Positions 1-64,000 of a stretch of 64,000 nt of DNA are shown here, one piece after another. The stretch comes from Acidovorax sp. DW039 (GTDB taxonomy: Bacteria > Pseudomonadota > Gammaproteobacteria > Burkholderiales > Burkholderiaceae_C): the NCBI RefSeq assembly GCF_037101375.1, contig NZ_AP029019.1, forward strand, positions 3,882,001-3,946,000, given 5' to 3'. Position numbers and translations under genes: made by a program. Within the stretch, counting starts at the first letter, position 1. Every line of letters begins with the position of its first letter. The notes below the pieces were generated by a model. The model was not told the origin of the DNA and did no database searches. It saw only the letters and a program-made list of their open reading frames with translations.

Positions 1-1
1 G

Positions 2-598
2 CTCATGCTGCTGGACGAGCCCTTTTCCAACCTGGACGTGGACCTGCGGGAACGCCTGGCCCATGAGGTGCGCGGCATTCTCAAGGCGGCAGGGGCCACG
101 GCCCTGTTCGTCACGCACGACCAGTTCGAGGCGTTTGCGATTGGCGATGTGATTGGCGTGATGCACGACGGCCATCTGCACCAGTGGGACGATGCCTACA
201 CCCTGTACCACCGCCCCGCCACACGTTTTGTGGCCGACTTCATCGGCCACGGTGTGTTTGCCCCCGCCACGCTGGTGCAACGGGGCAGCAACGTGGTGGC
301 ACAAACCCCATTGGGCGAGTTGACTGACCTGGCCGAATGTCCCCTGCCTGGCAGCTACCCCGGCGGCGAATGCGATGTGCTGCTCAGGGCCGACGACATC
401 GTGCACGACGACCAGGCCCCCGTGCAGGCCCGCATCGTGCGCAAAGCGTTTCGCGGATCCGAGTTTCTGTACACGCTGGAGCTGGACAGCGGCCTGCAGG
501 TGATGGCCCATGTGCCCAGCCACCATGACCACGCCGTGGGCGAGCGCATCGGCATCCGCGCGCAGGTCGACCATGTGGTGACCTTTGCACGTGAGTAA
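2..598 (+). CDS. ABC transporter ATP-binding protein, C-terminal part (5' end outside window)
   Basis: This is the C-terminal ~198 residues of an ATPase that powers an inner-membrane ABC importer. The visible part opens on the Walker B/D-loop (LLDEPFSNLD), continues to the H-loop (FVTHDQFEA) and ends in a TOBE-like substrate-sensing region. Walker A and the LSGGQ signature lie upstream of the window. The phrase LYHRPATRFVADFIG is typical of FbpC/PotA/UgpC-type importer ATPases. The substrate cannot be decided from this fragment; ferric iron, a polyamine or another small solute are all possible. No partner genes are visible downstream, so the permease and binding protein should lie upstream. 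Confidence 0.85.
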   Translation, partial: LMLLDEPFSNLDVDLRERLAHEVRGILKAAGATALFVTHDQFEAFAIGDVIGVMHDGHLHQWDDAYTLYHRPATRFVADFIGHGVFAPATLVQRGSNVVAQTPLGELTDLAECPLPGSYPGGECDVLLRADDIVHDDQAPVQARIVRKAFRGSEFLYTLELDSGLQVMAHVPSHHDHAVGERIGIRAQVDHVVTFARE

Positions 599-717
599 GA
601 CGGCGAGCACCAGACGCCAGGCTCCGAATTTGCAACGGACTGATCTTGAAGCAAGCGCTGAATAGCTGCGTGTAGACTTTGGCCGAGCCTCTTGCGACAC
701 CCAAGGTCTTAACCAGG

Positions 718-1128
718 ATGACAGAACTTCTTTTTTGGATCGTCGTGCACATGCTGCATGCAGCAGGCGGTCCCCTATATGCGCGGTTGTTTTGCAGGGC
801 TGCAAAAAGAAAGCTGCGCAAACAAGGCTCAAGGCACTTTCGAGCCTTGTCAGTGTCTTGCAGTGTCCCTGACTACGAACTCATGAGAACACAAGCGCAA
901 GTGCTGTGTGTCCAGGAGTCGTTCACGTTTGACGCGCACTTTGTCTTGCAATACCAGTGCATACGCATTCTGAAAAACACCCACGGTATCTATTTCTACT
1001 ATCGCTTCCAAAGCGATGGATCTGCGCTGATCAAACCTATTCCTGAAGGCTCGGCCAAGGTTCTTCTAAAAGGCAGGCCACCGCGGCGCCCAGCGCCACT
1101 GGCCGCAGTCGATTTCGCCCGGTCTTGA
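718..1128 (+). CDS. Hypothetical protein
   Basis: The product is about 136 residues and I do not recognise it. The N-terminus is hydrophobic, a basic stretch (RAAKRKLRKQ) follows, and the rest is mixed and rich in Phe/Tyr (HGIYFYYRF). The ATG at 718 is preceded closely by AGG; a TTG at 679 would add 13 residues. Codon use is visibly more A/T-rich than in neighbouring genes, which may mean recent acquisition or weak selection. It stands alone between the ABC ATPase gene and the chemoreceptor gene. Whether it is expressed is uncertain. Confidence 0.35.
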   Translation: MTELLFWIVVHMLHAAGGPLYARLFCRAAKRKLRKQGSRHFRALSVSCSVPDYELMRTQAQVLCVQESFTFDAHFVLQYQCIRILKNTHGIYFYYRFQSDGSALIKPIPEGSAKVLLKGRPPRRPAPLAAVDFARS

Positions 1129-1321
1129 GCCGACCGATCCCATTGCAATGCCAACGGGATTGACTCAGCCAAAAGAAAACAAATTGTCACAAATGGCAGG
1201 CCCAATACCTCTGGGCGATGTTGCCCGTTGAGCCCCCTGTCTGCACACCACAGTGCTGGCGCCCAGCCTGCTGCCACCAGCGGCAGAGCGATGCGCCTCA
1301 AGGGGAGCGAAAGCACCTGCC

Positions 1322-2944
1322 ATGACCGCTTTTGTTGACACCCGTCCACGTACCACCAACATCCTGGGCCGCCGCCTGCTGGCCACGTTCATTACTGTGC
1401 TGTTGCTCACTCTTGCGGGCTCGGCCATCGGCATCTGGTCACTGCGCGCGGTAGACGCCGCCACGCGTCAGGCCATTGAAAACAACGTGGCCACCGAGCG
1501 TCTGGTGGCCGATGCCTACCGCCTGCAGGCCATCAACACCGAGCGCTACAAGGCCATGGCCCTCAGTTCAGAGCCCGAAGTGGGCGAGATTCTGACGGCT
1601 GACATTGACCGCACCCAGGCCGCCTACACCGCGCTGCTCGGCCAGTTGGCAAGCCGCCTGCAGACGCCCGAAGAGCAAGCCCTGCTGGACAAGACCCGCA
1701 CCCGGGCCCAGGACTTTCAGGCCGCCGTCAAAGAACTCGTCACCGCCCGCGACTTTGGCCTGACCGAGCGCATCCGCAAGGTGTTTTCTGAACGCTTTGA
1801 GCCCAGCGCCGCCGCCCTCCTCGGGGCTTTGCAGCAATTGGCCCAGTCGCAGCGCGATGCGATTGACGCTGCAGGGGCACAGATTGCGCAGCGCAGCCAC
1901 AACGCACAGCTGGCACTGGCCCTGTTTTGCACGGCTGCCCTGCTGCTGGGCAGCGTGTTGACCTGGTGGCTGATGCGCAGCATTTCCCGCCCCATCGTGC
2001 TGGCCAGTGCCACGGCACAGCGCGTGTCCAGTCTGGACTTGCGCCAGGACATTGCGGGCCACCAGCGCGACGAAGCGGGCCAGTTGCTGCTGGCCCTGAA
2101 CACCATGCAGGAAGCCCTGCGCACGCTGGTGACCCAGGTGCGCCACTCGGCCCACAGCGTGCGCCTGGCCGCCCATGAGATGGCCCAGGGCAATGCCGAT
2201 TTGTCGGAACGCACTGAAGGGACGGCCTCCAGCCTGCAGCAGACAGCCGCCGCGCTGGAGCAGGTCACCCAGCGCCTGCAGCAATCCACAGAGACGGCAG
2301 CCCGCGCCGAGCACATGGCCAGCCAGGCCTCTGCCGTGGCGGCCGAGGGCGGAGCGGCCATGGCCCAGATCATCGAGACGATGCAAGGCATCCAGCGCTC
2401 ATCGCGCAAGGTGGAAGAGGTCACGGGTGTCATCGACACCATTGCCTTCCAGACCAATATCCTGGCCCTGAACGCGGCTGTAGAAGCGGCGCGTGCCGGA
2501 GAGGCAGGCCGGGGCTTTGCCGTGGTGGCGGCGGAAGTGAGGCAACTGGCCACGCGCGCCGGAGAGGCCGCCCGCGAAATCAAGGGGCTGATCACCACGT
2601 CCGTGCAGAGCGTGGAAGCGGGAACCACCCTGGTCAACGGTGCGGGCCAGACCATGGGCCAGATCGTGGAATCCATCCGCAACGTGGCCAGCATGATCAG
2701 CGACATCAGCGCCGCCACCCATTCGCAAACCCGCGACATTCATGACATCAACACGGCGGTGGCAAAGCTGGATGAGATGACGCAGCAGAACTCAGCACTG
2801 GTGGAGGAATCTGCAGCGGCGTCTGAAGGGCTGCGGCTGCAGGCGCATGACCTCACGCAGTTGATCAGCCAGTTTGTGTTGCCTCAGGCCGAGGGGGTAC
2901 CGACCTCCCCACGCCATGCGTTGCCCGCGCTGCCTCAGCATTGA
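1322..2944 (+). CDS. Methyl-accepting chemotaxis protein
   Basis: This is a transmembrane chemoreceptor of about 540 residues. An N-terminal membrane helix (~20-42) precedes a ~150-residue periplasmic helical sensor of the four-helix-bundle type. A second membrane helix (~200-222, LALFCTAALLLGSVLTWWLM) is followed by a HAMP domain (RSISRPI...) and a long coiled-coil signalling domain. The highly conserved hairpin tip is present (FQTNILALNAAVEAARAGEAGRGF). There is no C-terminal CheR/CheB-docking pentapeptide; the tail is short and Pro-rich. An upstream in-frame start at 1253 would add 23 residues that do not look like a receptor N-terminus, so the ATG at 1322 is preferred. The ligand is unknown, and no che genes are adjacent. 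Confidence 0.93.
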   Translation: MTAFVDTRPRTTNILGRRLLATFITVLLLTLAGSAIGIWSLRAVDAATRQAIENNVATERLVADAYRLQAINTERYKAMALSSEPEVGEILTADIDRTQAAYTALLGQLASRLQTPEEQALLDKTRTRAQDFQAAVKELVTARDFGLTERIRKVFSERFEPSAAALLGALQQLAQSQRDAIDAAGAQIAQRSHNAQLALALFCTAALLLGSVLTWWLMRSISRPIVLASATAQRVSSLDLRQDIAGHQRDEAGQLLLALNTMQEALRTLVTQVRHSAHSVRLAAHEMAQGNADLSERTEGTASSLQQTAAALEQVTQRLQQSTETAARAEHMASQASAVAAEGGAAMAQIIETMQGIQRSSRKVEEVTGVIDTIAFQTNILALNAAVEAARAGEAGRGFAVVAAEVRQLATRAGEAAREIKGLITTSVQSVEAGTTLVNGAGQTMGQIVESIRNVASMISDISAATHSQTRDIHDINTAVAKLDEMTQQNSALVEESAAASEGLRLQAHDLTQLISQFVLPQAEGVPTSPRHALPALPQH

Positions 2945-3004
2945 CTCCGCCCAGGGAGGAGGCTGATCTCTCACTCCTGAGGGTCGGCGCGAGCTTGCAA
3001 ACCT

Positions 3005-4168
3005 TCAAGATTTGGGCTTGCGCTCCATGGCTTCCAGACTTGTCCAACTCACCTGCGACAACAAAGTCTGCAGGGCCTGCACATTCATCTGGTTGGCGTT
3101 GGCTCGGATCACCACACCGTTTTTCAGCACCACTTCCATCTCGGCCTGGCTGCCATCCTTGTAGTAGCGCTGGTGCCGGGTGCGGCCGCCCTCTTGCCAT
3201 GTCTTCTCCACACGCACTTCGTCCTCCTTTTCGGAAGTGCCCATGCCCGCGGCCAGCGCGGCCATCTGGCCCAGGGCTCCGGCGTCGGTGATGTCCAGCT
3301 TCACCTGCCGGTCTTCCAGTGTGTAAGTGGCGCTGGCATGGCTGGAGGGCAGGCCCAAAGCGGCGCCGTCCTGCGTCTGCACTGCAGTGCGAGGCATGCC
3401 TCCAAGCTGTTGCGGCAAGGCAGCCTTGAGCGCCTGCACGGGCAGGGCCTCGCTGTTGTTGGCCTTCTCCATCTGGCGTGCAGCTTCTTCCATCTTTTTG
3501 CCCGCAGCCTCCAGTCCGGCCATGTCCACAGTCACCTTGCCCTTGGGACCATTGACGGTGATGCTGCCGCCGCCACTGTGGCCCAAGGCAGGCATTTGCG
3601 AACGTGTGAACAGCGAACTGACACCCGCCATGACCAACCCCAACACCAGCGCCACAACGACCACCACCGCGGTATAGGCCAGCGACTTGTCACGCCCGCT
3701 TTGCATGAGCACCGGCAGCCCCGTGTACAGAAGGTAAAACGAGTACAGCGCGGCCAACAGACCCAGCACGGACAAAGCCGGGATCAGACCAAAGACACCG
3801 CCCACGAAAGCCGCTGTGCACGAATACGCAGCGACCTTGAAGGCCTGGATAGGGTTCTTCTGCCCGCCAAACATGGGAGCCAGCGCATCAATCACCAGTC
3901 CCAGCACAAAGACACCCGCCAGGCTGAGCGCGTACGACACCACCATCTGCACCAGGCCGCTGACCAGCGGAATGCGCACCGTCACGCCCAGCAGGCTGAT
4001 GCCGATCAACGACATGCCTATAAAACCGCACAGCGCAGGAATCAGCGCCAAAGGCATGACATAGCTTTTGAAGAGCGAGAGCACATCGGTGCGCTCATTG
4101 TCGATTTCGGCCCAGGTGGGCACGGGCTGCAAAAGGATGCGCTGAACGCGCTGGATGAGGGCTTGCAT
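3005..4168 (-). CDS. Yip1-family membrane protein with extracytoplasmic C-terminal domain
   Basis: This is a 387-residue integral membrane protein. The N-terminal half is a Yip1-like multi-spanning region of about five hydrophobic segments, beginning QALIQRVQRILLQPVPTWAEID, the usual 'PxxTW..I' entry of this family. The C-terminal ~190 residues are soluble-looking, with a helical Glu/Lys/Ala stretch and a conserved-looking end that may face the periplasm. The start at 4168 is chosen because a GAGG-type ribosome site lies just upstream; a longer reading would add ~80 residues of implausible sequence. The function of bacterial Yip1-domain proteins is largely unknown. It is transcribed toward the chemoreceptor gene and is separated from plsC by 270 bp in which I see nothing distinctive. 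Confidence 0.8.
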   Translation of the reverse strand: MQALIQRVQRILLQPVPTWAEIDNERTDVLSLFKSYVMPLALIPALCGFIGMSLIGISLLGVTVRIPLVSGLVQMVVSYALSLAGVFVLGLVIDALAPMFGGQKNPIQAFKVAAYSCTAAFVGGVFGLIPALSVLGLLAALYSFYLLYTGLPVLMQSGRDKSLAYTAVVVVVALVLGLVMAGVSSLFTRSQMPALGHSGGGSITVNGPKGKVTVDMAGLEAAGKKMEEAARQMEKANNSEALPVQALKAALPQQLGGMPRTAVQTQDGAALGLPSSHASATYTLEDRQVKLDITDAGALGQMAALAAGMGTSEKEDEVRVEKTWQEGGRTRHQRYYKDGSQAEMEVVLKNGVVIRANANQMNVQALQTLLSQVSWTSLEAMERKPKS

Positions 4169-4438
4169 GGAGAGGAACCTCTGGGTCGTGGAGAACGCAG
4201 GGTCACCCACCAGCACAACACGGCGGCCATGAAAGGCGCACCGGTGGCCGAATACACACTGGCAACCCGCAAGCGCGCACGATAGCGGCCGTTGACGGCC
4301 TGATGCGCACCAGAGTCTTCGCGCAGGCAGCCAAACCGTGCAAAAGTGCGCGAAATGCGGATGCGATGACGCAACCTGGCATCGCTCGTCTGCCTCGCGC
4401 CTGCAGTCACGCACGCGGACGCAGGATTCTTCAGCCCT

Positions 4439-5179
4439 TCAGCCCTTCAGCCGCAGCGTATCGACCAAAGCCTGCAGATGGACCGCCCACTCGCGGCGAT
4501 CGCGGCCCTGCGGGGTTTCGGGTTCGCCATAGGTCACCACCGCCTCAATGGCCGGGGCGCTGAGCGTGCGCCAGATGGAGCCGAGCAAGGTCTCGTCGCC
4601 GATATAGCTGGGAGCGAAGCTGGTGGCACCGGTGGCCCGATCCACGAAACGGAGCCCTACAGGCTGCACAGGTGCATTGGCCAGCACCGCAGCCTGCAAC
4701 AGGTTGGCATGAAAAGGCAGCATGGTGCGCCCATCGCCCGTGGTGCCTTCAGGAAAAACCGCGAGCACCTCGTGGCGTTCCAGCGCCTCTTGCATGGTGC
4801 GCACCATGCGCATGGCGTCGCGGCGCGAGCTGCGCTCAATGTAGAGCGTGCCGCCCGCCGTGGCCAGGGTGCCGATCAGCGGCCAGCCCTGCACGTCCGA
4901 CTTGGAGATGAAGCAGCAGTGGCGTGCCGCGTGCATGACCGGAATATCCAGCCACGAGATGTGATTGGCCACCAGCATGATGGGCCCGCCCACGGGGGGC
5001 TGGCCCTGCACCCGCAGGGAGATGCCGGCACAGGCCAACAGCTGCTGTGACCAGACTTGAACCCTGATGTATTGCTGCTCTTGCGACAGACGGGGAAACC
5101 GCACCGTGACCACCCACAGACCGTGCAGCACATGGCCCAGCAGGCGCAGCATGCGCCAGACGGCTCGCAGGACTTTCAT
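4439..5179 (-). CDS. plsC: 1-acyl-sn-glycerol-3-phosphate acyltransferase (PlsC-type)
   Basis: This 246-residue membrane-associated acyltransferase adds the second acyl chain to lysophosphatidic acid (or a related lysolipid) in phospholipid synthesis. The HX4D catalytic block is present (NHISWLD, ~93-99), as is the substrate-binding FPEGTT motif. The N-terminus is hydrophobic (LLGHVLHGLWVVTV), consistent with inner-membrane attachment. It is the last gene of the yqgE-ruvX-pyrR-pyrB-pyrC' series, 57 bp after pyrC', and is probably co-transcribed. The exact lysolipid substrate (phosphatidate versus ornithine-lipid type) cannot be settled from motifs alone. Confidence 0.88.
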   Translation of the reverse strand: MKVLRAVWRMLRLLGHVLHGLWVVTVRFPRLSQEQQYIRVQVWSQQLLACAGISLRVQGQPPVGGPIMLVANHISWLDIPVMHAARHCCFISKSDVQGWPLIGTLATAGGTLYIERSSRRDAMRMVRTMQEALERHEVLAVFPEGTTGDGRTMLPFHANLLQAAVLANAPVQPVGLRFVDRATGATSFAPSYIGDETLLGSIWRTLSAPAIEAVVTYGEPETPQGRDRREWAVHLQALVDTLRLKG

Positions 5180-5236
5180 TGCGGGATGGCGCTGACGGCG
5201 ACGATCGGGCGAGACACGATGGGTAACACGCAGCGA

Positions 5237-6538
5237 TCAGCCCCGCTCACGCTCAAAGGCCAGTTGGCCGCCCACCAGCGTGGCACGCACGCTGCCAGGC
5301 AACTCGTAGCCAGAAAACGGTGTGTGCTTGCCTTGGCTGCGCAGGGCCGGTGCATCGACCGTCCATGCGGCCTGCGGGTCGAACACGCACAGGTCGGCCA
5401 CGCCGCCTTCCACCAGTTGCCCAACGCTGGCCTGCAAGGTGCCCAGGGCGGAACCCAGGACACGCGCAGGTTCTGCCGTGACCACGGCCAGCGCGCGCGC
5501 CAGTGGCACGCCCTGGTCTTGCGACCACTTGAGCGCCAGGGACAGCAGAAGCTCCAGCCCGGTAGCTCCCGGTTCAGCCTCGGCAAAGGGCAGGGTCTTG
5601 GCGTCTTCGTCCACGGGGTTGTGGTCCGACACGAGCGCGTCGATGGTGCCGTCTGCCAGCGCAGCACTCAAGGCATCGCGGTCACGCTGCTGACGCAGCG
5701 GGGGCGACAGGCGAGCGCGGCTGTCGAAGAAGCCAATGTCCACATCCGTGAGGTGCAACGAGTTGATGCTCACGTCGGCCGTGACTTTGAGGCCTTCTGC
5801 CTTGGCCTGGCGCACCAGCTGCACACCTGCAGCGCTGCTGATACGGCACAGGTGCACACGCGCGCCGGTGGTCTTGAGCAGTTCAAAAATGGTGTGCAGG
5901 GCAATGGTCTCTGCGGCCACGGGCACGCCAGAAAGGCCCAGGCGCGTGGCCAGGGGGCCGCTGGCCGCCACGCCCTTGCCCAGATGCATCTCCTGCGGGC
6001 GCAACCACACGGTGTAGCCGAAGGTGGCGGCGTACTGCAGCGCACGTTGCAGCACCTGGGTGCTGGCCAGCGGCACCTCGGCCTGCCCAAAGCCCACGCA
6101 GCCGGATTCGGTCAGCTCGGCCATTTCGGTCAGCACTTCGCCTGCCAGACTGCGTGTGAGCGCGCCCAAGGGGAAGAGGCGCGACTGGTACAGCTTTTCG
6201 GCGCGGAACTTGAGCATTTCCACCAGCCCAGGTTCGTCCAGAACCGGGTCGGTATCGGGGGGGCATACCAGGCTGGTCACCCCGCCTGCCACGGCAGCGG
6301 CCATTTCGGATTCGAGCATGCCTTCGTGCTCATGGCCGGGCTCGCGCAGGCGCGCTGCCAAGTCCACCAGGCCGGGCAGCACGATGCAACCGGCTGCATC
6401 CATAGTGCGGGTGGGCGCAAAGTCTGCCGGAGTGCGCAGCAAGCCCACGATGCGCCCTGCAGCCAGGGCCACATCGCCCACCTGGTCCAGCCCGCTGTGG
6501 GGGTCGATCACACGGCCGTTCTTGATGAGTATTTTCAT
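5237..6538 (-). CDS. pyrC': Dihydroorotase-like protein PyrC' (predicted non-catalytic ATCase partner)
   Basis: This 433-residue amidohydrolase fold matches type I dihydroorotases end to end (MKILIKNGRVIDP..., PGLVDL..RLREPG). The metal site is destroyed. The family D-x-H-x-H motif reads D-L-A-A-R at ~59-63, and the later zinc His in the 'H-V-S' block is Arg (LCRISS). The SDHNP aspartate is kept. In Pseudomonas and relatives such inactive PyrC' (PyrX) subunits assemble with PyrB into a dodecameric aspartate transcarbamoylase. I infer the same role here, with a true dihydroorotase encoded elsewhere. It follows pyrB but is separated from it by a 197-bp gap holding two dispersed repeats, unlike the tight pyrB-pyrC' coupling of pseudomonads. 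Confidence 0.88.
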   Translation of the reverse strand: MKILIKNGRVIDPHSGLDQVGDVALAAGRIVGLLRTPADFAPTRTMDAAGCIVLPGLVDLAARLREPGHEHEGMLESEMAAAVAGGVTSLVCPPDTDPVLDEPGLVEMLKFRAEKLYQSRLFPLGALTRSLAGEVLTEMAELTESGCVGFGQAEVPLASTQVLQRALQYAATFGYTVWLRPQEMHLGKGVAASGPLATRLGLSGVPVAAETIALHTIFELLKTTGARVHLCRISSAAGVQLVRQAKAEGLKVTADVSINSLHLTDVDIGFFDSRARLSPPLRQQRDRDALSAALADGTIDALVSDHNPVDEDAKTLPFAEAEPGATGLELLLSLALKWSQDQGVPLARALAVVTAEPARVLGSALGTLQASVGQLVEGGVADLCVFDPQAAWTVDAPALRSQGKHTPFSGYELPGSVRATLVGGQLAFERERG

Positions 6539-6553
6539 GATTTCAAGCCAAAC

Positions 6554-6606
6554 AGGCCACTAGCGCTTGATGAATAAGCGCAAGCAGCTACAAAATACAT
6601 AGCAAA
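6554..6606 (+). repeat. Dispersed ~50-bp repeat, copy 1
   Basis: AGGCCACTAGCGCTTGATG is followed by AAGCGCAAGCAGCTA and ATAGCAAA. It lies in the pyrB-pyrC' gap. Confidence 0.85.
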
Positions 6607-6695
6607 CACAACTCTTCGTACCGCCTCTGACGCCAGCGCCGCAGCAGCCCCACGCCAGCGCCCCCGTGGAACCGGCTTTGCCGGGCCACTGGGGG

Positions 6696-6733
6696 CGTCC
6701 CCCTTGGGGGAAGACGCGCAGCGGCTCAGGGGG
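6696..6733. repeat. GC-rich hairpin repeat (type 2), copy 1, after pyrB
   Basis: CGTCCCCCTTGGGGGAAGAC followed by GCGCAGCGG lies directly next to the pyrB stop codon. The CCCCC/GGGGG core can fold as a terminator-like hairpin. Confidence 0.65.
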
Positions 6734-7696
6734 TTAAGCTTCATTTCCCGCCACGATGGACATCACGGCCATGCGCACGGCAATGCCAAAGGTGACCTGC
6801 GGCAGGATCACGCTCTGCTTGCCATCGACCACGGCGGAGTCGATCTCCACGCCGCGGTTGATGGGGCCGGGGTGCATGACGATGGCGTCGGGCTTGGCCA
6901 GTTGCAGCTTCTCTTGCGTGAGGCCGAAGCTCTTGAAGTACTCCTGGCTGGAAGGCAGCAGCGCGCCGCTCATGCGCTCGTTCTGCAGGCGCAGCATGAT
7001 GACCACGTCGGCATCCTTGATGCCTTCTTCCAGCGTGTGGCACACGCGCACGCCCATCTGGGCCATGTCGCCGGGCACCAGGGTGCGGGGGCCCACCACG
7101 CGCACTTCAGCCGCGCCGAGGGTGGTGAGGGCGTGGATGTCCGAGCGCGCCACGCGCGAGTGCAGCACGTCGCCCACGATGGCGACGGTGAGGTTGCTGA
7201 AGTCCTTCTTGTAGTGGCGGATGGTGTACATGTCCAGCAGCCCCTGCGTGGGGTGGGCATGGCGGCCATCGCCCGCGTTGATCACGTGCACATGGGGTGC
7301 CACGTGCTGCGCAATCAGGTAAGGCGCCCCCGATTCGCTGTGCCGAACCACGAACAGGTCGGCAGCCATGGCGCTCAGGTTGGCAATGGTGTCCAGCAGC
7401 GATTCGCCCTTGCTGGCCGAGCTGCGGGCAATGTCCAGGTTGATCACGTCCGCCGACAGGCGCTTGGCTGCGATCTCGAACGTGGTGCGGGTACGCGTGC
7501 TGTTTTCAAAAAACAGGTTGAACACGCTTTTGCCGCGCAGCAGGGGCACTTTCTTCACTTCGCGATCGTTCACGCTCACGAAGTTGGCGGCGGTGTCGAG
7601 GATGTGCGTGACGATGTCGCGCGGCAGGCCCTCCACCGACAGCAGGTGGATCAGTTCGCCGTTCTTGTTGAGTTGGGGATTGCGCTTGTGCAGCAC
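6734..7696 (-). CDS. pyrB: Aspartate carbamoyltransferase catalytic chain
   Basis: This 320-residue enzyme condenses carbamoyl phosphate with aspartate, the first committed step of pyrimidine synthesis. The carbamoyl-phosphate loop [12 protein letters not shown] (~55-66) is intact, as are the HPTQGLLD block and the C-terminal [11 protein letters not shown] region. Translation starts at a GTG at 7696. An AGAGG ribosome site lies directly after the pyrR stop, so translation of the two genes is probably linked. No PyrI regulatory chain is present; the partner is likely the PyrC'-type protein encoded next. Confidence 0.96.
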
Positions 7697-7708
7697 GGTC
7701 AGGCCTCT

Positions 7709-8233
7709 TTAGTCTTTGTCTTGGACTTGGAACTGGAAACTGCCGCCCGCATCACGGGCCAGGGCAAGCGACTGGTTACCCGGCAATGCCACGCGGGCGG
7801 CGGCAAAGTCGGCCTGCACGGGCAATTCGCGCCCGCCGCGGTCTACCAGCACGGCCAGGCGCACGCTGGCGGGGCGGCCATAGTCGAACAGCTCATTGAG
7901 CACGGCACGGATAGTGCGACCGGTGAAGAGCACGTCATCAAGCACCAGCACATCGGCACCATCCACATCGAAGGGCAGGCTGGTCTGCGCACCGGTGGCC
8001 AGACCACGCTGGGCAAAGTCATCGCGGTGCATGACCGAGGACAGCACTCCGGGAGCGCCGTCCAGGCCCAGGTCCTTCTGCAGGCGCTCGGCCAGCCAGG
8101 CACCGCCCGAGGCGATGCCCGCCAGTCGCGTCGTGGGGGTCAGCATGCTGCGCACACCGCGCAGCAGTTCACGGTACAGGGCCTCGGCATCCAGCACGAG
8201 GCTGCCGGCCTGGCCGGCAGGAGAAAGGGTCAT
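7709..8233 (-). CDS. pyrR: PyrR bifunctional regulator / uracil phosphoribosyltransferase
   Basis: This 174-residue type I phosphoribosyltransferase fold carries the PRPP-binding loop VLVLDDVLFTGRTIRA (~95-110). PyrR proteins bind pyr mRNA in Gram-positive bacteria and often have uracil phosphoribosyltransferase activity; in proteobacteria the regulatory role is less clear. The start overlaps the ruvX stop by 4 bases (ATGA). A GAGG site precedes it. It lies directly upstream of pyrB, which supports a role in pyrimidine control or salvage. I see no obvious PyrR-type attenuator in the 12 bp before pyrB. Confidence 0.92.
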   Translation of the reverse strand: MTLSPAGQAGSLVLDAEALYRELLRGVRSMLTPTTRLAGIASGGAWLAERLQKDLGLDGAPGVLSSVMHRDDFAQRGLATGAQTSLPFDVDGADVLVLDDVLFTGRTIRAVLNELFDYGRPASVRLAVLVDRGGRELPVQADFAAARVALPGNQSLALARDAGGSFQFQVQDKD

Positions 8234-8667
8234 GGGAGGTTCCTCAAAAACTGTTCCAGGATGATGCAGGCCGACGCGGCATCCGCATCCTTGGCCCCTT
8301 GGGCAATGGCTTCGGTGGTGCTGTAGCGCTCGTCCACTTCAAACACCTGCAACCCGAAACGCCCCCGCAGCTGGCGCCCGAACTTGAGGGCGCGCTGCGT
8401 GTTCTCGTGACTGGCTCCGTCGGGGTGGTAGGGCACACCAATCACCAGGGCATCGGGCTGCCATTCCTTGATGCGCTGCGCCACCTGCTCAAACCGGGCA
8501 TCGCCCTCTGCCTTGATGGTCTGTTGCGGACTGGCGGTGCGCAGCATGCGGTTGCCCGAGGCAACCCCCGTGCGCTTGAGCCCGAAATCAAAAGCAAGAA
8601 AAGTCTGGAAATGCGCGGGAACGGCTGGTGAAGCGGAAGCGGTGGGCTGAGCGGGAAGCCCGGTCAT
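8230..8667 (-). CDS. ruvX: Holliday junction resolvase-like nuclease YqgF/RuvX
   Basis: This 145-residue RNase H-fold protein has the characteristic FLAFDFGLKRTGVA start, a central VIGVPYHPDG block and an E-R-Y-S-T-x-E-A segment (DERYSTTEA). Family members act in 16S rRNA 5'-end maturation and are proposed to act on Holliday junctions. Its ends overlap yqgE and pyrR by 4 bases each (ATGA junctions), indicating one tightly coupled transcript. The ~20-residue Ala/Pro-rich N-terminus is longer than usual, so a later start is possible. Confidence 0.92.
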   Translation of the reverse strand: MTGLPAQPTASASPAVPAHFQTFLAFDFGLKRTGVASGNRMLRTASPQQTIKAEGDARFEQVAQRIKEWQPDALVIGVPYHPDGASHENTQRALKFGRQLRGRFGLQVFEVDERYSTTEAIAQGAKDADAASACIILEQFLRNLP

Positions 8668-9263
8668 GCGTGCCCCGCCTCAGGAGAAAGCATCCAGGCC
8701 TGCAGGCCCAGCAAGGCCAGGGCGCGGTCGTAGCGCTCAGGCACAGGGGTGTCAAAAATCACCGAGAGGTCTGCACCCACCGTCAGCCAGGCGTTTTCTG
8801 CCAGTTCAGACTCCAGTTGCCCTTCGCCCCAGGACGAATAACCCAGCGTGACCAGCACGCGCCGGGGCCCGGCACCGGTGGAAAGCGCTTCGAGTACATC
8901 CTTCGATGTGGTCATTTCCAGACCACCGGGGATGGACATGCTGGAGGCGTAAGCAGACTCTTCGGCACCGCTGTCCATGGCCAGCATGGGCTCATGCAGC
9001 ACAAAGCCCCGCTCGGTTTGAACGGGGCCGCCCTGAAAGACGGGCTCTCTGGACAAGTCCTCGCGGCGCAAGGAGAGGTCCACCTTGTCAAAAAGGCCCT
9101 TGAGGGTGATGTCGGAAGGTTTGTTGATGATGAGCCCCAGCGCGCCACGCTCGCTGTGCTCGCACAGGTACACCACACTGCGCGCGAAAGACTCATCTTC
9201 GAGACCGGGCATGGCGATCAGGAAATGATGCGTCAGGTTGATGGGCGCAGAATCGGAAGACAT
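8664..9263 (-). CDS. yqgE: YqgE/AlgH family protein
   Basis: This 199-residue YqgE/AlgH protein shows the diagnostic blocks: TNHHFLIAMP-like start (LTHHFLIAMPGLEDESFARSVVYLCEH), GALGLIINKP, FQGGPVQTERGFVLH and the C-terminal LGYSSWGEGQLE. The molecular function is unknown; AlgH was linked historically to alginate regulation in Pseudomonas. It is the first gene of the minus-strand cluster and is divergent from phrB, so a promoter for the cluster probably lies in or near the 21-bp gap at 9264-9284 and the phrB coding start. The junction with ruvX is an ATGA overlap. Confidence 0.95.
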   Translation of the reverse strand: MSSDSAPINLTHHFLIAMPGLEDESFARSVVYLCEHSERGALGLIINKPSDITLKGLFDKVDLSLRREDLSREPVFQGGPVQTERGFVLHEPMLAMDSGAEESAYASSMSIPGGLEMTTSKDVLEALSTGAGPRRVLVTLGYSSWGEGQLESELAENAWLTVGADLSVIFDTPVPERYDRALALLGLQAWMLSPEAGHA

Positions 9264-9284
9264 TGCCCAATTTTAACGGTGAAC

Positions 9285-10754
9285 ATGGAGCCCACTTACG
9301 CCACAGGCCTCGTCTGGTTCCGCCGCGATTTGCGCGCGAGTGACCACGCGGCCCTCTACCACGCACTGACACGCTGCCAGCAGGTGCACTGCGTTTTCAT
9401 CTTCGACACGGAGATTCTCGACGCACTGCCCCGCACGGACCGCAGGGTGGAGTTCATCCGAGAATCTTTGATCGAGCTGGACGAAAACCTGCGCTCGCTC
9501 AGCACCCACCCCCAAGGCGGGTTGATCTTGTCGCATGCTGCGGCCACGCAAGCGATTCCTTCGTTGGCCACACAAATGGGCGTACAGGCCGTTTTCGTGA
9601 ACCATGACGACGAACCCCAGGCGCTGGCGAGGGATGACCACGTGCGGGCACAGCTCAGCCGGCTCGGCATTGCCATGCACACCTTCAAGGACCATACGGT
9701 GCTGGAGCGCAGCGAGGTACTGACCCAGTCGGGTAGCCCTTACAGCGTGTTCACCCCTTACAAAAACGCATGGCTCAAGACCATCAATCCGTTCTACCTT
9801 CAAAGTTATCCGGTAGAACGCCATGCCCACCGCCTAGCACCCAGACCAGACGCACTGAATCGCCCCGTGCCCACGCTGCAGGAGATGGGGTTTGAGCCCG
9901 CAGGGCTTTCGCAGCTCAAGCTGCCCACAGGCAGCCAAGGGGCGCAGCAGCTTTTTGATGATTTCTTGCAGCGCATCAGCCGCTACGAGGAAACACGCAA
10001 CTTTCCGGCAGTGAAGGGCCCCAGCTACCTGAGTGTGCATTTGCGCTTTGGCACGATATCGCCACGGCTTCTGGCGCGCACCGCGCATGCACTGGCCCAA
10101 CAGGGCAACCCTGGAGCCACCACTTGGCTCACTGAGCTGATCTGGCGGGATTTCTACTTTCAGATCCTCTACCACCACCCGCATGTGGCTGAGCGCAGCT
10201 TCAAGCCCGCCTACGATGCCATAGCCTGGGAGGACGGCGAGGCAGCGCAGACGCTATTTCAGGCCTGGTGCGACGGGCAAACGGGTTATCCCATCGTGGA
10301 TGCCGCCATGGCGCAGCTCAACCAGACGGGGTACATGCACAACCGCTTGCGCATGGTGGTAGCCAGCTTTCTGACCAAGGATTTGGGCATCGATTGGCGC
10401 TGGGGTGAACGCTACTTCGCACTCAAACTCAACGACTTCGATCTGGCAGCCAACAACGGCGGCTGGCAATGGGCCAGCTCGAGCGGGTGTGACGCGCAGC
10501 CCTATTTCCGCATCTTCAATCCGGTGAGCCAGAGCGAGAAGTTTGACCCCGAAGGCAAATTCATCCGGCGCTACCTGCCCTCACTGGCGGGGCTCAGCGC
10601 CAAAGCCATCCACGCCCCCTGGCTGGCCAAGCCACTGGAATTGCAGGAAGCCCATGTCACGCTGGGGCGCGACTTCCCCTACCCGGTCGTGCAACACGAT
10701 GAAGCGCGCCGCAAGACGCTGGAGCGCTACGCGGTGGTCAAGGCCCCTGCCTGA
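9285..10754 (+). CDS. phrB: Deoxyribodipyrimidine photolyase
   Basis: This 489-residue flavoprotein uses light to split cyclobutane pyrimidine dimers. The N-terminal Rossmann domain begins GLVWFRRDLRASDH, typical of class I CPD photolyases. The FAD/DNA-binding C-terminal half holds TELIWRDFYFQ, the substrate-site block MHNRLRMVVASFLTKDLGIDWR and NNGGWQWASSSGCDAQPYFRIFNP. The start could be the ATG at 9285 or a GTG two codons earlier (9279); ATG is preferred. The gene is divergent from yqgE and ends just before the MITE-like element. Confidence 0.96.
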   Translation: MEPTYATGLVWFRRDLRASDHAALYHALTRCQQVHCVFIFDTEILDALPRTDRRVEFIRESLIELDENLRSLSTHPQGGLILSHAAATQAIPSLATQMGVQAVFVNHDDEPQALARDDHVRAQLSRLGIAMHTFKDHTVLERSEVLTQSGSPYSVFTPYKNAWLKTINPFYLQSYPVERHAHRLAPRPDALNRPVPTLQEMGFEPAGLSQLKLPTGSQGAQQLFDDFLQRISRYEETRNFPAVKGPSYLSVHLRFGTISPRLLARTAHALAQQGNPGATTWLTELIWRDFYFQILYHHPHVAERSFKPAYDAIAWEDGEAAQTLFQAWCDGQTGYPIVDAAMAQLNQTGYMHNRLRMVVASFLTKDLGIDWRWGERYFALKLNDFDLAANNGGWQWASSSGCDAQPYFRIFNPVSQSEKFDPEGKFIRRYLPSLAGLSAKAIHAPWLAKPLELQEAHVTLGRDFPYPVVQHDEARRKTLERYAVVKAPA

Positions 10755-10771
10755 AACCATTTCAACCCTTA

Positions 10772-11054
10772 GAACCTGTTCAAGATCTTTTTAGGGTCGC
10801 ACAAGTGTCTTGCCGGGCGCCCGGCTAGGGGATGGGCTGCTAGGCGCAGCGCGCCGCCAATAGCCCGTGCTATTGGCAAGCGGTGCAACAACGCAGACCG
10901 CCCGGCAAGCCACTTGCCCGAAGGGTTGGAGTGAAATCGGGTGATTGGACGCCCCGGCTGCTTGCATGGGCATGAGCCCATGCGGCGCATCCGAAGCATC
11001 CACTCATCCCGATTGCACTCCAATGCGATCCCCAAAAAGATTTTGAACAGGTTC
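10772..11054. mobile_element. MITE-like element with 3-bp TTA target duplication
   Basis: This is a 283-bp non-coding element between phrB and the chpA terminator. Its ends are near-perfect inverted repeats of about 30 bp (left GAACCTGTTCAAGATCTTTT, right its complement with one change in that stretch, continuing inward). Both sides are flanked by TTA (10769-10771 and 11055-11057), which fits a 3-bp target duplication. Inside are four further inverted repeats: 10802-10819 with 10899-10916, 10856-10863 with 10870-10877, 10926-10941 with 11008-11023, and 10964-10971 with 10976-10983. No plausible protein is encoded. TNA duplications are typical of some IS5-family groups, so a non-autonomous IS derivative is my inference. 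Confidence 0.75.
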
Positions 11055-11091
11055 TTAGACCAGCACCTACAACCACACGCAGGCCATAAAA

Positions 11092-11123
11092 AACGGCGGA
11101 AGTCCCGAAAGACTTCCGCCGTT
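11092..11123 (-). terminator. Rho-independent terminator of chpA
   Basis: A 13-bp perfect stem (AACGGCGGAAGTC) with a 6-base loop is followed on the minus strand by a run of T residues. It lies 41 bp beyond the chpA stop and ends the pilG-chpA cluster. Confidence 0.85.
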
Positions 11124-11164
11124 GATACTGTGGCCTTGATGAGGCCTTGAGCCTTTTACTCCGG

Positions 11165-14100
11165 TCAGACTTCCGCTGTCGCAGCCGCCAGACGTGCGTA
11201 GTGCTGAATCAAGCTGAGCAGCTCTTCATCAGAATAGGGCTTGCCCAGGTAGTGGTTCACACCCAGTTCCATCGCATGCTCACGGTGCTTTTCAGCAATA
11301 CGCGAAGTGATCATGATGATGGGGAGGTCACGCAGCGCACTGTCCGAACGGATATTGCGCGCCAGATCGAAACCGTCCATACGGGGCATTTCGATATCCG
11401 ACAGGACCACGGTGGGCCGCTCTTCCTGCAGGCGCTCCAGGGCCTGAAGACCATCGGCCGCGAGCGCAACCCGGTAGCCTTCGCGCTGCAGCAAACGCTG
11501 GGTCACGCGGCGCACCGTGATCGAATCGTCCACCACCAGGATGAGCGGCACCTGGCTGGGGCCTGCCATTGCACTGGCGACAGGGGTCTTGGGTGCATCG
11601 GGGCCGTCCGTCTCGGCCAGCATCGATACGCCTGCGCTGGCAGCCCGCACCTGATCGCCGTACACCGTTGCCAGAGCCACGGGGTTGTAAATCAGCACCA
11701 CAGCGCCAGAGGCCAGCACGGACATACCTGCCAAACCGGGCAACCGCGACAGCTGAGGCCCCAGGTTCTTCACCACCACTTCCTGGTTGCCCAGAACTTC
11801 ATCAACGTGCATGGCCACACGCTGCGACGCACTGCGGAACACTACCACGGGGCGTGTTTTGCCTGCAGGTTCGTTGCTGCGTGCCGAAGACTGCAACAAC
11901 GCCCCGGACCAGAAGAACGGTACCTTTTCCAGGCCGTCATCGAAATAGCCGCTACGGTAGGCTTCTTCCAGATCCTTGGCAGAAGTGCGGCGCACGATCT
12001 CCACCAGGTTGGCAGGGACGCCCACCGACAACTCGCCCGCCCGCAACATCACCACCTGCGTCACCGCCGTGGTCAGGGGCAGAACCATGCGGAATGCGGC
12101 CCCTTCGCCCGTTTTGGTGGAGGTTTCGATCCGGCCACCCAAGGCGTTGATTTCTGCACGGACCACATCCATGCCAATGCCACGACCTGCCAGCCCAGTG
12201 ACCTCAGTGGCCGTACTGAAACCAGGCATGAAGATCAGATTGGCAGCTGCTTCATCCGTCAGTTCCGTGCCAGGCTCCAGCAGCCCTTGGGCCAGCGCCT
12301 TCTCGCGAATGCGGGGCAGGTTCAGACCAGCGCCATCGTCACGGAACTCTACCGACACGTCGTTGCCTTCGTGCCGTAAATCCACCGTGATGGTGCCTGT
12401 GGCCGGTTTGCCCGCAGCCACGCGCACTTCTGGTTCCTCGATGCCATGGGCAACGCAGTTGCGCAGCAAGTGCTCGAACGCAGGTGTCATACGGTCCAGC
12501 ACGCCACGGTCCATTTCAATGGTGCCGCCAGTGATGTCCAGCTTGATCTGCTTGCTGGTCTCCTTGGAGGCCTGGCGCACCACGGCATAGAGCCGCTCGG
12601 CAATGCCTTCGAACTCCACCATACGCGTGCGCAGCAAATCGCGCTGCAATTCACGGGCTTGGCGGCCTTGAGCAATCAGGTCGTCTTCGGCACCTTCCAT
12701 GGCGCGCTGCAAGTTACGCTGCACGGTCGCCACGTCGTTCACCGACTCGGCCATCATGCGCGTGAGCTCCTGCACGCGGGTAAAGCGGTCGAATTCGAGC
12801 GGATCGAAGCCCGCTGCAGAATCCTTGGCCAAGGCCATGCGCGACTGCATCTGCGACTCGGCCTGCACTTCAATGTCACGCAGCTGTTGACGCAGACGAT
12901 CCAGGTTGCCCGAGAGATCGTTCAATGAGCTGCGGAACTGGCCCAGTCGCACGTCCAGACGCGAACGGCTGATCATCACCTCACCGGCTTGATTGACCAA
13001 GCGGTCCAGCAGCTGTGCACGCACCCGCACCGACTGGTTACCCGCCACACGCAGGGGAGCCAGTTGCGAAGGCGTGGGCAGACGAACGGCAGGGGTGGAG
13101 GGCAATGCCTCTGCCTTGCCAGCCACAGGTGCATCTGCCGCGGCAGCCAGTACGGGCTCGGCAGATTGGAGGACGGGTGTCGAGTCGCCAGAAACCGCCT
13201 CGGGGATCTGACCGCCATGCGCGCTGAGGGCGTTGAAGTTGGCTTCCAGCCCGTCAAAGCTGGCTTGCAAAGCCTCCACCTGGTCGGCAGTGACTGTCTC
13301 TACATCAATCTGCTCGATGGCCGATTCCAGCCGGTGCGCCATCTCACCCAGACGCATCGCACCCGCAAGACGCGAACTGCCTTTGAGTGTGTGCAGGGCA
13401 CGAAGGACTTCGCTGCGAGCACTGAGGTTGTCTGGTCTTGCGGCCCACTGACGCAAAGCTCCACCCAACTGCGGCAGCAGTTCAGCGGCCTCTTCCTCAA
13501 AGATCGGGAACAGGTCAGGATCGATGACGTCGATGACGTCAATATCGTCATCCACGTCATGCGCGACCACCAATGAGGAGGTATCGCGCACCACCACAGA
13601 CAGGGCTGGCGCAACGACGGGGGCCGCCACGACAGGTGCTGGTGCGGGAACCAGTCCTGCTTGAGGCTCTTCAATTTCAGTTACCTGCTCCACGGCAGGC
13701 TGGATTGAAGTGTCAGGTTCAGAGCTATCCTGCACCGCTTCGGCATCCATGAAGGACTGCAGTTCGTCGGCGTCTTCCTCGGGGGGAGAAAGGGTCGCAC
13801 TGACTTCCGTCTGCAGAATCTGACGCAGCGCTTCAAGTACATCCTCATTGGGTTCTTTGAGGAAGCCAGCCGCAAACTGGTGAAGCAAGCGACGAATATC
13901 TTCTGCCGCGTCCATGAATACGCGAGCCTGCTCTTCAGTCCCGCGGGACTGCAATTGCACATGCTGCAGCGCATGCTCCAGCACACGCGCCATGTCCGAC
14001 AGGGCAGTGAATCCGACCGTCGCGGAACTGCCAGCCAGAGAGTGAGCCAACGCCACGGCAGTGTCTGGCAACGGTTCGTGCAGTTCCAGCGACCACTCTT

Positions 14101-17100
14101 GCAGGCAAGTCACCAGACGACGAGACCATTCGTCGGCTTCGTTCAGATAGACGTTGTAAAGGGGCAGGCCAATGCGCAGGCTCTCAATGACCTTGACAGC
14201 CTCTTCACGAACCACCTCTTCCATGGGCACTTCAGGCTCAGAGATGGGCTGCTCTACATCTGTCGTCGGTGATTCGAGAACAGGCTCTTCAACCTGAGTT
14301 TCGGCCACGACCTCCTCAGCCGGGACCCCTGCCAGTTCAGGGAATTCTGCAATCAGCGAAGGATCTTCCAGAACTTCAGCCTCTTCGACAACGGCAACTG
14401 AAGCATCGGAAACCACCACCTCGTCAGACAACACAGCATCGAGAGCCGGAAGCTCCAACAACTCCGCGTCGGCTTGCGCCTCGACTATCGAAGGCTGAAC
14501 ATCTGCGGGTGCAGGCTCGGAAAGATCCAAATCCGGCAATGCAAAGTCCAAAGCGTCGTCGTTGGCGGCCAGCCCTTCCAGAGGTGCAGGAGCCGTCGCA
14601 GGCTCAGCCTCAGAAACCGCAGCAGCAAACGCTGAGAAGTCAATTTCCTCAGGTTCTGTAGCAGTCAATGGGGCGGGTTCAGCAGCAGCCTCCACATCGG
14701 TGGCGTTTTCCGCAATTTCGGTGTTCTGGAAATCGACAGCCTCAGGCACCTCAGGCACCTCAGGCACCTCAGGCACCTCAGGCACGGTAATCTCCGTCAG
14801 CTCAGCGGCAGCTGGCTGCACAGTGGTTTCCTCCACCGGAGCACCACCTGGCAGAGCCAGCGGGACCACTTTGCCTTCAAGACGCAAAGCGTCGGCGGAT
14901 TGGCGGAATGCGTCGGAACTCCAAGGGGTAGCAGCCCCCGAAGCAATATCACCCGCCCAGCGATCAAAAGCCTGCAGAGCATCTGACGACAGCGCCAGCA
15001 GCGGTGGCTGCATGGGCTTCTGTTCAGCAAGCCACGCATTGAGCAACTGCTCCATAGCCCAGGCGGCCTCGCCAAAGTCATTCAAGCCGACCATGCGCGA
15101 GCTTCCCTTGAGCGTATGAAACGCGCGCCGCAGCGTCGTTTGTTCGCTCAAGTTGCCAGGCTCGTCGTTCAACGCAGCAATCGCACCTGTACCTGTAACT
15201 ACAACCTCCCGAGCCTCTTCCAGGAAGACTTCCAACAGCTCGTCTTCCACATCCACAGGTTCTTTGACAGCAATCGCAACAGGAGCAGGCGCGGGGGCTG
15301 CTATCGGTGCAGAGGCTACCTCAGGCTGTGCCGTTGGAGTGAGATCGAAATCCATCTCAGGCGCCAGCAGCGGCGCTGCCTCAGGCACCTCTTTGGGCTC
15401 TGCGGGCATGCCTGGGAAGGGAGAGAAGTCGGTAGGTACACCCTCCGGCTCCTCGGCCTGGAACCGGGGAATCACATCCGGCGTGGGTTGTGGCGCACGG
15501 GCCTCCAGTTTGGCGGGGGCTTCTTCCACTGCGTCCGACGCACGGGCACGCGACTTGGCCGTCAGGATACGCAACTCGCCCTGCTCTTCGTCGTACACGA
15601 AAAGCTTGCGCGCCATGGCGCGCTGGTAGCTGAGCATGTCGATGAGGAAGCCCAACGCTCCCAGACTGCTGCCCAACTTTTCAAAGGTAGCTTGCTTTTC
15701 CGCTTCGGGAACTTCATTGATCAAGAGACGCTCGACAGTGTCACGCATGCGCACCACCGCCAGCGAAGCCTGGTCCAGACCCAGCACAGAAAGCACGCCG
15801 CGCATCTGTGCCAGGAAACCCGGCACTGGGGCCAGCAAAGTGGTGTCCTGAGGATTGCGGAAGAACGCATCGAGTGACTTTTCGGCTTCTGCCAAAGTCG
15901 CGCGCAACTCGTCCACCACACTGCCCATGGTCTGGTTATCGCTGACACGGCGGTACAGCTCTTCCATCCAGGGCTCAAGGGGCTCGGGCTCGGCACCCCT
16001 GCCAACAGACTCCAGCCGTTCGGCCAACCGTGCCGCGCGCTCTACCAATTGCTCATCGGCAGCATCCAGTTCTTCAAAAGCGGCCTGGAGGTACAGCACC
16101 GATGTGGCCACTTCCATCGCCAAGGCTGCAGAAGGAGGCTCACCTGTCCGGGCAATGCCCTCCATGGTGTTGGTGAGGGCTACCGCCAGACTCTCGCTGC
16201 CAGGGTTGAGCTTGCGAAGCGAGTCACACACCAGGCTGAACTGATCTGCCGCTGGCTTGATCTTGTTGCGATCACCTCCTGCCAAGGCTGACCAGGTTTC
16301 GGTAGCAGCAGCGATACGCTTGCGTGCCTGAGCGAGCAAAGCAGGATCGAACCGACCGAACCGGACGGTGTCATAGTCCACTGGCTTGAACCGATCCAAG
16401 GCAAACGCCTGACGAACAGCCTGCAAGGCGGGTGCCTGCGCACCATCGGGAGACTTGGCTTGAGAACAGAAGAACAAAAGGTCCTGAACCAGGCGATCTG
16501 CAATGGTGGTATCGCCTTTTGCCAAAGTGGCGTATTGCATCAGAACACGCGAAGCGACGCGCTTCACGTAAACGTCGGCTGGCAACAGACCATCTGCGAA
16601 AGCCTCAAAGAACCCCGCACAAATCTTCCAGAAAGCCCGTGATTGCCGGTCTTGCTGCGCCGATACGAAACCCAGACAGGTGTCCCGCATGCTTCGCGCG
16701 GCTTTCAAATCACCAGTCTTGACGATCTTCAGAACAGCGGCATCCAGCCGCGCCCGAGCCTCGGCACCGTATGGCAGAGGTGCAGCAGAAACATCCAGGT
16801 CGGGCTCACGGAAACGCCTCTCTACAGGCCAGAGGTCAGCCGGATGGACTCTGTCTGCGCCTGCGAGTGACTGAACATCACGGTATTGAGGGAAGAGCGC
16901 TACCGGGGAGACCTGCTTTCCGGCCAGAACGCTTTCGAGAAATTCAATCAGTGCAAAGCTGGCGCGCTCGATCACATCCGTTGCAGAGTCATTGCAAAGC
17001 TCAGGCTTCTGCACGAACTTCTGAACCGCCGACTCCATGGCACGCAGCACCAGCGCCGTGGGTCCCATACCCACCATCTCCAGGGCACCACTGGCTTGGT

Positions 17101-17317
17101 GCAACTGCTGGCGCGCGATACGCAGCGAACCAGCATCCAATGACGCGAGATCCGACTCATGGGCTTGTTCCGCCTCACGCACAAAGCGGCGCATCGACTT
17201 GACGGCACCGCCCAGCGATTTGCGCAATTCCTCTAGCACCCAAGCCAGTGGCCCGAGATCTTGGTCTCCGTGGGTCCACTCTGCGGCCGGTGCATTATTG
17301 ACATCAATAGATGACAT
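11165..17317 (-). CDS. chpA: ChpA-type hybrid chemosensory histidine kinase of type IV pili
   Basis: This 2050-residue CheA-like kinase controls pilus-driven twitching. The N-terminal ~600 residues contain degenerate phosphotransfer-like helices (QLHQASGALEMVG). Three clear Hpt domains follow, with phospho-acceptor His in FHTLKGSSRMVG (~742), AHSLAGSSATVG (~1090) and LHTLKGSSRLAG (~1310), joined by acidic Pro/Glu/Ala linkers. Next are a dimerisation helix, the HATPase core (NCVAHGIEEPE ~1620; GRGIGMDVV), a CheW-like domain and a C-terminal receiver (VVDDSITVRR, ~1920 on). ChpA of P. aeruginosa has more phosphotransfer modules. A 9-bp tandem repeat at 14743-14785 encodes repeated Glu-Val-Pro in one linker. 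It is last in pilGHIJ-chpA. Confidence 0.95.
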   Translation of the reverse strand: MSSIDVNNAPAAEWTHGDQDLGPLAWVLEELRKSLGGAVKSMRRFVREAEQAHESDLASLDAGSLRIARQQLHQASGALEMVGMGPTALVLRAMESAVQKFVQKPELCNDSATDVIERASFALIEFLESVLAGKQVSPVALFPQYRDVQSLAGADRVHPADLWPVERRFREPDLDVSAAPLPYGAEARARLDAAVLKIVKTGDLKAARSMRDTCLGFVSAQQDRQSRAFWKICAGFFEAFADGLLPADVYVKRVASRVLMQYATLAKGDTTIADRLVQDLLFFCSQAKSPDGAQAPALQAVRQAFALDRFKPVDYDTVRFGRFDPALLAQARKRIAAATETWSALAGGDRNKIKPAADQFSLVCDSLRKLNPGSESLAVALTNTMEGIARTGEPPSAALAMEVATSVLYLQAAFEELDAADEQLVERAARLAERLESVGRGAEPEPLEPWMEELYRRVSDNQTMGSVVDELRATLAEAEKSLDAFFRNPQDTTLLAPVPGFLAQMRGVLSVLGLDQASLAVVRMRDTVERLLINEVPEAEKQATFEKLGSSLGALGFLIDMLSYQRAMARKLFVYDEEQGELRILTAKSRARASDAVEEAPAKLEARAPQPTPDVIPRFQAEEPEGVPTDFSPFPGMPAEPKEVPEAAPLLAPEMDFDLTPTAQPEVASAPIAAPAPAPVAIAVKEPVDVEDELLEVFLEEAREVVVTGTGAIAALNDEPGNLSEQTTLRRAFHTLKGSSRMVGLNDFGEAAWAMEQLLNAWLAEQKPMQPPLLALSSDALQAFDRWAGDIASGAATPWSSDAFRQSADALRLEGKVVPLALPGGAPVEETTVQPAAAELTEITVPEVPEVPEVPEVPEAVDFQNTEIAENATDVEAAAEPAPLTATEPEEIDFSAFAAAVSEAEPATAPAPLEGLAANDDALDFALPDLDLSEPAPADVQPSIVEAQADAELLELPALDAVLSDEVVVSDASVAVVEEAEVLEDPSLIAEFPELAGVPAEEVVAETQVEEPVLESPTTDVEQPISEPEVPMEEVVREEAVKVIESLRIGLPLYNVYLNEADEWSRRLVTCLQEWSLELHEPLPDTAVALAHSLAGSSATVGFTALSDMARVLEHALQHVQLQSRGTEEQARVFMDAAEDIRRLLHQFAAGFLKEPNEDVLEALRQILQTEVSATLSPPEEDADELQSFMDAEAVQDSSEPDTSIQPAVEQVTEIEEPQAGLVPAPAPVVAAPVVAPALSVVVRDTSSLVVAHDVDDDIDVIDVIDPDLFPIFEEEAAELLPQLGGALRQWAARPDNLSARSEVLRALHTLKGSSRLAGAMRLGEMAHRLESAIEQIDVETVTADQVEALQASFDGLEANFNALSAHGGQIPEAVSGDSTPVLQSAEPVLAAAADAPVAGKAEALPSTPAVRLPTPSQLAPLRVAGNQSVRVRAQLLDRLVNQAGEVMISRSRLDVRLGQFRSSLNDLSGNLDRLRQQLRDIEVQAESQMQSRMALAKDSAAGFDPLEFDRFTRVQELTRMMAESVNDVATVQRNLQRAMEGAEDDLIAQGRQARELQRDLLRTRMVEFEGIAERLYAVVRQASKETSKQIKLDITGGTIEMDRGVLDRMTPAFEHLLRNCVAHGIEEPEVRVAAGKPATGTITVDLRHEGNDVSVEFRDDGAGLNLPRIREKALAQGLLEPGTELTDEAAANLIFMPGFSTATEVTGLAGRGIGMDVVRAEINALGGRIETSTKTGEGAAFRMVLPLTTAVTQVVMLRAGELSVGVPANLVEIVRRTSAKDLEEAYRSGYFDDGLEKVPFFWSGALLQSSARSNEPAGKTRPVVVFRSASQRVAMHVDEVLGNQEVVVKNLGPQLSRLPGLAGMSVLASGAVVLIYNPVALATVYGDQVRAASAGVSMLAETDGPDAPKTPVASAMAGPSQVPLILVVDDSITVRRVTQRLLQREGYRVALAADGLQALERLQEERPTVVLSDIEMPRMDGFDLARNIRSDSALRDLPIIMITSRIAEKHREHAMELGVNHYLGKPYSDEELLSLIQHYARLAAATAEV
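14743..14785 (-). repeat. 9-bp in-frame tandem repeat inside chpA
   Basis: The unit CAGGCACCT occurs four times perfectly and once partially on the plus strand. On the coding strand it gives consecutive Glu-Val-Pro triplets in the acidic linker between the first and second canonical Hpt domains. Copy-number changes would alter linker length without a frameshift. Confidence 0.9.
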
Positions 17318-17362
17318 GGATTCGTCCCCGGCTGCAATGAGCCAGCTGGTTGATGACTGACG

Positions 17363-19651
17363 TCAGGCGATCTTGAAACGCGCCACCGACTGACGCAGCT
17401 CTTCCGCCATGTGTGAAAGCTCACGCACCTGTTGTGCTGTGGTACGCGTACCTTCACCGGTCTGTTCAGTCACCGCAAAAATGTGCTGGATGTTGTCGGC
17501 CACTTCGTTGGCGAGAACAGCTTCGCGGGACGTAGAGGACGAAATCTGCTCGATCAGCTCAGCAAGACGACGCGACACACGGTCAATTTCTGTCAGTGCA
17601 GTACCAGCAGAGTCAGACAGACGAGCCCCTTCCACCACACCTTGGGTGGAGCGCTCCATAGCGGCCACAGCATCTTGGGTGTCGGTCTGAATGGCTTTCA
17701 CCAGCGCAGAAATCTGGCGCGTCGCGTCTGCAGAACGTTCAGCAAGGCGCTGCACTTCTTCCGCCACCACAGAGAAGCCGCGACCGGCTTCACCGGCAGA
17801 TGCAGCTTGAATAGCAGCGTTCAGAGCCAGAACGTTGGTCTGTTCGGTAATGTCAGAAATCAGTTCGGTGATTTCACCAATCTCTTGCGAAGATTCGCCA
17901 AGGCGCTTGATTCGCTTGGAGGTATCCTGAATCTGGTCACGAATCGAGTTCATACCGCCGATGGCGTTTTGCACAGCCTGCAGACCGGAGTCGGCCGCTT
18001 GCAGCGATTGACGGGCCACCGAGGCAGACTCTTGCGCTTGGGCAGACACCTCGTTAATACGAGTCGCCATATCCAGAACGGAGCGGCCTGTTTCGCGAAT
18101 TTCACGCAGCTGCTCTGTAGAGGCAGCAAGCAGTTCTGTGGAAGTGCTGTCCACCTGGGCGGTGGTCTGAGCCACCCGGGTTGCCGTGTTCTGCACACTA
18201 CCCACCAGCTGACGCAACTCTTCCACCGTGTAGTTCACCGAGTCAGCAATAGCGCCGGTAATGTCTTCGGTCACCGTCGCTTCCTGCGTCAAGTCACCTT
18301 CAGCAACTGATTGCAGTTCGTTCATCAAACGCAAAATGGCGGCCTGGTTGGCATCGTTGACACGCTTGGCCTCTTGCTCTTGCCGCTTGGCTTCCTTTTG
18401 CTGCAATTCAGCGGCTTTTTGACGATTACGGCTGTCCAGCAGCTGCACGCGAGACAGCAGATAACCGCAAACCAGCAAGAATGCGCTGGCAAGCACCAGC
18501 GCAGCCAGTTGACCAGCACCCACACCCGTTTGTGCGGACAGTTTGGTTTGCAGGGTTTCCAGTTGGCGGCGCAGGGGTTCGCTGTCTGCAATGATCGCAG
18601 ACTGCGCTTCACGGGCAGACACCAGACCTTGCAGGTTACCCAGGATCGCGCTGGCCTGTGTGCGGGTCTGTTCGTACAGTTTCACTAGGTTTTCGAGCTG
18701 CTCGCGAGTTTGAGCATCCTTGGTAGCGGCAAGGCGCAACTCGGGGCTGCCATCCAGCATGCCTTGGGCGATTTCTTTGAAAGAGTTCAAGTCCTTGCCC
18801 AGCAAGAACACGGCCTCTGGACTCACGCCTTCCATGGTCTGGAATTCGTTGGCAGACTTACCGATACGCTGGGTCAACATCACCAACTGGCCCGCAGCGG
18901 AGATCTCGGAGGCAGGTGCGTTTTGCTGCAGCTTCAGCGAAGAAACGGTTTCTGCGATTTCCAGCAGGTCAGACGATTGGCGGTTGATGGTGCGCAGAGC
19001 GTCGCCCACCTGCGTCAGAATCTTTTGCTGTCCCATCACCACGCCAGCGTTGCGCTCTGCGCGCTCCATCATGGGGTTCACCGAGTCCAGTTCGGGCTTG
19101 TAGGGCTCGCCCAGCGGGGGCACGCCCAATTCGTTGTCTCCAGCAGTCAGAGCGCGAATGTTGCGAGCCAAAACGCCCGAGCTTTCCACCACATCAGGGA
19201 AAGCCTGGGGGCTACCCACCAGCGCCTGCGACACAGACTTCGCCAGACGCTGCGATTGCATCAGAGACTGACCCGTAGCGGCGAGCTGCTGGGCAGACTG
19301 ATCTGCCTGACGCAGCACCCACGCCGCAATCAGCCCCAGAGCCACCACACCAACGCCCAGCAAACCCAGCAGACGGCGCTGATGGGCTGCCGCAGTGGCA
19401 CGGCCCAAACCCGGCAGGGCGATGAGTTCATCATCCCCCGGGGCTTCAGCAGGATCAAGGGTGTAGCCACCCTCCGAATCACCCTGCACACTGTTGAGAG
19501 CATCTACTTGGTAAGGGTCGCGCGACGTACCTGCGTCCAAGCCATTGGCTTCCGCGGACAACAAATCGTTGTTGCCGTCAGCGCCCTGTCCCGCATCGGA
19601 GGACGCAGGCTTGCGATTGAACAGTTTTCCAAATTGATTGACGACGGACAT
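17363..19651 (-). CDS. pilJ: PilJ, methyl-accepting chemotaxis-like transducer of the pilus system
   Basis: This 762-residue transducer has two membrane helices (~93-113 and ~383-401) flanking a periplasmic region with two PilJ-type sensor repeats (MTQRIGKSANEFQ-like; SQRLAKSVSQAL). The cytoplasmic signalling part follows (TNVLALNAAIQAASAGEAGRGFSVVAEEVQRLAERS). An acidic ~90-residue cytoplasmic tail precedes the first helix, longer than in Pseudomonas PilJ. It likely relays pilin or surface-contact signals through PilI (CheW) to ChpA. There is no C-terminal docking pentapeptide, and no methylation enzymes lie in the cluster. AAGG precedes the ATG. Confidence 0.95.
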   Translation of the reverse strand: MSVVNQFGKLFNRKPASSDAGQGADGNNDLLSAEANGLDAGTSRDPYQVDALNSVQGDSEGGYTLDPAEAPGDDELIALPGLGRATAAAHQRRLLGLLGVGVVALGLIAAWVLRQADQSAQQLAATGQSLMQSQRLAKSVSQALVGSPQAFPDVVESSGVLARNIRALTAGDNELGVPPLGEPYKPELDSVNPMMERAERNAGVVMGQQKILTQVGDALRTINRQSSDLLEIAETVSSLKLQQNAPASEISAAGQLVMLTQRIGKSANEFQTMEGVSPEAVFLLGKDLNSFKEIAQGMLDGSPELRLAATKDAQTREQLENLVKLYEQTRTQASAILGNLQGLVSAREAQSAIIADSEPLRRQLETLQTKLSAQTGVGAGQLAALVLASAFLLVCGYLLSRVQLLDSRNRQKAAELQQKEAKRQEQEAKRVNDANQAAILRLMNELQSVAEGDLTQEATVTEDITGAIADSVNYTVEELRQLVGSVQNTATRVAQTTAQVDSTSTELLAASTEQLREIRETGRSVLDMATRINEVSAQAQESASVARQSLQAADSGLQAVQNAIGGMNSIRDQIQDTSKRIKRLGESSQEIGEITELISDITEQTNVLALNAAIQAASAGEAGRGFSVVAEEVQRLAERSADATRQISALVKAIQTDTQDAVAAMERSTQGVVEGARLSDSAGTALTEIDRVSRRLAELIEQISSSTSREAVLANEVADNIQHIFAVTEQTGEGTRTTAQQVRELSHMAEELRQSVARFKIA

Positions 19652-19672
19652 GGTGCGGCCTTACAGAAAAAC

Positions 19673-20200
19673 TCAAGCACTGATGCTCAGGAATGCAGGA
19701 TGTTGGGACAGGATTTGAAGGTTCAGCTCTTGCCAGCGAACACCGCTCGCATCGATGTAGGTGGAGCCAAAAAAAGCAGGTGCGTCTTGGGCAGGCGCTT
19801 CCGAAGCCACAAACGCCTCGGTGCCTCGCAAACCGGCAAGACGATCCACCAGCAGGGCAGCGTTCACATCCAGTGCGGTGTTGAACGCCAGCAGGCTGGC
19901 GTCTGCCAGCATCTGCTCTGTGCGCTGCACGGGCGTGCCGAGCAGGCCAGCCAGATCAACCACCCCCACCAAACCGCCACGCAGGTTGGCAACCCCCAGG
20001 AACCAAGCCTGGGTGTACGGGACGGTCTGCACAGAGACCCAAGGAAAAATCTCACCCGACTGCGCAAGCGGCAGCAGATAAAACTGGCCAGCCGCTTCCA
20101 CGGCCAGCCACGATGACACGGACAAGCCCTCGCCCGTCGCTGCCTGCAAACGGCCAGCAAGACGTACCTGGAGCTCTCGAAGGGCTTCGCGATTGGCCAT
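19673..20200 (-). CDS. pilI: PilI, CheW-like coupling protein
   Basis: This 175-residue single CheW-domain protein couples PilJ to ChpA. Typical blocks are FYLLPLAQSGEIFPW and WFLGVANLRGGLVGVVDLAGLLG. It sits between pilH (15 bp away) and pilJ (21 bp away) in the same orientation, the standard Pil-Chp order. The identification rests on this context as much as on the CheW fold. Confidence 0.93.
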   Translation of the reverse strand: MANREALRELQVRLAGRLQAATGEGLSVSSWLAVEAAGQFYLLPLAQSGEIFPWVSVQTVPYTQAWFLGVANLRGGLVGVVDLAGLLGTPVQRTEQMLADASLLAFNTALDVNAALLVDRLAGLRGTEAFVASEAPAQDAPAFFGSTYIDASGVRWQELNLQILSQHPAFLSISA

Positions 20201-20215
20201 GGACGCGCCGTAGCC

Positions 20216-20581
20216 TCAGTTCAGCGCGTCGATCTTGGACTGCAGCTCTGCAGGATCCACCGGCTTGGTGATGTAACCGCGGGCGCCCTGGCGCATGCCC
20301 CACACGCGGTCTGTCTCCTGGTTCTTGCTGGTGCACATGATGATGGGCACATCTGCATACAGCGGGTCGCGGCTGATGGCGCGGGTGAGCTGGAAACCGT
20401 TTTGACCAGGCATGACCACATCCATCAGGATGAGGTCAGGCTTTTCTTCAGCCAGTCGGCGGAAGGCTTCTTCGGCATTTTCTGCCGTGCGCACTTGCAT
20501 GCCTTTTTTCTGAAGCAGGTCGGTCAGGAACATCAACTCGGTCTTCGAGTCGTCGACGACCAGTACTTTCTGGATGGGCAT
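20216..20581 (-). CDS. pilH: PilH, response regulator (receiver only)
   Basis: This 121-residue stand-alone receiver domain starts KVLVVDDSKTE. The phospho-acceptor Asp lies in LILMDVVMPG, and the conserved T/S and K are in IIMCTSK and YITKP. There is no output domain. In Pseudomonas, PilH acts with PilG to set pilus retraction and cAMP output. Its start codon overlaps the pilG stop by one base (TAATG), indicating translational coupling. Confidence 0.94.
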   Translation of the reverse strand: MPIQKVLVVDDSKTELMFLTDLLQKKGMQVRTAENAEEAFRRLAEEKPDLILMDVVMPGQNGFQLTRAISRDPLYADVPIIMCTSKNQETDRVWGMRQGARGYITKPVDPAELQSKIDALN

Positions 20582-20979
20582 TACATCGCTCCTATTTGGG
20601 AATTGCCAAATTGCTGCACAGCCTGCAGCAACTGGTCTTTGGTAAAGGGTTTGGTGAGGTAGTCCTGGCAGCCCACCATGCGACCACGGGCCTTGTCGAA
20701 CACGCCGTCCTTGGATGAAAGCATCACCACGGGTGTATCTGCAAAGCGGGCGTTGCGCTTGATGATGGCGCAGGTCTGGTAGCCGTCCAGTTTGGGCATG
20801 AGGATGTCGCAGAAGATCAGCTGTGGCTGATAGTCGTTGACCTTGGCCAAGGCATCAAAGCCATCATCAGCCAACAGTACCTCGTGCCCTCCCTGCTTGA
20901 GGAAAATCTCGGCGCTTCGACGGATGGTGTTGCTGTCATCCACCACGAGCACCTTGAAAGATGCGCCTGTTGTAGTCAA
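20581..20979 (-). CDS. pilG: PilG, response regulator (receiver only)
   Basis: This receiver-only regulator of about 132 residues has VLVVDDSNTIRRS, the phospho-acceptor in LIFCDILMPKLDG and the lysine in YLTKPF. It matches PilG in length and in first position of the pil-chp cluster. I chose the TTG at 20979 because GGGAGC lies about 9 bases upstream; a GTG at 21012 would add 11 residues and has no clear ribosome site. PilG normally promotes pilus extension and interacts with the extension motor, here probably PilB encoded at the right end of the window. Confidence 0.93.
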   Translation of the reverse strand: MTTTGASFKVLVVDDSNTIRRSAEIFLKQGGHEVLLADDGFDALAKVNDYQPQLIFCDILMPKLDGYQTCAIIKRNARFADTPVVMLSSKDGVFDKARGRMVGCQDYLTKPFTKDQLLQAVQQFGNSQIGAM

Positions 20980-21030
20980 TTTGTTACTGCTCCCGATGGA
21001 AAAAATAAACACCGCAGCAGGAGCCGCGCT

Positions 21031-21204
21031 TCAAATCTGCACCATCTCAAAATCTTCTTTGCGGGCTCCGCATTCGGGGCAGGTCCAGTTCATCGGAACC
21101 TGGTCCCAAGGTGTGTTGGGCGGGATGCCGTGCTCAGGTGAACCTGCAGCCTCGTCATAGATCCAACCACATATCAAACACATCCACGTCTTAGAGTCGG
21201 TCAC
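21031..21204 (-). CDS. Rubredoxin
   Basis: This small electron carrier of 57 residues has two CxxCG iron knuckles (CLICGWIYDEAAG and CPECGARKEDFEMV) and the canonical GIPPNTPWDQVPMNW middle. All four Fe-ligating cysteines are present. Translation starts at a GTG (21204). It lies directly upstream of pilG on the same strand and is divergent from thiD. Whether it is co-transcribed with the pil genes is not clear. Electron-transfer partners cannot be inferred from the locus. Confidence 0.95.
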   Translation of the reverse strand: MTDSKTWMCLICGWIYDEAAGSPEHGIPPNTPWDQVPMNWTCPECGARKEDFEMVQI

Positions 21205-21298
21205 AGCTTAATGGGCCTTCACATAGAATGCAACGATTGTATCTAGTGATCTCTGCGGGCTGCTGCTTCTATGCCACCATTGGCGCAGGAACTGGATC

Positions 21299-22249
21299 AT
21301 GACCCATCAATCTCCCCCACCTTCTGACCCCGATGTGACCGACAGCGGTCCACCGGAAGAGGCCAGCCCAGCCTGCATCCTCGTCTTCAACGCCAGCGAC
21401 CCCAGTGGCGCAGGCGGGCTCACGGGCGACATCAGCACCATTGCCTCGGTCGGTGGTCATCCCATCGCCGTGGTCACCGGGGCCTACGCACGGGACACTG
21501 CCCAAATATTCGATCACTTCTGCCTCGACGACGAAGCCGTGGCCGAGCAAGCCCGGGCCGTGCTGGAAGACCTGCCGGTGCAGGCCATCAAGGTCGGATT
21601 TGTCGGCAGCACCGAGAACATCAGCACCATCGCCGAGATCACCACCGACTACGACGAAGTGCCCGTGATTGCCTACATGCCCAACCTTTCGTGGTGGCGT
21701 GAAGAGCAGATTGACGAGTACCTAGACGCCTTTCGCGAGCTGCTGCTTCCACAAACTTCGGTGTTGGTTGGAAACCACAGCACGCTCTGGCGCTGGCTGC
21801 TGCCAGACTGGAGCAGTGACCGCAGCCCCACCGCACGCGACATCGCCCGCGCGGCCTCCGAGATGGGCGTGCCCTACACCCTGGTCACCGGCATCCCGCT
21901 GCCAGAGCAGTTTGTTGAGAACGTGCTCGCATCTCCCCAGGCCGTCATGGGCAGCGGCAAGTTCGAGCTGTTTGATGCCACCTTTGCGGGCGCGGGCGAT
22001 ACGCTCTCAGCCGCCCTCACAGCGCTGGTCGGCAGCGGCACCGATCTGGGCGAAGCCACCAGCGAAGCGCTGGCCTATCTGGACCGCTGCCTGGATGCAG
22101 GCTTTCGGCCCGGCATGGGCCACATTGTTCCGGACCGCATGTTCTGGGCCCAACCCGAAGATGAAGCCGAAGCAGACGACGAAGAATCTCTTGATGAAAC
22201 ACAGGCCATTGAAGGCTTTGTAATGCCCCCCCATGACACCAAACACTGA
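21299..22249 (+). CDS. thiD: Hydroxymethylpyrimidine/phosphomethylpyrimidine kinase
   Basis: This 316-residue ribokinase-fold enzyme phosphorylates HMP and HMP-P for thiamine synthesis. The ThiD substrate block is present as [15 protein letters not shown] (~40-54), and the anion-hole/catalytic segment as [14 protein letters not shown]. It is ~50 residues longer than typical ThiD because of a Pro/Asp-rich N-terminus and an acidic tail ([14 protein letters not shown]). The sequence departs from the most common ThiD consensus, so substrate preference deserves some caution. Its 3' end overlaps hemL by 17 bp in a different frame. Confidence 0.85.
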
Positions 22250-23537
22250 CCTCAACATTCCTCTTTTCGAACGCGCCAAGGCACTCATCCCCGGCGGCGT
22301 GAACTCGCCCGTGCGGGCCTTCAAGGCGGTGGGTGGCACACCCCGCTTCGTCAAGCGCGCGCAGGGCGCCTATTTTTGGGACGCCAACGATCAGCGCTTC
22401 ATTGACTACATCGGCTCCTGGGGTCCCATGATCCTGGGCCACGGCCACCCCGCCGTGCTCGAAGCCGTGCAAAAAGCCGCACTGGAAGGCTTCAGCTTCG
22501 GCGCCCCCACCGAACGCGAAGTAGAACTGGCCGAAGAAATCCTGAGCCTCGTGCCATCGATGGAGATGATCCGCCTCGTCAGCTCGGGCACTGAAGCGGG
22601 TATGAGCGCCATTCGCCTTGCGCGCGGTGCCACCGGCCGCAGCAAGTTCATCAAGTTCGAGGGCTGCTACCACGGCCATGCAGACTCGCTGCTGGTCAAG
22701 GCGGGCTCGGGCCTGGCCACGTTTGGCAATGCCACCAGCGCGGGCGTACCGCCCGAAGTGGTGCAGCACACCATCGTGCTCGAATACAACAACGTCGCCC
22801 AGCTGGAAGAAGCCTTTGCCCTGCACGGCAAGGAGCTGGCCTGCGTGATGATCGAACCCATCGCAGGCAACATGAACTTTGTGCGCGCCAGCGTGCCCTT
22901 CATGAAGCGCTGCCGCGAGCTGTGCACAGAGTACGGCGCGCTGCTGGTGCTCGATGAAGTGATGACGGGTTTCCGCGTGGCCCTGGGCAGCGCGCAAAGC
23001 GTGTACGCCAAGAGCATCCCAGGCTTCAAGCCAGACCTGACGGTGCTGGGCAAGGTGATTGGCGGCGGCATGCCGCTGGCGGCCTTTGGCGGCCCGCGCG
23101 CCATCATGGAACATCTGGCCCCGCTGGGCGGCGTGTACCAGGCAGGCACCCTGTCGGGCAACCCTGTGGCCACCGCCTGCGGCCTGACCACGCTGCGCGA
23201 GATCAAGAAGCCCGGCTTCTTCGATGCACTGTCGGCCTCCACCCGCTCGCTGGTCGATGGGCTGGCCCAAGCCGCCAAGGAAGAAGGCGTGCCCTTCAGC
23301 GCCGATTGCGAAGGCGGCATGTTCGGCTTCTTCCTGCTGCCTGAGCTGCCCCAAAACTACCCCGCCGTGCTCAAGACCGACAGCGCCCGCTTCAACCAGC
23401 TGTTCCACGGTCTGCTCGATCGCGGCGTGTACATCGCGCCTGCGCTGTACGAGGCTGGCTTCGTCAGCGGAGCGCACACCGCTGACGACATTGCCACCAC
23501 CGTAGCGGCTGCGCGTGAAGTGTTCAAAACACTATAA
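22233..23537 (+). CDS. hemL: Glutamate-1-semialdehyde 2,1-aminomutase
   Basis: This 434-residue PLP enzyme converts glutamate-1-semialdehyde to 5-aminolevulinate for tetrapyrrole synthesis. Diagnostic regions are [13 protein letters not shown] ([15 protein letters not shown]), [29 protein letters not shown] and the PLP lysine in [17 protein letters not shown]. The pathway's previous step, HemA, is encoded at 47.98 kb in this window. The start ATG lies inside the thiD 3' end, so the two genes are probably translated from one mRNA. The stop is followed directly by a dispersed repeat copy. Confidence 0.97.
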
Positions 23538-23541
23538 AAAG

Positions 23542-23580
23542 AATAGCTGCCTGCGCTTATGTTGCAAGCGCTAGTGGCCT
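23542..23580 (-). repeat. Dispersed ~50-bp repeat, copy 2 (reverse orientation)
   Basis: This copy of the hairpin-forming family lies just after hemL. Reading the minus strand gives the family order GGCC..TAGCGCTT..AAGCGC..GCAGCTATT. It is shorter at its AGCTA end than the other copies. Confidence 0.75.
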
Positions 23581-23634
23581 ATTTCTCATAGAGGGCTGCG
23601 TGGCGGGCTTTCTGCCTGCGCGGCCTTCACGCAC

Positions 23635-23652
23635 CTTTCACAAGCCCGTCAT
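23635..23652 (+). promoter_or_regulatory. Possible Pho box upstream of phoD
   Basis: CTTTCAC-AAGC-CCGTCAT matches the PhoB direct-repeat layout (7 bp, 4-bp spacer, 7 bp; consensus CTGTCAT/C) with one mismatch per half. It lies 44 bp before the phoD ATG. I see no convincing -10 box at the usual distance. Confidence 0.45.
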
Positions 23653-23696
23653 GGGCACCGTGCACGCTTGGGTGTTTCACCCACGTTCACAGTGCC

Positions 23697-25457
23697 ATGA
23701 CGCATCCCTTCTTCCCCCACAGTTTTCCCCACACGGCCCATCCCATTCGCGACGCGGCCGAAACCGACCCCAGCCGCCGCCGCTTTGTGCGCCAACTGGG
23801 CGCAGCTGCTGCAGCGCTGAGCGCACTGCCCCTGACTGCTTGCGGCGGCGGTGACGACGGCCCCGCGGTACAGTTTGCCCACGGCATTGCCAGTGGCGAC
23901 CCGCTGGCCGACCGCGTGATCCTGTGGACCCGCGTTACTCCGCCCGCCGGGCACACCAGCGATATTCCGGTGAGCTGGGAAGTGGCTGCAGACAGTGCAT
24001 TCACCACGCTGGTGGCGCAAGGCCAGGCCACGGCAGCGGCCAGCAAAGACTTCACCGTCAAAGTCGATGCCAGCGGCCTCAAGCCCGCCACGGTGTACTA
24101 CTACCGCTTCCGCGCCAGCGCCGCCACATCGGCCACAGGGCGCACACGCACGCTGCCCACGGGCAACGTGCCGCAGGTCAAGCTGGCCGTGTTTTCATGC
24201 TCCAACTACCCGGCGGGTTACTTCAACGTCTATGCCGATGCTGCCAAGCGCAACGACCTGGACGCCACCGTGCACCTGGGCGACTACATCTACGAATACG
24301 GCCAGGGCGGCTACGCATCGGCCAACGCCAGTGCCATGGGCCGTCTGTCTGCGCCCGCCAACGAGATCGTTAGCCTGGCCGACTACCGCCAGCGCCACGC
24401 GCAGTACAAGACCGATACCGACCTGCAGGCCCTGCACGCCGCCGCCCCCATGATTGCCGTGTGGGACGACCACGAGGTCGCCAACGACACTTGGCGCGAT
24501 GGAGCAGAGAACCACCAGAGCGCCACCGAAGGCAGCTTCAGCGCCCGCAAGGCTGCGGCCATTCAGGCCTATCACGAGTGGATGCCAACCCGCAACGCGC
24601 AGCCCGAGCTGATCTACCGCAGCTTTGCCTTTGGCAACCTGATGGCCTTGCACATGCTCGACACCCGCGTGGTAGGGCGCGATGAGCAACTGAGCTACAG
24701 CCAATTCTTCACCGCCAGCGGCCTGGATGCGGCGGGCTTCACCGCCGCCGTGGGCAGCACCACCCGGCAGTTGATGGGCAGCACGCAAACGCAGTGGCTG
24801 CAGCAGCAAATGACCGCCTCCACTGCCACCTGGCAAGTGCTGGGGCAGCAGGTGCTGATGGGCCGCATGAACATTCCCGCCCCCATCCTCATGGGCACGG
24901 TGCAACCCGGTGCCGGGGTGTCTTTCAGCCAGTACGCCGCCTTGGCCGCCCGCGCGCGCACCAACCCCAGCAGCCTCACGCCTGCCGAGCAGGCCATCCT
25001 GGCGCAGCCTTCCATTCCGTATAACCTGGACGCATGGGACGGCTACCAGGCCGCGCGCGAGACCGTGCTCGCCACCTCGCGCAGCCTGGGCAAGAACCTG
25101 GTGGTGCTGTCTGGCGACACGCACAACGCCTGGGCTAACGAACTGCAAGACCGCAACGGCAACGCGGTGGGCGTGGAGTTCGCCACCTCGTCCGTCACAT
25201 CGCCGGGGTTCGAGGACTACCTGCCCAGCGAAAACCCCGCCACGCTGGCCAGCGCGCTGCAGCAGATGATTGCCCCGCTGAAGTACTGCGACACCGCCCG
25301 CCGTGGCTACATGGTGCTTACCGCCACGGCCAGCGAATGCCGTGCCGACTGGGTGTACGTGAACACCATCACCACCCGCAACTACACGGCCAGCACGGAC
25401 AAGTCCCTCAAGGTGGTGGCAGGCGCTGCGGGCGTGGGCCGCATCGTGGCGGCCTGA
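23697..25457 (+). CDS. phoD: PhoD-family alkaline phosphatase/phosphodiesterase, Tat-exported lipoprotein candidate
   Basis: This 586-residue secreted metallophosphatase has a twin-arginine motif (SRRRFVRQL, ~26-34), a hydrophobic stretch and a lipobox (LTAC, Cys ~49). It should therefore be Tat-exported and possibly lipid-anchored. A fibronectin-like PhoD N-domain follows. The phosphatase domain shows FSCSNYPAGYFNVY, HLGDYIYEYG, VWDDHEVANDTW and LSGDTHNAWANEL, which carry the expected metal ligands. PhoD enzymes release phosphate from phosphoesters under phosphate limitation. A Pho-box-like repeat upstream and the ugp operon later in the window support this role. It stands alone between hemL and the convergent pobR. 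Confidence 0.93.
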   Translation: MTHPFFPHSFPHTAHPIRDAAETDPSRRRFVRQLGAAAAALSALPLTACGGGDDGPAVQFAHGIASGDPLADRVILWTRVTPPAGHTSDIPVSWEVAADSAFTTLVAQGQATAAASKDFTVKVDASGLKPATVYYYRFRASAATSATGRTRTLPTGNVPQVKLAVFSCSNYPAGYFNVYADAAKRNDLDATVHLGDYIYEYGQGGYASANASAMGRLSAPANEIVSLADYRQRHAQYKTDTDLQALHAAAPMIAVWDDHEVANDTWRDGAENHQSATEGSFSARKAAAIQAYHEWMPTRNAQPELIYRSFAFGNLMALHMLDTRVVGRDEQLSYSQFFTASGLDAAGFTAAVGSTTRQLMGSTQTQWLQQQMTASTATWQVLGQQVLMGRMNIPAPILMGTVQPGAGVSFSQYAALAARARTNPSSLTPAEQAILAQPSIPYNLDAWDGYQAARETVLATSRSLGKNLVVLSGDTHNAWANELQDRNGNAVGVEFATSSVTSPGFEDYLPSENPATLASALQQMIAPLKYCDTARRGYMVLTATASECRADWVYVNTITTRNYTASTDKSLKVVAGAAGVGRIVAA

Positions 25458-25486
25458 CGCTCACACCCGCGCCTGCCAGGGTAGCG

Positions 25487-26266
25487 CTACAAAAGGCCAC
25501 GCACTTCGCGTGCAGCCTCCTGCAGCAGCGGCAGCATGTCGCGCTGCAGGGTTTGCGCCTGCATCTGCTGGGGTGATGCGACCACGTTGAGGGCAGCCAC
25601 CGTCTGCCCCTGCAGATTGCGCAGCGGCACGGCCAGGGCGTGCACGCCCAGTTCATGCTCCTCCACCGCCAGGCAAAAATCGTCGCGCCGCGCCTGGGCC
25701 ACCACCTTGCGCAGGGCGCTGCGCTGCGTGATGGTGTGCGGCGTGAGGCGCTGCAGCGTGCAGGCCTGCAGCCAGGGCGTGAACTCACTGGCAGGCAGCG
25801 CGGCCAGCAAAACCCGGCCTGTGGATGTGGGGTGCGCAGGTAACCGCGCCCCCAGATGCAAGCCGTACGCCATCATCCGAGCCGGTGCGCCATAGACACC
25901 GCTGCGTGCCACGATGACGACCTCATCCCCATCCAGCACCACGGCAGAGAACGACTGCTGTGTCTGCGCCGCTAGGCGGTTGAGCGTGGGCTGCAGCACG
26001 CGCGGCAACCGGGCTGATGCGAGGTAACTGCCCGAAAACCGCAGCACCTTGGGTGCCAGCCAGAAGTAGCTCCCGTCCGTCTCCAGATACCCCAGGTGCG
26101 CCAGCGTGAGCAAATGCCGCCGCGCCGCCGCCCGCGTCAGCCCCGTACGCTGCGCAGCCAGCGTGGCATTGAGCCGCTGGCGCTCCGTATCAAAGCTCTC
26201 CAGCACTGCCATGCCTTTTGCCATGCCTTCGATGAGGTCGGACTTGGCGATAGGAAACGTAGCCAT
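25487..26266 (-). CDS. IclR-family regulator, likely PobR-type activator of pobA
   Basis: This 259-residue IclR protein has an N-terminal winged helix-turn-helix (GLTRAAARRHLLTLAHLGYLE, ~40-60) and a C-terminal GAF-like effector domain (ARSGVYGAPARMMAYGLHLGARLPAHPTSTGRVLLA). IclR members PobR and PcaU activate 4-hydroxybenzoate and protocatechuate genes. The divergent arrangement with pobA points to that job. The ATG at 26266 has an AGGAG site 8 bases upstream; a start at 26440 is unlikely. The shared 223-bp gap carries three operator-like half-sites. Confidence 0.85.
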   Translation of the reverse strand: MATFPIAKSDLIEGMAKGMAVLESFDTERQRLNATLAAQRTGLTRAAARRHLLTLAHLGYLETDGSYFWLAPKVLRFSGSYLASARLPRVLQPTLNRLAAQTQQSFSAVVLDGDEVVIVARSGVYGAPARMMAYGLHLGARLPAHPTSTGRVLLAALPASEFTPWLQACTLQRLTPHTITQRSALRKVVAQARRDDFCLAVEEHELGVHALAVPLRNLQGQTVAALNVVASPQQMQAQTLQRDMLPLLQEAAREVRGLL

Positions 26267-26353
26267 GGAATGAACTCCTGCAGAGAGGCGTGATGACGCA
26301 TTGCGCAGCAACGCCCCGGGAGTGCTGTTTGCGACATGACGAAAATCAATTTC

Positions 26354-26390
26354 TGCGCGATCATCGCACAAAGCTTTTATGGATCGCACA
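26354..26390. promoter_or_regulatory. Putative IclR-type operator with three half-sites between pobR and pobA
   Basis: ATCGCACA occurs at 26363-26370 and 26383-26390 in the same direction. A near-identical copy (ATCGCGCA) lies on the opposite strand at 26354-26361, so the first two form the palindrome GCGATcATCGC. A palindrome plus a third direct copy is the arrangement known for PobR/PcaU sites in Acinetobacter. The role is inferred. Confidence 0.5.
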
Positions 26391-26483
26391 CATTCACGTC
26401 CGGCTTCTGGTGCATCGGCCGCACCCCACCTACGCTCCACCTCACCATTTTTTGATGTTCGTCAACATCCCATCACGAGGTAG

Positions 26484-27674
<1,191 letters not shown>

Positions 27675-27701
27675 TTGTGAACTCGCCACGCTATTGAATT
27701 G

Positions 27702-27746
27702 ATAGCTTGCTGCGCTCTATCCATCAGCGCAGCAAGCTATTTTTAC
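27702..27746. terminator. Hairpin terminator between pobA and the TonB receptor gene
   Basis: A 15-bp perfect stem (ATAGCTTGCTGCGCT) with a 9-base loop is followed by TTTTTA on the plus strand. It sits between convergent genes. The stem and loop resemble the dispersed repeat family, suggesting a repeat copy that serves as terminator. Confidence 0.8.
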
Positions 27747-27767
27747 TTCAAGCCCTGTTTTGCAGTC

Positions 27768-30161
27768 TCAGAAGTCGTAACGCATGCTCACGTTCACGCT
27801 GCGCGGGGCACCCCAGGTGTAGTGCAGCGCACCAAAGTTCGTGACACCTGAGAAGTAGGCCTTGTCAGTGACGTTGAGCAGGTTCACGCCCACGCTCCAG
27901 TGCGGGTCGATCTGGTAGCGGGCCGTCAGGTCCAGCAGCCAGTAGGCAGACTGGCCTAATGTGGCGCTGCCGCTGCTGACCGAAATGGCGCTTTGCCAGC
28001 GTGTGGCCGCGCCCACCATGAGGCCCCGCAAGGCGCCCTCGGCAAAGCGGTAGGTGGTTCCCAGCTTGAACTGGTGGCGCGGGTACGCGCTGGCGCTGGT
28101 CAGGCTGCTGCTGTTCATCACATAGCTGCCCTGGGCCTGCCATCCAGATGCAAGTTGACCGGACATCTCCAGCTCAAACCCGTGGCGGCGTGCGCCCTTG
28201 ACTGCCCGGTAAGCGGGATCGCCTGAAGGGGTGGTGCCACCGGTTTCTTCCGCCGTGTTGTCGGTATGCATCCAGAAGTGGCTGATGCTGGCGTTGAGCC
28301 GCTTGTCGAAGAACTCGCCCTTGGCCCCCACTTCATAGGTCACGCCTTTTTCAGGCTCCAGCGTGCGGCCCTGCTCGGTCTGGCCACTTTGGGGTTCGAA
28401 GATGCTGGTGGCGCTGCCGTAAAGCGATACATCGCGGCCTACGTCCAGCACCAGACCTGCGTAGGGGGTGAACACGCCCCGTTCCTTCATGTCGTAGTTC
28501 CACCAAAACGGGGTGGTGTCCTTGCGTTCGTAGTCGGTGGCGCGTCCGCCCACAATCAGCCGCAGTGGCTCGGCCAGATGAAAACGGCCTGCGCCGTAGA
28601 CATAAGTCTGCTGGCGCGTGAAGCGGTTGTCGCCATACGTCCAGCCCGCAAAATCCGGCTGCTGCAGCGCACCACCCCCTTGCCCGTACACCACGCCCAG
28701 ATCGGCCAGCGGCACGTTGCGCGAATCGCCCAGCAGCATGTCGCCCCGGTAGTGCGACGTGCCCAGCCCGGCCACCAGCTCGTGCGTGCGGCCCCACCAG
28801 TCCACGCTCCCCTGCAGGTCCAGGTTCACCGTCCAGTTGCGGTTCTTGGAGTCCTTCCAGTGGTTGAGAAAGGCGGTGCTCTCGTCATACAGATGGCCCA
28901 GGCGCATCTCGTCCATGGTTACGTTCTGGTGGCCCACCTGCAGCTTGGCCTTCCAGTCACCAGACAGGCGCTGCTCCAGCCGCGCAAACAGTCCAAGCGA
29001 ATCTTGCCCGTACCCCGTCCAGGAGGCACCGGTGTTGAATGAGCGGGGCTGCCAGCCCACGAACTGCCCTGTGCGCGTGTACGCCAGGATAGGCTGGGTG
29101 CTGCCCATGCCATCTACCGTGCGGTGGCGATAGGTGAAGCCCGCGCTGAACAAGGTGTCGGGGGTCAGGTCTGCCTCCACCGCCCCAAACAGCATCTGGC
29201 TGGATTTCTTCTCGTGGTCACGAAAGCTGTCGCCCTCGGCTGCCGATGCCACCAGCCGCGCACGCAGCGATCCCACCGCGTTCAGCGGGCCTGCAAGGTC
29301 TACCTCAGCGCGGCGGTTACCCCAGCTGCCCAGGGCTGCCGATGCGCTGGCCTGGAACTCGCGCGTGGGCCGCTTGCGGATCATGTTGATGCTGCCGCCC
29401 AGGGCTCCATAACCATTGAGCAGACCTGAGGCGCCCTTGAGCACCTCAATGCGGTCGATGTCGGCCATGTCGTCCAGGGAGTACAAGGTGCTGGAGAAGA
29501 AATACCAGCCATCGGCAAACTGCCGCACGCCATCGGTGAGCAGGTTCACGCTGCTGCCACGCGACTGGAAGTCGATGGCGTTGCCCTGGCGGTGCACGGT
29601 CACCCCGGGGGTCTGCTCGATCACATCGGCCAGGGTTTCGAGTTTGAAGTCATCCATGCGCTGGCGCGTCATCACGGTGACGGACTGTGGCGTCTCGCGC
29701 AAGGTGAGCGGCAGGCCGGTGGATGCGGTGGTCGGCCCTGCAGCGGTGTAGCTGCCGGTGCCTTCGGTGCTGCTGTCGCGCACGGCGGCAGCGGTCACGG
29801 TGACCTCTCCCAGGGTGCGGCTGTCGCGGGCCACACGCTCCACCACCAGTGTGCGACCTTGCACGCGGCCCTGCAGACCGCTGCCTGCCAGCAGTTCGCG
29901 CAGCGCGTCGGCGACGTCGCGCGGGCCTTGAACTGCAGGCGCACGGCGGCCTTCGGCCAGCTCGGGAGCAAAGGCCAGTTGGAGACCTGCCTGCGCCGCC
30001 AGTGTCGCCAGCGCGGGGGCCAAGGGCTGTGCGGGCACATCAAAGCGTACGGTTTGGGCTACTGCATATTGCAGCTGCGCTGCCAGGCCCAGGGCCAGCA
30101 CAGCGCGGGCCACGGCGTGGCGGCGGGGGGCAGGAGAAAGCACAAAAGCGTTGGGGGTCAT
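27768..30161 (-). CDS. TonB-dependent siderophore receptor with N-terminal STN signalling domain
   Basis: This ~797-residue outer-membrane receptor has a signal peptide (~1-36, ending AVAQ) and then an STN domain (VRFDVPAQPLAPALATLAAQAGLQLAFA...). A plug domain follows (TETPQSVTVMTRQRMDDF-like; SRGSSVNLLTDGVR) and then a long barrel ending in the usual aromatic C-terminus (SMRYDF). STN domains pass ligand occupancy to FecR-type inner-membrane regulators. The fused sigma/FecR gene is 75 bp upstream on the same strand, which makes this a cell-surface signalling pair. The siderophore type (FecA/FpvA/FoxA-like) cannot be named. The ATG at 30161 gives a proper signal peptide; a start at 30221 would add 20 residues. 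Confidence 0.93.
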   Translation of the reverse strand: MTPNAFVLSPAPRRHAVARAVLALGLAAQLQYAVAQTVRFDVPAQPLAPALATLAAQAGLQLAFAPELAEGRRAPAVQGPRDVADALRELLAGSGLQGRVQGRTLVVERVARDSRTLGEVTVTAAAVRDSSTEGTGSYTAAGPTTASTGLPLTLRETPQSVTVMTRQRMDDFKLETLADVIEQTPGVTVHRQGNAIDFQSRGSSVNLLTDGVRQFADGWYFFSSTLYSLDDMADIDRIEVLKGASGLLNGYGALGGSINMIRKRPTREFQASASAALGSWGNRRAEVDLAGPLNAVGSLRARLVASAAEGDSFRDHEKKSSQMLFGAVEADLTPDTLFSAGFTYRHRTVDGMGSTQPILAYTRTGQFVGWQPRSFNTGASWTGYGQDSLGLFARLEQRLSGDWKAKLQVGHQNVTMDEMRLGHLYDESTAFLNHWKDSKNRNWTVNLDLQGSVDWWGRTHELVAGLGTSHYRGDMLLGDSRNVPLADLGVVYGQGGGALQQPDFAGWTYGDNRFTRQQTYVYGAGRFHLAEPLRLIVGGRATDYERKDTTPFWWNYDMKERGVFTPYAGLVLDVGRDVSLYGSATSIFEPQSGQTEQGRTLEPEKGVTYEVGAKGEFFDKRLNASISHFWMHTDNTAEETGGTTPSGDPAYRAVKGARRHGFELEMSGQLASGWQAQGSYVMNSSSLTSASAYPRHQFKLGTTYRFAEGALRGLMVGAATRWQSAISVSSGSATLGQSAYWLLDLTARYQIDPHWSVGVNLLNVTDKAYFSGVTNFGALHYTWGAPRSVNVSMRYDF

Positions 30162-30236
30162 GCGGAAAACGTCCTCAAGTGAAAAGTGGCTCTTCACTGG
30201 CTGGACGAACGGCGTTTGCAAACCCTGAAGAAATTT

Positions 30237-31574
30237 TTACCGGGGTGCAATCCACACCCCACCGCCCTCCTCTCGCACGGTGCGCACAGGCAGGGTGGCG
30301 GGCAGGGCGCGCAACCAGTCACCCATATCGGCCACCTGCACCGTGCCGCTGATGCGCAGCGCCTGCACGCGGGGGTCTACATGTACGTCCTGTGTGGTGT
30401 AGCGCGACAGGGTCTGCGCCACCTGGGCGAGTGGGGTGGCTTCAAAGTGCAGGCGGCCCGCTCGCCAATCAGCCGCCGTGCCCACCGTGGGCTGCACCGC
30501 ACCGCGCGCCCCCACACGCACCCCCTGCCCTGCGCGCAGCACCACAGGCTGTGCGCCCGGACCGGTGTCTACCTGCACACGACCTTCCTCGACCTGCACG
30601 CGCACGGCACCGTCCGGCTCCAGCTCCACGCCAAAGCGGGTGCCCAGCACCGTGGCCGTCACGCCCGCGGCATGCACGACAAAGGGTCGCGCCGCATCGG
30701 GCTGCACAGCAAAGAAGGCCGCGCCTTCCAGCAAATGGGTGACGCGATGGCGTGCGTCCCAATCCAGGCGCACGCGGGACTGGGCATCCAGCGTGAGGGT
30801 GGAGCCATCCGGCAGCGGCTGCACCAGCCGCCGTGCACGCGGGGTGGCGAAGGCACTGCTCCAGCGCAAGGTCTCGTCGCGCCAATGCCGCCACAGCACC
30901 GTGCCCGTCGTAAACATGCTGACGCCCGCCAGCAATGCCGCCAGACTTTTGCGCCGCGGGGACGAGCGTGGGGCGGTGTGGGAGGACCCAAGTGCCGAGG
31001 GCAGAGCCGGTGCGCCTGCAGCCTCCGCGGATCGTCGAGCGGCATCTCCGCGCCAGTGCAGCAAGGCCGCCTCCATGCGGTCGGCCGCGTGCATGAGGTC
31101 ACGCTCCACCGTGTTGAGCGAAACGCCCAGGCGCTCGGCAATCTGTGCCTGCGGCTCACCATGAATGCGGTGCGCCACAAACACGTTGCGGGCCCTGTCC
31201 GGCAAAGCCGCCAAGGCCGCCTCCACGGCCATCACAGCCTGCCGGTACATCAGGCCCTCAGCCACATCGGGGGCGTGGGTGGCGGGGGCCTGGGTGGCCT
31301 GGCTGCCCTGCACGTAATGGCTCATCCACTGCGCACGGCGCTGGCGGTCCAGCCCAATGTGGGCGGCCACGGTGCACAGGTAAGCACGGGCGTCTTCGGC
31401 CATTTCTGCGCCTGCTGCATCGGCCTGGGCACGCTCGGCCAGGCGCAGCCAGGTGTCATGCGCAATCTCCCGCGCCTCGTCGCTGCTCCCTGTCTTGCGG
31501 CGCAGAAAACGCACCAGCGCGTCGTAGCGCTGGGGAAATTCATGCAACAGGGAAAAGGGGGCGGGGGTGCTCAT
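30237..31574 (-). CDS. Fused ECF sigma factor (FecI-like) and FecR-like transmembrane regulator
   Basis: This single 445-residue protein joins two normally separate regulators. Residues ~15-85 match ECF sigma region 2 (LRRKTGSSDEAREIAHDTWLRL). Residues ~115-166 match region 4 with its HTH (LPDRARNVFVAHRIHGE..IAERLGVSLNTVERDL). A short basic linker leads to one membrane helix (~211-228). Residues ~245-345 match the FecR periplasmic domain (VLGTRFGVELEPDG, VEEGRVQV) and ~375-445 a short STN-like C-terminus. The usual FecR N-terminal anti-sigma helical segment is missing. IutY of Pseudomonas putida is a known fusion of this general kind. Stimulus: probably occupancy of the adjacent receptor. Release by proteolysis is inferred. 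Confidence 0.92.
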   Translation of the reverse strand: MSTPAPFSLLHEFPQRYDALVRFLRRKTGSSDEAREIAHDTWLRLAERAQADAAGAEMAEDARAYLCTVAAHIGLDRQRRAQWMSHYVQGSQATQAPATHAPDVAEGLMYRQAVMAVEAALAALPDRARNVFVAHRIHGEPQAQIAERLGVSLNTVERDLMHAADRMEAALLHWRGDAARRSAEAAGAPALPSALGSSHTAPRSSPRRKSLAALLAGVSMFTTGTVLWRHWRDETLRWSSAFATPRARRLVQPLPDGSTLTLDAQSRVRLDWDARHRVTHLLEGAAFFAVQPDAARPFVVHAAGVTATVLGTRFGVELEPDGAVRVQVEEGRVQVDTGPGAQPVVLRAGQGVRVGARGAVQPTVGTAADWRAGRLHFEATPLAQVAQTLSRYTTQDVHVDPRVQALRISGTVQVADMGDWLRALPATLPVRTVREEGGGVWIAPR

Positions 31575-31597
31575 CTACAGCGCATGATAACGCCTGT

Positions 31598-31616
31598 AAT
31601 GAGAACCAATATCAAT
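31598..31616. promoter_or_regulatory. Fur-box-like site upstream of the sigma/FecR fusion
   Basis: AATGAGAACCAATATCAAT matches a classical Fur-box version in 15 of 19 positions. It ends 24 bp upstream of the fusion gene start codon, a position suited to iron repression of the signalling system. Confidence 0.6.
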
Positions 31617-31682
31617 TAAAACAGGGCATGTCTGCAAATCAGCCACATAGATCCCGACCTTGCGCAGGGCGGCGCTGGCTGG

Positions 31683-32183
31683 TCACTGCTGGGGCGATGC
31701 TGCCTTTTCGTCCCGCCCCGACGGCACTGGGGGCAGACTCAGCAGCCACAGGGCTATGCCTTGGGCCTGCGCTTCGTCGACCTGGGGATGGCGGGGCATC
31801 ACCGTGCGCCCCCAGACCCCAACGCTGCCTTCGCGAATCTTGCGGGCCAGATAGTTGGCTGCGTCCGGCTGCTCGCGATAGCGCTCGGCAATCTGGCGAA
31901 AGGATGGCCCCACGTAACGCCGATCCATGCCATGGCAGCGCAGGCAGTCACTGGACTCGACCAGCGCCTGCCCGGCCAGCGGAGTGGTCTTGGACGCTGC
32001 CGCTGCGTCTGCCGCATCACCCGCCACAGGCACCGGTGACGTACCGGCCTGAGCGGGCTTGTCTGAAAACACCATGCGCACCCCCAAGTTGAGCATGCCC
32101 AGCACCACCAGCAGCATGAAGACGATCAGCGCCCATCCCAGCCAGCGTGGCCGGGGGGGTGAATTGTCGTCGTCAGGCTGCAT
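31683..32183 (-). CDS. Membrane-anchored monoheme cytochrome c
   Basis: This 166-residue protein has one N-terminal membrane helix (GWALIVFMLLVVLGMLNLGV, ~16-35), an Ala/Asp-rich linker and a class I cytochrome c domain. The heme motif is CLRCH (~80-84), and a probable axial Met lies in VMPRHP (~129). It faces the periplasm and probably shuttles or receives electrons. It resembles CycA/CccA-type small cytochromes; the partner is unknown. It is 36 bp downstream of the purH end's opposite flank and transcribed in the same direction as purH, so read-through from purH start-side promoters is not expected to be required. Confidence 0.85.
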   Translation of the reverse strand: MQPDDDNSPPRPRWLGWALIVFMLLVVLGMLNLGVRMVFSDKPAQAGTSPVPVAGDAADAAAASKTTPLAGQALVESSDCLRCHGMDRRYVGPSFRQIAERYREQPDAANYLARKIREGSVGVWGRTVMPRHPQVDEAQAQGIALWLLSLPPVPSGRDEKAASPQQ

Positions 32184-32219
32184 GGGCGGCTGTAGCGATG
32201 AGAGCGCGCAGCAGACAGA

Positions 32220-33827
32220 TCAATGGCGGAAGTGGCGCACGCCGCTGAACACCATGGCCACGCCGCGTTCGTTGGCGGCGTCAATCACTTCCTGGTCGCG
32301 CATGGAGCCGCCGGGCTGGATGACGCAGGTGGCGCCTGCATCCACCACCACATCGAGGCCATCGCGGAAGGGGAAGAACGCATCGCTGGCCACCACGGTG
32401 CCTTGCAGCGACAGCTTGGCGTGTTCGGCCTTGATGCTGGCGATGCGGGCGGAGTCGAGGCGGCTCATCTGGCCTGCGCCCACGCCCATGGTCATGCCGT
32501 TCTTGCAGAAGACGATGGCATTGCTCTTGACGTACTTGGCCACCTTCCAGGCGAACAGCAGGTCGGACATTTCTTCCAGCGTGGGTTGCTTCTTGGTCAC
32601 GACCTTGAGGTCAATCAGCGACAGCTCGTGGTTGTCGGCCGTTTGCAGCAGCAGGCCCGAGCCGATGCGCTTGGTGTCCATGGCGTTGCGGCCACGGCTC
32701 CAGTGCGTGGTGCCGCCGTGGGCGGGCAGCGCAATCTTGAGCAGGCGCACATTGGCCTTGGCCTTGAAAATCTCCAGCGCTTCGGGCGTGAAGTCGGGGG
32801 CCATCAGCACTTCCACAAACTGCTTGCTGACCTGGGCGGCAGCGGCTCCGTCCACCGTGCGGTTGAAGGCGATGATGCCGCCGAAGGCGCTGGTGGGGTC
32901 GGTCTGGAAGGCCTTGCTGTAGCTGTCCAACGCATCCAGGCCCACGGCCACGCCGCAGGGGTTGGCATGCTTGACGATGACGCAGGCAGCGGCGTCAAAG
33001 CTCTTGACGCATTCCCACGCGGCATCGGCGTCGGCAATGTTGTTGTAGCTCAGCTCTTTGCCCTGCAATTGCACGCCGGTGACCAGCGAGCCGGGTGCGG
33101 GGTGCAGGTCGCGGTACAGCGCGGCTTGCTGGTGGCTGTTTTCGCCATAGCGCAGGTCTTGCACCTTGATGAAGGCACCGTTGCTTTGGCCAGGGAACGG
33201 GCTGCGCTCGGGCACGTAGGTTTCCGACAGCTTTTCTTCTTCGAACGTGACGGACGAGAGGTAGTCGCTGATCGCGCCGTCGTACTGGGCAATGCGGTTG
33301 AACGCGGCCACCGACAGGGCAAAGCGCAGCTTGTCGCTCAGCTTCCCGTTGGCCTTCAGCTCGGCCAGCACGGCGTCGTACTGGTCGGCAGCGGTGATCA
33401 CGCCCACATCCTTCCAGTTCTTGGCGGCGCTGCGCACCATGGCGGGGCCGCCAATGTCGATGTTCTCGATGGCGTCGGCCAGTGTGCAACCGGCCTTGGC
33501 CACGGTGGCTTCAAAGGGATACAGGTTGACCACCAGCAGGTCGATGGTGTCAATGCCGTGTTCCTTCAGGGCAGCCATGTGGGCGGGCAGCTCGCGGCGG
33601 GCCAGCAGGCCGCCGTGCACCTTGGGGTGCAGGGTCTTCACGCGGCCGTCGAGCATCTCGGGGAACTGGGTGACCTCGGCCACCTCGGTCACGGGCAGGC
33701 CCTCTTTGGCCAGCAGTTGCGCAGTGCCGCCGGTGGACAGCAGCTTGATGCCCAGCGCGTGCAGGGCTTTGGCAAAGTCAACAATGCCGGTCTTGTCGGA
33801 TACGGAAAGAAGTGCGTTCATGGCCAT
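32220..33827 (-). CDS. purH: Bifunctional AICAR formyltransferase / IMP cyclohydrolase
   Basis: This 535-residue enzyme carries out the last two steps of IMP synthesis. The N-terminal IMP cyclohydrolase (MGS-like) domain starts [17 protein letters not shown] and includes LLSTGGTA and [13 protein letters not shown]. The formyltransferase domain holds the catalytic [11 protein letters not shown] segment and ends [14 protein letters not shown]. The start could be 33827 or the second Met at 33821, and no strong ribosome site separates them. A dispersed repeat copy lies immediately upstream, between purH and fis. Confidence 0.97.
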
Positions 33828-33855
33828 GGTGGAGGTAAAGTTTTAAGTGAAATCT

Positions 33856-33905
33856 GGCTCTAGCGCTTATCCATCAAGCGCAGGAAGCTATATCTTTCAT
33901 AGCAA
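33856..33905 (+). repeat. Dispersed ~50-bp repeat, copy 3
   Basis: GGCTCTAGCGCTTATCCATC is followed by AAGCGC, an AGCTA block and ATAGCAA. It lies in the fis-purH gap. Confidence 0.8.
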
Positions 33906-33937
33906 TCGACCCCAGGAGGGGGCTGCGCTGGCACGGA

Positions 33938-34171
33938 TCAGAGCAGTTTGTGCTCCACCAGCTTCTTGCGCAAGGTGTTGCGGTTCAGGCCCAGCCATTC
34001 AGCGGCGCGGGACTGGTTGTTGTCAGCGTGGCTCATCACCACCTCCAGCAGCGGCTTTTCCACCACCCGAACCAGCATGTCGTACATGCCGTCGGGGGTT
34101 TCACCGCCCAGGTCGCGGAAGTAACCCTGAAGGCTTTCGCGGACGCACTCTTCTATGTGTTGTTTGCTCAT
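33938..34171 (-). CDS. fis: DNA-binding protein Fis
   Basis: This 77-residue nucleoid-associated protein bends DNA and modulates rRNA, recombination and growth-phase genes. The C-terminal helix-turn-helix is clear (NQSRAAEWLGLNRNTLRKKLVEHKL). The N-terminal half is typical of betaproteobacterial Fis. It overlaps the dusB stop by 4 bases (ATGA), the conserved dusB-fis operon arrangement. Confidence 0.96.
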   Translation of the reverse strand: MSKQHIEECVRESLQGYFRDLGGETPDGMYDMLVRVVEKPLLEVVMSHADNNQSRAAEWLGLNRNTLRKKLVEHKLL

Positions 34172-35214
34172 GCGGGCAATCCCTCTTGTTCTTCTGTATC
34201 TGCTTGCGCCTGCGCAGCAGCGGGCATGCGGTCCATCTGGGTGCCCAGGGCGTCCAGAAAATCCGCTACCGCCTGCCACTGCGTGGCGCTGTCTTCTATC
34301 GTGTTGATGTGCTGCCTGAAGGCCTCGCCGCCCGGCAGGGCACGCAGGTACCACGCAATGTGCTTGCGGGCGCTGCGCACGCCAGTCAGCTCGCCATACA
34401 GGCTGTAGTGGTCGTGCAAATGGTCTAGCAGCAGGCGGCGCACCTCGGCCACCAGGGGTGGGGCCAGGTGCTCGCCAGTCGCCAGAAAGTGGCCGATCTC
34501 GCGGAAGATCCAGGGCCTGCCCTGGGCCGCACGGCCAATCATGATGGCGTCGGCACCGGTGTAGGCCAGCACATCGCGCGCCTTCTCGGGCGAGGTGATG
34601 TCGCCATTGGCCACCACGGGCACTTTCACCGCCGCTTTCACGGCGGCAATGGTGTCGTACTCGGCCTGGCCTTTGTAGCCCTGTTCGCGCGTGCGGCCAT
34701 GCACCGTCAGCATCTGGATGCCAATGGATTCGAACTGGCGCGCCAGGGATACAGCGTTTTTGTGCTGCTGGCACCAGCCGGTGCGCATCTTCAGCGTGAC
34801 AGGCACATTGAAAGGCGCGCACGCCTCGACCACCGCCTGGGCGATGGACACGGCCAGGGCCTCGTCCTGCATCAGGGCAGAGCCCGCCCACTTGTTGCAC
34901 ACCTTCTTGGCCGGGCAGCCCATGTTGATGTCGATGATCTGCGCGCCGCGCTCCACGTTGTAGACCGCGGCCTCGGCCATCATCTGCGCCTCGGTGCCGG
35001 CAATCTGCACGGCAATGGGGCCCGGCTCTCCCTCATGGTTGGCACGGCGCGAGGTCTTGAGGCTGTTCCACAAGTCCTTGCGCGAGGTCACCATCTCACT
35101 CACCGCGTACCCCGCCCCCAGCGCCTTGCACAGCTGGCGGAAAGGCCGGTCCGTCACCCCCGCCATGGGAGCAACAAACAACCGATTCGCCAAAGGAAAC
35201 TGGCCAATGTGCAT
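34168..35214 (-). CDS. dusB: tRNA-dihydrouridine synthase B
   Basis: This 348-residue FMN enzyme reduces uridine in the tRNA D-loop. Motifs are APMAGVTDRPFRQL, NMGCPAKKVCNKWAGSALM (with the catalytic Cys), VHGRTREQGYKG and the FMN phosphate site MIGRAAQGRPWIF. The start at 35214 (HIGQFPLANRLFVAPMAG) matches family length; a start at 35316 would add 34 unlikely residues. It forms an operon with fis. A -10-like TACAAT lies on the minus strand at 35264-35269. Confidence 0.95.
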   Translation of the reverse strand: MHIGQFPLANRLFVAPMAGVTDRPFRQLCKALGAGYAVSEMVTSRKDLWNSLKTSRRANHEGEPGPIAVQIAGTEAQMMAEAAVYNVERGAQIIDINMGCPAKKVCNKWAGSALMQDEALAVSIAQAVVEACAPFNVPVTLKMRTGWCQQHKNAVSLARQFESIGIQMLTVHGRTREQGYKGQAEYDTIAAVKAAVKVPVVANGDITSPEKARDVLAYTGADAIMIGRAAQGRPWIFREIGHFLATGEHLAPPLVAEVRRLLLDHLHDHYSLYGELTGVRSARKHIAWYLRALPGGEAFRQHINTIEDSATQWQAVADFLDALGTQMDRMPAAAQAQADTEEQEGLPA

Positions 35215-35374
35215 AGAAGGTGAGGAGGGGGTTTGGCAGCGAATGCTGAAAAAGGAGGCAGGATTGTACCTGCTTAAAATTTCAGCAAATGAAAAGTGCG
35301 GGCTTTTGTTGGACAACGCTGTCCCATAGCCTGCGGCACCAGCCTAGGAGCACTCTCCATCGCGCAACAGCTTT

Positions 35375-35449
35375 GCCCTCCGCCCTCCGCCCTCCGCCCT
35401 CCGCCCTCCGCCCTCCGCCCTCCGCCCTCCGCCCTCCGCCCTCCGCCCT
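35375..35449. repeat. Perfect 7-bp minisatellite (GCCCTCC)x10 plus partial unit
   Basis: Ten uninterrupted copies of GCCCTCC are followed by GCCCT. The tract lies in the gap between a hypothetical gene (18 bp beyond its stop) and dusB (about 160 bp before its start). A perfect tract with a unit not divisible by three is prone to slippage. Confidence 0.97.
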
Positions 35450-35467
35450 GCTCCCTAGCCCCCGCCA

Positions 35468-36076
35468 TCAGCGGCTCGCCACGTCTGTAGACCGCTTGGA
35501 AGATGGAGCCGAGCCCTTGAGCGCATAGCGCCACCATGCATCTGGCAGATTATTGAATCGGTGCTGTGCCATGAGGCTGCGCAACCACTGGCGGTTGAAC
35601 TGCACATCGGGCGAGAAGCCGGCCGCATCCACCGGAGCCCCTGCCAACTCCACCCCCGCAGGTGTACCCATGTCTACGTCATGCCCATCGGCCAGCGGGC
35701 CGCGCACCACCTTGCTGGCCTGAAAGCCGTTCACCACCCGCACCTGCACCACCCAGGCGCCCGTAGCGGCGTGGCAGCTTGCCCGCATTTCCATGCCCTG
35801 GTCCTGCAACTGGCGCATGACCGGCTGCAGAGCAACATGCGCCGCAGCCGCATCGGTGCAGGGGGGTTGTGTAGGGCTGGCCTCCGCGCGACCAGGCATC
35901 TCTTCCGCAGGCACCACCGCCCAGGCTGACCCCATGGAGGCCGCAGAGATCAACAGCCAGGCCAACGCCCCTGCGCGCCGACGCAGGCTCATCCCGCCAA
36001 AAAAAAGCTTTCTTGCGGTATGGATGCCAACGAGGGCAGAGCTTTGCAGAGCGTAGGGTAGAGCAAGGCTGCGCAT
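35468..36076 (-). CDS. Hypothetical secreted protein
   Basis: The product is 202 residues and is not recognised. A strong AGGAGG sits 6 bases before the ATG at 36076, which fixes the start. The N-terminal ~28 residues are followed by MSLRRRAGALAWLLISAASMGSAWA, an excellent signal peptide, so either the n-region is unusually long or there is a second start near 35992. The mature part has two Cys (PPCTDA, RASCHA) that could form a disulfide, and a conserved-looking end (FSPDVQFNRQWLRSLMAQHRFNNLPDAWW). It is probably periplasmic. It is divergent from the YqaA-like gene. Confidence 0.7.
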   Translation of the reverse strand: MRSLALPYALQSSALVGIHTARKLFFGGMSLRRRAGALAWLLISAASMGSAWAVVPAEEMPGRAEASPTQPPCTDAAAAHVALQPVMRQLQDQGMEMRASCHAATGAWVVQVRVVNGFQASKVVRGPLADGHDVDMGTPAGVELAGAPVDAAGFSPDVQFNRQWLRSLMAQHRFNNLPDAWWRYALKGSAPSSKRSTDVASR

Positions 36077-36234
36077 GAAATCCTCCTGATCTGTTTATGC
36101 CCCACCTTATTCACGCAACCATATCCTGGTCCGCTACCCGCGCCGCAAATCCGTGTAGGACAGAGGCTCCGTTACCCCTGCCCGGCCCGGGAAACCGCGC
36201 CACACACGCCTGCACCCACCTACACTTGGCAGCC

Positions 36235-36717
36235 ATGGAAATCTGGATGCACCAGTTGCTGCAATGGCTGGCTTTGCCACAGTTTGGACTGAGCACGGTG
36301 TTTGTCGTCTCGTTCGTATCAGCCACGCTGCTGCCGCTGGGATCGGAGCCCGCCGTGTTCGGGCTCATCAAGCTCAACCCGGAACTGTTCTGGCCCGCCA
36401 TCCTGGTCGCCACGGTGGGCAACACCTTGGGTGGGGCCACCAGCTGGTGGATGGGACTGGGTGCCCACAAGGCGGTGGACAAGGCACGCGGCAGCACCAC
36501 GGAACTGAGGGCACTGCGCTGGTTGCAGCGCCTTGGGCCCAAAGCCTGCCTGCTGAGCTGGCTACCCGGCGTAGGCGACCCGCTGTGCGCGATGGCGGGC
36601 TGGCTGCGCATGCCGTTCTGGCTATGTGTGTTCTACATGGCAGTGGGCAAGCTGGCGCGTTACGTCACCATGACGACCGCACTGCTGTACCTGATGCCCG
36701 GCGCAGTCTCTCTGTAA
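36235..36717 (+). CDS. YqaA-family inner-membrane protein
   Basis: This 160-residue small DedA/SNARE-associated-like membrane protein shows VVSFVSATLLPLGSEPAVFGL, VATVGNTLGGATSWWMG and WLPGVGDPLCAMAGWLRM, typical of YqaA. There are four to five membrane segments. The biochemical role is unknown; relatives are implicated in membrane homeostasis. The start at 36235 is chosen because upstream sequence does not look coding. Confidence 0.85.
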   Translation: MEIWMHQLLQWLALPQFGLSTVFVVSFVSATLLPLGSEPAVFGLIKLNPELFWPAILVATVGNTLGGATSWWMGLGAHKAVDKARGSTTELRALRWLQRLGPKACLLSWLPGVGDPLCAMAGWLRMPFWLCVFYMAVGKLARYVTMTTALLYLMPGAVSL

Positions 36718-36727
36718 AACAGCGTTT

Positions 36728-37963
36728 TCAGCGACTGCGCTGCTGGGGAAACTCGGATGAGAGTGAGTCCGCGTGCGGCACCGGCTCCTCCACCACCACC
36801 TGATTGCGCCCGCCCTCTTTGGCAAGGTACATGGCGGTATCTGCACGCGAGAAGAACTCCATCACAGACTCGCCCAGCACATACTGGGTGACGCCTATCG
36901 AGACGGTGACGCCGCTGCGCAGGCGGCTGTCCCAGGCATGCGCCTCAATCTGGGCGCGGATGCGCTCGCAAATGTTGAGGGCAGGCAGGAGGGACGTGGC
37001 CGGAAAAATCAGCAGAAACTCTTCGCCGCCATAGCGGCCAAACACCTCGCCGGATCGCACGCTCTGCTGGGCCAGCCGACCAAAATCACGCAGCACCTGA
37101 TCGCCTCCCAGATGACCCAGCGAATCGTTGATGTGTTTGAAGTGGTCAATGTCCAGCACCGCCAGGCACAGGGGAATTCCGCTCTCATCGGCCAATTGCT
37201 TTTGTTCTTCCAGCACGGCCAGCACGTAGCGGCGGTTGAAGCAGCCCGTCAGCACATCCCGCTGCGCGTCTTCCTGGATGTTCTTGATCTTGCGGTTGGC
37301 GTGGTGAAGGATTCGGTACAGCCGCTGCACACGCCCCATCAACAGCACAAACACGGGCAGTGTCAGCGCCAGCGCCAGCAAATGCAGCCCCTGCAGCCGG
37401 AGCAGCGCCAGGTTTTGCTGCAGGTGGTACTGCGCAGCCATGACCCCCACATAGGCCAGCAAAGCCAGCAGCATGAGTCGCAGCATGACCTTGCGAGAGA
37501 TGGAGAACACCCCGTAGGCCACCGTCACAAAGGCAAAGGGGCCCAACAGAATCTGGGTCACAGGCTCCAGGTAGAAAACCACCGTCATGCACGCAAGCAT
37601 GGCCGTCACGATGGGAACCTTGAGGTGGCGGTCGCGCAAAAAGCCGTTCCACCCGAGCTGCACGACTAGGCCGAACAACGCGAACCCGCCCACCACCATG
37701 GCCGCCAGCACCCATAGCGTGGTCACTTCCACCACATCCAGCAGCCAGAAACCTGCAACCCCAGCCACATAAAGCAGCACCAAGCCCGCCACCAGCAGCC
37801 AGCGACGCAGGTCCTTTTCGCGCCCCAAGGCTCCCTGCACTGCGACCGGGCGCCGCCGCGACGGCGTGGCAGGTGCCTGGGTCGAATCTTCAAAATCCGG
37901 AAGGACGTCCGAGGTCGGAAAGGCGTCAGTGGCAGCGAACAGGGCTTGGCGACCGAAGAGCAT
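36728..37963 (-). CDS. Membrane-bound diguanylate cyclase (GGDEF)
   Basis: This ~411-residue protein has six membrane helices (~55-230), a short coiled linker (HHANRKIKNIQEDAQRD) and a GGDEF domain with the active-site GRYGGEEF. The usual RxxD inhibitory site upstream is RSGE, so feedback control by c-di-GMP may be weakened. The N-terminal membrane module is similar to those of MHYT-less sensor cyclases, and its signal is unknown. The start at 37963 is preferred over 38128. It is convergent with the YqaA-like gene, 10 bp apart. Confidence 0.9.
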   Translation of the reverse strand: MLFGRQALFAATDAFPTSDVLPDFEDSTQAPATPSRRRPVAVQGALGREKDLRRWLLVAGLVLLYVAGVAGFWLLDVVEVTTLWVLAAMVVGGFALFGLVVQLGWNGFLRDRHLKVPIVTAMLACMTVVFYLEPVTQILLGPFAFVTVAYGVFSISRKVMLRLMLLALLAYVGVMAAQYHLQQNLALLRLQGLHLLALALTLPVFVLLMGRVQRLYRILHHANRKIKNIQEDAQRDVLTGCFNRRYVLAVLEEQKQLADESGIPLCLAVLDIDHFKHINDSLGHLGGDQVLRDFGRLAQQSVRSGEVFGRYGGEEFLLIFPATSLLPALNICERIRAQIEAHAWDSRLRSGVTVSIGVTQYVLGESVMEFFSRADTAMYLAKEGGRNQVVVEEPVPHADSLSSEFPQQRSR

Positions 37964-38204
37964 GTTGCGATGAGATTGCGTGGCGATGAAATTGCGAGCA
38001 GTGCAGCCCGCCTGCACATGGGCAAGGCAAGCAAGAATGGCACCCGCCGGACACCATAAACCGCTTGGGGTCGACAACCTACGCTCTACATCAAGAAATG
38101 GGCACGGGCAGTCTCTGGGCTCGCGCATCTTACGGAGGGGAGACCCACTCCCCGTCCGTGTTAACCATTAGTTTGGCCACCAAAACACCCACACACGCAT
38201 AAAA
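37964..38204. other. Non-coding gap upstream of the diguanylate cyclase
   Basis: This ~240-bp gap should hold the cyclase promoter. I see no gene and no clear promoter motif. The ychF terminator follows at its right end. Confidence 0.5.
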
Positions 38205-38225
38205 AAGCCCCGCAAAGCGGGGCTT
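38205..38225 (-). terminator. Rho-independent terminator of ychF
   Basis: A 9-bp stem (AAGCCCCGC, loop AAA) is followed by a T-run on the minus strand, 67 bp past the ychF stop. Confidence 0.85.
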
Positions 38226-38291
38226 AAGGAAGCGTGTGTGACGTCCTACGACATCACACAACAAGCAGGCGCGACAGGCGTGCCTGATGGA

Positions 38292-39386
38292 TCAGACGTT
38301 GAACAGGAAGTTGAGCACGTCGCCATCCTTGACCACGTACTCCTTGCCTTCGGCACGCATCTTGCCCGCGTCCTTGGCGCCCTGCTCACCCTTGTACTGG
38401 ATGAAATCATCGAAGGCGATGGTTTGGGCGCGAATGAAGCCGCGCTCGAAGTCGCCGTGAATCACACCCGCTGCCTTGGGTGCGGTGTCACCGATGCGGA
38501 TGGTCCAGGCACGGACCTCCTTCACGCCAGCGGTGAAGTAGGTCTGCAAGCCCAGCAGTTTGAAACCCGCGCGAATCAGGCGGTTGAGGCCGGGCTCTTC
38601 CTGGCCCAGTTCCTTCAGGAACTCCAGGCGATCAGCGTCGTCCATCTCGGCCAGTTCGGCTTCGATCTTGGCGCAGATGGCCACCACAGGGGCGTTTTGC
38701 TTGGCCGCATATTCCTTGAGGCGGTCGAGCAAGGGGTTGTTCTCAAAGCCGTCTTCAGACACGTTGCCCACAAACATTGCGGGCTTGGCTGTGATGAGGC
38801 ACAGGGGCTTGAGCAGCGCGCGCTCTTCGTCCGAGAACTCCAGCGCGCGCACGGGCGTGCCTTGGTCCAGCGCCGCCTGCACCCGGGTCAGCACCTGCAC
38901 CAGCTTGGCGGCTTCCTTGTCGTTGCCACTCTTGGCGGCCTTGCTGTAGCGCTGCAGCGCCTTTTCTACCGTGCCGAGGTCGGCCAGGCACAGCTCGGTC
39001 TGGATGACTTCGATGTCGGCGATGGGGTCTACGCGACCTGCCACGTGGATCACGTTCGGGTCTTCAAAGCAGCGCACCACGTTGACGATGGCGTCGGTCT
39101 CGCGGATGTGGGCCAGGAACTGGTTGCCCAGGCCTTCGCCCTTGCTGGCACCCGCCACCAGACCAGCGATGTCCACAAACTCCACGATGGCTGGCACGAT
39201 GCGCTCGGGGGTGATGATCTCTGCCAGCTGCTGCAGGCGGGGGTCCGGCACTTCCACCACGCCCGTGTTGGGCTCGATGGTGCAGAAGGGATAGTTTTCG
39301 GCGGCAATGCCCGCCTTGGTCAGCGCGTTGAAGAGGGTGGACTTGCCCACGTTGGGCAGGCCCACGATGCCGCATTTGAGGCTCAT
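38292..39386 (-). CDS. ychF: Redox-regulated ATPase YchF (Obg-family)
   Basis: This 364-residue P-loop ATPase/GTPase has [14 protein letters not shown] at the N-terminus, a coiled helical domain and a C-terminal TGS domain ([27 protein letters not shown]). YchF/OLA1 proteins bind ribosomes and influence translation and stress responses. The start at 39386 gives the standard family N-terminus (SLKCGIVG). Its own terminator follows, and serA is 220 bp upstream on the same strand. Confidence 0.96.
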
Positions 39387-39606
39387 GGAAATTCCTTGTG
39401 AAGAGCCCCCGGGTGCACCGCGGGCCCACTGGGGCTGGGTGGCGGTGGCGGGCTGGCCCGGCTGGGCGCAGCCCCGAAGGGGCTTGGGAGGAGGCACTGC
39501 TGCAACCTGCCCGGTATTGACCGGGTGGGGTGCCACTGCGCCTCTGGCGTGCGCGGATTTTAAGCCCTGCCGCAAAGCCTGAGGCTGCGGCCCGCCCAGA
39601 AGTGAC

Positions 39607-40836
39607 TCAGAACAGCACGCGGCTGCGCAAAGTGCCTGTCACCCCTGCCAGCTTGTCCAGTGCCAGCAGGGACGAGGCGGCGTCCGTATCAATCACCACG
39701 TAGCCAATCTTTTCGTTGGTCTGCAGGTACTGGGCAGAGATATTGATCTGGTTGTCCGAAAAGATGCGGTTGATCTCGGACAGCACGCCCGGCACGTTGC
39801 GGTGGATGTGCAGGATGCGGTGCTTGCCGGGGTGCGCAGGCAGGGCCACCTCCGGAAAGTTGACCGATGACGTGCTGGTGCCGTTGTCGCTGTACTTGAC
39901 CAGCTTTTCAGCCACTTCCGTACCGATATTGGCCTGCGCCTCCATGGTGGAGCCCCCGATGTGGGGCGTGAGGATGACGTTGTCGAGGCCCCTCAGGGGA
40001 GAGATGAACTCGTCCTTGTTGGTTCGCGGCTCCACCGGAAAGACATCAATCGCCGCGCCCAACAGTTTGCGCTCCTTCAGTGCCTTGGCCAGCGGCTCAA
40101 TCTCTACCACCGTACCGCGGGCGGCATTGATGAGGATGCTGCCGGGTTTCATGGCGTCGATCTCGGCCTGACCGATCATCCACTGCGTGGAGGGCAGCTC
40201 TGGCACATGCAGGCTGACGATGTCGCTTTGTGCCAGCAGGTCATGCAGTTTGGGCACCTGGCGTGCATTGCCCAGGGGCAGCTTGCTCACCACATCGTAA
40301 AAGGCAACATGCATGCCCAAGGCCTCGGCAAGCACCGACAGTTGCGTGCCAATGGAGCCGTAGCCGATGATGCCCAGTGTCTTGCCTCGAATCTCATAGG
40401 CGTTGTCGGCCGACTTGAGCCAGCCTCCGCGATGCGCCACGGCGTTCTTTTCAGGAATGCCGCGCAGCAGCAGGATGGCCTCGGCCAGCACCAGCTCGGC
40501 CACCGAGCGGGTGTTGGAGTAAGGCGCGTTGAACACCGCGATGCCGCGCTCACGGGCAGCATTCAGATCCACCTGGTTGGTGCCAATGCAAAAGCAGCCC
40601 ACCGCCACCAGCTTGTGGGCGTGGGCAAAGACTTCTTCGGTCAGCTGCGTGCGAGAGCGAATGCCCAGAAAGTGCACATCGGCAATCTTGCGCTTGAGCT
40701 CTTCGTCAGGCAGCGCACCAGACAAACTCTCGATCTGGGAGTAGCCCGCAGCGCGGAGCGTGTCCACGGCAGAAGGGTGAATGCCTTCCAGCAGTAAAAA
40801 TTTGATCTTGCTCTTGTCCAGCGAATTGGTGGTCAT
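39607..40836 (-). CDS. serA: D-3-phosphoglycerate dehydrogenase
   Basis: This 409-residue NAD enzyme opens serine synthesis. It has the NAD-binding [19 protein letters not shown], the conserved [10 protein letters not shown] and [16 protein letters not shown] blocks, and a C-terminal ACT domain ([22 protein letters not shown]) for serine feedback. Length and layout match the E. coli-type enzyme. The ATG at 40836 is preferred to a start at 40926. It is divergent from ugpB across a 281-bp gap. Confidence 0.97.
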
Positions 40837-40959
40837 GGATGTCCTTGGTGGGTGTGGCAAAGATGGCTGGCGCGACGCTTGCTCGGGATGAAACCGGTTC
40901 ACAGACAAGCATGGTGCAATGCACAAAACCTTGCAAGTCTGGGCAAATCTGCTCCAAGA

Positions 40960-40977
40960 CTGTCACACAAGCGTCAC
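40960..40977 (+). promoter_or_regulatory. Pho box upstream of the ugp operon
   Basis: CTGTCAC-ACAA-GCGTCAC fits the PhoB site layout (7-4-7), with one half identical to consensus. A weaker second copy at 41044-41061 (…TTGTCAC) is followed 10 bp later by TAGCAT (41072-41077), a spacing suited to a PhoB-dependent promoter. Confidence 0.6.
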
Positions 40978-41117
40978 AATTGGACACACCGCCGCAAGTT
41001 CAACGGGTTTTTACCGTTGAGCCCCTCCGGCAACCATGGGACAACGACACATGTTTGTCACAAAGCACGCCTAGCATCGGCCGCTTTGTGCCCAACGCCA
41101 TCCTTGGAGATCAATCT

Positions 41118-42425
41118 ATGCAACTGAAGAAACTGGCTTTGACAGCCGCCATCGCCGTGGGTGCGTGCATTCCTGCACATGCCCAGACGGAAATCCAGTG
41201 GTGGCATTCGATGAGTGCTGCGCTGGGCGACTGGGTGAACGACCTGGCCAAGCAGTACAACGCCAGCCAGACCAAATACAAGGTGGTGCCTACCTACAAG
41301 GGCACTTATGACGAATCGATGACAGCCGGTATTGCCGCCTTCCGCGCGGGCAATGCGCCTCACATCATCCAGGTGTTTGAGGTGGGCACCGCCACCATGA
41401 TGGCCAGCAAGGGCGCCATCGTGCCCGCAGGCAAGGTGCTGAACGACGGCGGGTTCAAGTTTGATCCCACCGAGTACGTGTCTGCCGTGGCGGGTTACTA
41501 CACCGCCCCCAACGGCCAGATGCTGAGCTACCCGCTCAACAGCTCCACCACCATCTTCTACTACAACAAGGACGCCTTCAAGAAGGCCGGTCTGGACGCC
41601 AACAAGCCTCCCAAGACCTGGCCTGAAGTGTTCGAGGCTGCTTCCAAGCTCAAGGCCAGCGGCCACAGCTGCCCGTTCACCACCAGCTGGATCAGCTGGA
41701 CACAGCTGGAGAGCTTCTCGCTGTGGCACAACACGCTGTTCGCAACCAAGAACAACGGCTTTGATGGCACCGATGCACAACTGCAGATCAACACGCCCCT
41801 GCATGTGCGCCACTTCGAAAACCTGGCCAAGGCGTCCAAGGAAGGCAGCTTTGTGTACAAGGGCCGCGGCAACACGGCGGACGCATCCTTCCCATCGGGC
41901 GAGTGCGCCATGATCACCGGTTCCTCCGGCCTGTACGCCCGCGTGGCCAAGGAAGCCAAGTTTGCCTACGGCATTTCCGCCCTACCCTACTACCCTGATG
42001 TGAAGGGCGCTCCACAGAACACCGCCATCGGCGGTGCCAGCTTGTGGATCATGGCCGGCAAGAAGCCTGAGGAATACAAGGGCGTGGCCGACTTCCTCAA
42101 TTTCCTGAACGACACCCGCGTGCAGGCAGCCAGCCACCAGCGCACCGGCTATCTGCCTGTGACCACCGCGGCCTACAAGCTGACCGAGGCTTCCGGTTTC
42201 TATGAAAAGAACCCCGGCACCGACGTGGCTGTGACGCAGATGATCCGCAAGGCTACCGACAAGTCGCGTGGCATCCGCCTGGGCAACTTTGCCCAGATCC
42301 GCACCATCATCGACGAGGAAACCGAGCAAATCTGGTCTGGCAAGAAGACGCCGAAGGAAGCTCTGGACACCGCCGTGACCCGGGGCAACGAGCAACTGGC
42401 ACGCTTCGCTCGCGCCAACCGTTAA
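41118..42425 (+). CDS. ugpB: sn-glycerol-3-phosphate ABC transporter, periplasmic binding protein
   Basis: This 435-residue solute-binding protein has a signal peptide (QLKKLALTAAIAVGACIPAHAQ, ~2-23). The mature part matches UgpB: EIQWWHSMSAALGDWVNDLAKQYN, AHTIIQVFEVGTATMM-like and YFEVGTATMMASKGA... blocks, and YPLNSSTTIFYYNKDAFKKAG. It captures glycerol-3-phosphate and glycerophosphodiesters. GGAG precedes the ATG; a longer reading from 40839 has no signal peptide at its start. It is the first gene of ugpB-A-E-C-VOC-Q, with Pho-box-like sites upstream. Confidence 0.95.
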   Translation: MQLKKLALTAAIAVGACIPAHAQTEIQWWHSMSAALGDWVNDLAKQYNASQTKYKVVPTYKGTYDESMTAGIAAFRAGNAPHIIQVFEVGTATMMASKGAIVPAGKVLNDGGFKFDPTEYVSAVAGYYTAPNGQMLSYPLNSSTTIFYYNKDAFKKAGLDANKPPKTWPEVFEAASKLKASGHSCPFTTSWISWTQLESFSLWHNTLFATKNNGFDGTDAQLQINTPLHVRHFENLAKASKEGSFVYKGRGNTADASFPSGECAMITGSSGLYARVAKEAKFAYGISALPYYPDVKGAPQNTAIGGASLWIMAGKKPEEYKGVADFLNFLNDTRVQAASHQRTGYLPVTTAAYKLTEASGFYEKNPGTDVAVTQMIRKATDKSRGIRLGNFAQIRTIIDEETEQIWSGKKTPKEALDTAVTRGNEQLARFARANR

Positions 42426-42457
42426 GCTCTGCCCATCTTTCCCTGATGGGGTAGCGG

Positions 42458-42522
42458 TTCAGGCTCTCGCCTGAATCTGCCGCTTCATCTCAGGCCCGCA
42501 CCCCCCGCAAACCCCGGTTTGC
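42458..42522 (+). promoter_or_regulatory. Two small hairpins between ugpB and ugpA
   Basis: TTCAGGC-TCTC-GCCTGAA (42458-42475) and GCAAACC-CC-GGTTTGC (42507-42522) are perfect 7-bp stems without T-runs. In binding-protein operons such stems often protect the upstream message or reduce read-through. Confidence 0.45.
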
Positions 42523-42558
42523 ATGGGCTGCGGGCTGTTTTGTTCAGACTGATCCGAT

Positions 42559-43443
42559 ATGGAAAAACGCGTTTTATTCCGCTCCGCATGGCTGCCCTGG
42601 GTACTTTTGCTACCCCAGCTGGCGGTCATCAGCATCTTTTTCTTCTGGCCCGCCGGGCAAGCGCTGGTGCAGTCCTTCCAGATGCAGGACGCCTTCGGCA
42701 TGTCCAACGAATGGGTGGGGCTAGACAATTTCCGCACCCTCTTCGAAGACCCCGGCTACCTCGCCTCCTTCAAGACCACAGCCTATTTCTCAATTGCCGT
42801 GGCGTTGTTGGGCATCAGCATCTCGCTGGTGCTGGCCATCTTTGCCGACCGCATCGTGCGCGGTGCCCTGGTCTACAAGACGGCCCTGCTGCTGCCCTAC
42901 GCCGTGGCTCCGGCGGTGGCGGGCGTGCTGTGGATGTTCATGTTCTCGCCCTCACTGGGGGTGGTGGCCTATCTGCTGCGCAAGTCCGGAGTCGTGGACT
43001 GGAACCACCTGCTCAACTCCGACCACGCCATGACGCTGATCGTGATTGCCGCCGTGTGGAAGCAGATCTCCTACAACTTCCTGTTCTTCCTGGCAGGGCT
43101 GCAGTCCATTCCCAAATCGCTGATCGAAGCTGCAGCCATTGACGGTGCAGGCCCTTGGCGCCGGTTCTGGAGCATCCAGTTCCCGCTGCTGTCGCCCACC
43201 ACCTTCTTCCTGCTGGTGATCAACGTGGTGTACGCCTTCTTTGACACCTTCGCCATCGTGGACTCCACCACGCAGGGCGGCCCTGGCCAGGACACCTCGA
43301 TCCTCGTCTACAAGGTCTATCACGACGGCTTCAAGGCCATGGATATGGGCGGATCGGCTGCGCAATCGGTGGTGCTGATGGCCATCGTGGTGGTGCTCAC
43401 CGTGATCCAGTTCCGCTACGTTGAGAAGAAAGTGCAGTATTGA
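42559..43443 (+). CDS. ugpA: sn-glycerol-3-phosphate ABC transporter permease UgpA
   Basis: This 294-residue inner-membrane permease has about six helices. The cytoplasmic EAA loop reads [24 protein letters not shown], where the ATPase docks. It pairs with UgpE, encoded one base later. Gene order and strong similarity to UgpA fix the assignment. Confidence 0.95.
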
Positions 43444-43444
43444 A

Positions 43445-44296
43445 ATGGTTGAACGCAGTCCGTTCTTAAAGGCGTTTTCGCACCTCATCATGGTGCTGGG
43501 CGTCATCATCGTGGGCTTTCCGCTGTACCTGGCGTTTGTGGCATCTACCCACACTGCGCAAGACATCGTGCAGGTGCCCATGCCCATGCTGCCCGGCAGC
43601 AATTTCTGGGAGACCTACAAAACCGCCCTGTTTGGCGGCGGCTCGGGCCCCGGCTCCAGCGCACCCGTGGCGCACATGATGTGGGTGAGCTTTGTCACCG
43701 CCATCGTCATCACCGTGGGCAAGATTGCCATCTCGCTGCTGTCGGCCTTTGCCATCGTGTACTTCCGCTTCCCGTTCAAGGGCATCTGCTTCTGGCTCAT
43801 CTTCATCACGCTGATGCTGCCCGTGGAAGTGCGCATCGGGCCCACCTACCAGGTGGTGTCCAACCTGGGCATGCTCAACACCTATGCAGGCCTGACGGTA
43901 CCACTCATTGCGTCAGCGACGGCCACCTTCCTGTTCCGTCAGTTTTTCCTGACGGTGCCGGACGAGCTGGTGGAAGCCGCTCGCATTGATGGCGCAGGCC
44001 CCATGCGCTTCTTCAAGGACATCCTGGTGCCGCTGTCGCGCACCTCGATTGCCGCGCTGTTCGTGATCCAGTTCATCTACGGCTGGAACCAGTACCTGTG
44101 GCCGCTCTTGGTGACCACTTCGGAAGACATGTACCCCGTGGTGATCGGCATCAAGCGCATGATCGCTGGCGGCGACACAGGCAATGAATGGAACGTGGTG
44201 ATGGCCACCGCCCTCTTGGCCATGCTGCCCCCCGCCCTGGTGGTGATCTTCATGCAGCGCTGGTTCGTCAAGGGCCTGGTAGACACGGAAAAATAA
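43445..44296 (+). CDS. ugpE: sn-glycerol-3-phosphate ABC transporter permease UgpE
   Basis: This 283-residue permease partner of UgpA has six membrane helices and an EAA loop ([22 protein letters not shown]). The ATG follows the ugpA stop by a single base, so translation is coupled. A slightly earlier in-frame start at 43421 would overlap ugpA and is less likely. A dispersed repeat fills the gap to ugpC. Confidence 0.95.
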
Positions 44297-44304
44297 ACAA
44301 AATC

Positions 44305-44356
44305 TGCCTCTAGCGCTTATTCAAAAAGCGCAGGCAGCTATCAAATAAATAGCAAA
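44305..44356 (+). repeat. Dispersed ~50-bp repeat, copy 4, abutting the ugpC start
   Basis: It has TGCCTCTAGCGCTTATTC, an AAGCGC arm and AGCTATCAAATAAATAGCAA, and the ugpC ATG follows directly. No Shine-Dalgarno sequence is visible. Confidence 0.85.
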
Positions 44357-45361
44357 ATGGCATCCATCTCTCTTCGCAACATCATCAAGCGCTATGGCCA
44401 CGGCCCCAAGGCCAACCAGGTGATCCATGGCGTGAACGCTGAAATCAAGGACGGTGAGTTCATCGTCATCGTCGGCCCCTCGGGCTGCGGCAAATCCACC
44501 CTGCTGCGCATGGTGGCGGGCCTGGAGGAAATCTCCGGCGGCGAGCTGCACATTGGCAACCGCATGGTCAATGACCTGGAACCCGCCCAGCGCGACATCG
44601 CCATGGTGTTCCAGAACTATGCGCTGTACCCGCACATGACGAACTACGAGAACATGGCGTACGGCCTGAAGATCGCCAAGGTGCCCAAGGACGAGATCCA
44701 GCGCCGTGTGGACAAGGCCGCCAAGATTCTCGAACTCTCGCACCTGCTGGAACGCAAGCCGCGTGAACTCTCGGGTGGCCAGCGCCAGCGCGTGGCCATG
44801 GGCCGCGCCATCGTGCGCCAGCCGCAAGTCTTCTTGTTTGATGAACCCCTGTCCAACCTGGACGCCAAGCTGCGCGCCCAGACCCGCCTCGAAATCCAGA
44901 AGCTGCACCGCGAGCTGGGCATCACCAGCCTGTTCGTGACCCACGACCAGGTCGAAGCCATGACGCTCGCGCAGCGCATGATCGTGATGAACGCGGGCAA
45001 CATGGAACAGTTCGGCACGCCCGAAGAGGTCTACCACACGCCCGCCTCCACCTTTGTGGCCAGTTTCATCGGCTCGCCTCCGATGAACCTGCTCAAGAAT
45101 GCGCCCGGCGGCAAGCCCGGCACCATCCTGGGCATCCGCCCCGAGCACATGGACATTGGCAACGACGGCTGGGAAGTGCGCGTGGACACCATCGAGTTGC
45201 TGGGTGCCGAGCGCCTGGTGTACGCCACCATGGGCGAAGACACGCTGATCGTGCGCATTGACGAAGGCCGTCCCTCGCCCAAGGCTGGAGACACCATTCG
45301 CGTCGCCCCCCGTCAGGACCGCCTGCACTGGTTCAGCGCGGAGACCGGCAAGCGCATCTGA
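44357..45361 (+). CDS. ugpC: sn-glycerol-3-phosphate ABC transporter ATPase UgpC
   Basis: This 334-residue ATPase drives the UgpABE importer. It has Walker [10 protein letters not shown] (~36-44), Q-loop [10 protein letters not shown], signature [14 protein letters not shown], Walker [14 protein letters not shown] and a C-terminal TOBE region. The ATG directly follows a dispersed repeat. The C-terminal domain in E. coli UgpC allows inhibition by phosphate; whether this holds here is unknown. Confidence 0.95.
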
Positions 45362-45382
45362 CCCACCCCCTCACGCTCCACC

Positions 45383-45733
45383 ATGACAGGCATTCTTGCA
45401 ACCATCCCCGTGCTGGCATCGCTGGATCTGGCAGAGTCCCGGCAGTTCTACACCGAACGGCTGGGCTTTGATTGCCTGCATGCATCGGCCGACTACCTGA
45501 TGCTGGAGCGTGACGGCTGCGAGTTGCACCTGTGGCACTGCACCGAGCGCCATATCGCAGAGAACACCTCGTGCTACGTGCGCGGTGACACCGCCGCGCT
45601 GCACGCGGACTTCACCCGCCGCGGCCTGCAAGTCGAGCCTCCGCAATGGCGCCCCTGGGGCATGCGCGAGCTTTACGTCATCGACCCCCACGGCAACTTG
45701 CTCAAGTTCGGTGAACCCGCTGAATCGGCCTGA
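45383..45733 (+). CDS. VOC-superfamily (glyoxalase/bleomycin-resistance-like) protein
   Basis: This 116-residue single VOC domain shows IPVLASLDLAESRQFYTERLGFD, CELHLWHCTER and MRELYVIDPHGNLLKFGE, which include typical metal-ligand positions (His, Glu). It lies inside the ugp operon, 21 bp after ugpC and 41 bp before ugpQ, and is presumably co-transcribed. Possible roles range from detoxification of a glycerol-phosphate-derived by-product (for example methylglyoxal) to antibiotic binding; none is shown. Confidence 0.85.
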   Translation: MTGILATIPVLASLDLAESRQFYTERLGFDCLHASADYLMLERDGCELHLWHCTERHIAENTSCYVRGDTAALHADFTRRGLQVEPPQWRPWGMRELYVIDPHGNLLKFGEPAESA

Positions 45734-45774
45734 ACCCGCTTGAACCGGCTGCTACCGCTTTTCTTCTTCGCACC

Positions 45775-46530
45775 ATGAACGCGATCACTGCAACCTCCTG
45801 GCCCTACCCCCGCTGGATTGCCCACCGTGGCGCGGGCAAGCTGGCCCCTGAAAACACCCTGGCCGCCTTCCGCCTGGGTGCGCAGCACGGCTACCGCATG
45901 TTTGAATGCGACGCCAAGCTGAGCAGCGACGGCGTACCGTTTTTGCTGCACGACGCCACGCTGGAGCGCACCACCAATGGCCGCGGGACGGGCGGCGATT
46001 TGCCGCTGGGCGCGCTCGCCCAGCTGGATGCGGGTAGCTGGCATTCCCGCGCTTACGCGGGTGAAGCCGTGCCCACGCTGGAGTCACTGGCACGCTTTTG
46101 CATCACCAACGGCTACTTTCTGAACATCGAGATCAAGCCCACACCGGGCCATGAAGAACGCACAGGCCGCGTGGTGGGTGAAACCGCTGCCCGCCTGTGG
46201 CAGGGGCAAGCGGTGCCACCGCTGTTTTCCTCGTTCAAGCCTGAGGCGCTGGCGGGCGCACAGGCCACTGCCGCGCACATTCCGCGTGCCCTGCTGATCG
46301 ACGCGCTGTGGGACGGCTGCCTGGACGAAGCCCGCCGCCTGGGCTGCGTGGCCATCGTGTGCAACCACGCGCTGTGGGACGCAGCGCTGGTGGCCCAGGT
46401 GCAAGCCCTGGGCATGCGCACCCTGAGCTACACCGTCAACGACGAATGGGCTGCGCAGCGCCTGATTGACCTGGGCACGGACGGCATCATCACCGACCGC
46501 GTAGACCTGTTTTCACCCGCAGCACACTGA
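45775..46530 (+). CDS. ugpQ: Glycerophosphodiester phosphodiesterase
   Basis: This 251-residue cytoplasmic TIM-barrel enzyme splits glycerophosphodiesters imported by Ugp into sn-glycerol-3-phosphate and an alcohol. Diagnostic motifs are IAHRGAGKLAPENTLAAFRLG, ECDAKLSSDGVPFLLHD and LNIEIKP. It has no signal peptide. It closes the ugp operon. Confidence 0.95.
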   Translation: MNAITATSWPYPRWIAHRGAGKLAPENTLAAFRLGAQHGYRMFECDAKLSSDGVPFLLHDATLERTTNGRGTGGDLPLGALAQLDAGSWHSRAYAGEAVPTLESLARFCITNGYFLNIEIKPTPGHEERTGRVVGETAARLWQGQAVPPLFSSFKPEALAGAQATAAHIPRALLIDALWDGCLDEARRLGCVAIVCNHALWDAALVAQVQALGMRTLSYTVNDEWAAQRLIDLGTDGIITDRVDLFSPAAH

Positions 46531-46531
46531 A

Positions 46532-46563
46532 CGCCCCCCTTCCAGGGGGAAGGCGCGCAGTGG
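46532..46563. repeat. GC-rich hairpin repeat (type 2), copy 2, at convergent gene ends
   Basis: The sequence CGCCCCCCTTCCAGGGGGAA is followed by GGCGCGCAGTGG. It resembles the copy next to pyrB at 6696-6733 and likewise abuts a minus-strand stop codon. It probably acts as a terminator for ugpQ and the opposing gene. Confidence 0.65.
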
Positions 46564-47529
46564 TCAATCGAGTTTCGCCCCGGACTTTTTCACCACCTCA
46601 GCCCATCGGGGCATTTCTGCAGCCAGAAATCTGGCGAATTCATCAGCCCCCAAAAAGGCCGGATCCGCCCCCTGGCTCACCATGCGGCTGCGTACCTCGG
46701 GCATTTGCAGCACCTGCCCAAACGCATCGCTGAGCTTGTTCACCACGTCCTTGGGTGTGCCCGCAGGGGCCAAAAATCCATAGAACCCCACCACCTCAAA
46801 GCCCTTGATGCCGCTCTCGATCACGGTGGGCACATCGGGCAAGGCAGGGTTGCGCTCGCGGCTCGTCACGGCCAGGGCACGCACCTTGCCCTGCTTGTGG
46901 TACGACGCAGCCTGCGGAATGCTCTCGGCCATGAACTGCACCTGCCCGGCCATGAGGTCGGTAAACGCCGGGGCGCTGCCACGGTAAGGGATGTGCACCA
47001 TGAACAGACCCGTGGCGGACTTGAACATCTCCGGCACCAAATGGCTGATGCCACCGTTGCCCGCAGAGCCAAAGTTGACCTGACCCGGACGCGCCTTGGC
47101 GTAGGCCATGAACTCCTGCAGGTTCTTCGCGGGCACATTAGGGTTGACCAGCAAGGCCAGCGGCTGCATGGCTGTGCGGGCCACGGGCACAAAGTCCTTG
47201 AGCGTGGCATAGGGCAGCTTGCTGTACAGCGCGGGGTTGATGACCATCACCCCCGTGTTGGCCAGCATGATGGTGTGCCCATCGGCAGGTGACTTCATCA
47301 CCTCTTGTGCGCCCACCGTGCCACCCGCACCCGATTTGTAGTCCATCACCACTGGCTGGCCCAGCACGCCCTGCAGCTTGTCAGACAGCAGACGCGCATG
47401 CTGGTCCAGCGGGCCACCCGCCGGAAAGCCCACCACGATGCGGATGGGCTTGGTCGGAAAAGACTGGGCTGAGGCAGCCGTGGCGCAAGCCAGTGCCGCA
47501 GCGGCCAGCAGAGTGCGAAGCAGGTTCAT
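46564..47529 (-). CDS. Bug/TctC-family periplasmic solute-binding protein
   Basis: This 321-residue protein has a signal peptide (NLLRTLLAAAALACATAASAQ) and the family entry FPTKPIRIVVGFPAGGPLDQHAR. Such proteins bind carboxylates, often for tripartite TctABC carriers, and are greatly expanded in Comamonadaceae/Bordetella. No TctA/TctB genes are adjacent, which is usual for orphan members. The start at 47529 gives a clean signal peptide. The ligand is unknown. Confidence 0.93.
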   Translation of the reverse strand: MNLLRTLLAAAALACATAASAQSFPTKPIRIVVGFPAGGPLDQHARLLSDKLQGVLGQPVVMDYKSGAGGTVGAQEVMKSPADGHTIMLANTGVMVINPALYSKLPYATLKDFVPVARTAMQPLALLVNPNVPAKNLQEFMAYAKARPGQVNFGSAGNGGISHLVPEMFKSATGLFMVHIPYRGSAPAFTDLMAGQVQFMAESIPQAASYHKQGKVRALAVTSRERNPALPDVPTVIESGIKGFEVVGFYGFLAPAGTPKDVVNKLSDAFGQVLQMPEVRSRMVSQGADPAFLGADEFARFLAAEMPRWAEVVKKSGAKLD

Positions 47530-47617
47530 GGGTGTCTCCGTTGTAATGTTGTTTTCAAAAATGAACGCCACGGCAGATCGTTGCGATCTGTGGCAAAGCA
47601 GCACCAGGCGCGCCAGG

Positions 47618-47926
47618 TCAGGCGCGCCAGATACGCTGACCCACCCCATGCGAGGTGGCGCAAGCCAGCACCAGGGCCGCATAGGTCACCATCTTGCCGT
47701 CGCGCCCCGTCCACCACAGCCCGGCCAGCAAAACCGCCATGCAGATGCTCACATCCAGCAGCCACTGGGCGCCCCGCCCCAGGCCTGCAGTGCGGCCACG
47801 CAACACCAGCCTACCCGCCAGGGCGATGAAAGTCGCCATCCAGAAAGCGGGGGCCAGGAAGTTCAGGAGGTGGTTGAGACTGTCGAGCGGGCCCATGGCA
47901 CCGTGCAAAGGGTTGACCCAGATCAA
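47618..47926 (-). CDS. Small conserved-looking membrane protein of unknown function
   Basis: This 102-residue protein has about three hydrophobic segments (LLNFLAPAFWMATFIALAGRLVL, WLLDVSICMAVLLAGLWW, MVTYAALVLACATS). The reading frame begins with TTG at 47926; an ATG at 47896 would give 92 residues. It is divergent from hemA, whose -10 box is about 40 bp away. The function is unknown. Confidence 0.6.
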   Translation of the reverse strand: MIWVNPLHGAMGPLDSLNHLLNFLAPAFWMATFIALAGRLVLRGRTAGLGRGAQWLLDVSICMAVLLAGLWWTGRDGKMVTYAALVLACATSHGVGQRIWRA

Positions 47927-47966
47927 GTCTTGACCGGGTGGGGAGTGGCGTTTCTTGTAACGATTT

Positions 47967-47972
47967 TATAAT
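47967..47972 (+). promoter_or_regulatory. -10 box of hemA suggesting a leaderless transcript
   Basis: A perfect TATAAT ends 6 bases before the hemA ATG. Transcription would then start at or next to the A of ATG. No Shine-Dalgarno sequence precedes the start, and no good -35 hexamer is seen at 16-18 bp. Confidence 0.55.
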
Positions 47973-47978
47973 CCGTAC

Positions 47979-49292
47979 ATGGCAGTCTGGGCCCTCGGCA
48001 TCAACCACACCACCGCGCCGCTCGATCTGCGTGGCAGGTTTGCGTTTGCGCTCGACCAGATTGCACCCACGCTGCACGGCTTGCGCCAGTCCCTTGGCAA
48101 CGCCAGCCGCCACCCCAGTGTGGAAACAGCCATCATCTCCACCTGCAACCGCACCGAGATTTACTGCGCAGGCGAGCAGCCTGCCGTAGACCACACGCTG
48201 GGCTGGCTGGCCCAAAGCGGTGGCGTGAGCCCCGCGCTGCTGCGTTCGCACTCTTACACCCTTGAAGACAGTCTGGTGGCCCGTCACGCCTTCCGCGTGG
48301 CCAGCGGGCTTGATTCCATGGTGCTGGGCGAGGCCCAGATTCTGGGCCAGATGAAAGACGCCGTGCGCGCGGCCGAGACGGCTGGTGCCTTAGGCACCAC
48401 GCTCAACCAGCTCTTCCAGCGCAGCTTTGCGGTAGCCAAGGAAGTGCGCAGCAGCACCGAGATTGGTGCCCACAGCATCAGCATGGCGGCCGCCGCAGTG
48501 CGCCTGGCCAGCCAGTTGTTTGAAGACCTGGGCAAGATCCGCGTGCTGTTTGTCGGCGCGGGCGAGATGATTGAGCTGTGCGCCACGCACTTTGCTGCCA
48601 AAAATCCCAAGCAGATCGCCATTGCCAACCGCACGCTGGAGCGCGGCGAAAAGCTCGCCACCCGTTTTGGCGGCGAGGTGATGCGCCTGGCCGACCTGCC
48701 CGAGCGCCTGCACGAGTTTGACGCCGTCATCAGCTGCACTGCCAGCAGCCTGCCCATCATCGGTCTGGGGGCTGTGGAGCGCGCACTCAAAAAGCGCCGC
48801 CATCGCCCCATGTTCATGGTGGACCTGGCCGTGCCGCGCGACATCGAGCCCGAGGTGAAAGCCCTGGGCGATGTGTACCTCTACACCGTGGACGACCTGG
48901 CCACCGTGGTGCAGACAGCACAGGCCAACCGCCAGGCCGCCGTTGCGCAGGCCGAAGCCATCATCGATGCCGGTGTGCAGAGCTTCATGCACTGGATGGA
49001 GTTGCGCAGCCCCGCCAGCGCTGCAGGCGGCGTGGTGCCGCTGATCCAGCAGCTCAACGCCCAGACGGACGAGTGGCGCGCCGCAGAGATCGCACGCGCC
49101 AAGAAGCTGCTGGCCAAGGGCGAAGACGTGGATGCCGTGCTGGAAGCCCTCTCGCGCGGCCTGACGCAAAAGATGCTGCACGGCACCCTGGCCGAGCTGC
49201 GCGCGGGCGATGCCGAGATGCGCGCACAAACAGCCCAGACGGTTTCGCGCCTGTTCCTGCGCTCGCAGAGCAAAAACACCAACGGCCTGTAG
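47979..49292 (+). CDS. hemA: Glutamyl-tRNA reductase
   Basis: This 437-residue enzyme reduces Glu-tRNA to glutamate-1-semialdehyde, committing it to heme. The catalytic Cys is in [10 protein letters not shown], the substrate block is [16 protein letters not shown], and the NADPH domain begins [17 protein letters not shown]. The C-terminal dimerisation helices end [11 protein letters not shown]. HemL, which uses its product, is encoded at 22.2 kb. It heads the hemA-prfA-prmC-grxD series. Confidence 0.97.
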
Positions 49293-49335
49293 CGGCGATC
49301 GCCTGCACACTGCCGCGCCGATTCAAAGCAAAATC

Positions 49336-49388
49336 GGCTTCCAGCGCTTATTCATCAAGCGCAAGCAGCTACAAAAATCGTAGCAAAC
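49336..49388 (+). repeat. Dispersed ~50-bp repeat, copy 5, upstream of prfA
   Basis: GGCTTCCAGCGCTTATTCATC, then AAGCGCAAGCAGCTA and TAGCAAAC, ends 14 bp before the prfA ATG. No Shine-Dalgarno sequence is visible. Confidence 0.85.
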
Positions 49389-49402
49389 ATTTTTCCTGAT
49401 CC

Positions 49403-50512
49403 ATGAAACCCTTTCTCCGAAGCCAGCTGGAACGCTACGCACAGCGCCTGGGCGAACTCGACTTTCTGCTCTCGCGCGAAGACATCATGAGCGACATGGC
49501 GCAGTACCGGCGCATCTCTGTCGAGCATGCCGAGGTCACGCAGATTGCTGGCCGCTACGCCCGCTACCAGCAGCGCGAGGCCGACCTGGCGGGTGCGCGC
49601 GAGATGCTGGCCGACCCCGACATGGCCGAGATGGCGCAGGAAGAAGTCACCAGCGCCGAAGCTGAACTGGTGCAGCTGGAGGATGAACTGCAGCGCTTGC
49701 TGCTGCCCAAAGACCCGGACGACGCGCGCAACGCCTTTGTAGAAATCCGCGCAGGCACGGGCGGCGACGAATCGGCCCTTTTCGCAGGCGACCTCACCCG
49801 CATGTACACCCGCTACGCCGCCACCCAGGGCTGGAAGGTGGAGGTGATGAGCGCCAACGAAAGCGAGCTGGGCGGCTACAAGGAAATTGTGCTGCGCGTG
49901 GAAGGCCAGCCCGGTACGGGCCCCTCCGGTAGCGGTGTGTATGGCGCGCTCAAGTTCGAATCCGGCGGCCACCGCGTGCAGCGCGTGCCCGCCACCGAGA
50001 CGCAGGGCCGCATCCACACCAGCGCCTGCACCGTGGCCGTGATGCCCGAGCCCGACGAGCACCAGGCCATCACGCTGAACCCGGCGGACCTGCGCATCGA
50101 CACCTTCCGCGCCAGCGGCGCAGGCGGCCAGCACATCAACAAGACGGACTCTGCCGTGCGTGTGGTGCACTTGCCCACCGGCATCGTGGCCGAATGCCAG
50201 GACGGCCGCAGCCAGCACAGCAACAAGGCCAAGGCGCTGCAGGTGCTGCAGGCGCGGATCCAGGAGAAAGAACGCAGCGAACGCGCCGCCAAAGAGGCCG
50301 CGCTGCGCAAGGGCCTGATCGGCAGCGGCGACCGCAGCGACCGCATCCGCACCTACAACTTCCCACAGGGGCGACTCACGGACCACCGTATCAACCTCAC
50401 GCTGTACAAGCTGCTGCAGGTGATGGAAGGCGACCTGGGCGACGTGCTGCAGGCGCTGCAGCATGCGCGGGAGGCGGAACAGCTGGAAGAGCTGGAGATG
50501 AGCGTGGTGTGA
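49403..50512 (+). CDS. prfA: Peptide chain release factor 1
   Basis: This 369-residue class I release factor reads UAA/UAG. The peptidyl-hydrolysis GGQ lies in [16 protein letters not shown], and the codon-recognition PxT motif is PAT ([10 protein letters not shown]). The C-terminus matches RF1 ([31 protein letters not shown]). prmC, whose product methylates the GGQ glutamine, follows as usual. Confidence 0.97.
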
Positions 50513-50531
50513 CCACAGCCATATAAAAAAT

Positions 50532-50580
50532 AGGCCTCCTGCGCTGCACCAGCAAGCGCAGGCAGCTATCAAATTCATAG
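50532..50580 (+). repeat. Dispersed ~50-bp repeat, copy 6, overlapping the prmC start
   Basis: AGGCCTCCTGCGCTGCACC, then AAGCGCAGGCAGCTATC and TTCATAG, ends on the G of the prmC GTG codon. Confidence 0.8.
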
Positions 50581-51449
50581 TGAACCAGACCACTCCCACT
50601 TTGGCACAAGCCTTGGCCCAGGCCCACACGCTGGGCCTGCCGCGCATTGACGCCCAGCTATTGCTGCTGCACGCCCTGGGCCGCCCCGATGCAGGCCGTG
50701 CCTGGCTGCTGGCGCATGACACCGACGCGCTGGAGCCCGGCGCCCATGACGCTTTCATCGCCCTGTGCCAGCGCCGCACAGCGGGCGAGCCCGTGGCCTA
50801 CCTCACGGGGCGCAAGGAGTTTTATGGGCTGATGCTGCAGGTAGACGCCCGCGTGCTGGACCCGCGCCCCGACACCGAAACGCTGGTGGACTGGGCGCTG
50901 AAAGTGATGGCCCCCATGCCCGCCCCGCGCGTGGTGGACCTGGGCACGGGCAGCGGTGCCATCGCCCTGGCCCTGCAAAGCCAGCGCCCCACCGCCCAGG
51001 TGCTGGCGGTAGACGCAAGCCCCGATGCTTTGGCCGTGGCGCAGGCCAACGCTAAGCGGCTGGACCTGCCCGTGCGCTTTCAGCAGGGCAACTGGTTGCA
51101 GGGCGTGAGGGCCCCACAAGACGCCGAGGGAGCGTGGGACGTCATCGTCTCCAACCCGCCCTACATCCCCAGCGCCGACCCGCACCTGGCGGCCCTGACC
51201 CACGAGCCGCTGCAGGCCTTGGCCAGCGGTGCCGATGGGCTGCAGGACATCCGGCTCATCGCCGCCCAGGCCCCCGCACATCTGCGCGCCGGTGGCTGGC
51301 TGCTGCTGGAGCATGGCTACGACCAGGCAGAAGCCGTGCGCAATCTGCTCATCCACCACGGCTACGGCCAGGTGCAAAGTCGCAATGACCTTGCTGGCAT
51401 TGCACGTTGCACAGGCGGGCAATGGCCTGTGGCCCAGACAATGAAATAA
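50580..51449 (+). CDS. prmC: Release factor glutamine methyltransferase
   Basis: This 289-residue SAM enzyme methylates the GGQ glutamine of release factors. It has an N-terminal helical domain, YLTGRKEFYGL, the SAM motif VVDLGTGSGAIALAL and the catalytic SNPPYIPSADPHL (NPPY). Translation starts at a GTG fused to the end of a dispersed repeat; no ribosome site is seen. Confidence 0.95.
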   Translation: MNQTTPTLAQALAQAHTLGLPRIDAQLLLLHALGRPDAGRAWLLAHDTDALEPGAHDAFIALCQRRTAGEPVAYLTGRKEFYGLMLQVDARVLDPRPDTETLVDWALKVMAPMPAPRVVDLGTGSGAIALALQSQRPTAQVLAVDASPDALAVAQANAKRLDLPVRFQQGNWLQGVRAPQDAEGAWDVIVSNPPYIPSADPHLAALTHEPLQALASGADGLQDIRLIAAQAPAHLRAGGWLLLEHGYDQAEAVRNLLIHHGYGQVQSRNDLAGIARCTGGQWPVAQTMK

Positions 51450-51506
51450 TCTACCCATTGCGGGTTCTCAGCATTTCTCGCCCGACCCATTCAAGGAGTT
51501 TTCCCC

Positions 51507-51830
51507 ATGAGCGACACCCAACAACGCATCGACGCCCTCGTCAAATCCAGCGACATCCTGCTGTTCATGAAGGGCAGCGCCAGCTTCCCCATGTGCGGCT
51601 TTTCCGGCCGTGCCATCCAGATCCTGAAGGCCTGCGGCGTGGACCCCAAGAGCGTGGTGACCGTGAACGTGCTGGAAGACGACGGCATCCGCCAAGGCAT
51701 CAAGGAGTACAGCAACTGGCCCACCATCCCCCAGCTGTACGTCAAGGGCGAGTTCATCGGTGGCTCGGACATCATGATGGAGATGTACGAATCGGGTGAA
51801 CTGCAGCAAGTGCTGGGCGCCTCCAACTGA
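51507..51830 (+). CDS. grxD: Monothiol glutaredoxin, CGFS type
   Basis: This 107-residue Grx4-type protein carries and hands over Fe-S clusters. The active site is CGFS (FPMCGFSGRAIQIL, ~28-31), followed by the WPTIPQLYVKGEFIGGSDIMMEMYESGEL glutathione-binding region. AAGGAG lies 8 bases before the ATG. A terminator follows. Confidence 0.96.
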   Translation: MSDTQQRIDALVKSSDILLFMKGSASFPMCGFSGRAIQILKACGVDPKSVVTVNVLEDDGIRQGIKEYSNWPTIPQLYVKGEFIGGSDIMMEMYESGELQQVLGASN

Positions 51831-51894
51831 CACGGAGTGCTACGGCTGGTGGCCGCATTCGCCACCTCTGCCGCGTCCGCATCCCTCTGCACGC

Positions 51895-51923
51895 AAGGCC
51901 ACCTTCGGGTGGCCTTTGTTTTT
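51895..51923 (+). terminator. Rho-independent terminator after grxD
   Basis: A 9-bp stem (AAGGCCACC, TTCG tetraloop) is followed by TGTTTTT. It ends the hemA-prfA-prmC-grxD unit. Confidence 0.9.
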
Positions 51924-52071
51924 GGTGGATGGCTTGGGGGTACTCGCCCCCTCGGCTGGCTCCCCGCAGCATGGGCGCAACAGCAGCACCATTTCAGGGC
52001 TTATCCCACGTTGAGGGTGGGCATGTTGTGTGCTTGAATGGGATCGTGATCGACATTCACAGGAGCATGCA

Positions 52072-53079
52072 ATGACCAGCCATAGCCTTGTTCCCCAAAG
52101 CGCCCCTCTGCGCCTTCCTGTGGCGCAAATGCGCAATGTGTTCCACCCCGGCGATGTGGAACGCAAGCTCGCCCGCCTGCAGGACGCAGGCAGCCAGCGC
52201 GAGTATGAAACCCTGCGCACCGTGTACGAACGCATGCTGGAACGCGGCCCCGAGCGGTTTCAGGTGAAGCCCTCGGGCGTGCCGGACATGAGCGAGCTGT
52301 ACGAGCTGCTACCCAACTTCACCGATGTACTGGACGATGTGAAACGCCACGTCGCTCTGGCCCAGGACAGCAGCGACGGGCTGGAAGTGACCCCCATGCT
52401 GCTGCTGGGCCCGCCCGGCATTGGCAAAACCCACTTTGCCCGGCAGTTGGCCGACTTGCTGGGCACGGGCATGAACCTGCTGCCCATGAGTTCCATGACC
52501 GCGGGCTGGCTGCTGTCCGGGTCGTCGGCCCAGTGGAAGGGTGCCCGCCCCGGCAAGGTGTTCGAGGCGCTGATAGAGGGCGAATACGCTAACCCGGTCA
52601 TCGTGGTGGACGAGATCGACAAGGCCAGCAGCGATGCGCAGTACGACCCTCTGGGCGCGCTCTACAGCCTGCTGGAGCACGACACGGCGCAGAGCTTTAC
52701 CGACGAGTTTGCCGAAGTGGCCATTGATGCCAGCCAGGTCATCTGGATCACCACGGCCAACGATGCCCGCGGCATTCCAGACCCCATCCTCAACCGCATG
52801 AATGTGTTTGAGGTGGAGGCCCCCACGCTGGAGCAGGCGCGAACCATCGCCCTGAACCTGTACCAAAGCATCCGCAACGGGCACGACTGGGGCCGCAAGC
52901 TGGACCCCGAGCCCCAGGACGACGTGCTGGACTACCTGGCCCACATGCCCCCGCGCGAGATGCGGCGCGCCCTCATGACGGGCTTTGGCAACGCCCGGCT
53001 GGCCCTGCGATCCACCGTGGAAATCAGCGACCTGCCCAGGGCCGCCAACGCCCGCGGGCGCATCGGGTTTGTGCAGTAG
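52072..53079 (+). CDS. Orphan AAA+ ATPase, Lon-like ATPase module without protease domain
   Basis: This 335-residue protein has Walker A GPPGIGKT (~113-120), Walker B VIVVDEID (~176-183), a sensor-1 Asn in ITTAND (~230) and a likely Arg finger in LNRMNV (~242). The ATPase core resembles Lon, but there is no N-terminal Lon domain and no Ser-Lys protease domain. A ~100-residue N-terminal helical part (VERKLARLQDAGSQREYETL) is family-specific. GGAG lies 9 bases upstream of the ATG. It stands alone between the grxD terminator and the CNNM gene. The substrate or partner is unknown; an unfoldase or remodelling role is possible. Confidence 0.8.
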   Translation: MTSHSLVPQSAPLRLPVAQMRNVFHPGDVERKLARLQDAGSQREYETLRTVYERMLERGPERFQVKPSGVPDMSELYELLPNFTDVLDDVKRHVALAQDSSDGLEVTPMLLLGPPGIGKTHFARQLADLLGTGMNLLPMSSMTAGWLLSGSSAQWKGARPGKVFEALIEGEYANPVIVVDEIDKASSDAQYDPLGALYSLLEHDTAQSFTDEFAEVAIDASQVIWITTANDARGIPDPILNRMNVFEVEAPTLEQARTIALNLYQSIRNGHDWGRKLDPEPQDDVLDYLAHMPPREMRRALMTGFGNARLALRSTVEISDLPRAANARGRIGFVQ

Positions 53080-53200
53080 CCAGCCTTGCTGCGGCACTTC
53101 TGAGCCTTGTACCCGCCCCTCGGCAGGCTGACGAGGGGCGGGTGCAGGCAGATACACTTCATGGGCCTGTGTGCCATAGCGCCACGCTCTGTCACCTTTC

Positions 53201-54532
53201 ATGACCCAAAGCCTTCTTGTGATCGGGCTGCTCATTGCAGCCAGTGCGTTTTTCTCCATGGCCGAGATTTCGCTGGCCGCTGCCCGCCGCCTGCGTCTGC
53301 GGCAAATGGCCGATGAAGGCGATCTGCGAGCCGACCGGGTGCTGCGCATGCAAGAGCAGCCCGGCGACTATTTCACGGTGGTACAGGTGGGCCAGAACGC
53401 TGTCGCCATCCTCGGCGGCATTGTGGGCGAAGGGGCGTTGAGCCCGCATTTCACGGAGTTGCTGGGGCTGTGGATGTCGGAAGCATCGGCACAAACCGCC
53501 GGCTTTATGGCCTCCTTCCTCATCATCACCTCGCTGTTCATCCTGTTTGCAGACCTGTTCCCCAAGCGCCTGGGCATGGCCGAGCCCGAACGCGTGGCCT
53601 TGCGTCTGGCGCAGCCCATGGCTTGGTGCATGACGCTGCTGCACCCGCTGGTGTGGATCTACAGCCGCGGGGCCGATGCGCTGTTTCGCCTGCTGGGTCT
53701 TTCTTCGTTGCGCGATGAACGCATCACATCAGACGACATCCTGGCAATGATGGAGGCCGGAGCGCGCGCGGGTGTGCTGGCGGCGCGGGAGCAGCAAGTC
53801 ATCACCAACGTGTTTGAGCTGGACACCCGCACGGTGTCCTCGGCCATGTCCCCGCGCGACCGGGTCGCATTTTTTCTGCGGGACGATCCTGACTCCGTCA
53901 TCCGCCTGCGTATTGCGGCCGAACCGTTTTCCACCTACCCGGTGTGCGAAGGCGACATCGACCATGTGGTGGGCTATGTGGACGCCAAGGACCTCTTCCA
54001 GCGCGTGCTGAACAACCAGCCGATTTCATTGGCGGACGACAGCCTGGTGCGCAAGGTGCTGATCGTGCCTGATCGGCTCACGCTGTCAGAAGTGCTGGAA
54101 CAGTTCCGCCAGGTGCATGAAGACTTTGCTGTCATCGTCAACGAATACAGCCTGGTGGTGGGGGTGGTCACCCTCAACGATGTGATGAGCACCGTCATGG
54201 GTGATCTGGTGGGCACAGAGGACGAGGAGCAGATCGTTCAGCGGGACGACAACTCCTGGCTGATCGATGGCGTCACCCCCATCAGCGATGTGCTGAGGGT
54301 GCTGGGCCTGGATGAACTGCCCCATGCAGGCGAATACGAAACCCTGGCGGGCTTCTTGATGGTGATGCTGCGCCGCGTGCCACGTCGCACAGACAGCGTG
54401 ACCTGGGGTGGATTCAAGTTTGAAGTGCTGGACGTGGACAGCTTCCGCATTGACCAGGTGATGGTGTCCCGCGTCCAGCCCCCTCATGGAGATGCCGCGG
54501 GGACAGAACACACCGCAGTCCACAAAGCATAA
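53201..54532 (+). CDS. CNNM/CorC-family (hemolysin-like) membrane protein
   Basis: This 443-residue protein has an N-terminal CNNM membrane domain (~1-180, SAFFSMAEISLAAARRLRL), a pair of CBS domains (~200-325; MSPRDRVAFFLRDD, VLEQFRQVHEDFAVIVNEY) and a CorC_HlyC C-terminal domain (~335-430; WLIDGVTPISDVLRVLGLDELP). Relatives such as PaeA/YtfL and CorC act in cation (Mg2+, polyamine) efflux or tolerance. The precise substrate is unknown. A bidirectional hairpin terminator follows. Confidence 0.92.
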   Translation: MTQSLLVIGLLIAASAFFSMAEISLAAARRLRLRQMADEGDLRADRVLRMQEQPGDYFTVVQVGQNAVAILGGIVGEGALSPHFTELLGLWMSEASAQTAGFMASFLIITSLFILFADLFPKRLGMAEPERVALRLAQPMAWCMTLLHPLVWIYSRGADALFRLLGLSSLRDERITSDDILAMMEAGARAGVLAAREQQVITNVFELDTRTVSSAMSPRDRVAFFLRDDPDSVIRLRIAAEPFSTYPVCEGDIDHVVGYVDAKDLFQRVLNNQPISLADDSLVRKVLIVPDRLTLSEVLEQFRQVHEDFAVIVNEYSLVVGVVTLNDVMSTVMGDLVGTEDEEQIVQRDDNSWLIDGVTPISDVLRVLGLDELPHAGEYETLAGFLMVMLRRVPRRTDSVTWGGFKFEVLDVDSFRIDQVMVSRVQPPHGDAAGTEHTAVHKA

Positions 54533-54555
54533 AGCCCGGGATCTACCGGGCTTTA
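54530..54555. terminator. Bidirectional hairpin terminator between CNNM and lytic transglycosylase genes
   Basis: A 10-bp perfect stem (TAAAGCCCGG) with a 6-base loop lies between convergent genes; its first bases overlap the CNNM gene's stop codon. Confidence 0.75.
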
Positions 54556-54600
54556 TTCACTGGTGGTGGTCGTCGTCAAGAGCGACTCCCAGCTCACAGA

Positions 54601-55278
54601 TTAGCCTGCCACCACCTTCGGCTCGTACACCCAGTTGCGCTGGGCTGCAAACACGGCGTTGGGGTATGGAGGCTTGCCGCGGCTTCCGTTGTAGCGGCCC
54701 AAGGCCATGAAAAGATCGCCCTGCTCCCGGTCAATGTAGTGGCGCAGGATGACGCAACCAAAACGCAGATTGGTCTGCATGTGGAACAGTTTGCCTGGGT
54801 CCCCATCGCCGATCACACGGGTCCAGAAGGGCATGACCTGCATGTATCCACGCGCCCCCACACTGGACACAGCAAACTTGCGGAAGGCGCTTTCCACCTG
54901 GATCAGCCCCATGACCAGCGACACATCCAGCCCCGCACGTTTGGACTCGTACCACACGGTCTGCAAAAAGTCCCGGCGCACTTCCCAGTCGGGTTTGCGG
55001 TTGCGCAGGCGGTCACTCATGGTGCCCAGCCAGCGCAGATAACTCAGGCGCGACTCGGTCGAGAAAAAGACGGGCTCAGGGGGAGCCTGGTTCGCGATGG
55101 CAGAACTCAGTGCGGTACGCACCGAGTCCATCAGAGGCTCTTCAAGCTGACCACCCGCATGCGCTTGCCCCGGCAAGGCCAACCACCCTGCTGGTGCGGT
55201 CGCTGCAATCAAACAGGCACGGCGTGACACCCACGGTGCGCGCCCCAACAGCCCAGCCTTTGTACCCAACCCGCTCAC
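54601..55278 (-). CDS. Lytic transglycosylase (SLT domain)
   Basis: This 225-residue exported peptidoglycan lyase has an N-terminal signal-like region (SRRACLIAATAPAGWLALPGQAHAG), possibly Tat-like because of its RR pair. The SLT domain has the catalytic Glu in IQVESAFRKFAVSSVGARG (Glu ~129), YMQVMPFW and LGRYNGSRG. It is short, a single-domain MltE/Slt-type enzyme. It lies 48 bp downstream of proS on the same strand. Confidence 0.9.
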   Translation of the reverse strand: MSGLGTKAGLLGRAPWVSRRACLIAATAPAGWLALPGQAHAGGQLEEPLMDSVRTALSSAIANQAPPEPVFFSTESRLSYLRWLGTMSDRLRNRKPDWEVRRDFLQTVWYESKRAGLDVSLVMGLIQVESAFRKFAVSSVGARGYMQVMPFWTRVIGDGDPGKLFHMQTNLRFGCVILRHYIDREQGDLFMALGRYNGSRGKPPYPNAVFAAQRNWVYEPKVVAG

Positions 55279-55326
55279 GCTCTACATCCCTTCCGTCATA
55301 CCTTCGCAATCACCTGCTAGACGGCC

Positions 55327-57069
55327 TTACACCGTCATTCGGCCCTTGACATGAGCCAACACCTCAACCACGGCCACTTTGGTCGCCGCGGCGTCACGGC
55401 GGTGCTGGTATTCGACCTGGCCTTCCTTCAAGCCCCGGTCCGACAGCACCACGCGGTGCGGCACGCCAATCAGTTCCCAGTCTGCAAACATCGCTCCGGG
55501 GCGTTCACCACGGTCATCCAGCAGCACATCCATGCCCTGCGCCAGCATGTCTGCATACAGCTTATCGGCCGCCTGCTTCACTTCTTCGCTGCGATCCATG
55601 CCAATCGGGCAGATCACCACGGTGAAGGGTGCAATGGCATCCGGCCAGATGATGCCGCGCTCATCGTGATTTTGCTCAATCGCTGCCGCAGGCAAGCGGG
55701 TAATACCGATGCCATAGCAACCCATCTCCAGCGGCTGGGGCTTGCCGTTTTCGTCCAGGAATGTGGCATTCATCGCACGGCTGTACTTTGTGCCCAGGTA
55801 GAACACATGGCCCACTTCAATACCGCGCTCAATCGCCAGCTGGCCTTTGCCATCAGGCGACAGGTCGCCTGCCACCACATTGCGCAGGTCAGCCACCAGA
55901 TCCGGCTCAGGCAGGTCGCGTCCCCAGTTCACGCCCGTCAGGTGGAAATCCACCTCGTTGGCACCACACACCCAATCGCTCATCACGGCCACTTCTCGGT
56001 CCACAACCACTTTCACAGGCTGGCGCAAACCGATAGGCCCCAGGTAGCCGGGCTTGCAGCCGAAATGATCCTCGATCTCTGCCACGGTCGCAAAGCGGAA
56101 ATTGGCAAGCCCCTCCACCTTGCTGACCTTGATTTCGTTCATGTCATGGTCGCCACGCAGCAACAGAAGCCAAACTTGCGTTTTGACGATCTCGCCATGC
56201 TCGTTGGTCGTATCCGTCGCCAGCACCAGCGACTTCACCGTGCGCTGCAAGGGCAAACCCAGCAGCTCTGCCACATCTGCACAGGTGCTCTTGCCCGGCG
56301 TGGGCGTCTTTGTCAGTGGTTGATTTGCAGCACCACGGGGGCCTTGAGGGGCCAAGGCTTCCGCCTTTTCCATGTTGGCGGCGTAGTCGCTGCCGGGGCA
56401 GTAGACGATGGCGTCTTCGCCCGTCGCAGCAATCACCTGAAACTCTTCGCTCAGGTCGCCACCAATGGCACCGCTGTCAGCGGCCACAGCGCGATACGTC
56501 AGGCCAAAGCGGTCAAAGATGCGGCGATAGGCCTGAGCCATCACCTGGTAGCTGGCTTTGGCGGAGGCTTGGTCCTTATCAAAGGAATAGGCATCCTTCA
56601 TGATGAACTCACGGCCCCGCATCAAGCCAAAGCGGGGGCGGCGCTCGTCGCGGAATTTGGTCTGGATCTGGTAGAAGTTCTTGGGCAGCTGCTTATAACT
56701 ACGCAGCTCCTGGCGGGCGATGTCCGTCACCACTTCTTCGCTGGTGGGCTGCACCACAAAATCGCGCCCATGCCGGTCGCTGATACGCAGCAATTCAGGC
56801 CCCATCTTTTCAAAGCGCCCCGTTTCCTGCCAAAGTTCTGCGGGCTGGATGACGGGCATGGTGCATTCCACAGCCCCTGCACGGTTCATCTCCTCGCGCA
56901 CAATGGCCTCCACCTTACGAATCACCCGCAGCCCCATGGGCATGTAGTTGTAAATGCCTGCGCCCAGCTTCTTGATCAGCCCCGCCCGCATCATGAGTTT
57001 GTGGCTGACCACCTCAGCGTCGGCAGGAGCTTCTTTCAGGGTGGAGATAAAAAATTGGGAGGCTTTCAT
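55327..57069 (-). CDS. proS: Prolyl-tRNA synthetase (bacterial type with editing insertion)
   Basis: This 580-residue class II synthetase has motif 1 ([25 protein letters not shown]), motif 2 ([25 protein letters not shown]) and motif 3 ([17 protein letters not shown]). The INS editing domain sits at ~240-380 ([17 protein letters not shown]...). It is divergent from rppH. Length and layout are standard. Confidence 0.97.
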
Positions 57070-57101
57070 CGGAGCGATTCAGTCTATTCAGACTGGTCCT
57101 C

Positions 57102-57129
57102 TTGCCGGGCGCATGGCACCGTGCATAAT
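57102..57129 (+). promoter_or_regulatory. Predicted promoter of rppH
   Basis: TTGCCG (57102-57107), a 16-bp spacer and CATAAT (57124-57129) lie 30 bp before the rppH ATG. Confidence 0.5.
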
Positions 57130-57159
57130 GGACGCAGTTTAAAAAATTGGGGTTCGATT

Positions 57160-57840
57160 ATGCTTGACCGGGACGGCTTTCGGCCGAACGTCGGCATCAT
57201 CCTGCTCAACCAAAAGAACCAAGTGTTCTGGGGTAAGCGGATCCGCACCCACAGCTGGCAGTTCCCGCAAGGGGGCATTGACCGGGGGGAGACCCCCGAA
57301 CAAGCGATGTTCCGGGAATTGCACGAAGAGGTAGGATTATTGCCCAATCACGTGCGCTTGGTGGCCCGGACCCGGGATTGGTTGCGCTACGAGGTGCCTG
57401 ACCGGTACATCCGCCGCGATGCGCGCGGACATTACAAGGGCCAGAAACAGATCTGGTACCTCCTTCAACTTGTCGGGCACGACTGGGATTTGAACCTGCG
57501 TGCCACCAACCACCCCGAGTTTGATGCGTGGCGGTGGAACGACTACTGGGTTCCTCTGGATGTAGTTGTTGAGTTCAAACGGGCCGTCTATGAGATGGCC
57601 CTGACAGAACTGGCGCGCTACCTCCCCCGGCAGGATCAGAGGAACCGCTATTTGCGCGGCGGTATGCGTGGCAGAGATGCAGAGCACTCACCCACCCCCA
57701 TGTTCCGCACGGGTTCTCTGCTGTTGCACCCAGGCATGGAATTGCCGCCAGGTGCGAGTTTTGACCCCGACCCGCAAAACAGCATGCCCGCAGAGCTTGA
57801 TGCCCTGCCCATCACAGTTACAGGGCAGACCCCACGGTAG
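57160..57840 (+). CDS. rppH: RNA pyrophosphohydrolase (Nudix)
   Basis: This 226-residue RppH removes 5' pyrophosphate from mRNA to trigger decay. It starts [16 protein letters not shown] and carries [14 protein letters not shown] and the Nudix core RELHEEVGL with the metal-binding glutamates. The C-terminus is ~50 residues longer than E. coli RppH, with a variable Pro-rich tail. GGGG lies upstream of the ATG. Confidence 0.96.
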
Positions 57841-57859
57841 TTTTCTGGCAAGCAAAACA

Positions 57860-57896
57860 AAACGGCCGGTTTTGAGATTTTCAAAACCGGCCGTTT
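57860..57896. terminator. Strong bidirectional terminator between rppH and proB
   Basis: A 16-bp perfect stem (AAACGGCCGGTTTTGA) with a 5-base loop lies between convergent genes. Confidence 0.9.
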
Positions 57897-57908
57897 GTGT
57901 CTCTGGGT

Positions 57909-59048
57909 TCAAACTATAGACAAAACCAGGTTGTCTCTGTGGACCATCTCCGCTTCCGCGGCATAGCCCAGCAAGCGCTCAAACTCGGCAGAGGGCTTTC
58001 TGCAAAGCAGGCGCGCTTCAGCTGCAGCATAGTTGGCAAGGCCGCGAGCGATCTCCTGGCCTGCAACGTCACGCACTGCAATCACGTCTCCGCGAGAGAA
58101 ATCTCCCTCAACGCTAACCATGCCGATAGGCAAAAGACTCTTGCCCTCATCCCTGAGCTTGGACGCAGCCCCTGCATCCACAGTGACAGAACCACGCAGC
58201 TGCAGATGGTCCGCCATCCATTGTTTGCGCGCCTGCTTCTTCTGGGTTTGCGCAACCAGCAGCGTGCCCAGCGACTCGCCCGCCGCCAACCGCAGGAGAA
58301 CATCTGACTCACGCCCCCATGCAATCACCGTGGAAGCACCCGAGCCAGCCGCCCGTTTGGCCGCCAGAATCTTGGTAATCATGCCGCCCTTGCCAATACT
58401 GGAACCAGCTCCGCCTGCCATGGCCTCCAGAGCAGGATCTCCCGCCTTGGCTTCGTGCACAAACTGGGCCGAAGGATCGCGACGCGGATCGGCGGTGTAA
58501 AGCCCCTTCTGATCCGTCAAGATCACCAAGGCGTCCGCCTCCACCAGATTGGCGACCAGGGCACCCAGAGTATCGTTGTCGCCAAACTTGATTTCGTCCG
58601 TGACCACCGTGTCGTTCTCGTTGATCACCGGAACCACCCCCAGGCGAAGCAGGGTCAGCAAGGTGGAGCGGGCATTGAGATAGCGCTCCCGGTCGGCCAA
58701 GTCAGCATGTGTGAGCAGCACCTGCGCGCTGCCCATGCCCTGCTCACGCAGCTTGGTTTCGTACATCTGCGCAAGGCCCATCTGCCCCACAGCAGCGGCA
58801 GCTTGCAGTTCATGGATCTCGTGAGGACGTGAGGCCCAGCCCAGGCGCTTCATGCCCTCGGCAATGGCCCCGCTGGAGACCATGACCACCTCACGAGCAG
58901 CGCCTCCGTGCCCCTTGACCAAGGCCGCAAGCTGCCGACTCCACTCGCCGATGGCCGCCTCATCCAGCCCCCGCCCTTCGTTGGTCACCAAACTGGAACC
59001 CACCTTGACGACGATACGCCGTGCATCACGCAAAACACTAGAAACCAT
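57909..59048 (-). CDS. proB: Glutamate 5-kinase
   Basis: This ~379-residue enzyme phosphorylates glutamate for proline synthesis. It has the amino-acid kinase domain ([66 protein letters not shown]) and a C-terminal PUA domain ([25 protein letters not shown]). The start is the ATG at 59048, with 59060 as an alternative. It is 65 bp after obgE, with a repeat in the gap. Confidence 0.95.
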
Positions 59049-59063
59049 ATTGAAGGTCATTCG

Positions 59064-59108
59064 GGTGCTGGCGCTTTCAAAACAAGCGCAACCAGCTATA
59101 GTTTTAGG
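59064..59108 (+). repeat. Dispersed ~50-bp repeat, copy 7 (diverged)
   Basis: GGTGCTGGCGCTTTC, an AAGCGCAACCAGCTATAG block and a divergent end lie in the obgE-proB gap. Confidence 0.65.
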
Positions 59109-59113
59109 AGCAA

Positions 59114-60196
<1,083 letters not shown>

Positions 60197-60357
60197 TTAC
60201 AAAAACAGGGATAGAGGCTGAGATTCCCAGACCACTCATCAGAGTGGCCCAAGCGTAAGCCATTTATCCTAGGACCGAGCTGAAAGAGCCTCAACCCCAC
60301 CGGCCTGGCACTCTTCAAAAGAGTATTGGAAGAGGTGCCCAGCAAGAACATAAACAA

Positions 60358-60383
60358 CAAAGCCCCGGCAATGCGGGGCTTTG
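60358..60383 (-). terminator. Hairpin terminator after rpmA
   Basis: A 10-bp perfect stem (CAAAGCCCCG) lies 21 bp beyond the rpmA stop. The following T-rich run is interrupted (TTGTTTATG), so some read-through to obgE is likely. Confidence 0.7.
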
Positions 60384-60403
60384 ATTCAGTCAAGAGTCTG
60401 GAC

Positions 60404-60661
60404 TCAGGCTGGAGTCACGCTGACTGTGTGCTTGGACAAGGCACCCTTGGTACCAAACGACACATGTCCGTCAACCAGTGCGAACAGCGTGTGGTCCTTA
60501 CCAACACCCACGTTCGTACCAGGGTGGAAACGTGTACCACGCTGACGCACGATGATGGAGCCAGCGCTGATCAATTCGCCACCAAAAGCCTTGACACCCA
60601 GCATCTTTGGCTTGGAATCACGACCGTTTCGCGTAGAGCCGCCGCCTTTTTTCTGTGCCAT
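60404..60661 (-). CDS. rpmA: 50S ribosomal protein L27
   Basis: This 85-residue L27 starts [28 protein letters not shown] and carries the conserved [17 protein letters not shown]. There is no N-terminal cleavable extension. It follows rplU after 14 bp. Confidence 0.98.
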
Positions 60662-60675
60662 GACATCGACTCCTT

Positions 60676-60987
60676 TTAAGCAGCGATCGCACCGATTTGC
60701 AGCTCAGTGAACTGCTGGCGATGGCCTTGGCGTTTTTGATAGTGCTTACGGCGACGCATCTTGAAGATACGCACCTTGTCGTGCTTGCCGTGGGCCACGA
60801 CAGTGGCTTTCACGGTTGCGCCGGACACCAGGGGCGTACCGATCTTGAGTTCTGCGCCGTTACCGACTGCCAAAACTTGATCAATCACGATTTCCTGGCC
60901 TACGTCCGCAGCAATCTGTTCTACTTTGATTTTTTCGCCGGAAGCAACGCGATACTGCTTGCCGCCGGTTTTTATGACCGCGTACAT
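60676..60987 (-). CDS. rplU: 50S ribosomal protein L21
   Basis: This 103-residue L21 starts [24 protein letters not shown] and ends with the [17 protein letters not shown]-binding tract. GAGG precedes the ATG at 60987; a longer reading upstream lies in the promoter region. A minus-strand -10-like CATAAT is at 61037-61042. Divergent from ispB, as in many proteobacteria. Confidence 0.98.
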
Positions 60988-61103
60988 GTGAACCTCTTGG
61001 ATGGAGTTCTGCAGACCTATTTCCGCAGAGCCAAGCATTATGCCACAGCACACAAAAAGTAGCACCTCTGCCACATTCAGATGGGAACCCAGACCTCGGT
61101 TCC

Positions 61104-61109
61104 TATAAT
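61104..61109 (+). promoter_or_regulatory. Predicted -10 box of ispB
   Basis: TATAAT lies 26 bp before the ispB start codon. No clear -35 hexamer is seen at the usual spacing. Confidence 0.45.
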
Positions 61110-61135
61110 CCGGTGCACATTCGGTAGCCGCCATC

Positions 61136-62125
61136 TTGACTGATCACACCCCCCCCTTCTCCCCACAATCTCCTCTTACGCTTATCGCAGACGACATGCG
61201 TGAAGTGGACCGTGTTATCGGATTGCGCCTCTCCTCTTCCGTCCCGCTCATCGGGCAGATATCGCAGTACATCATCGCTGCAGGAGGAAAGCGCCTGCGT
61301 CCAGCGTTGCTGCTTTTGATCTCTGGTGCATTGGGGTACAAGGAACCGCATCGGCATACGCTGGCGGCAGTGGTCGAATTGATCCATACGGCCACGCTCT
61401 TGCATGACGATGTCGTGGACGCATCCACACTACGCCGAGGACGAGCAACCGCTAACGAGACGTTCGGCAACCCTGCCAGCGTGCTTGTCGGCGACTTTTT
61501 GCACAGCCGCTCCTTCCAAATGATGGTTGAAACCGGAAGCATGCGCGTGATGGAAATTCTGTCTGAAGCTACAAACATCATTGCCGAGGGGGAAGTCCTG
61601 CAGCTGATGAACATGCATGACGCCTCCCTGAGCGAGCAAGACTACCTCAGGGTCATTCGCTCGAAAACTGCCAAATTGTTCGAAGCCAGCGCGCGGCTCG
61701 GAGCCGTATTGGCTGAGGCTCCCCCGCTGATTGAGGAAGCGTGCGCGACCTACGGGCAAGCCTTGGGCACGGCATTCCAGATCATTGATGACGTACTGGA
61801 TTACGACGGCAACGCTGCGGAGATGGGTAAAAATTTAGGCGACGACCTGCGCGAAGGCAAGGCAACACTGCCCTTGATAGCGGCCATGGAACGAGGCACA
61901 GCAGAACAAGCCGAACTGATTCGCCAAGCGATTGAAGAGGGATCTACAGACAATCTGCACAGCATCATTGATGTTGTGAAACAGACTGGCGCCCTGGAAG
62001 TTGCCAAGGTTGCAGCCTCTCGAGAAGCAGAAAGAGCCGTTGCTGCAATCTCTACACTCGCTCCCTCACCATATCGCGACAGCATGACAGTGCTGGCCAG
62101 CCAGTTGATCGACAGACGTCACTGA
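61136..62125 (+). CDS. ispB: Octaprenyl diphosphate synthase (polyprenyl synthetase)
   Basis: This 329-residue enzyme builds the isoprenoid tail of ubiquinone. The first Asp-rich motif is DDVVD ([16 protein letters not shown]), the second is DDVLD ([12 protein letters not shown]), and GGKRLRP binds substrate. Translation starts at a TTG (61136); a later ATG at 61196 would give 309 residues. It is divergent from rplU. Third codon positions are less GC-rich than in most of the window. Confidence 0.95.
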
Positions 62126-62310
62126 TCGAAAGCATGACGTGCCCAAAAACACGAATCAGCTCAACCATCTCGCCTACTAATTGAGCTCACTCGCCCAAAG
62201 AACTCAACCCAACGTTGCGGACTAACCACCGTAACAGGGGACCTGACAACCCCAAAAACACAAGGGAGTGATAGGATGATTCGCTATTCACAATAATGCA
62301 CCCTTGGTTA

Positions 62311-64000
62311 CATGGCCGTCGCTGACACCGCTTCGAAAGACACACCCTCAGTCGCTTTGCCAGGTTTAGGCAGAGCATTGATGTCTGCTGGCAAACTTGC
62401 CCAAAAAGCAGCGGAAGAAATTTACCAAAAGTCACAAAATAATCGCACTAGTTTTATTGCAGAGCTGACTGGCTCAGGTGTGGTATCAGCGGCCGATCTG
62501 GCGCATACGGTATCTGCTGTTTTCGGAGCGCCGCTACTCGATTTGGACGCCATTGATCCGCAAAGACTACCGAAGGATTTGCTGGACGCCAAGATTTGTC
62601 AGTCTTACAAAGTCCTGGTGCTGAGCAAGCGCAGCAATCGCCTGATTGTTGCCACAGCAGATCCCACAGACCAGGAAGCCGCAGAAAAAATCAAATTCAC
62701 CACCCAGCTGGGTGTTGATTGGATTATTGCTGAGTATGACAAACTCAACCGGCTCGTGGACTCAAGTACCAAGTCTGCTAATGAGTCTATGGAGACCATG
62801 GCCGGAGGTGACTTCGAGTTTGATGAATCCGTTACTGAAGAGGTGCCAGAGGCTATTGACGCCGGCGCCAATGAAGTAGAAGACGCGCCGGTCGTTAAAT
62901 TCCTGCATAAAATGCTGCTCGATGCGTTCAATATGCGCGCATCCGACTTGCATTTTGAGCCATACGAGCACCAGTACCGAGTCCGCTTTCGCATCGATGG
63001 TGAATTGCGGGAAATTGCATCCCCCCCGATAGCCATCAAAGATAAGCTCGCCTCTCGAATAAAGGTCATCTCCAGGCTAGACATTTCTGAAAAACGGATT
63101 CCGCAAGATGGCCGTATGAAGCTCAAAGTGGGGCCTGACCGAGTCATTGACTTCCGTGTCAGCACATTGCCCACTCTGTTTGGCGAAAAAATAGTTATAC
63201 GTATTCTTGACCCCAGCAGTGCCAAGCTGGGTATCGATGCCCTGGGCTATGAACCGGAGGAGAAAGAGCGCCTGCTGAACGCCATCGGCAGGCCCTACGG
63301 CATGATTTTGGTTACAGGCCCTACGGGCTCAGGCAAAACTGTTTCCCTTTACACCTGCCTGAACCTGCTGAACAAGCCTGGTGTCAATATTGCTACCGCA
63401 GAAGACCCTTCTGAAATCAATTTACCAGGAGTCAATCAGGTCAATGTCAATGAGAAAGCTGGCTTGACTTTCGCAGTCGCACTGAAGTCTTTTCTTCGCC
63501 AGGATCCAGACATTATTATGGTGGGGGAAATCCGAGATTTGGAAACCGCAGATATCTCCATCAAAGCGGCTCAGACTGGGCATTTGGTTTTATCTACACT
63601 GCACACCAACGATGCGCCCACTACTTTGACGCGGATGCGCAACATGGGCATTGCCCCATTCAATATTGCATCCAGCGTCATTCTCATTACGGCACAACGT
63701 TTGGCCAGGCGTCTTTGCCCTGCCTGCAAAGCTCCAGCAGATATTCCTCATGAAGCCTTGCTGGAGGCTGGATATAAAGAGGAAGAAATAGATGGCACAT
63801 GGGTTACCTACCGGCCGGTCGGTTGCTCAGCCTGCAACAACGGCTACAAAGGTCGCGTTGGTATTTATCAGGTAATGCCTGTTTCGGAAGAGATCCAGCG
63901 CATCATTTTGCGTGATGGCAGCGCCCTGGAAATTGCAGAGCAAGCTCGTGCGGAGGGGGTTCGCTCACTGCGGGAATCTGGCCTTTATAAAGCCAAGTTA
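62311..64000 (+). CDS. pilB: Type IV pilus assembly ATPase PilB (3' end outside window)
   Basis: At least 563 residues of the hexameric motor that extends type IV pili are visible; only the last dozen or so are missing. An N-terminal GspE/PilB domain precedes Walker A GPTGSGKT (~339), the Asp boxes, Walker B-like DIIMVGEIRD, the His box (GHLVLSTLHTND) and a Cys4 zinc site (CPACKAP...GCSACNNGYKGR). Codons are clearly more A/T-rich than the window average. The pilGHIJ-chpA cluster that regulates such motors lies at 11-21 kb. The 185-bp gap after ispB shows no gene. Confidence 0.96.

Follow-up and report, generated by a model that had tools for sequence, protein, structure and literature searches.

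The window analysed here, a 64,000-nucleotide stretch of the Acidovorax sp. DW039 genome, carries on its minus strand a gene (30237..31574; ATG at 31574-31572, TAA stop codon at 30239-30237) that encodes 445 amino acids in a single frame without an internal stop. An earlier note on this DNA, made from the sequence alone, had proposed that the functions of FecI and FecR are combined in this one 445-residue frame, and both the domain searches and the intact frame agree. The encoded protein comprises sigma region 2 (residues ~17-83), sigma region 4 (~116-164/175), a linker (~176-209), a transmembrane helix (~210-228), and a FecR/PupR-like periplasmic domain (~230-445). Downstream on the same strand lies a gene for a TonB-dependent receptor (27768..30161), which by Pfam and NCBIfam has an N-terminal STN signalling domain and is FauA/FhuE-like. 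A candidate ECF promoter, CAGG-N15-TCGT (30205..30227, minus strand), is located between the two genes, and a Fur-box-like site (31595..31613, minus strand) lies ~21 nt before the start codon of the fusion gene.

In the Pfam search, Sigma70_r4_2 matched residues 116-164 (50.5 bits, cut-off 25.7) and FecR matched residues 244-334 (66.9 bits, cut-off 24); Sigma70_r2 at residues 17-83 scored 19.3 bits, under its cut-off of 24, and FecR_C at residues 374-440 was weak (20.7 bits, under 24.4). The general ECF model of NCBIfam scored 60.9 bits, over its cut-off of 42.9. Positions 60-299 of the NCBIfam FecR model aligned with residues 192-431 at 103.8 bits, under the equivalog cut-off of 385, and because this alignment starts at position 60, the first ~59 model positions have no counterpart in the window protein. 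The best hydrophobic 19-mer, residues 210-228, is the membrane helix; its location between the sigma and FecR domains fits the membrane tether that had been proposed. The linker measures ~34 residues from the end of the sigma-domain match to the helix, and ~45, the figure given previously, when counted from the end of the Pfam sigma region 4 match at residue 164.

An AlphaFold2 model of the protein (35 alignment rows; mean pLDDT 81.2, pTM 0.52) predicted most of the sigma and periplasmic domains well, and assigned pLDDT values below 50 to residues 188-222, such that no folded anti-sigma segment is predicted there. A fold search with this model returned 4M0H/4M0N, a putative anti-sigma factor, and PupR (6OVK_R) with TMt values of 0.84-0.87, and a sequence search returned the same structures along with solved ECF sigma factors, which the sigma half matched by fold as well. 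The periplasmic half matched PupR 6OVK_R at 82.8 bits by sequence and TMt 0.84 by fold, so that it corresponds to a solved CSS anti-sigma domain by both measures. The order of parts – ECF sigma regions 2 and 4, one transmembrane helix, and a FecR periplasmic domain, all in one frame – is that of IutY, the sigma/anti-sigma hybrid of Pseudomonas putida described for aerobactin (PMC5411451). The idea is therefore not new, as the earlier note had itself recognized.

The FecR_N sigma-binding tail of a classical FecR anti-sigma factor is missing from the window protein. PF16220 (DUF4880, the FecR N-tail) gave no match in it at E<=1, and was found in 0/31 fused proteins scanned (Pfam at 0.01) compared with 27/29 two-gene FecRs. 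A tail model built in this analysis matched none of 39 fused proteins, and matched 117 of 119 two-gene FecRs, which are mostly its own training rows. Database annotation of the 120 best of 404 homologues included no PF16220, whereas a sigma-70 and a FecR model were present in all 120. Residues 166-211, where a normal FecR_N might have been found, yielded none by Pfam, NCBIfam, or the tail model. We therefore discarded the possibility of a FecR_N hidden in the linker; the tail is missing wherever the sigma factor is attached, in all cases scanned, as had been suggested for the window protein.

It was also possible that a sequencing error or frameshift had joined two genes. We identified 404 homologues of the window protein (E<=1e-3) among 7995 scored candidates, and the same single frame is present in the best 120 of these, at 95% to 42% identity, and in other genomes. 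With hundreds of homologues, a sequencing error is very unlikely, and we excluded artificial joining as the source of the gene. One copy elsewhere (L196, 4906-6288) has its N-terminal sigma part in a different frame from the rest, and is either broken or mis-assembled.

In the host's family we searched 299 genomes; 41 of them gave a match at E<=1e-20, and at least 24 carry the fusion (L010-L033, with L015 partly out of frame); this count is a lower bound because five candidates were scored per genome. Of the 17 further genomes with a match we read seven, all of which have two-gene pairs (L034-L040). Several genomes contain two or three copies. The host genome has two ordinary FecI/FecR pairs (L001, L004) in addition to the fusion; it also encodes a 599-amino-acid frame (L002, G000:C1 1508635-1511940) with a FecR domain and no sigma match, the start of which by eye resembles a LysM-type protein. 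A class-wide scan of 369 genomes, with four candidates scored per genome, gave 21 further matches at E<=1e-30: 19 two-gene pairs and 2 FecR frames at loci where no sigma match was present. A further 94 loci (L061-L124, L127-L156) included no fusion in one frame and 92 two-gene pairs; in one of these further scans, all listed rows that cover both halves carry a stop codon. A scan of named genomes returned five loci: three from Delftia, one from Comamonas, and one Streptomyces fragment. In the plasmid search two records covered 80% of the query, one with a single gene (Diaphorobacter) and one joined from two genes, and in the phage search six records matched partially, with none covering 80%. 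The fusion at L200 (G018:C2) is on a replicon of 761,384 bases, and the plasmid listing includes Diaphorobacter sp. HDW4B NZ_CP049906.1, of 761,384 bases.

The mechanically called receptor frame in the window (27768-30221) begins at a TTG codon at 30221, within the promoter-like site, and the start is likely the ATG at 30161. The nearest models for this receptor are FauA (432 bits) and FhuE (367 bits), under their cut-offs of 900 and 666, from which we would guess at a hydroxamate ligand. The linkage between fusion and receptor is widespread: a same-strand receptor gene follows the fusion within about 0.9 kb in 20 of 21 loci (the window and L192-L211), and all 20 receptors scanned contain STN. 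The largest gap is at L192, where a small open frame is apparent by eye between the two genes. No receptor was detected in the 11-kb locus of L209 (G263, fusion 4743-6275), in which the gene after the fusion resembles at its start an exopolyphosphatase (Ppx/GppA). Among 17 further loci, a wider profile placed a receptor after the fusion in 17/17, including one 1.9 kb away (L218) and one with a receptor frame of only 357 amino acids (L212). At two loci the receptor gene beside an intact fusion is interrupted, by an in-frame stop at L197 (6283-8682) and as two overlapping frames at L202 (2479-5092).

The promoter-like motif, CAGG/GAGG-N15-16-TCGT, was recognized by eye in the first 21 loci; it occurs after the fusion stop codon in 13 of those 21, with 0.37 expected by shuffling, and the remainder of the loci has 18 occurrences over 242 kb, a rate of 0.02 per 280 bases. 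In the 17 loci that had not been used for the definition it was present in 13 (0.26 expected), such that it is absent from 8/21 and 4/17 loci. The Fur-box-like site in the window matches 13/19 positions (shuffle p 0.005) of a 19-nt sequence that we take to be the Fur consensus. Sites of at least 12/19 were present upstream of the fusion gene in 12/21 (0.4 expected) and 12/17 loci (0.24 expected). These counts are not independent, because the loci are related: among the 17, L006 duplicates the record of L206, and two Delftia loci, L005 and L007, are close to L206. When these three were removed, the promoter-like motif remained in 10/14 and the Fur-like site in 9/14; even among the 14, some loci are close to one another or to loci of the first set. 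The shuffles preserve single-base content only.

We assembled a 35-row alignment (A1) of the window protein and 34 homologues chosen from the 120 best of 404, and three stretches of it merit attention. Gly311-Thr312, within VLGTRF (codons at 30639..30644, minus strand), is invariant in 35/35 rows, in keeping with its earlier designation as a candidate cleavage bond. FoxR is reported to self-cleave at Gly-Thr (PMC11637429), and by analogy with it we regard this bond as a candidate site of self-cleavage; another report calls the FoxR Gly-Thr nonconserved (PMC7186176). Arg207-Arg208, just before the membrane helix (codons at 30951..30956, minus strand), is likewise invariant in all 35 rows, and an Arg-Arg near the helix is found in 29/36 anchored fused proteins and in 83/111 anchored two-gene FecRs. 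An internal Tat signal has been reported for E. coli FecR (PMC11533796); the arginine pair is possibly such a motif, or only positive-inside charge. Finally, the segment between sigma regions 2 and 4 (residues 102-113, PDVAExxMYRQA) is strongly conserved in the window clade, with P102, D103, M109, Y110, and Q112 invariant in 35/35 rows.

To compare the window protein with IutY we relied on published features of the latter. IutY is 374 amino acids in length, a 168-residue truncation is its sigma domain alone, and a 236-residue truncation retains about 50 periplasmic residues (PMC5411451), which places its helix near residues 168-186. We sought orthologues in 328 genomes of one Pseudomonadaceae genus, having located the Pseudomonadaceae through the RsmY RNA family and scored seven candidates per genome. 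From the matches listed we read 13 in which both halves were covered, no stop was present, and the locus was available. Eleven of the 13 form one group, which on sequence grounds we take to be IutY orthologues. Eight of the eleven are 374 amino acids from the ATG and match 9/9 residues published for IutY (D210, R231, A240, F251, V253, W301, L313, L317, and L320); the other three are 373 amino acids from the corresponding ATG, out of register, with one match each. The same Pseudomonadaceae genus (g500) also holds two more single-frame sigma-FecR fusions, L159 and L160, in one genome each and distinct from IutY. L159 lacks PF16220 by Pfam, and L160 has no match to the tail model.

The window protein and IutY are alike in being one polypeptide with sigma regions 2 and 4, one transmembrane helix, a FecR-like periplasmic domain, and no FecR_N; one of the IutY orthologues is among the 31 fused proteins scanned with Pfam. 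In both cases a receptor gene adjoins (PMC5411451). The earlier note had suggested that the window protein is a reduced version of this architecture, but the comparison points in the opposite direction. The distance from sigma region 4 to the helix in four IutY orthologues is -2 to 6 residues by an automatic measure, as opposed to ~34 residues in the window protein, which therefore has the longer cytoplasmic segment; as FecR_N is missing from the IutY orthologues too and their linker is nearly nonexistent (about 3 residues), we rejected the idea of a reduced IutY. The window protein keeps Gly-Thr before a conserved Phe (GTRF), whereas the 11 IutY orthologues have AATF, AARF, or GARF, with a Gly-Thr about two residues earlier in L157, L158, and L176. 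It also keeps the Arg-Arg before the helix, which is absent in the four IutY rows checked, and its receptor is FauA/FhuE-like by profile.

Separate trees were built for the FecR half (163 rows) and for the sigma half (72 rows), and a third for both halves joined (72 rows). The first two come from quick searches and give one support value; the FecR tree was built without three of the four IutY rows, in which the domain match was too short, and later trees use one IutY row (L158). Each tree requires seven changes between the fused and non-fused state. In the joint tree, support is 100/100 for the window clade and 100/99 for the grouping of L159 with a two-gene pair. Among the matches listed, L033 has as relatives seven fused proteins, four of them close (P0122-P0125) and three at 42-44% identity (P0126, P0127, P0133), together with FecRs that stand alone, of which many have FecR_N, for example P0128 (51%) and P0130 (56%). 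P0128 and P0130 are sister to the L033 group in the FecR tree, with an SH-aLRT of 99.

A single origin of all fusions was rejected by an AU test on 27 rows, in which the all-fused group was set by trait (lnL 227 lower, p 8e-66). Joining the window clade with L211/P0122/P0125 (L211 being the L033 locus with more flank) was also rejected (p 4e-4), and joining it with L159 gave p 0.014; the p values of these and the other groups are weakened because the groups were named after the trees had been seen. One clade of the window group and IutY was not rejected (p-AU 0.226), although the two are separate in the trees, where the window protein falls in its own, fully supported clade. The groups tested one by one were thus L211/P0122/P0125, L159, and IutY. 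We take the direction of change to be from two genes to one, because the splitting of a fused gene would need FecR_N to be regained each time. By these results fusions, which are common in the family, seem to have arisen more than once.

We consider it likely that the window gene encodes an IutY-type cell-surface signalling protein, an anchored sigma factor that would be released through regulated proteolysis and then induce expression of its receptor. A tethered sigma factor released in this manner is supported by the neighbouring genes, by the conserved site before the receptor gene, and by the biology of IutY. In the mechanism that we propose, the cytoplasmic ECF sigma domain would be kept inactive because the transmembrane helix and FecR-like periplasmic domain of the same protein anchor it at the inner membrane, with no use made of a FecR_N grip in silencing. 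A ferric siderophore, perhaps a hydroxamate, would bind the adjacent STN-bearing receptor, whereupon the periplasmic domain of the fusion would lose protection. A periplasmic C-terminal-processing protease would cut the fusion first and RseP second, and the freed sigma factor would use the promoter-like site at 30205-30227 to transcribe the receptor gene. When iron is plentiful, Fur would repress the fusion gene.

The host genome encodes RseP (320.1 bits, cut-off 147.55) and one Prc-family protein over the cut-off, in a 479-amino-acid frame, a size that we take to be that of CtpA rather than Prc. The protease making the first cut may thus be a different one from that in P. putida. FoxR is reported not to be a substrate of CtpA, which probably acts on the signalling domain of the receptor (PMC11637429). 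The release of IutY involves Prc and RseP (PMC5411451), and from this we infer that proteolysis would be needed to free the sigma factor here as well. The linker of ~34 residues, compared with about 3 in IutY, would make for a looser tether, which might not silence the sigma factor by itself.

Membrane-bound one-component regulators act while anchored, and the sigma factor could do likewise: ligand would alter the periplasmic domain, and the tethered sigma would engage RNA polymerase at the membrane with no proteolysis, its ~34-residue, predicted disordered linker giving it the reach to do so. We think this improbable, given that both Prc and RseP are required by IutY, the only protein with this layout to have been studied (PMC5411451), and that RseP is present in the host. 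We are equally doubtful that contact, and not tethering, inhibits the sigma factor, through masking by the linker, by the conserved PDVAExxMYRQA segment, or by the FecR_N of another FecR. The five invariant residues of that segment would suit such a role, as would the two FecI/FecR pairs in the genome, but linkers vary widely in length and sequence (the IutY group aside, those of fused proteins have 9 to 36 residues), and the AlphaFold2 model has no confident linker fold.

The displaced sigma part of L196 and the interrupted receptor genes beside L197 and L202 might be read as signs of a decayed or mis-assembled FecI-FecR pair without function. For the window gene this is very hard to credit: it is already contradicted by residues that are invariant over wide divergence, and the receptor linkage, the promoter-like and Fur-like sites, and the hundreds of homologues all weigh against it.

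Several known systems are related to the one described here. The two-gene FecI/FecR systems (FecR, FoxR, FiuR, and PupR) share with it the FecI-type sigma factor, the FecR periplasmic fold (6OVK, 4M0H), and the STN receptor, but comprise two proteins, and FecR_N was present in 27 of the 29 of their FecRs scanned. The actinobacterial groups ECF48/52/53 (e.g., SCO4117) similarly have a sigma factor fused to a membrane-anchored regulator with predicted proteolytic release (PMC8999054); they are set apart by their description there, which gives them a zinc-finger (ZAS-like) domain and, as far as that text goes, does not mention FecR. IutY has been placed in ECF243 (PMC8999054), as have FecI-like groups (PMC9249621), and some ECF243 members are marked as proteolysis-type (PMC8999054). 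IutY has been called unique (PMC5411451, PMC9249621), and is listed as the only experimentally characterised sigma factor activated by proteolysis of a regulatory extension (PMC8999054). The architecture is thus already known; we found no description of the window clade, its spread, or the repeated fusion in titles and abstract starts of the open-licence PMC literature, and an earlier report in the subscription literature or in the ECF classification is possible.

On balance we lean slightly towards a broader view, in which fusion has been recurrent, with up to seven origins, each without FecR_N, so that the covalent tether alone would stand in for that tail in inhibiting the sigma factor as well as in activating it (the pro-sigma role). 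The largest clade found, in the Comamonadaceae, keeps the Gly-Thr and the Arg-Arg. With a large clade and other fusions, some of separate origin and all without FecR_N, what had been an exception becomes open to study by comparison. With these proteins one can test whether inhibiting or activating the sigma factor requires the FecR tail, or whether holding the sigma factor at the membrane is enough, and the natural range of linkers, from about 3 to 36 residues, provides a ready series for doing so.
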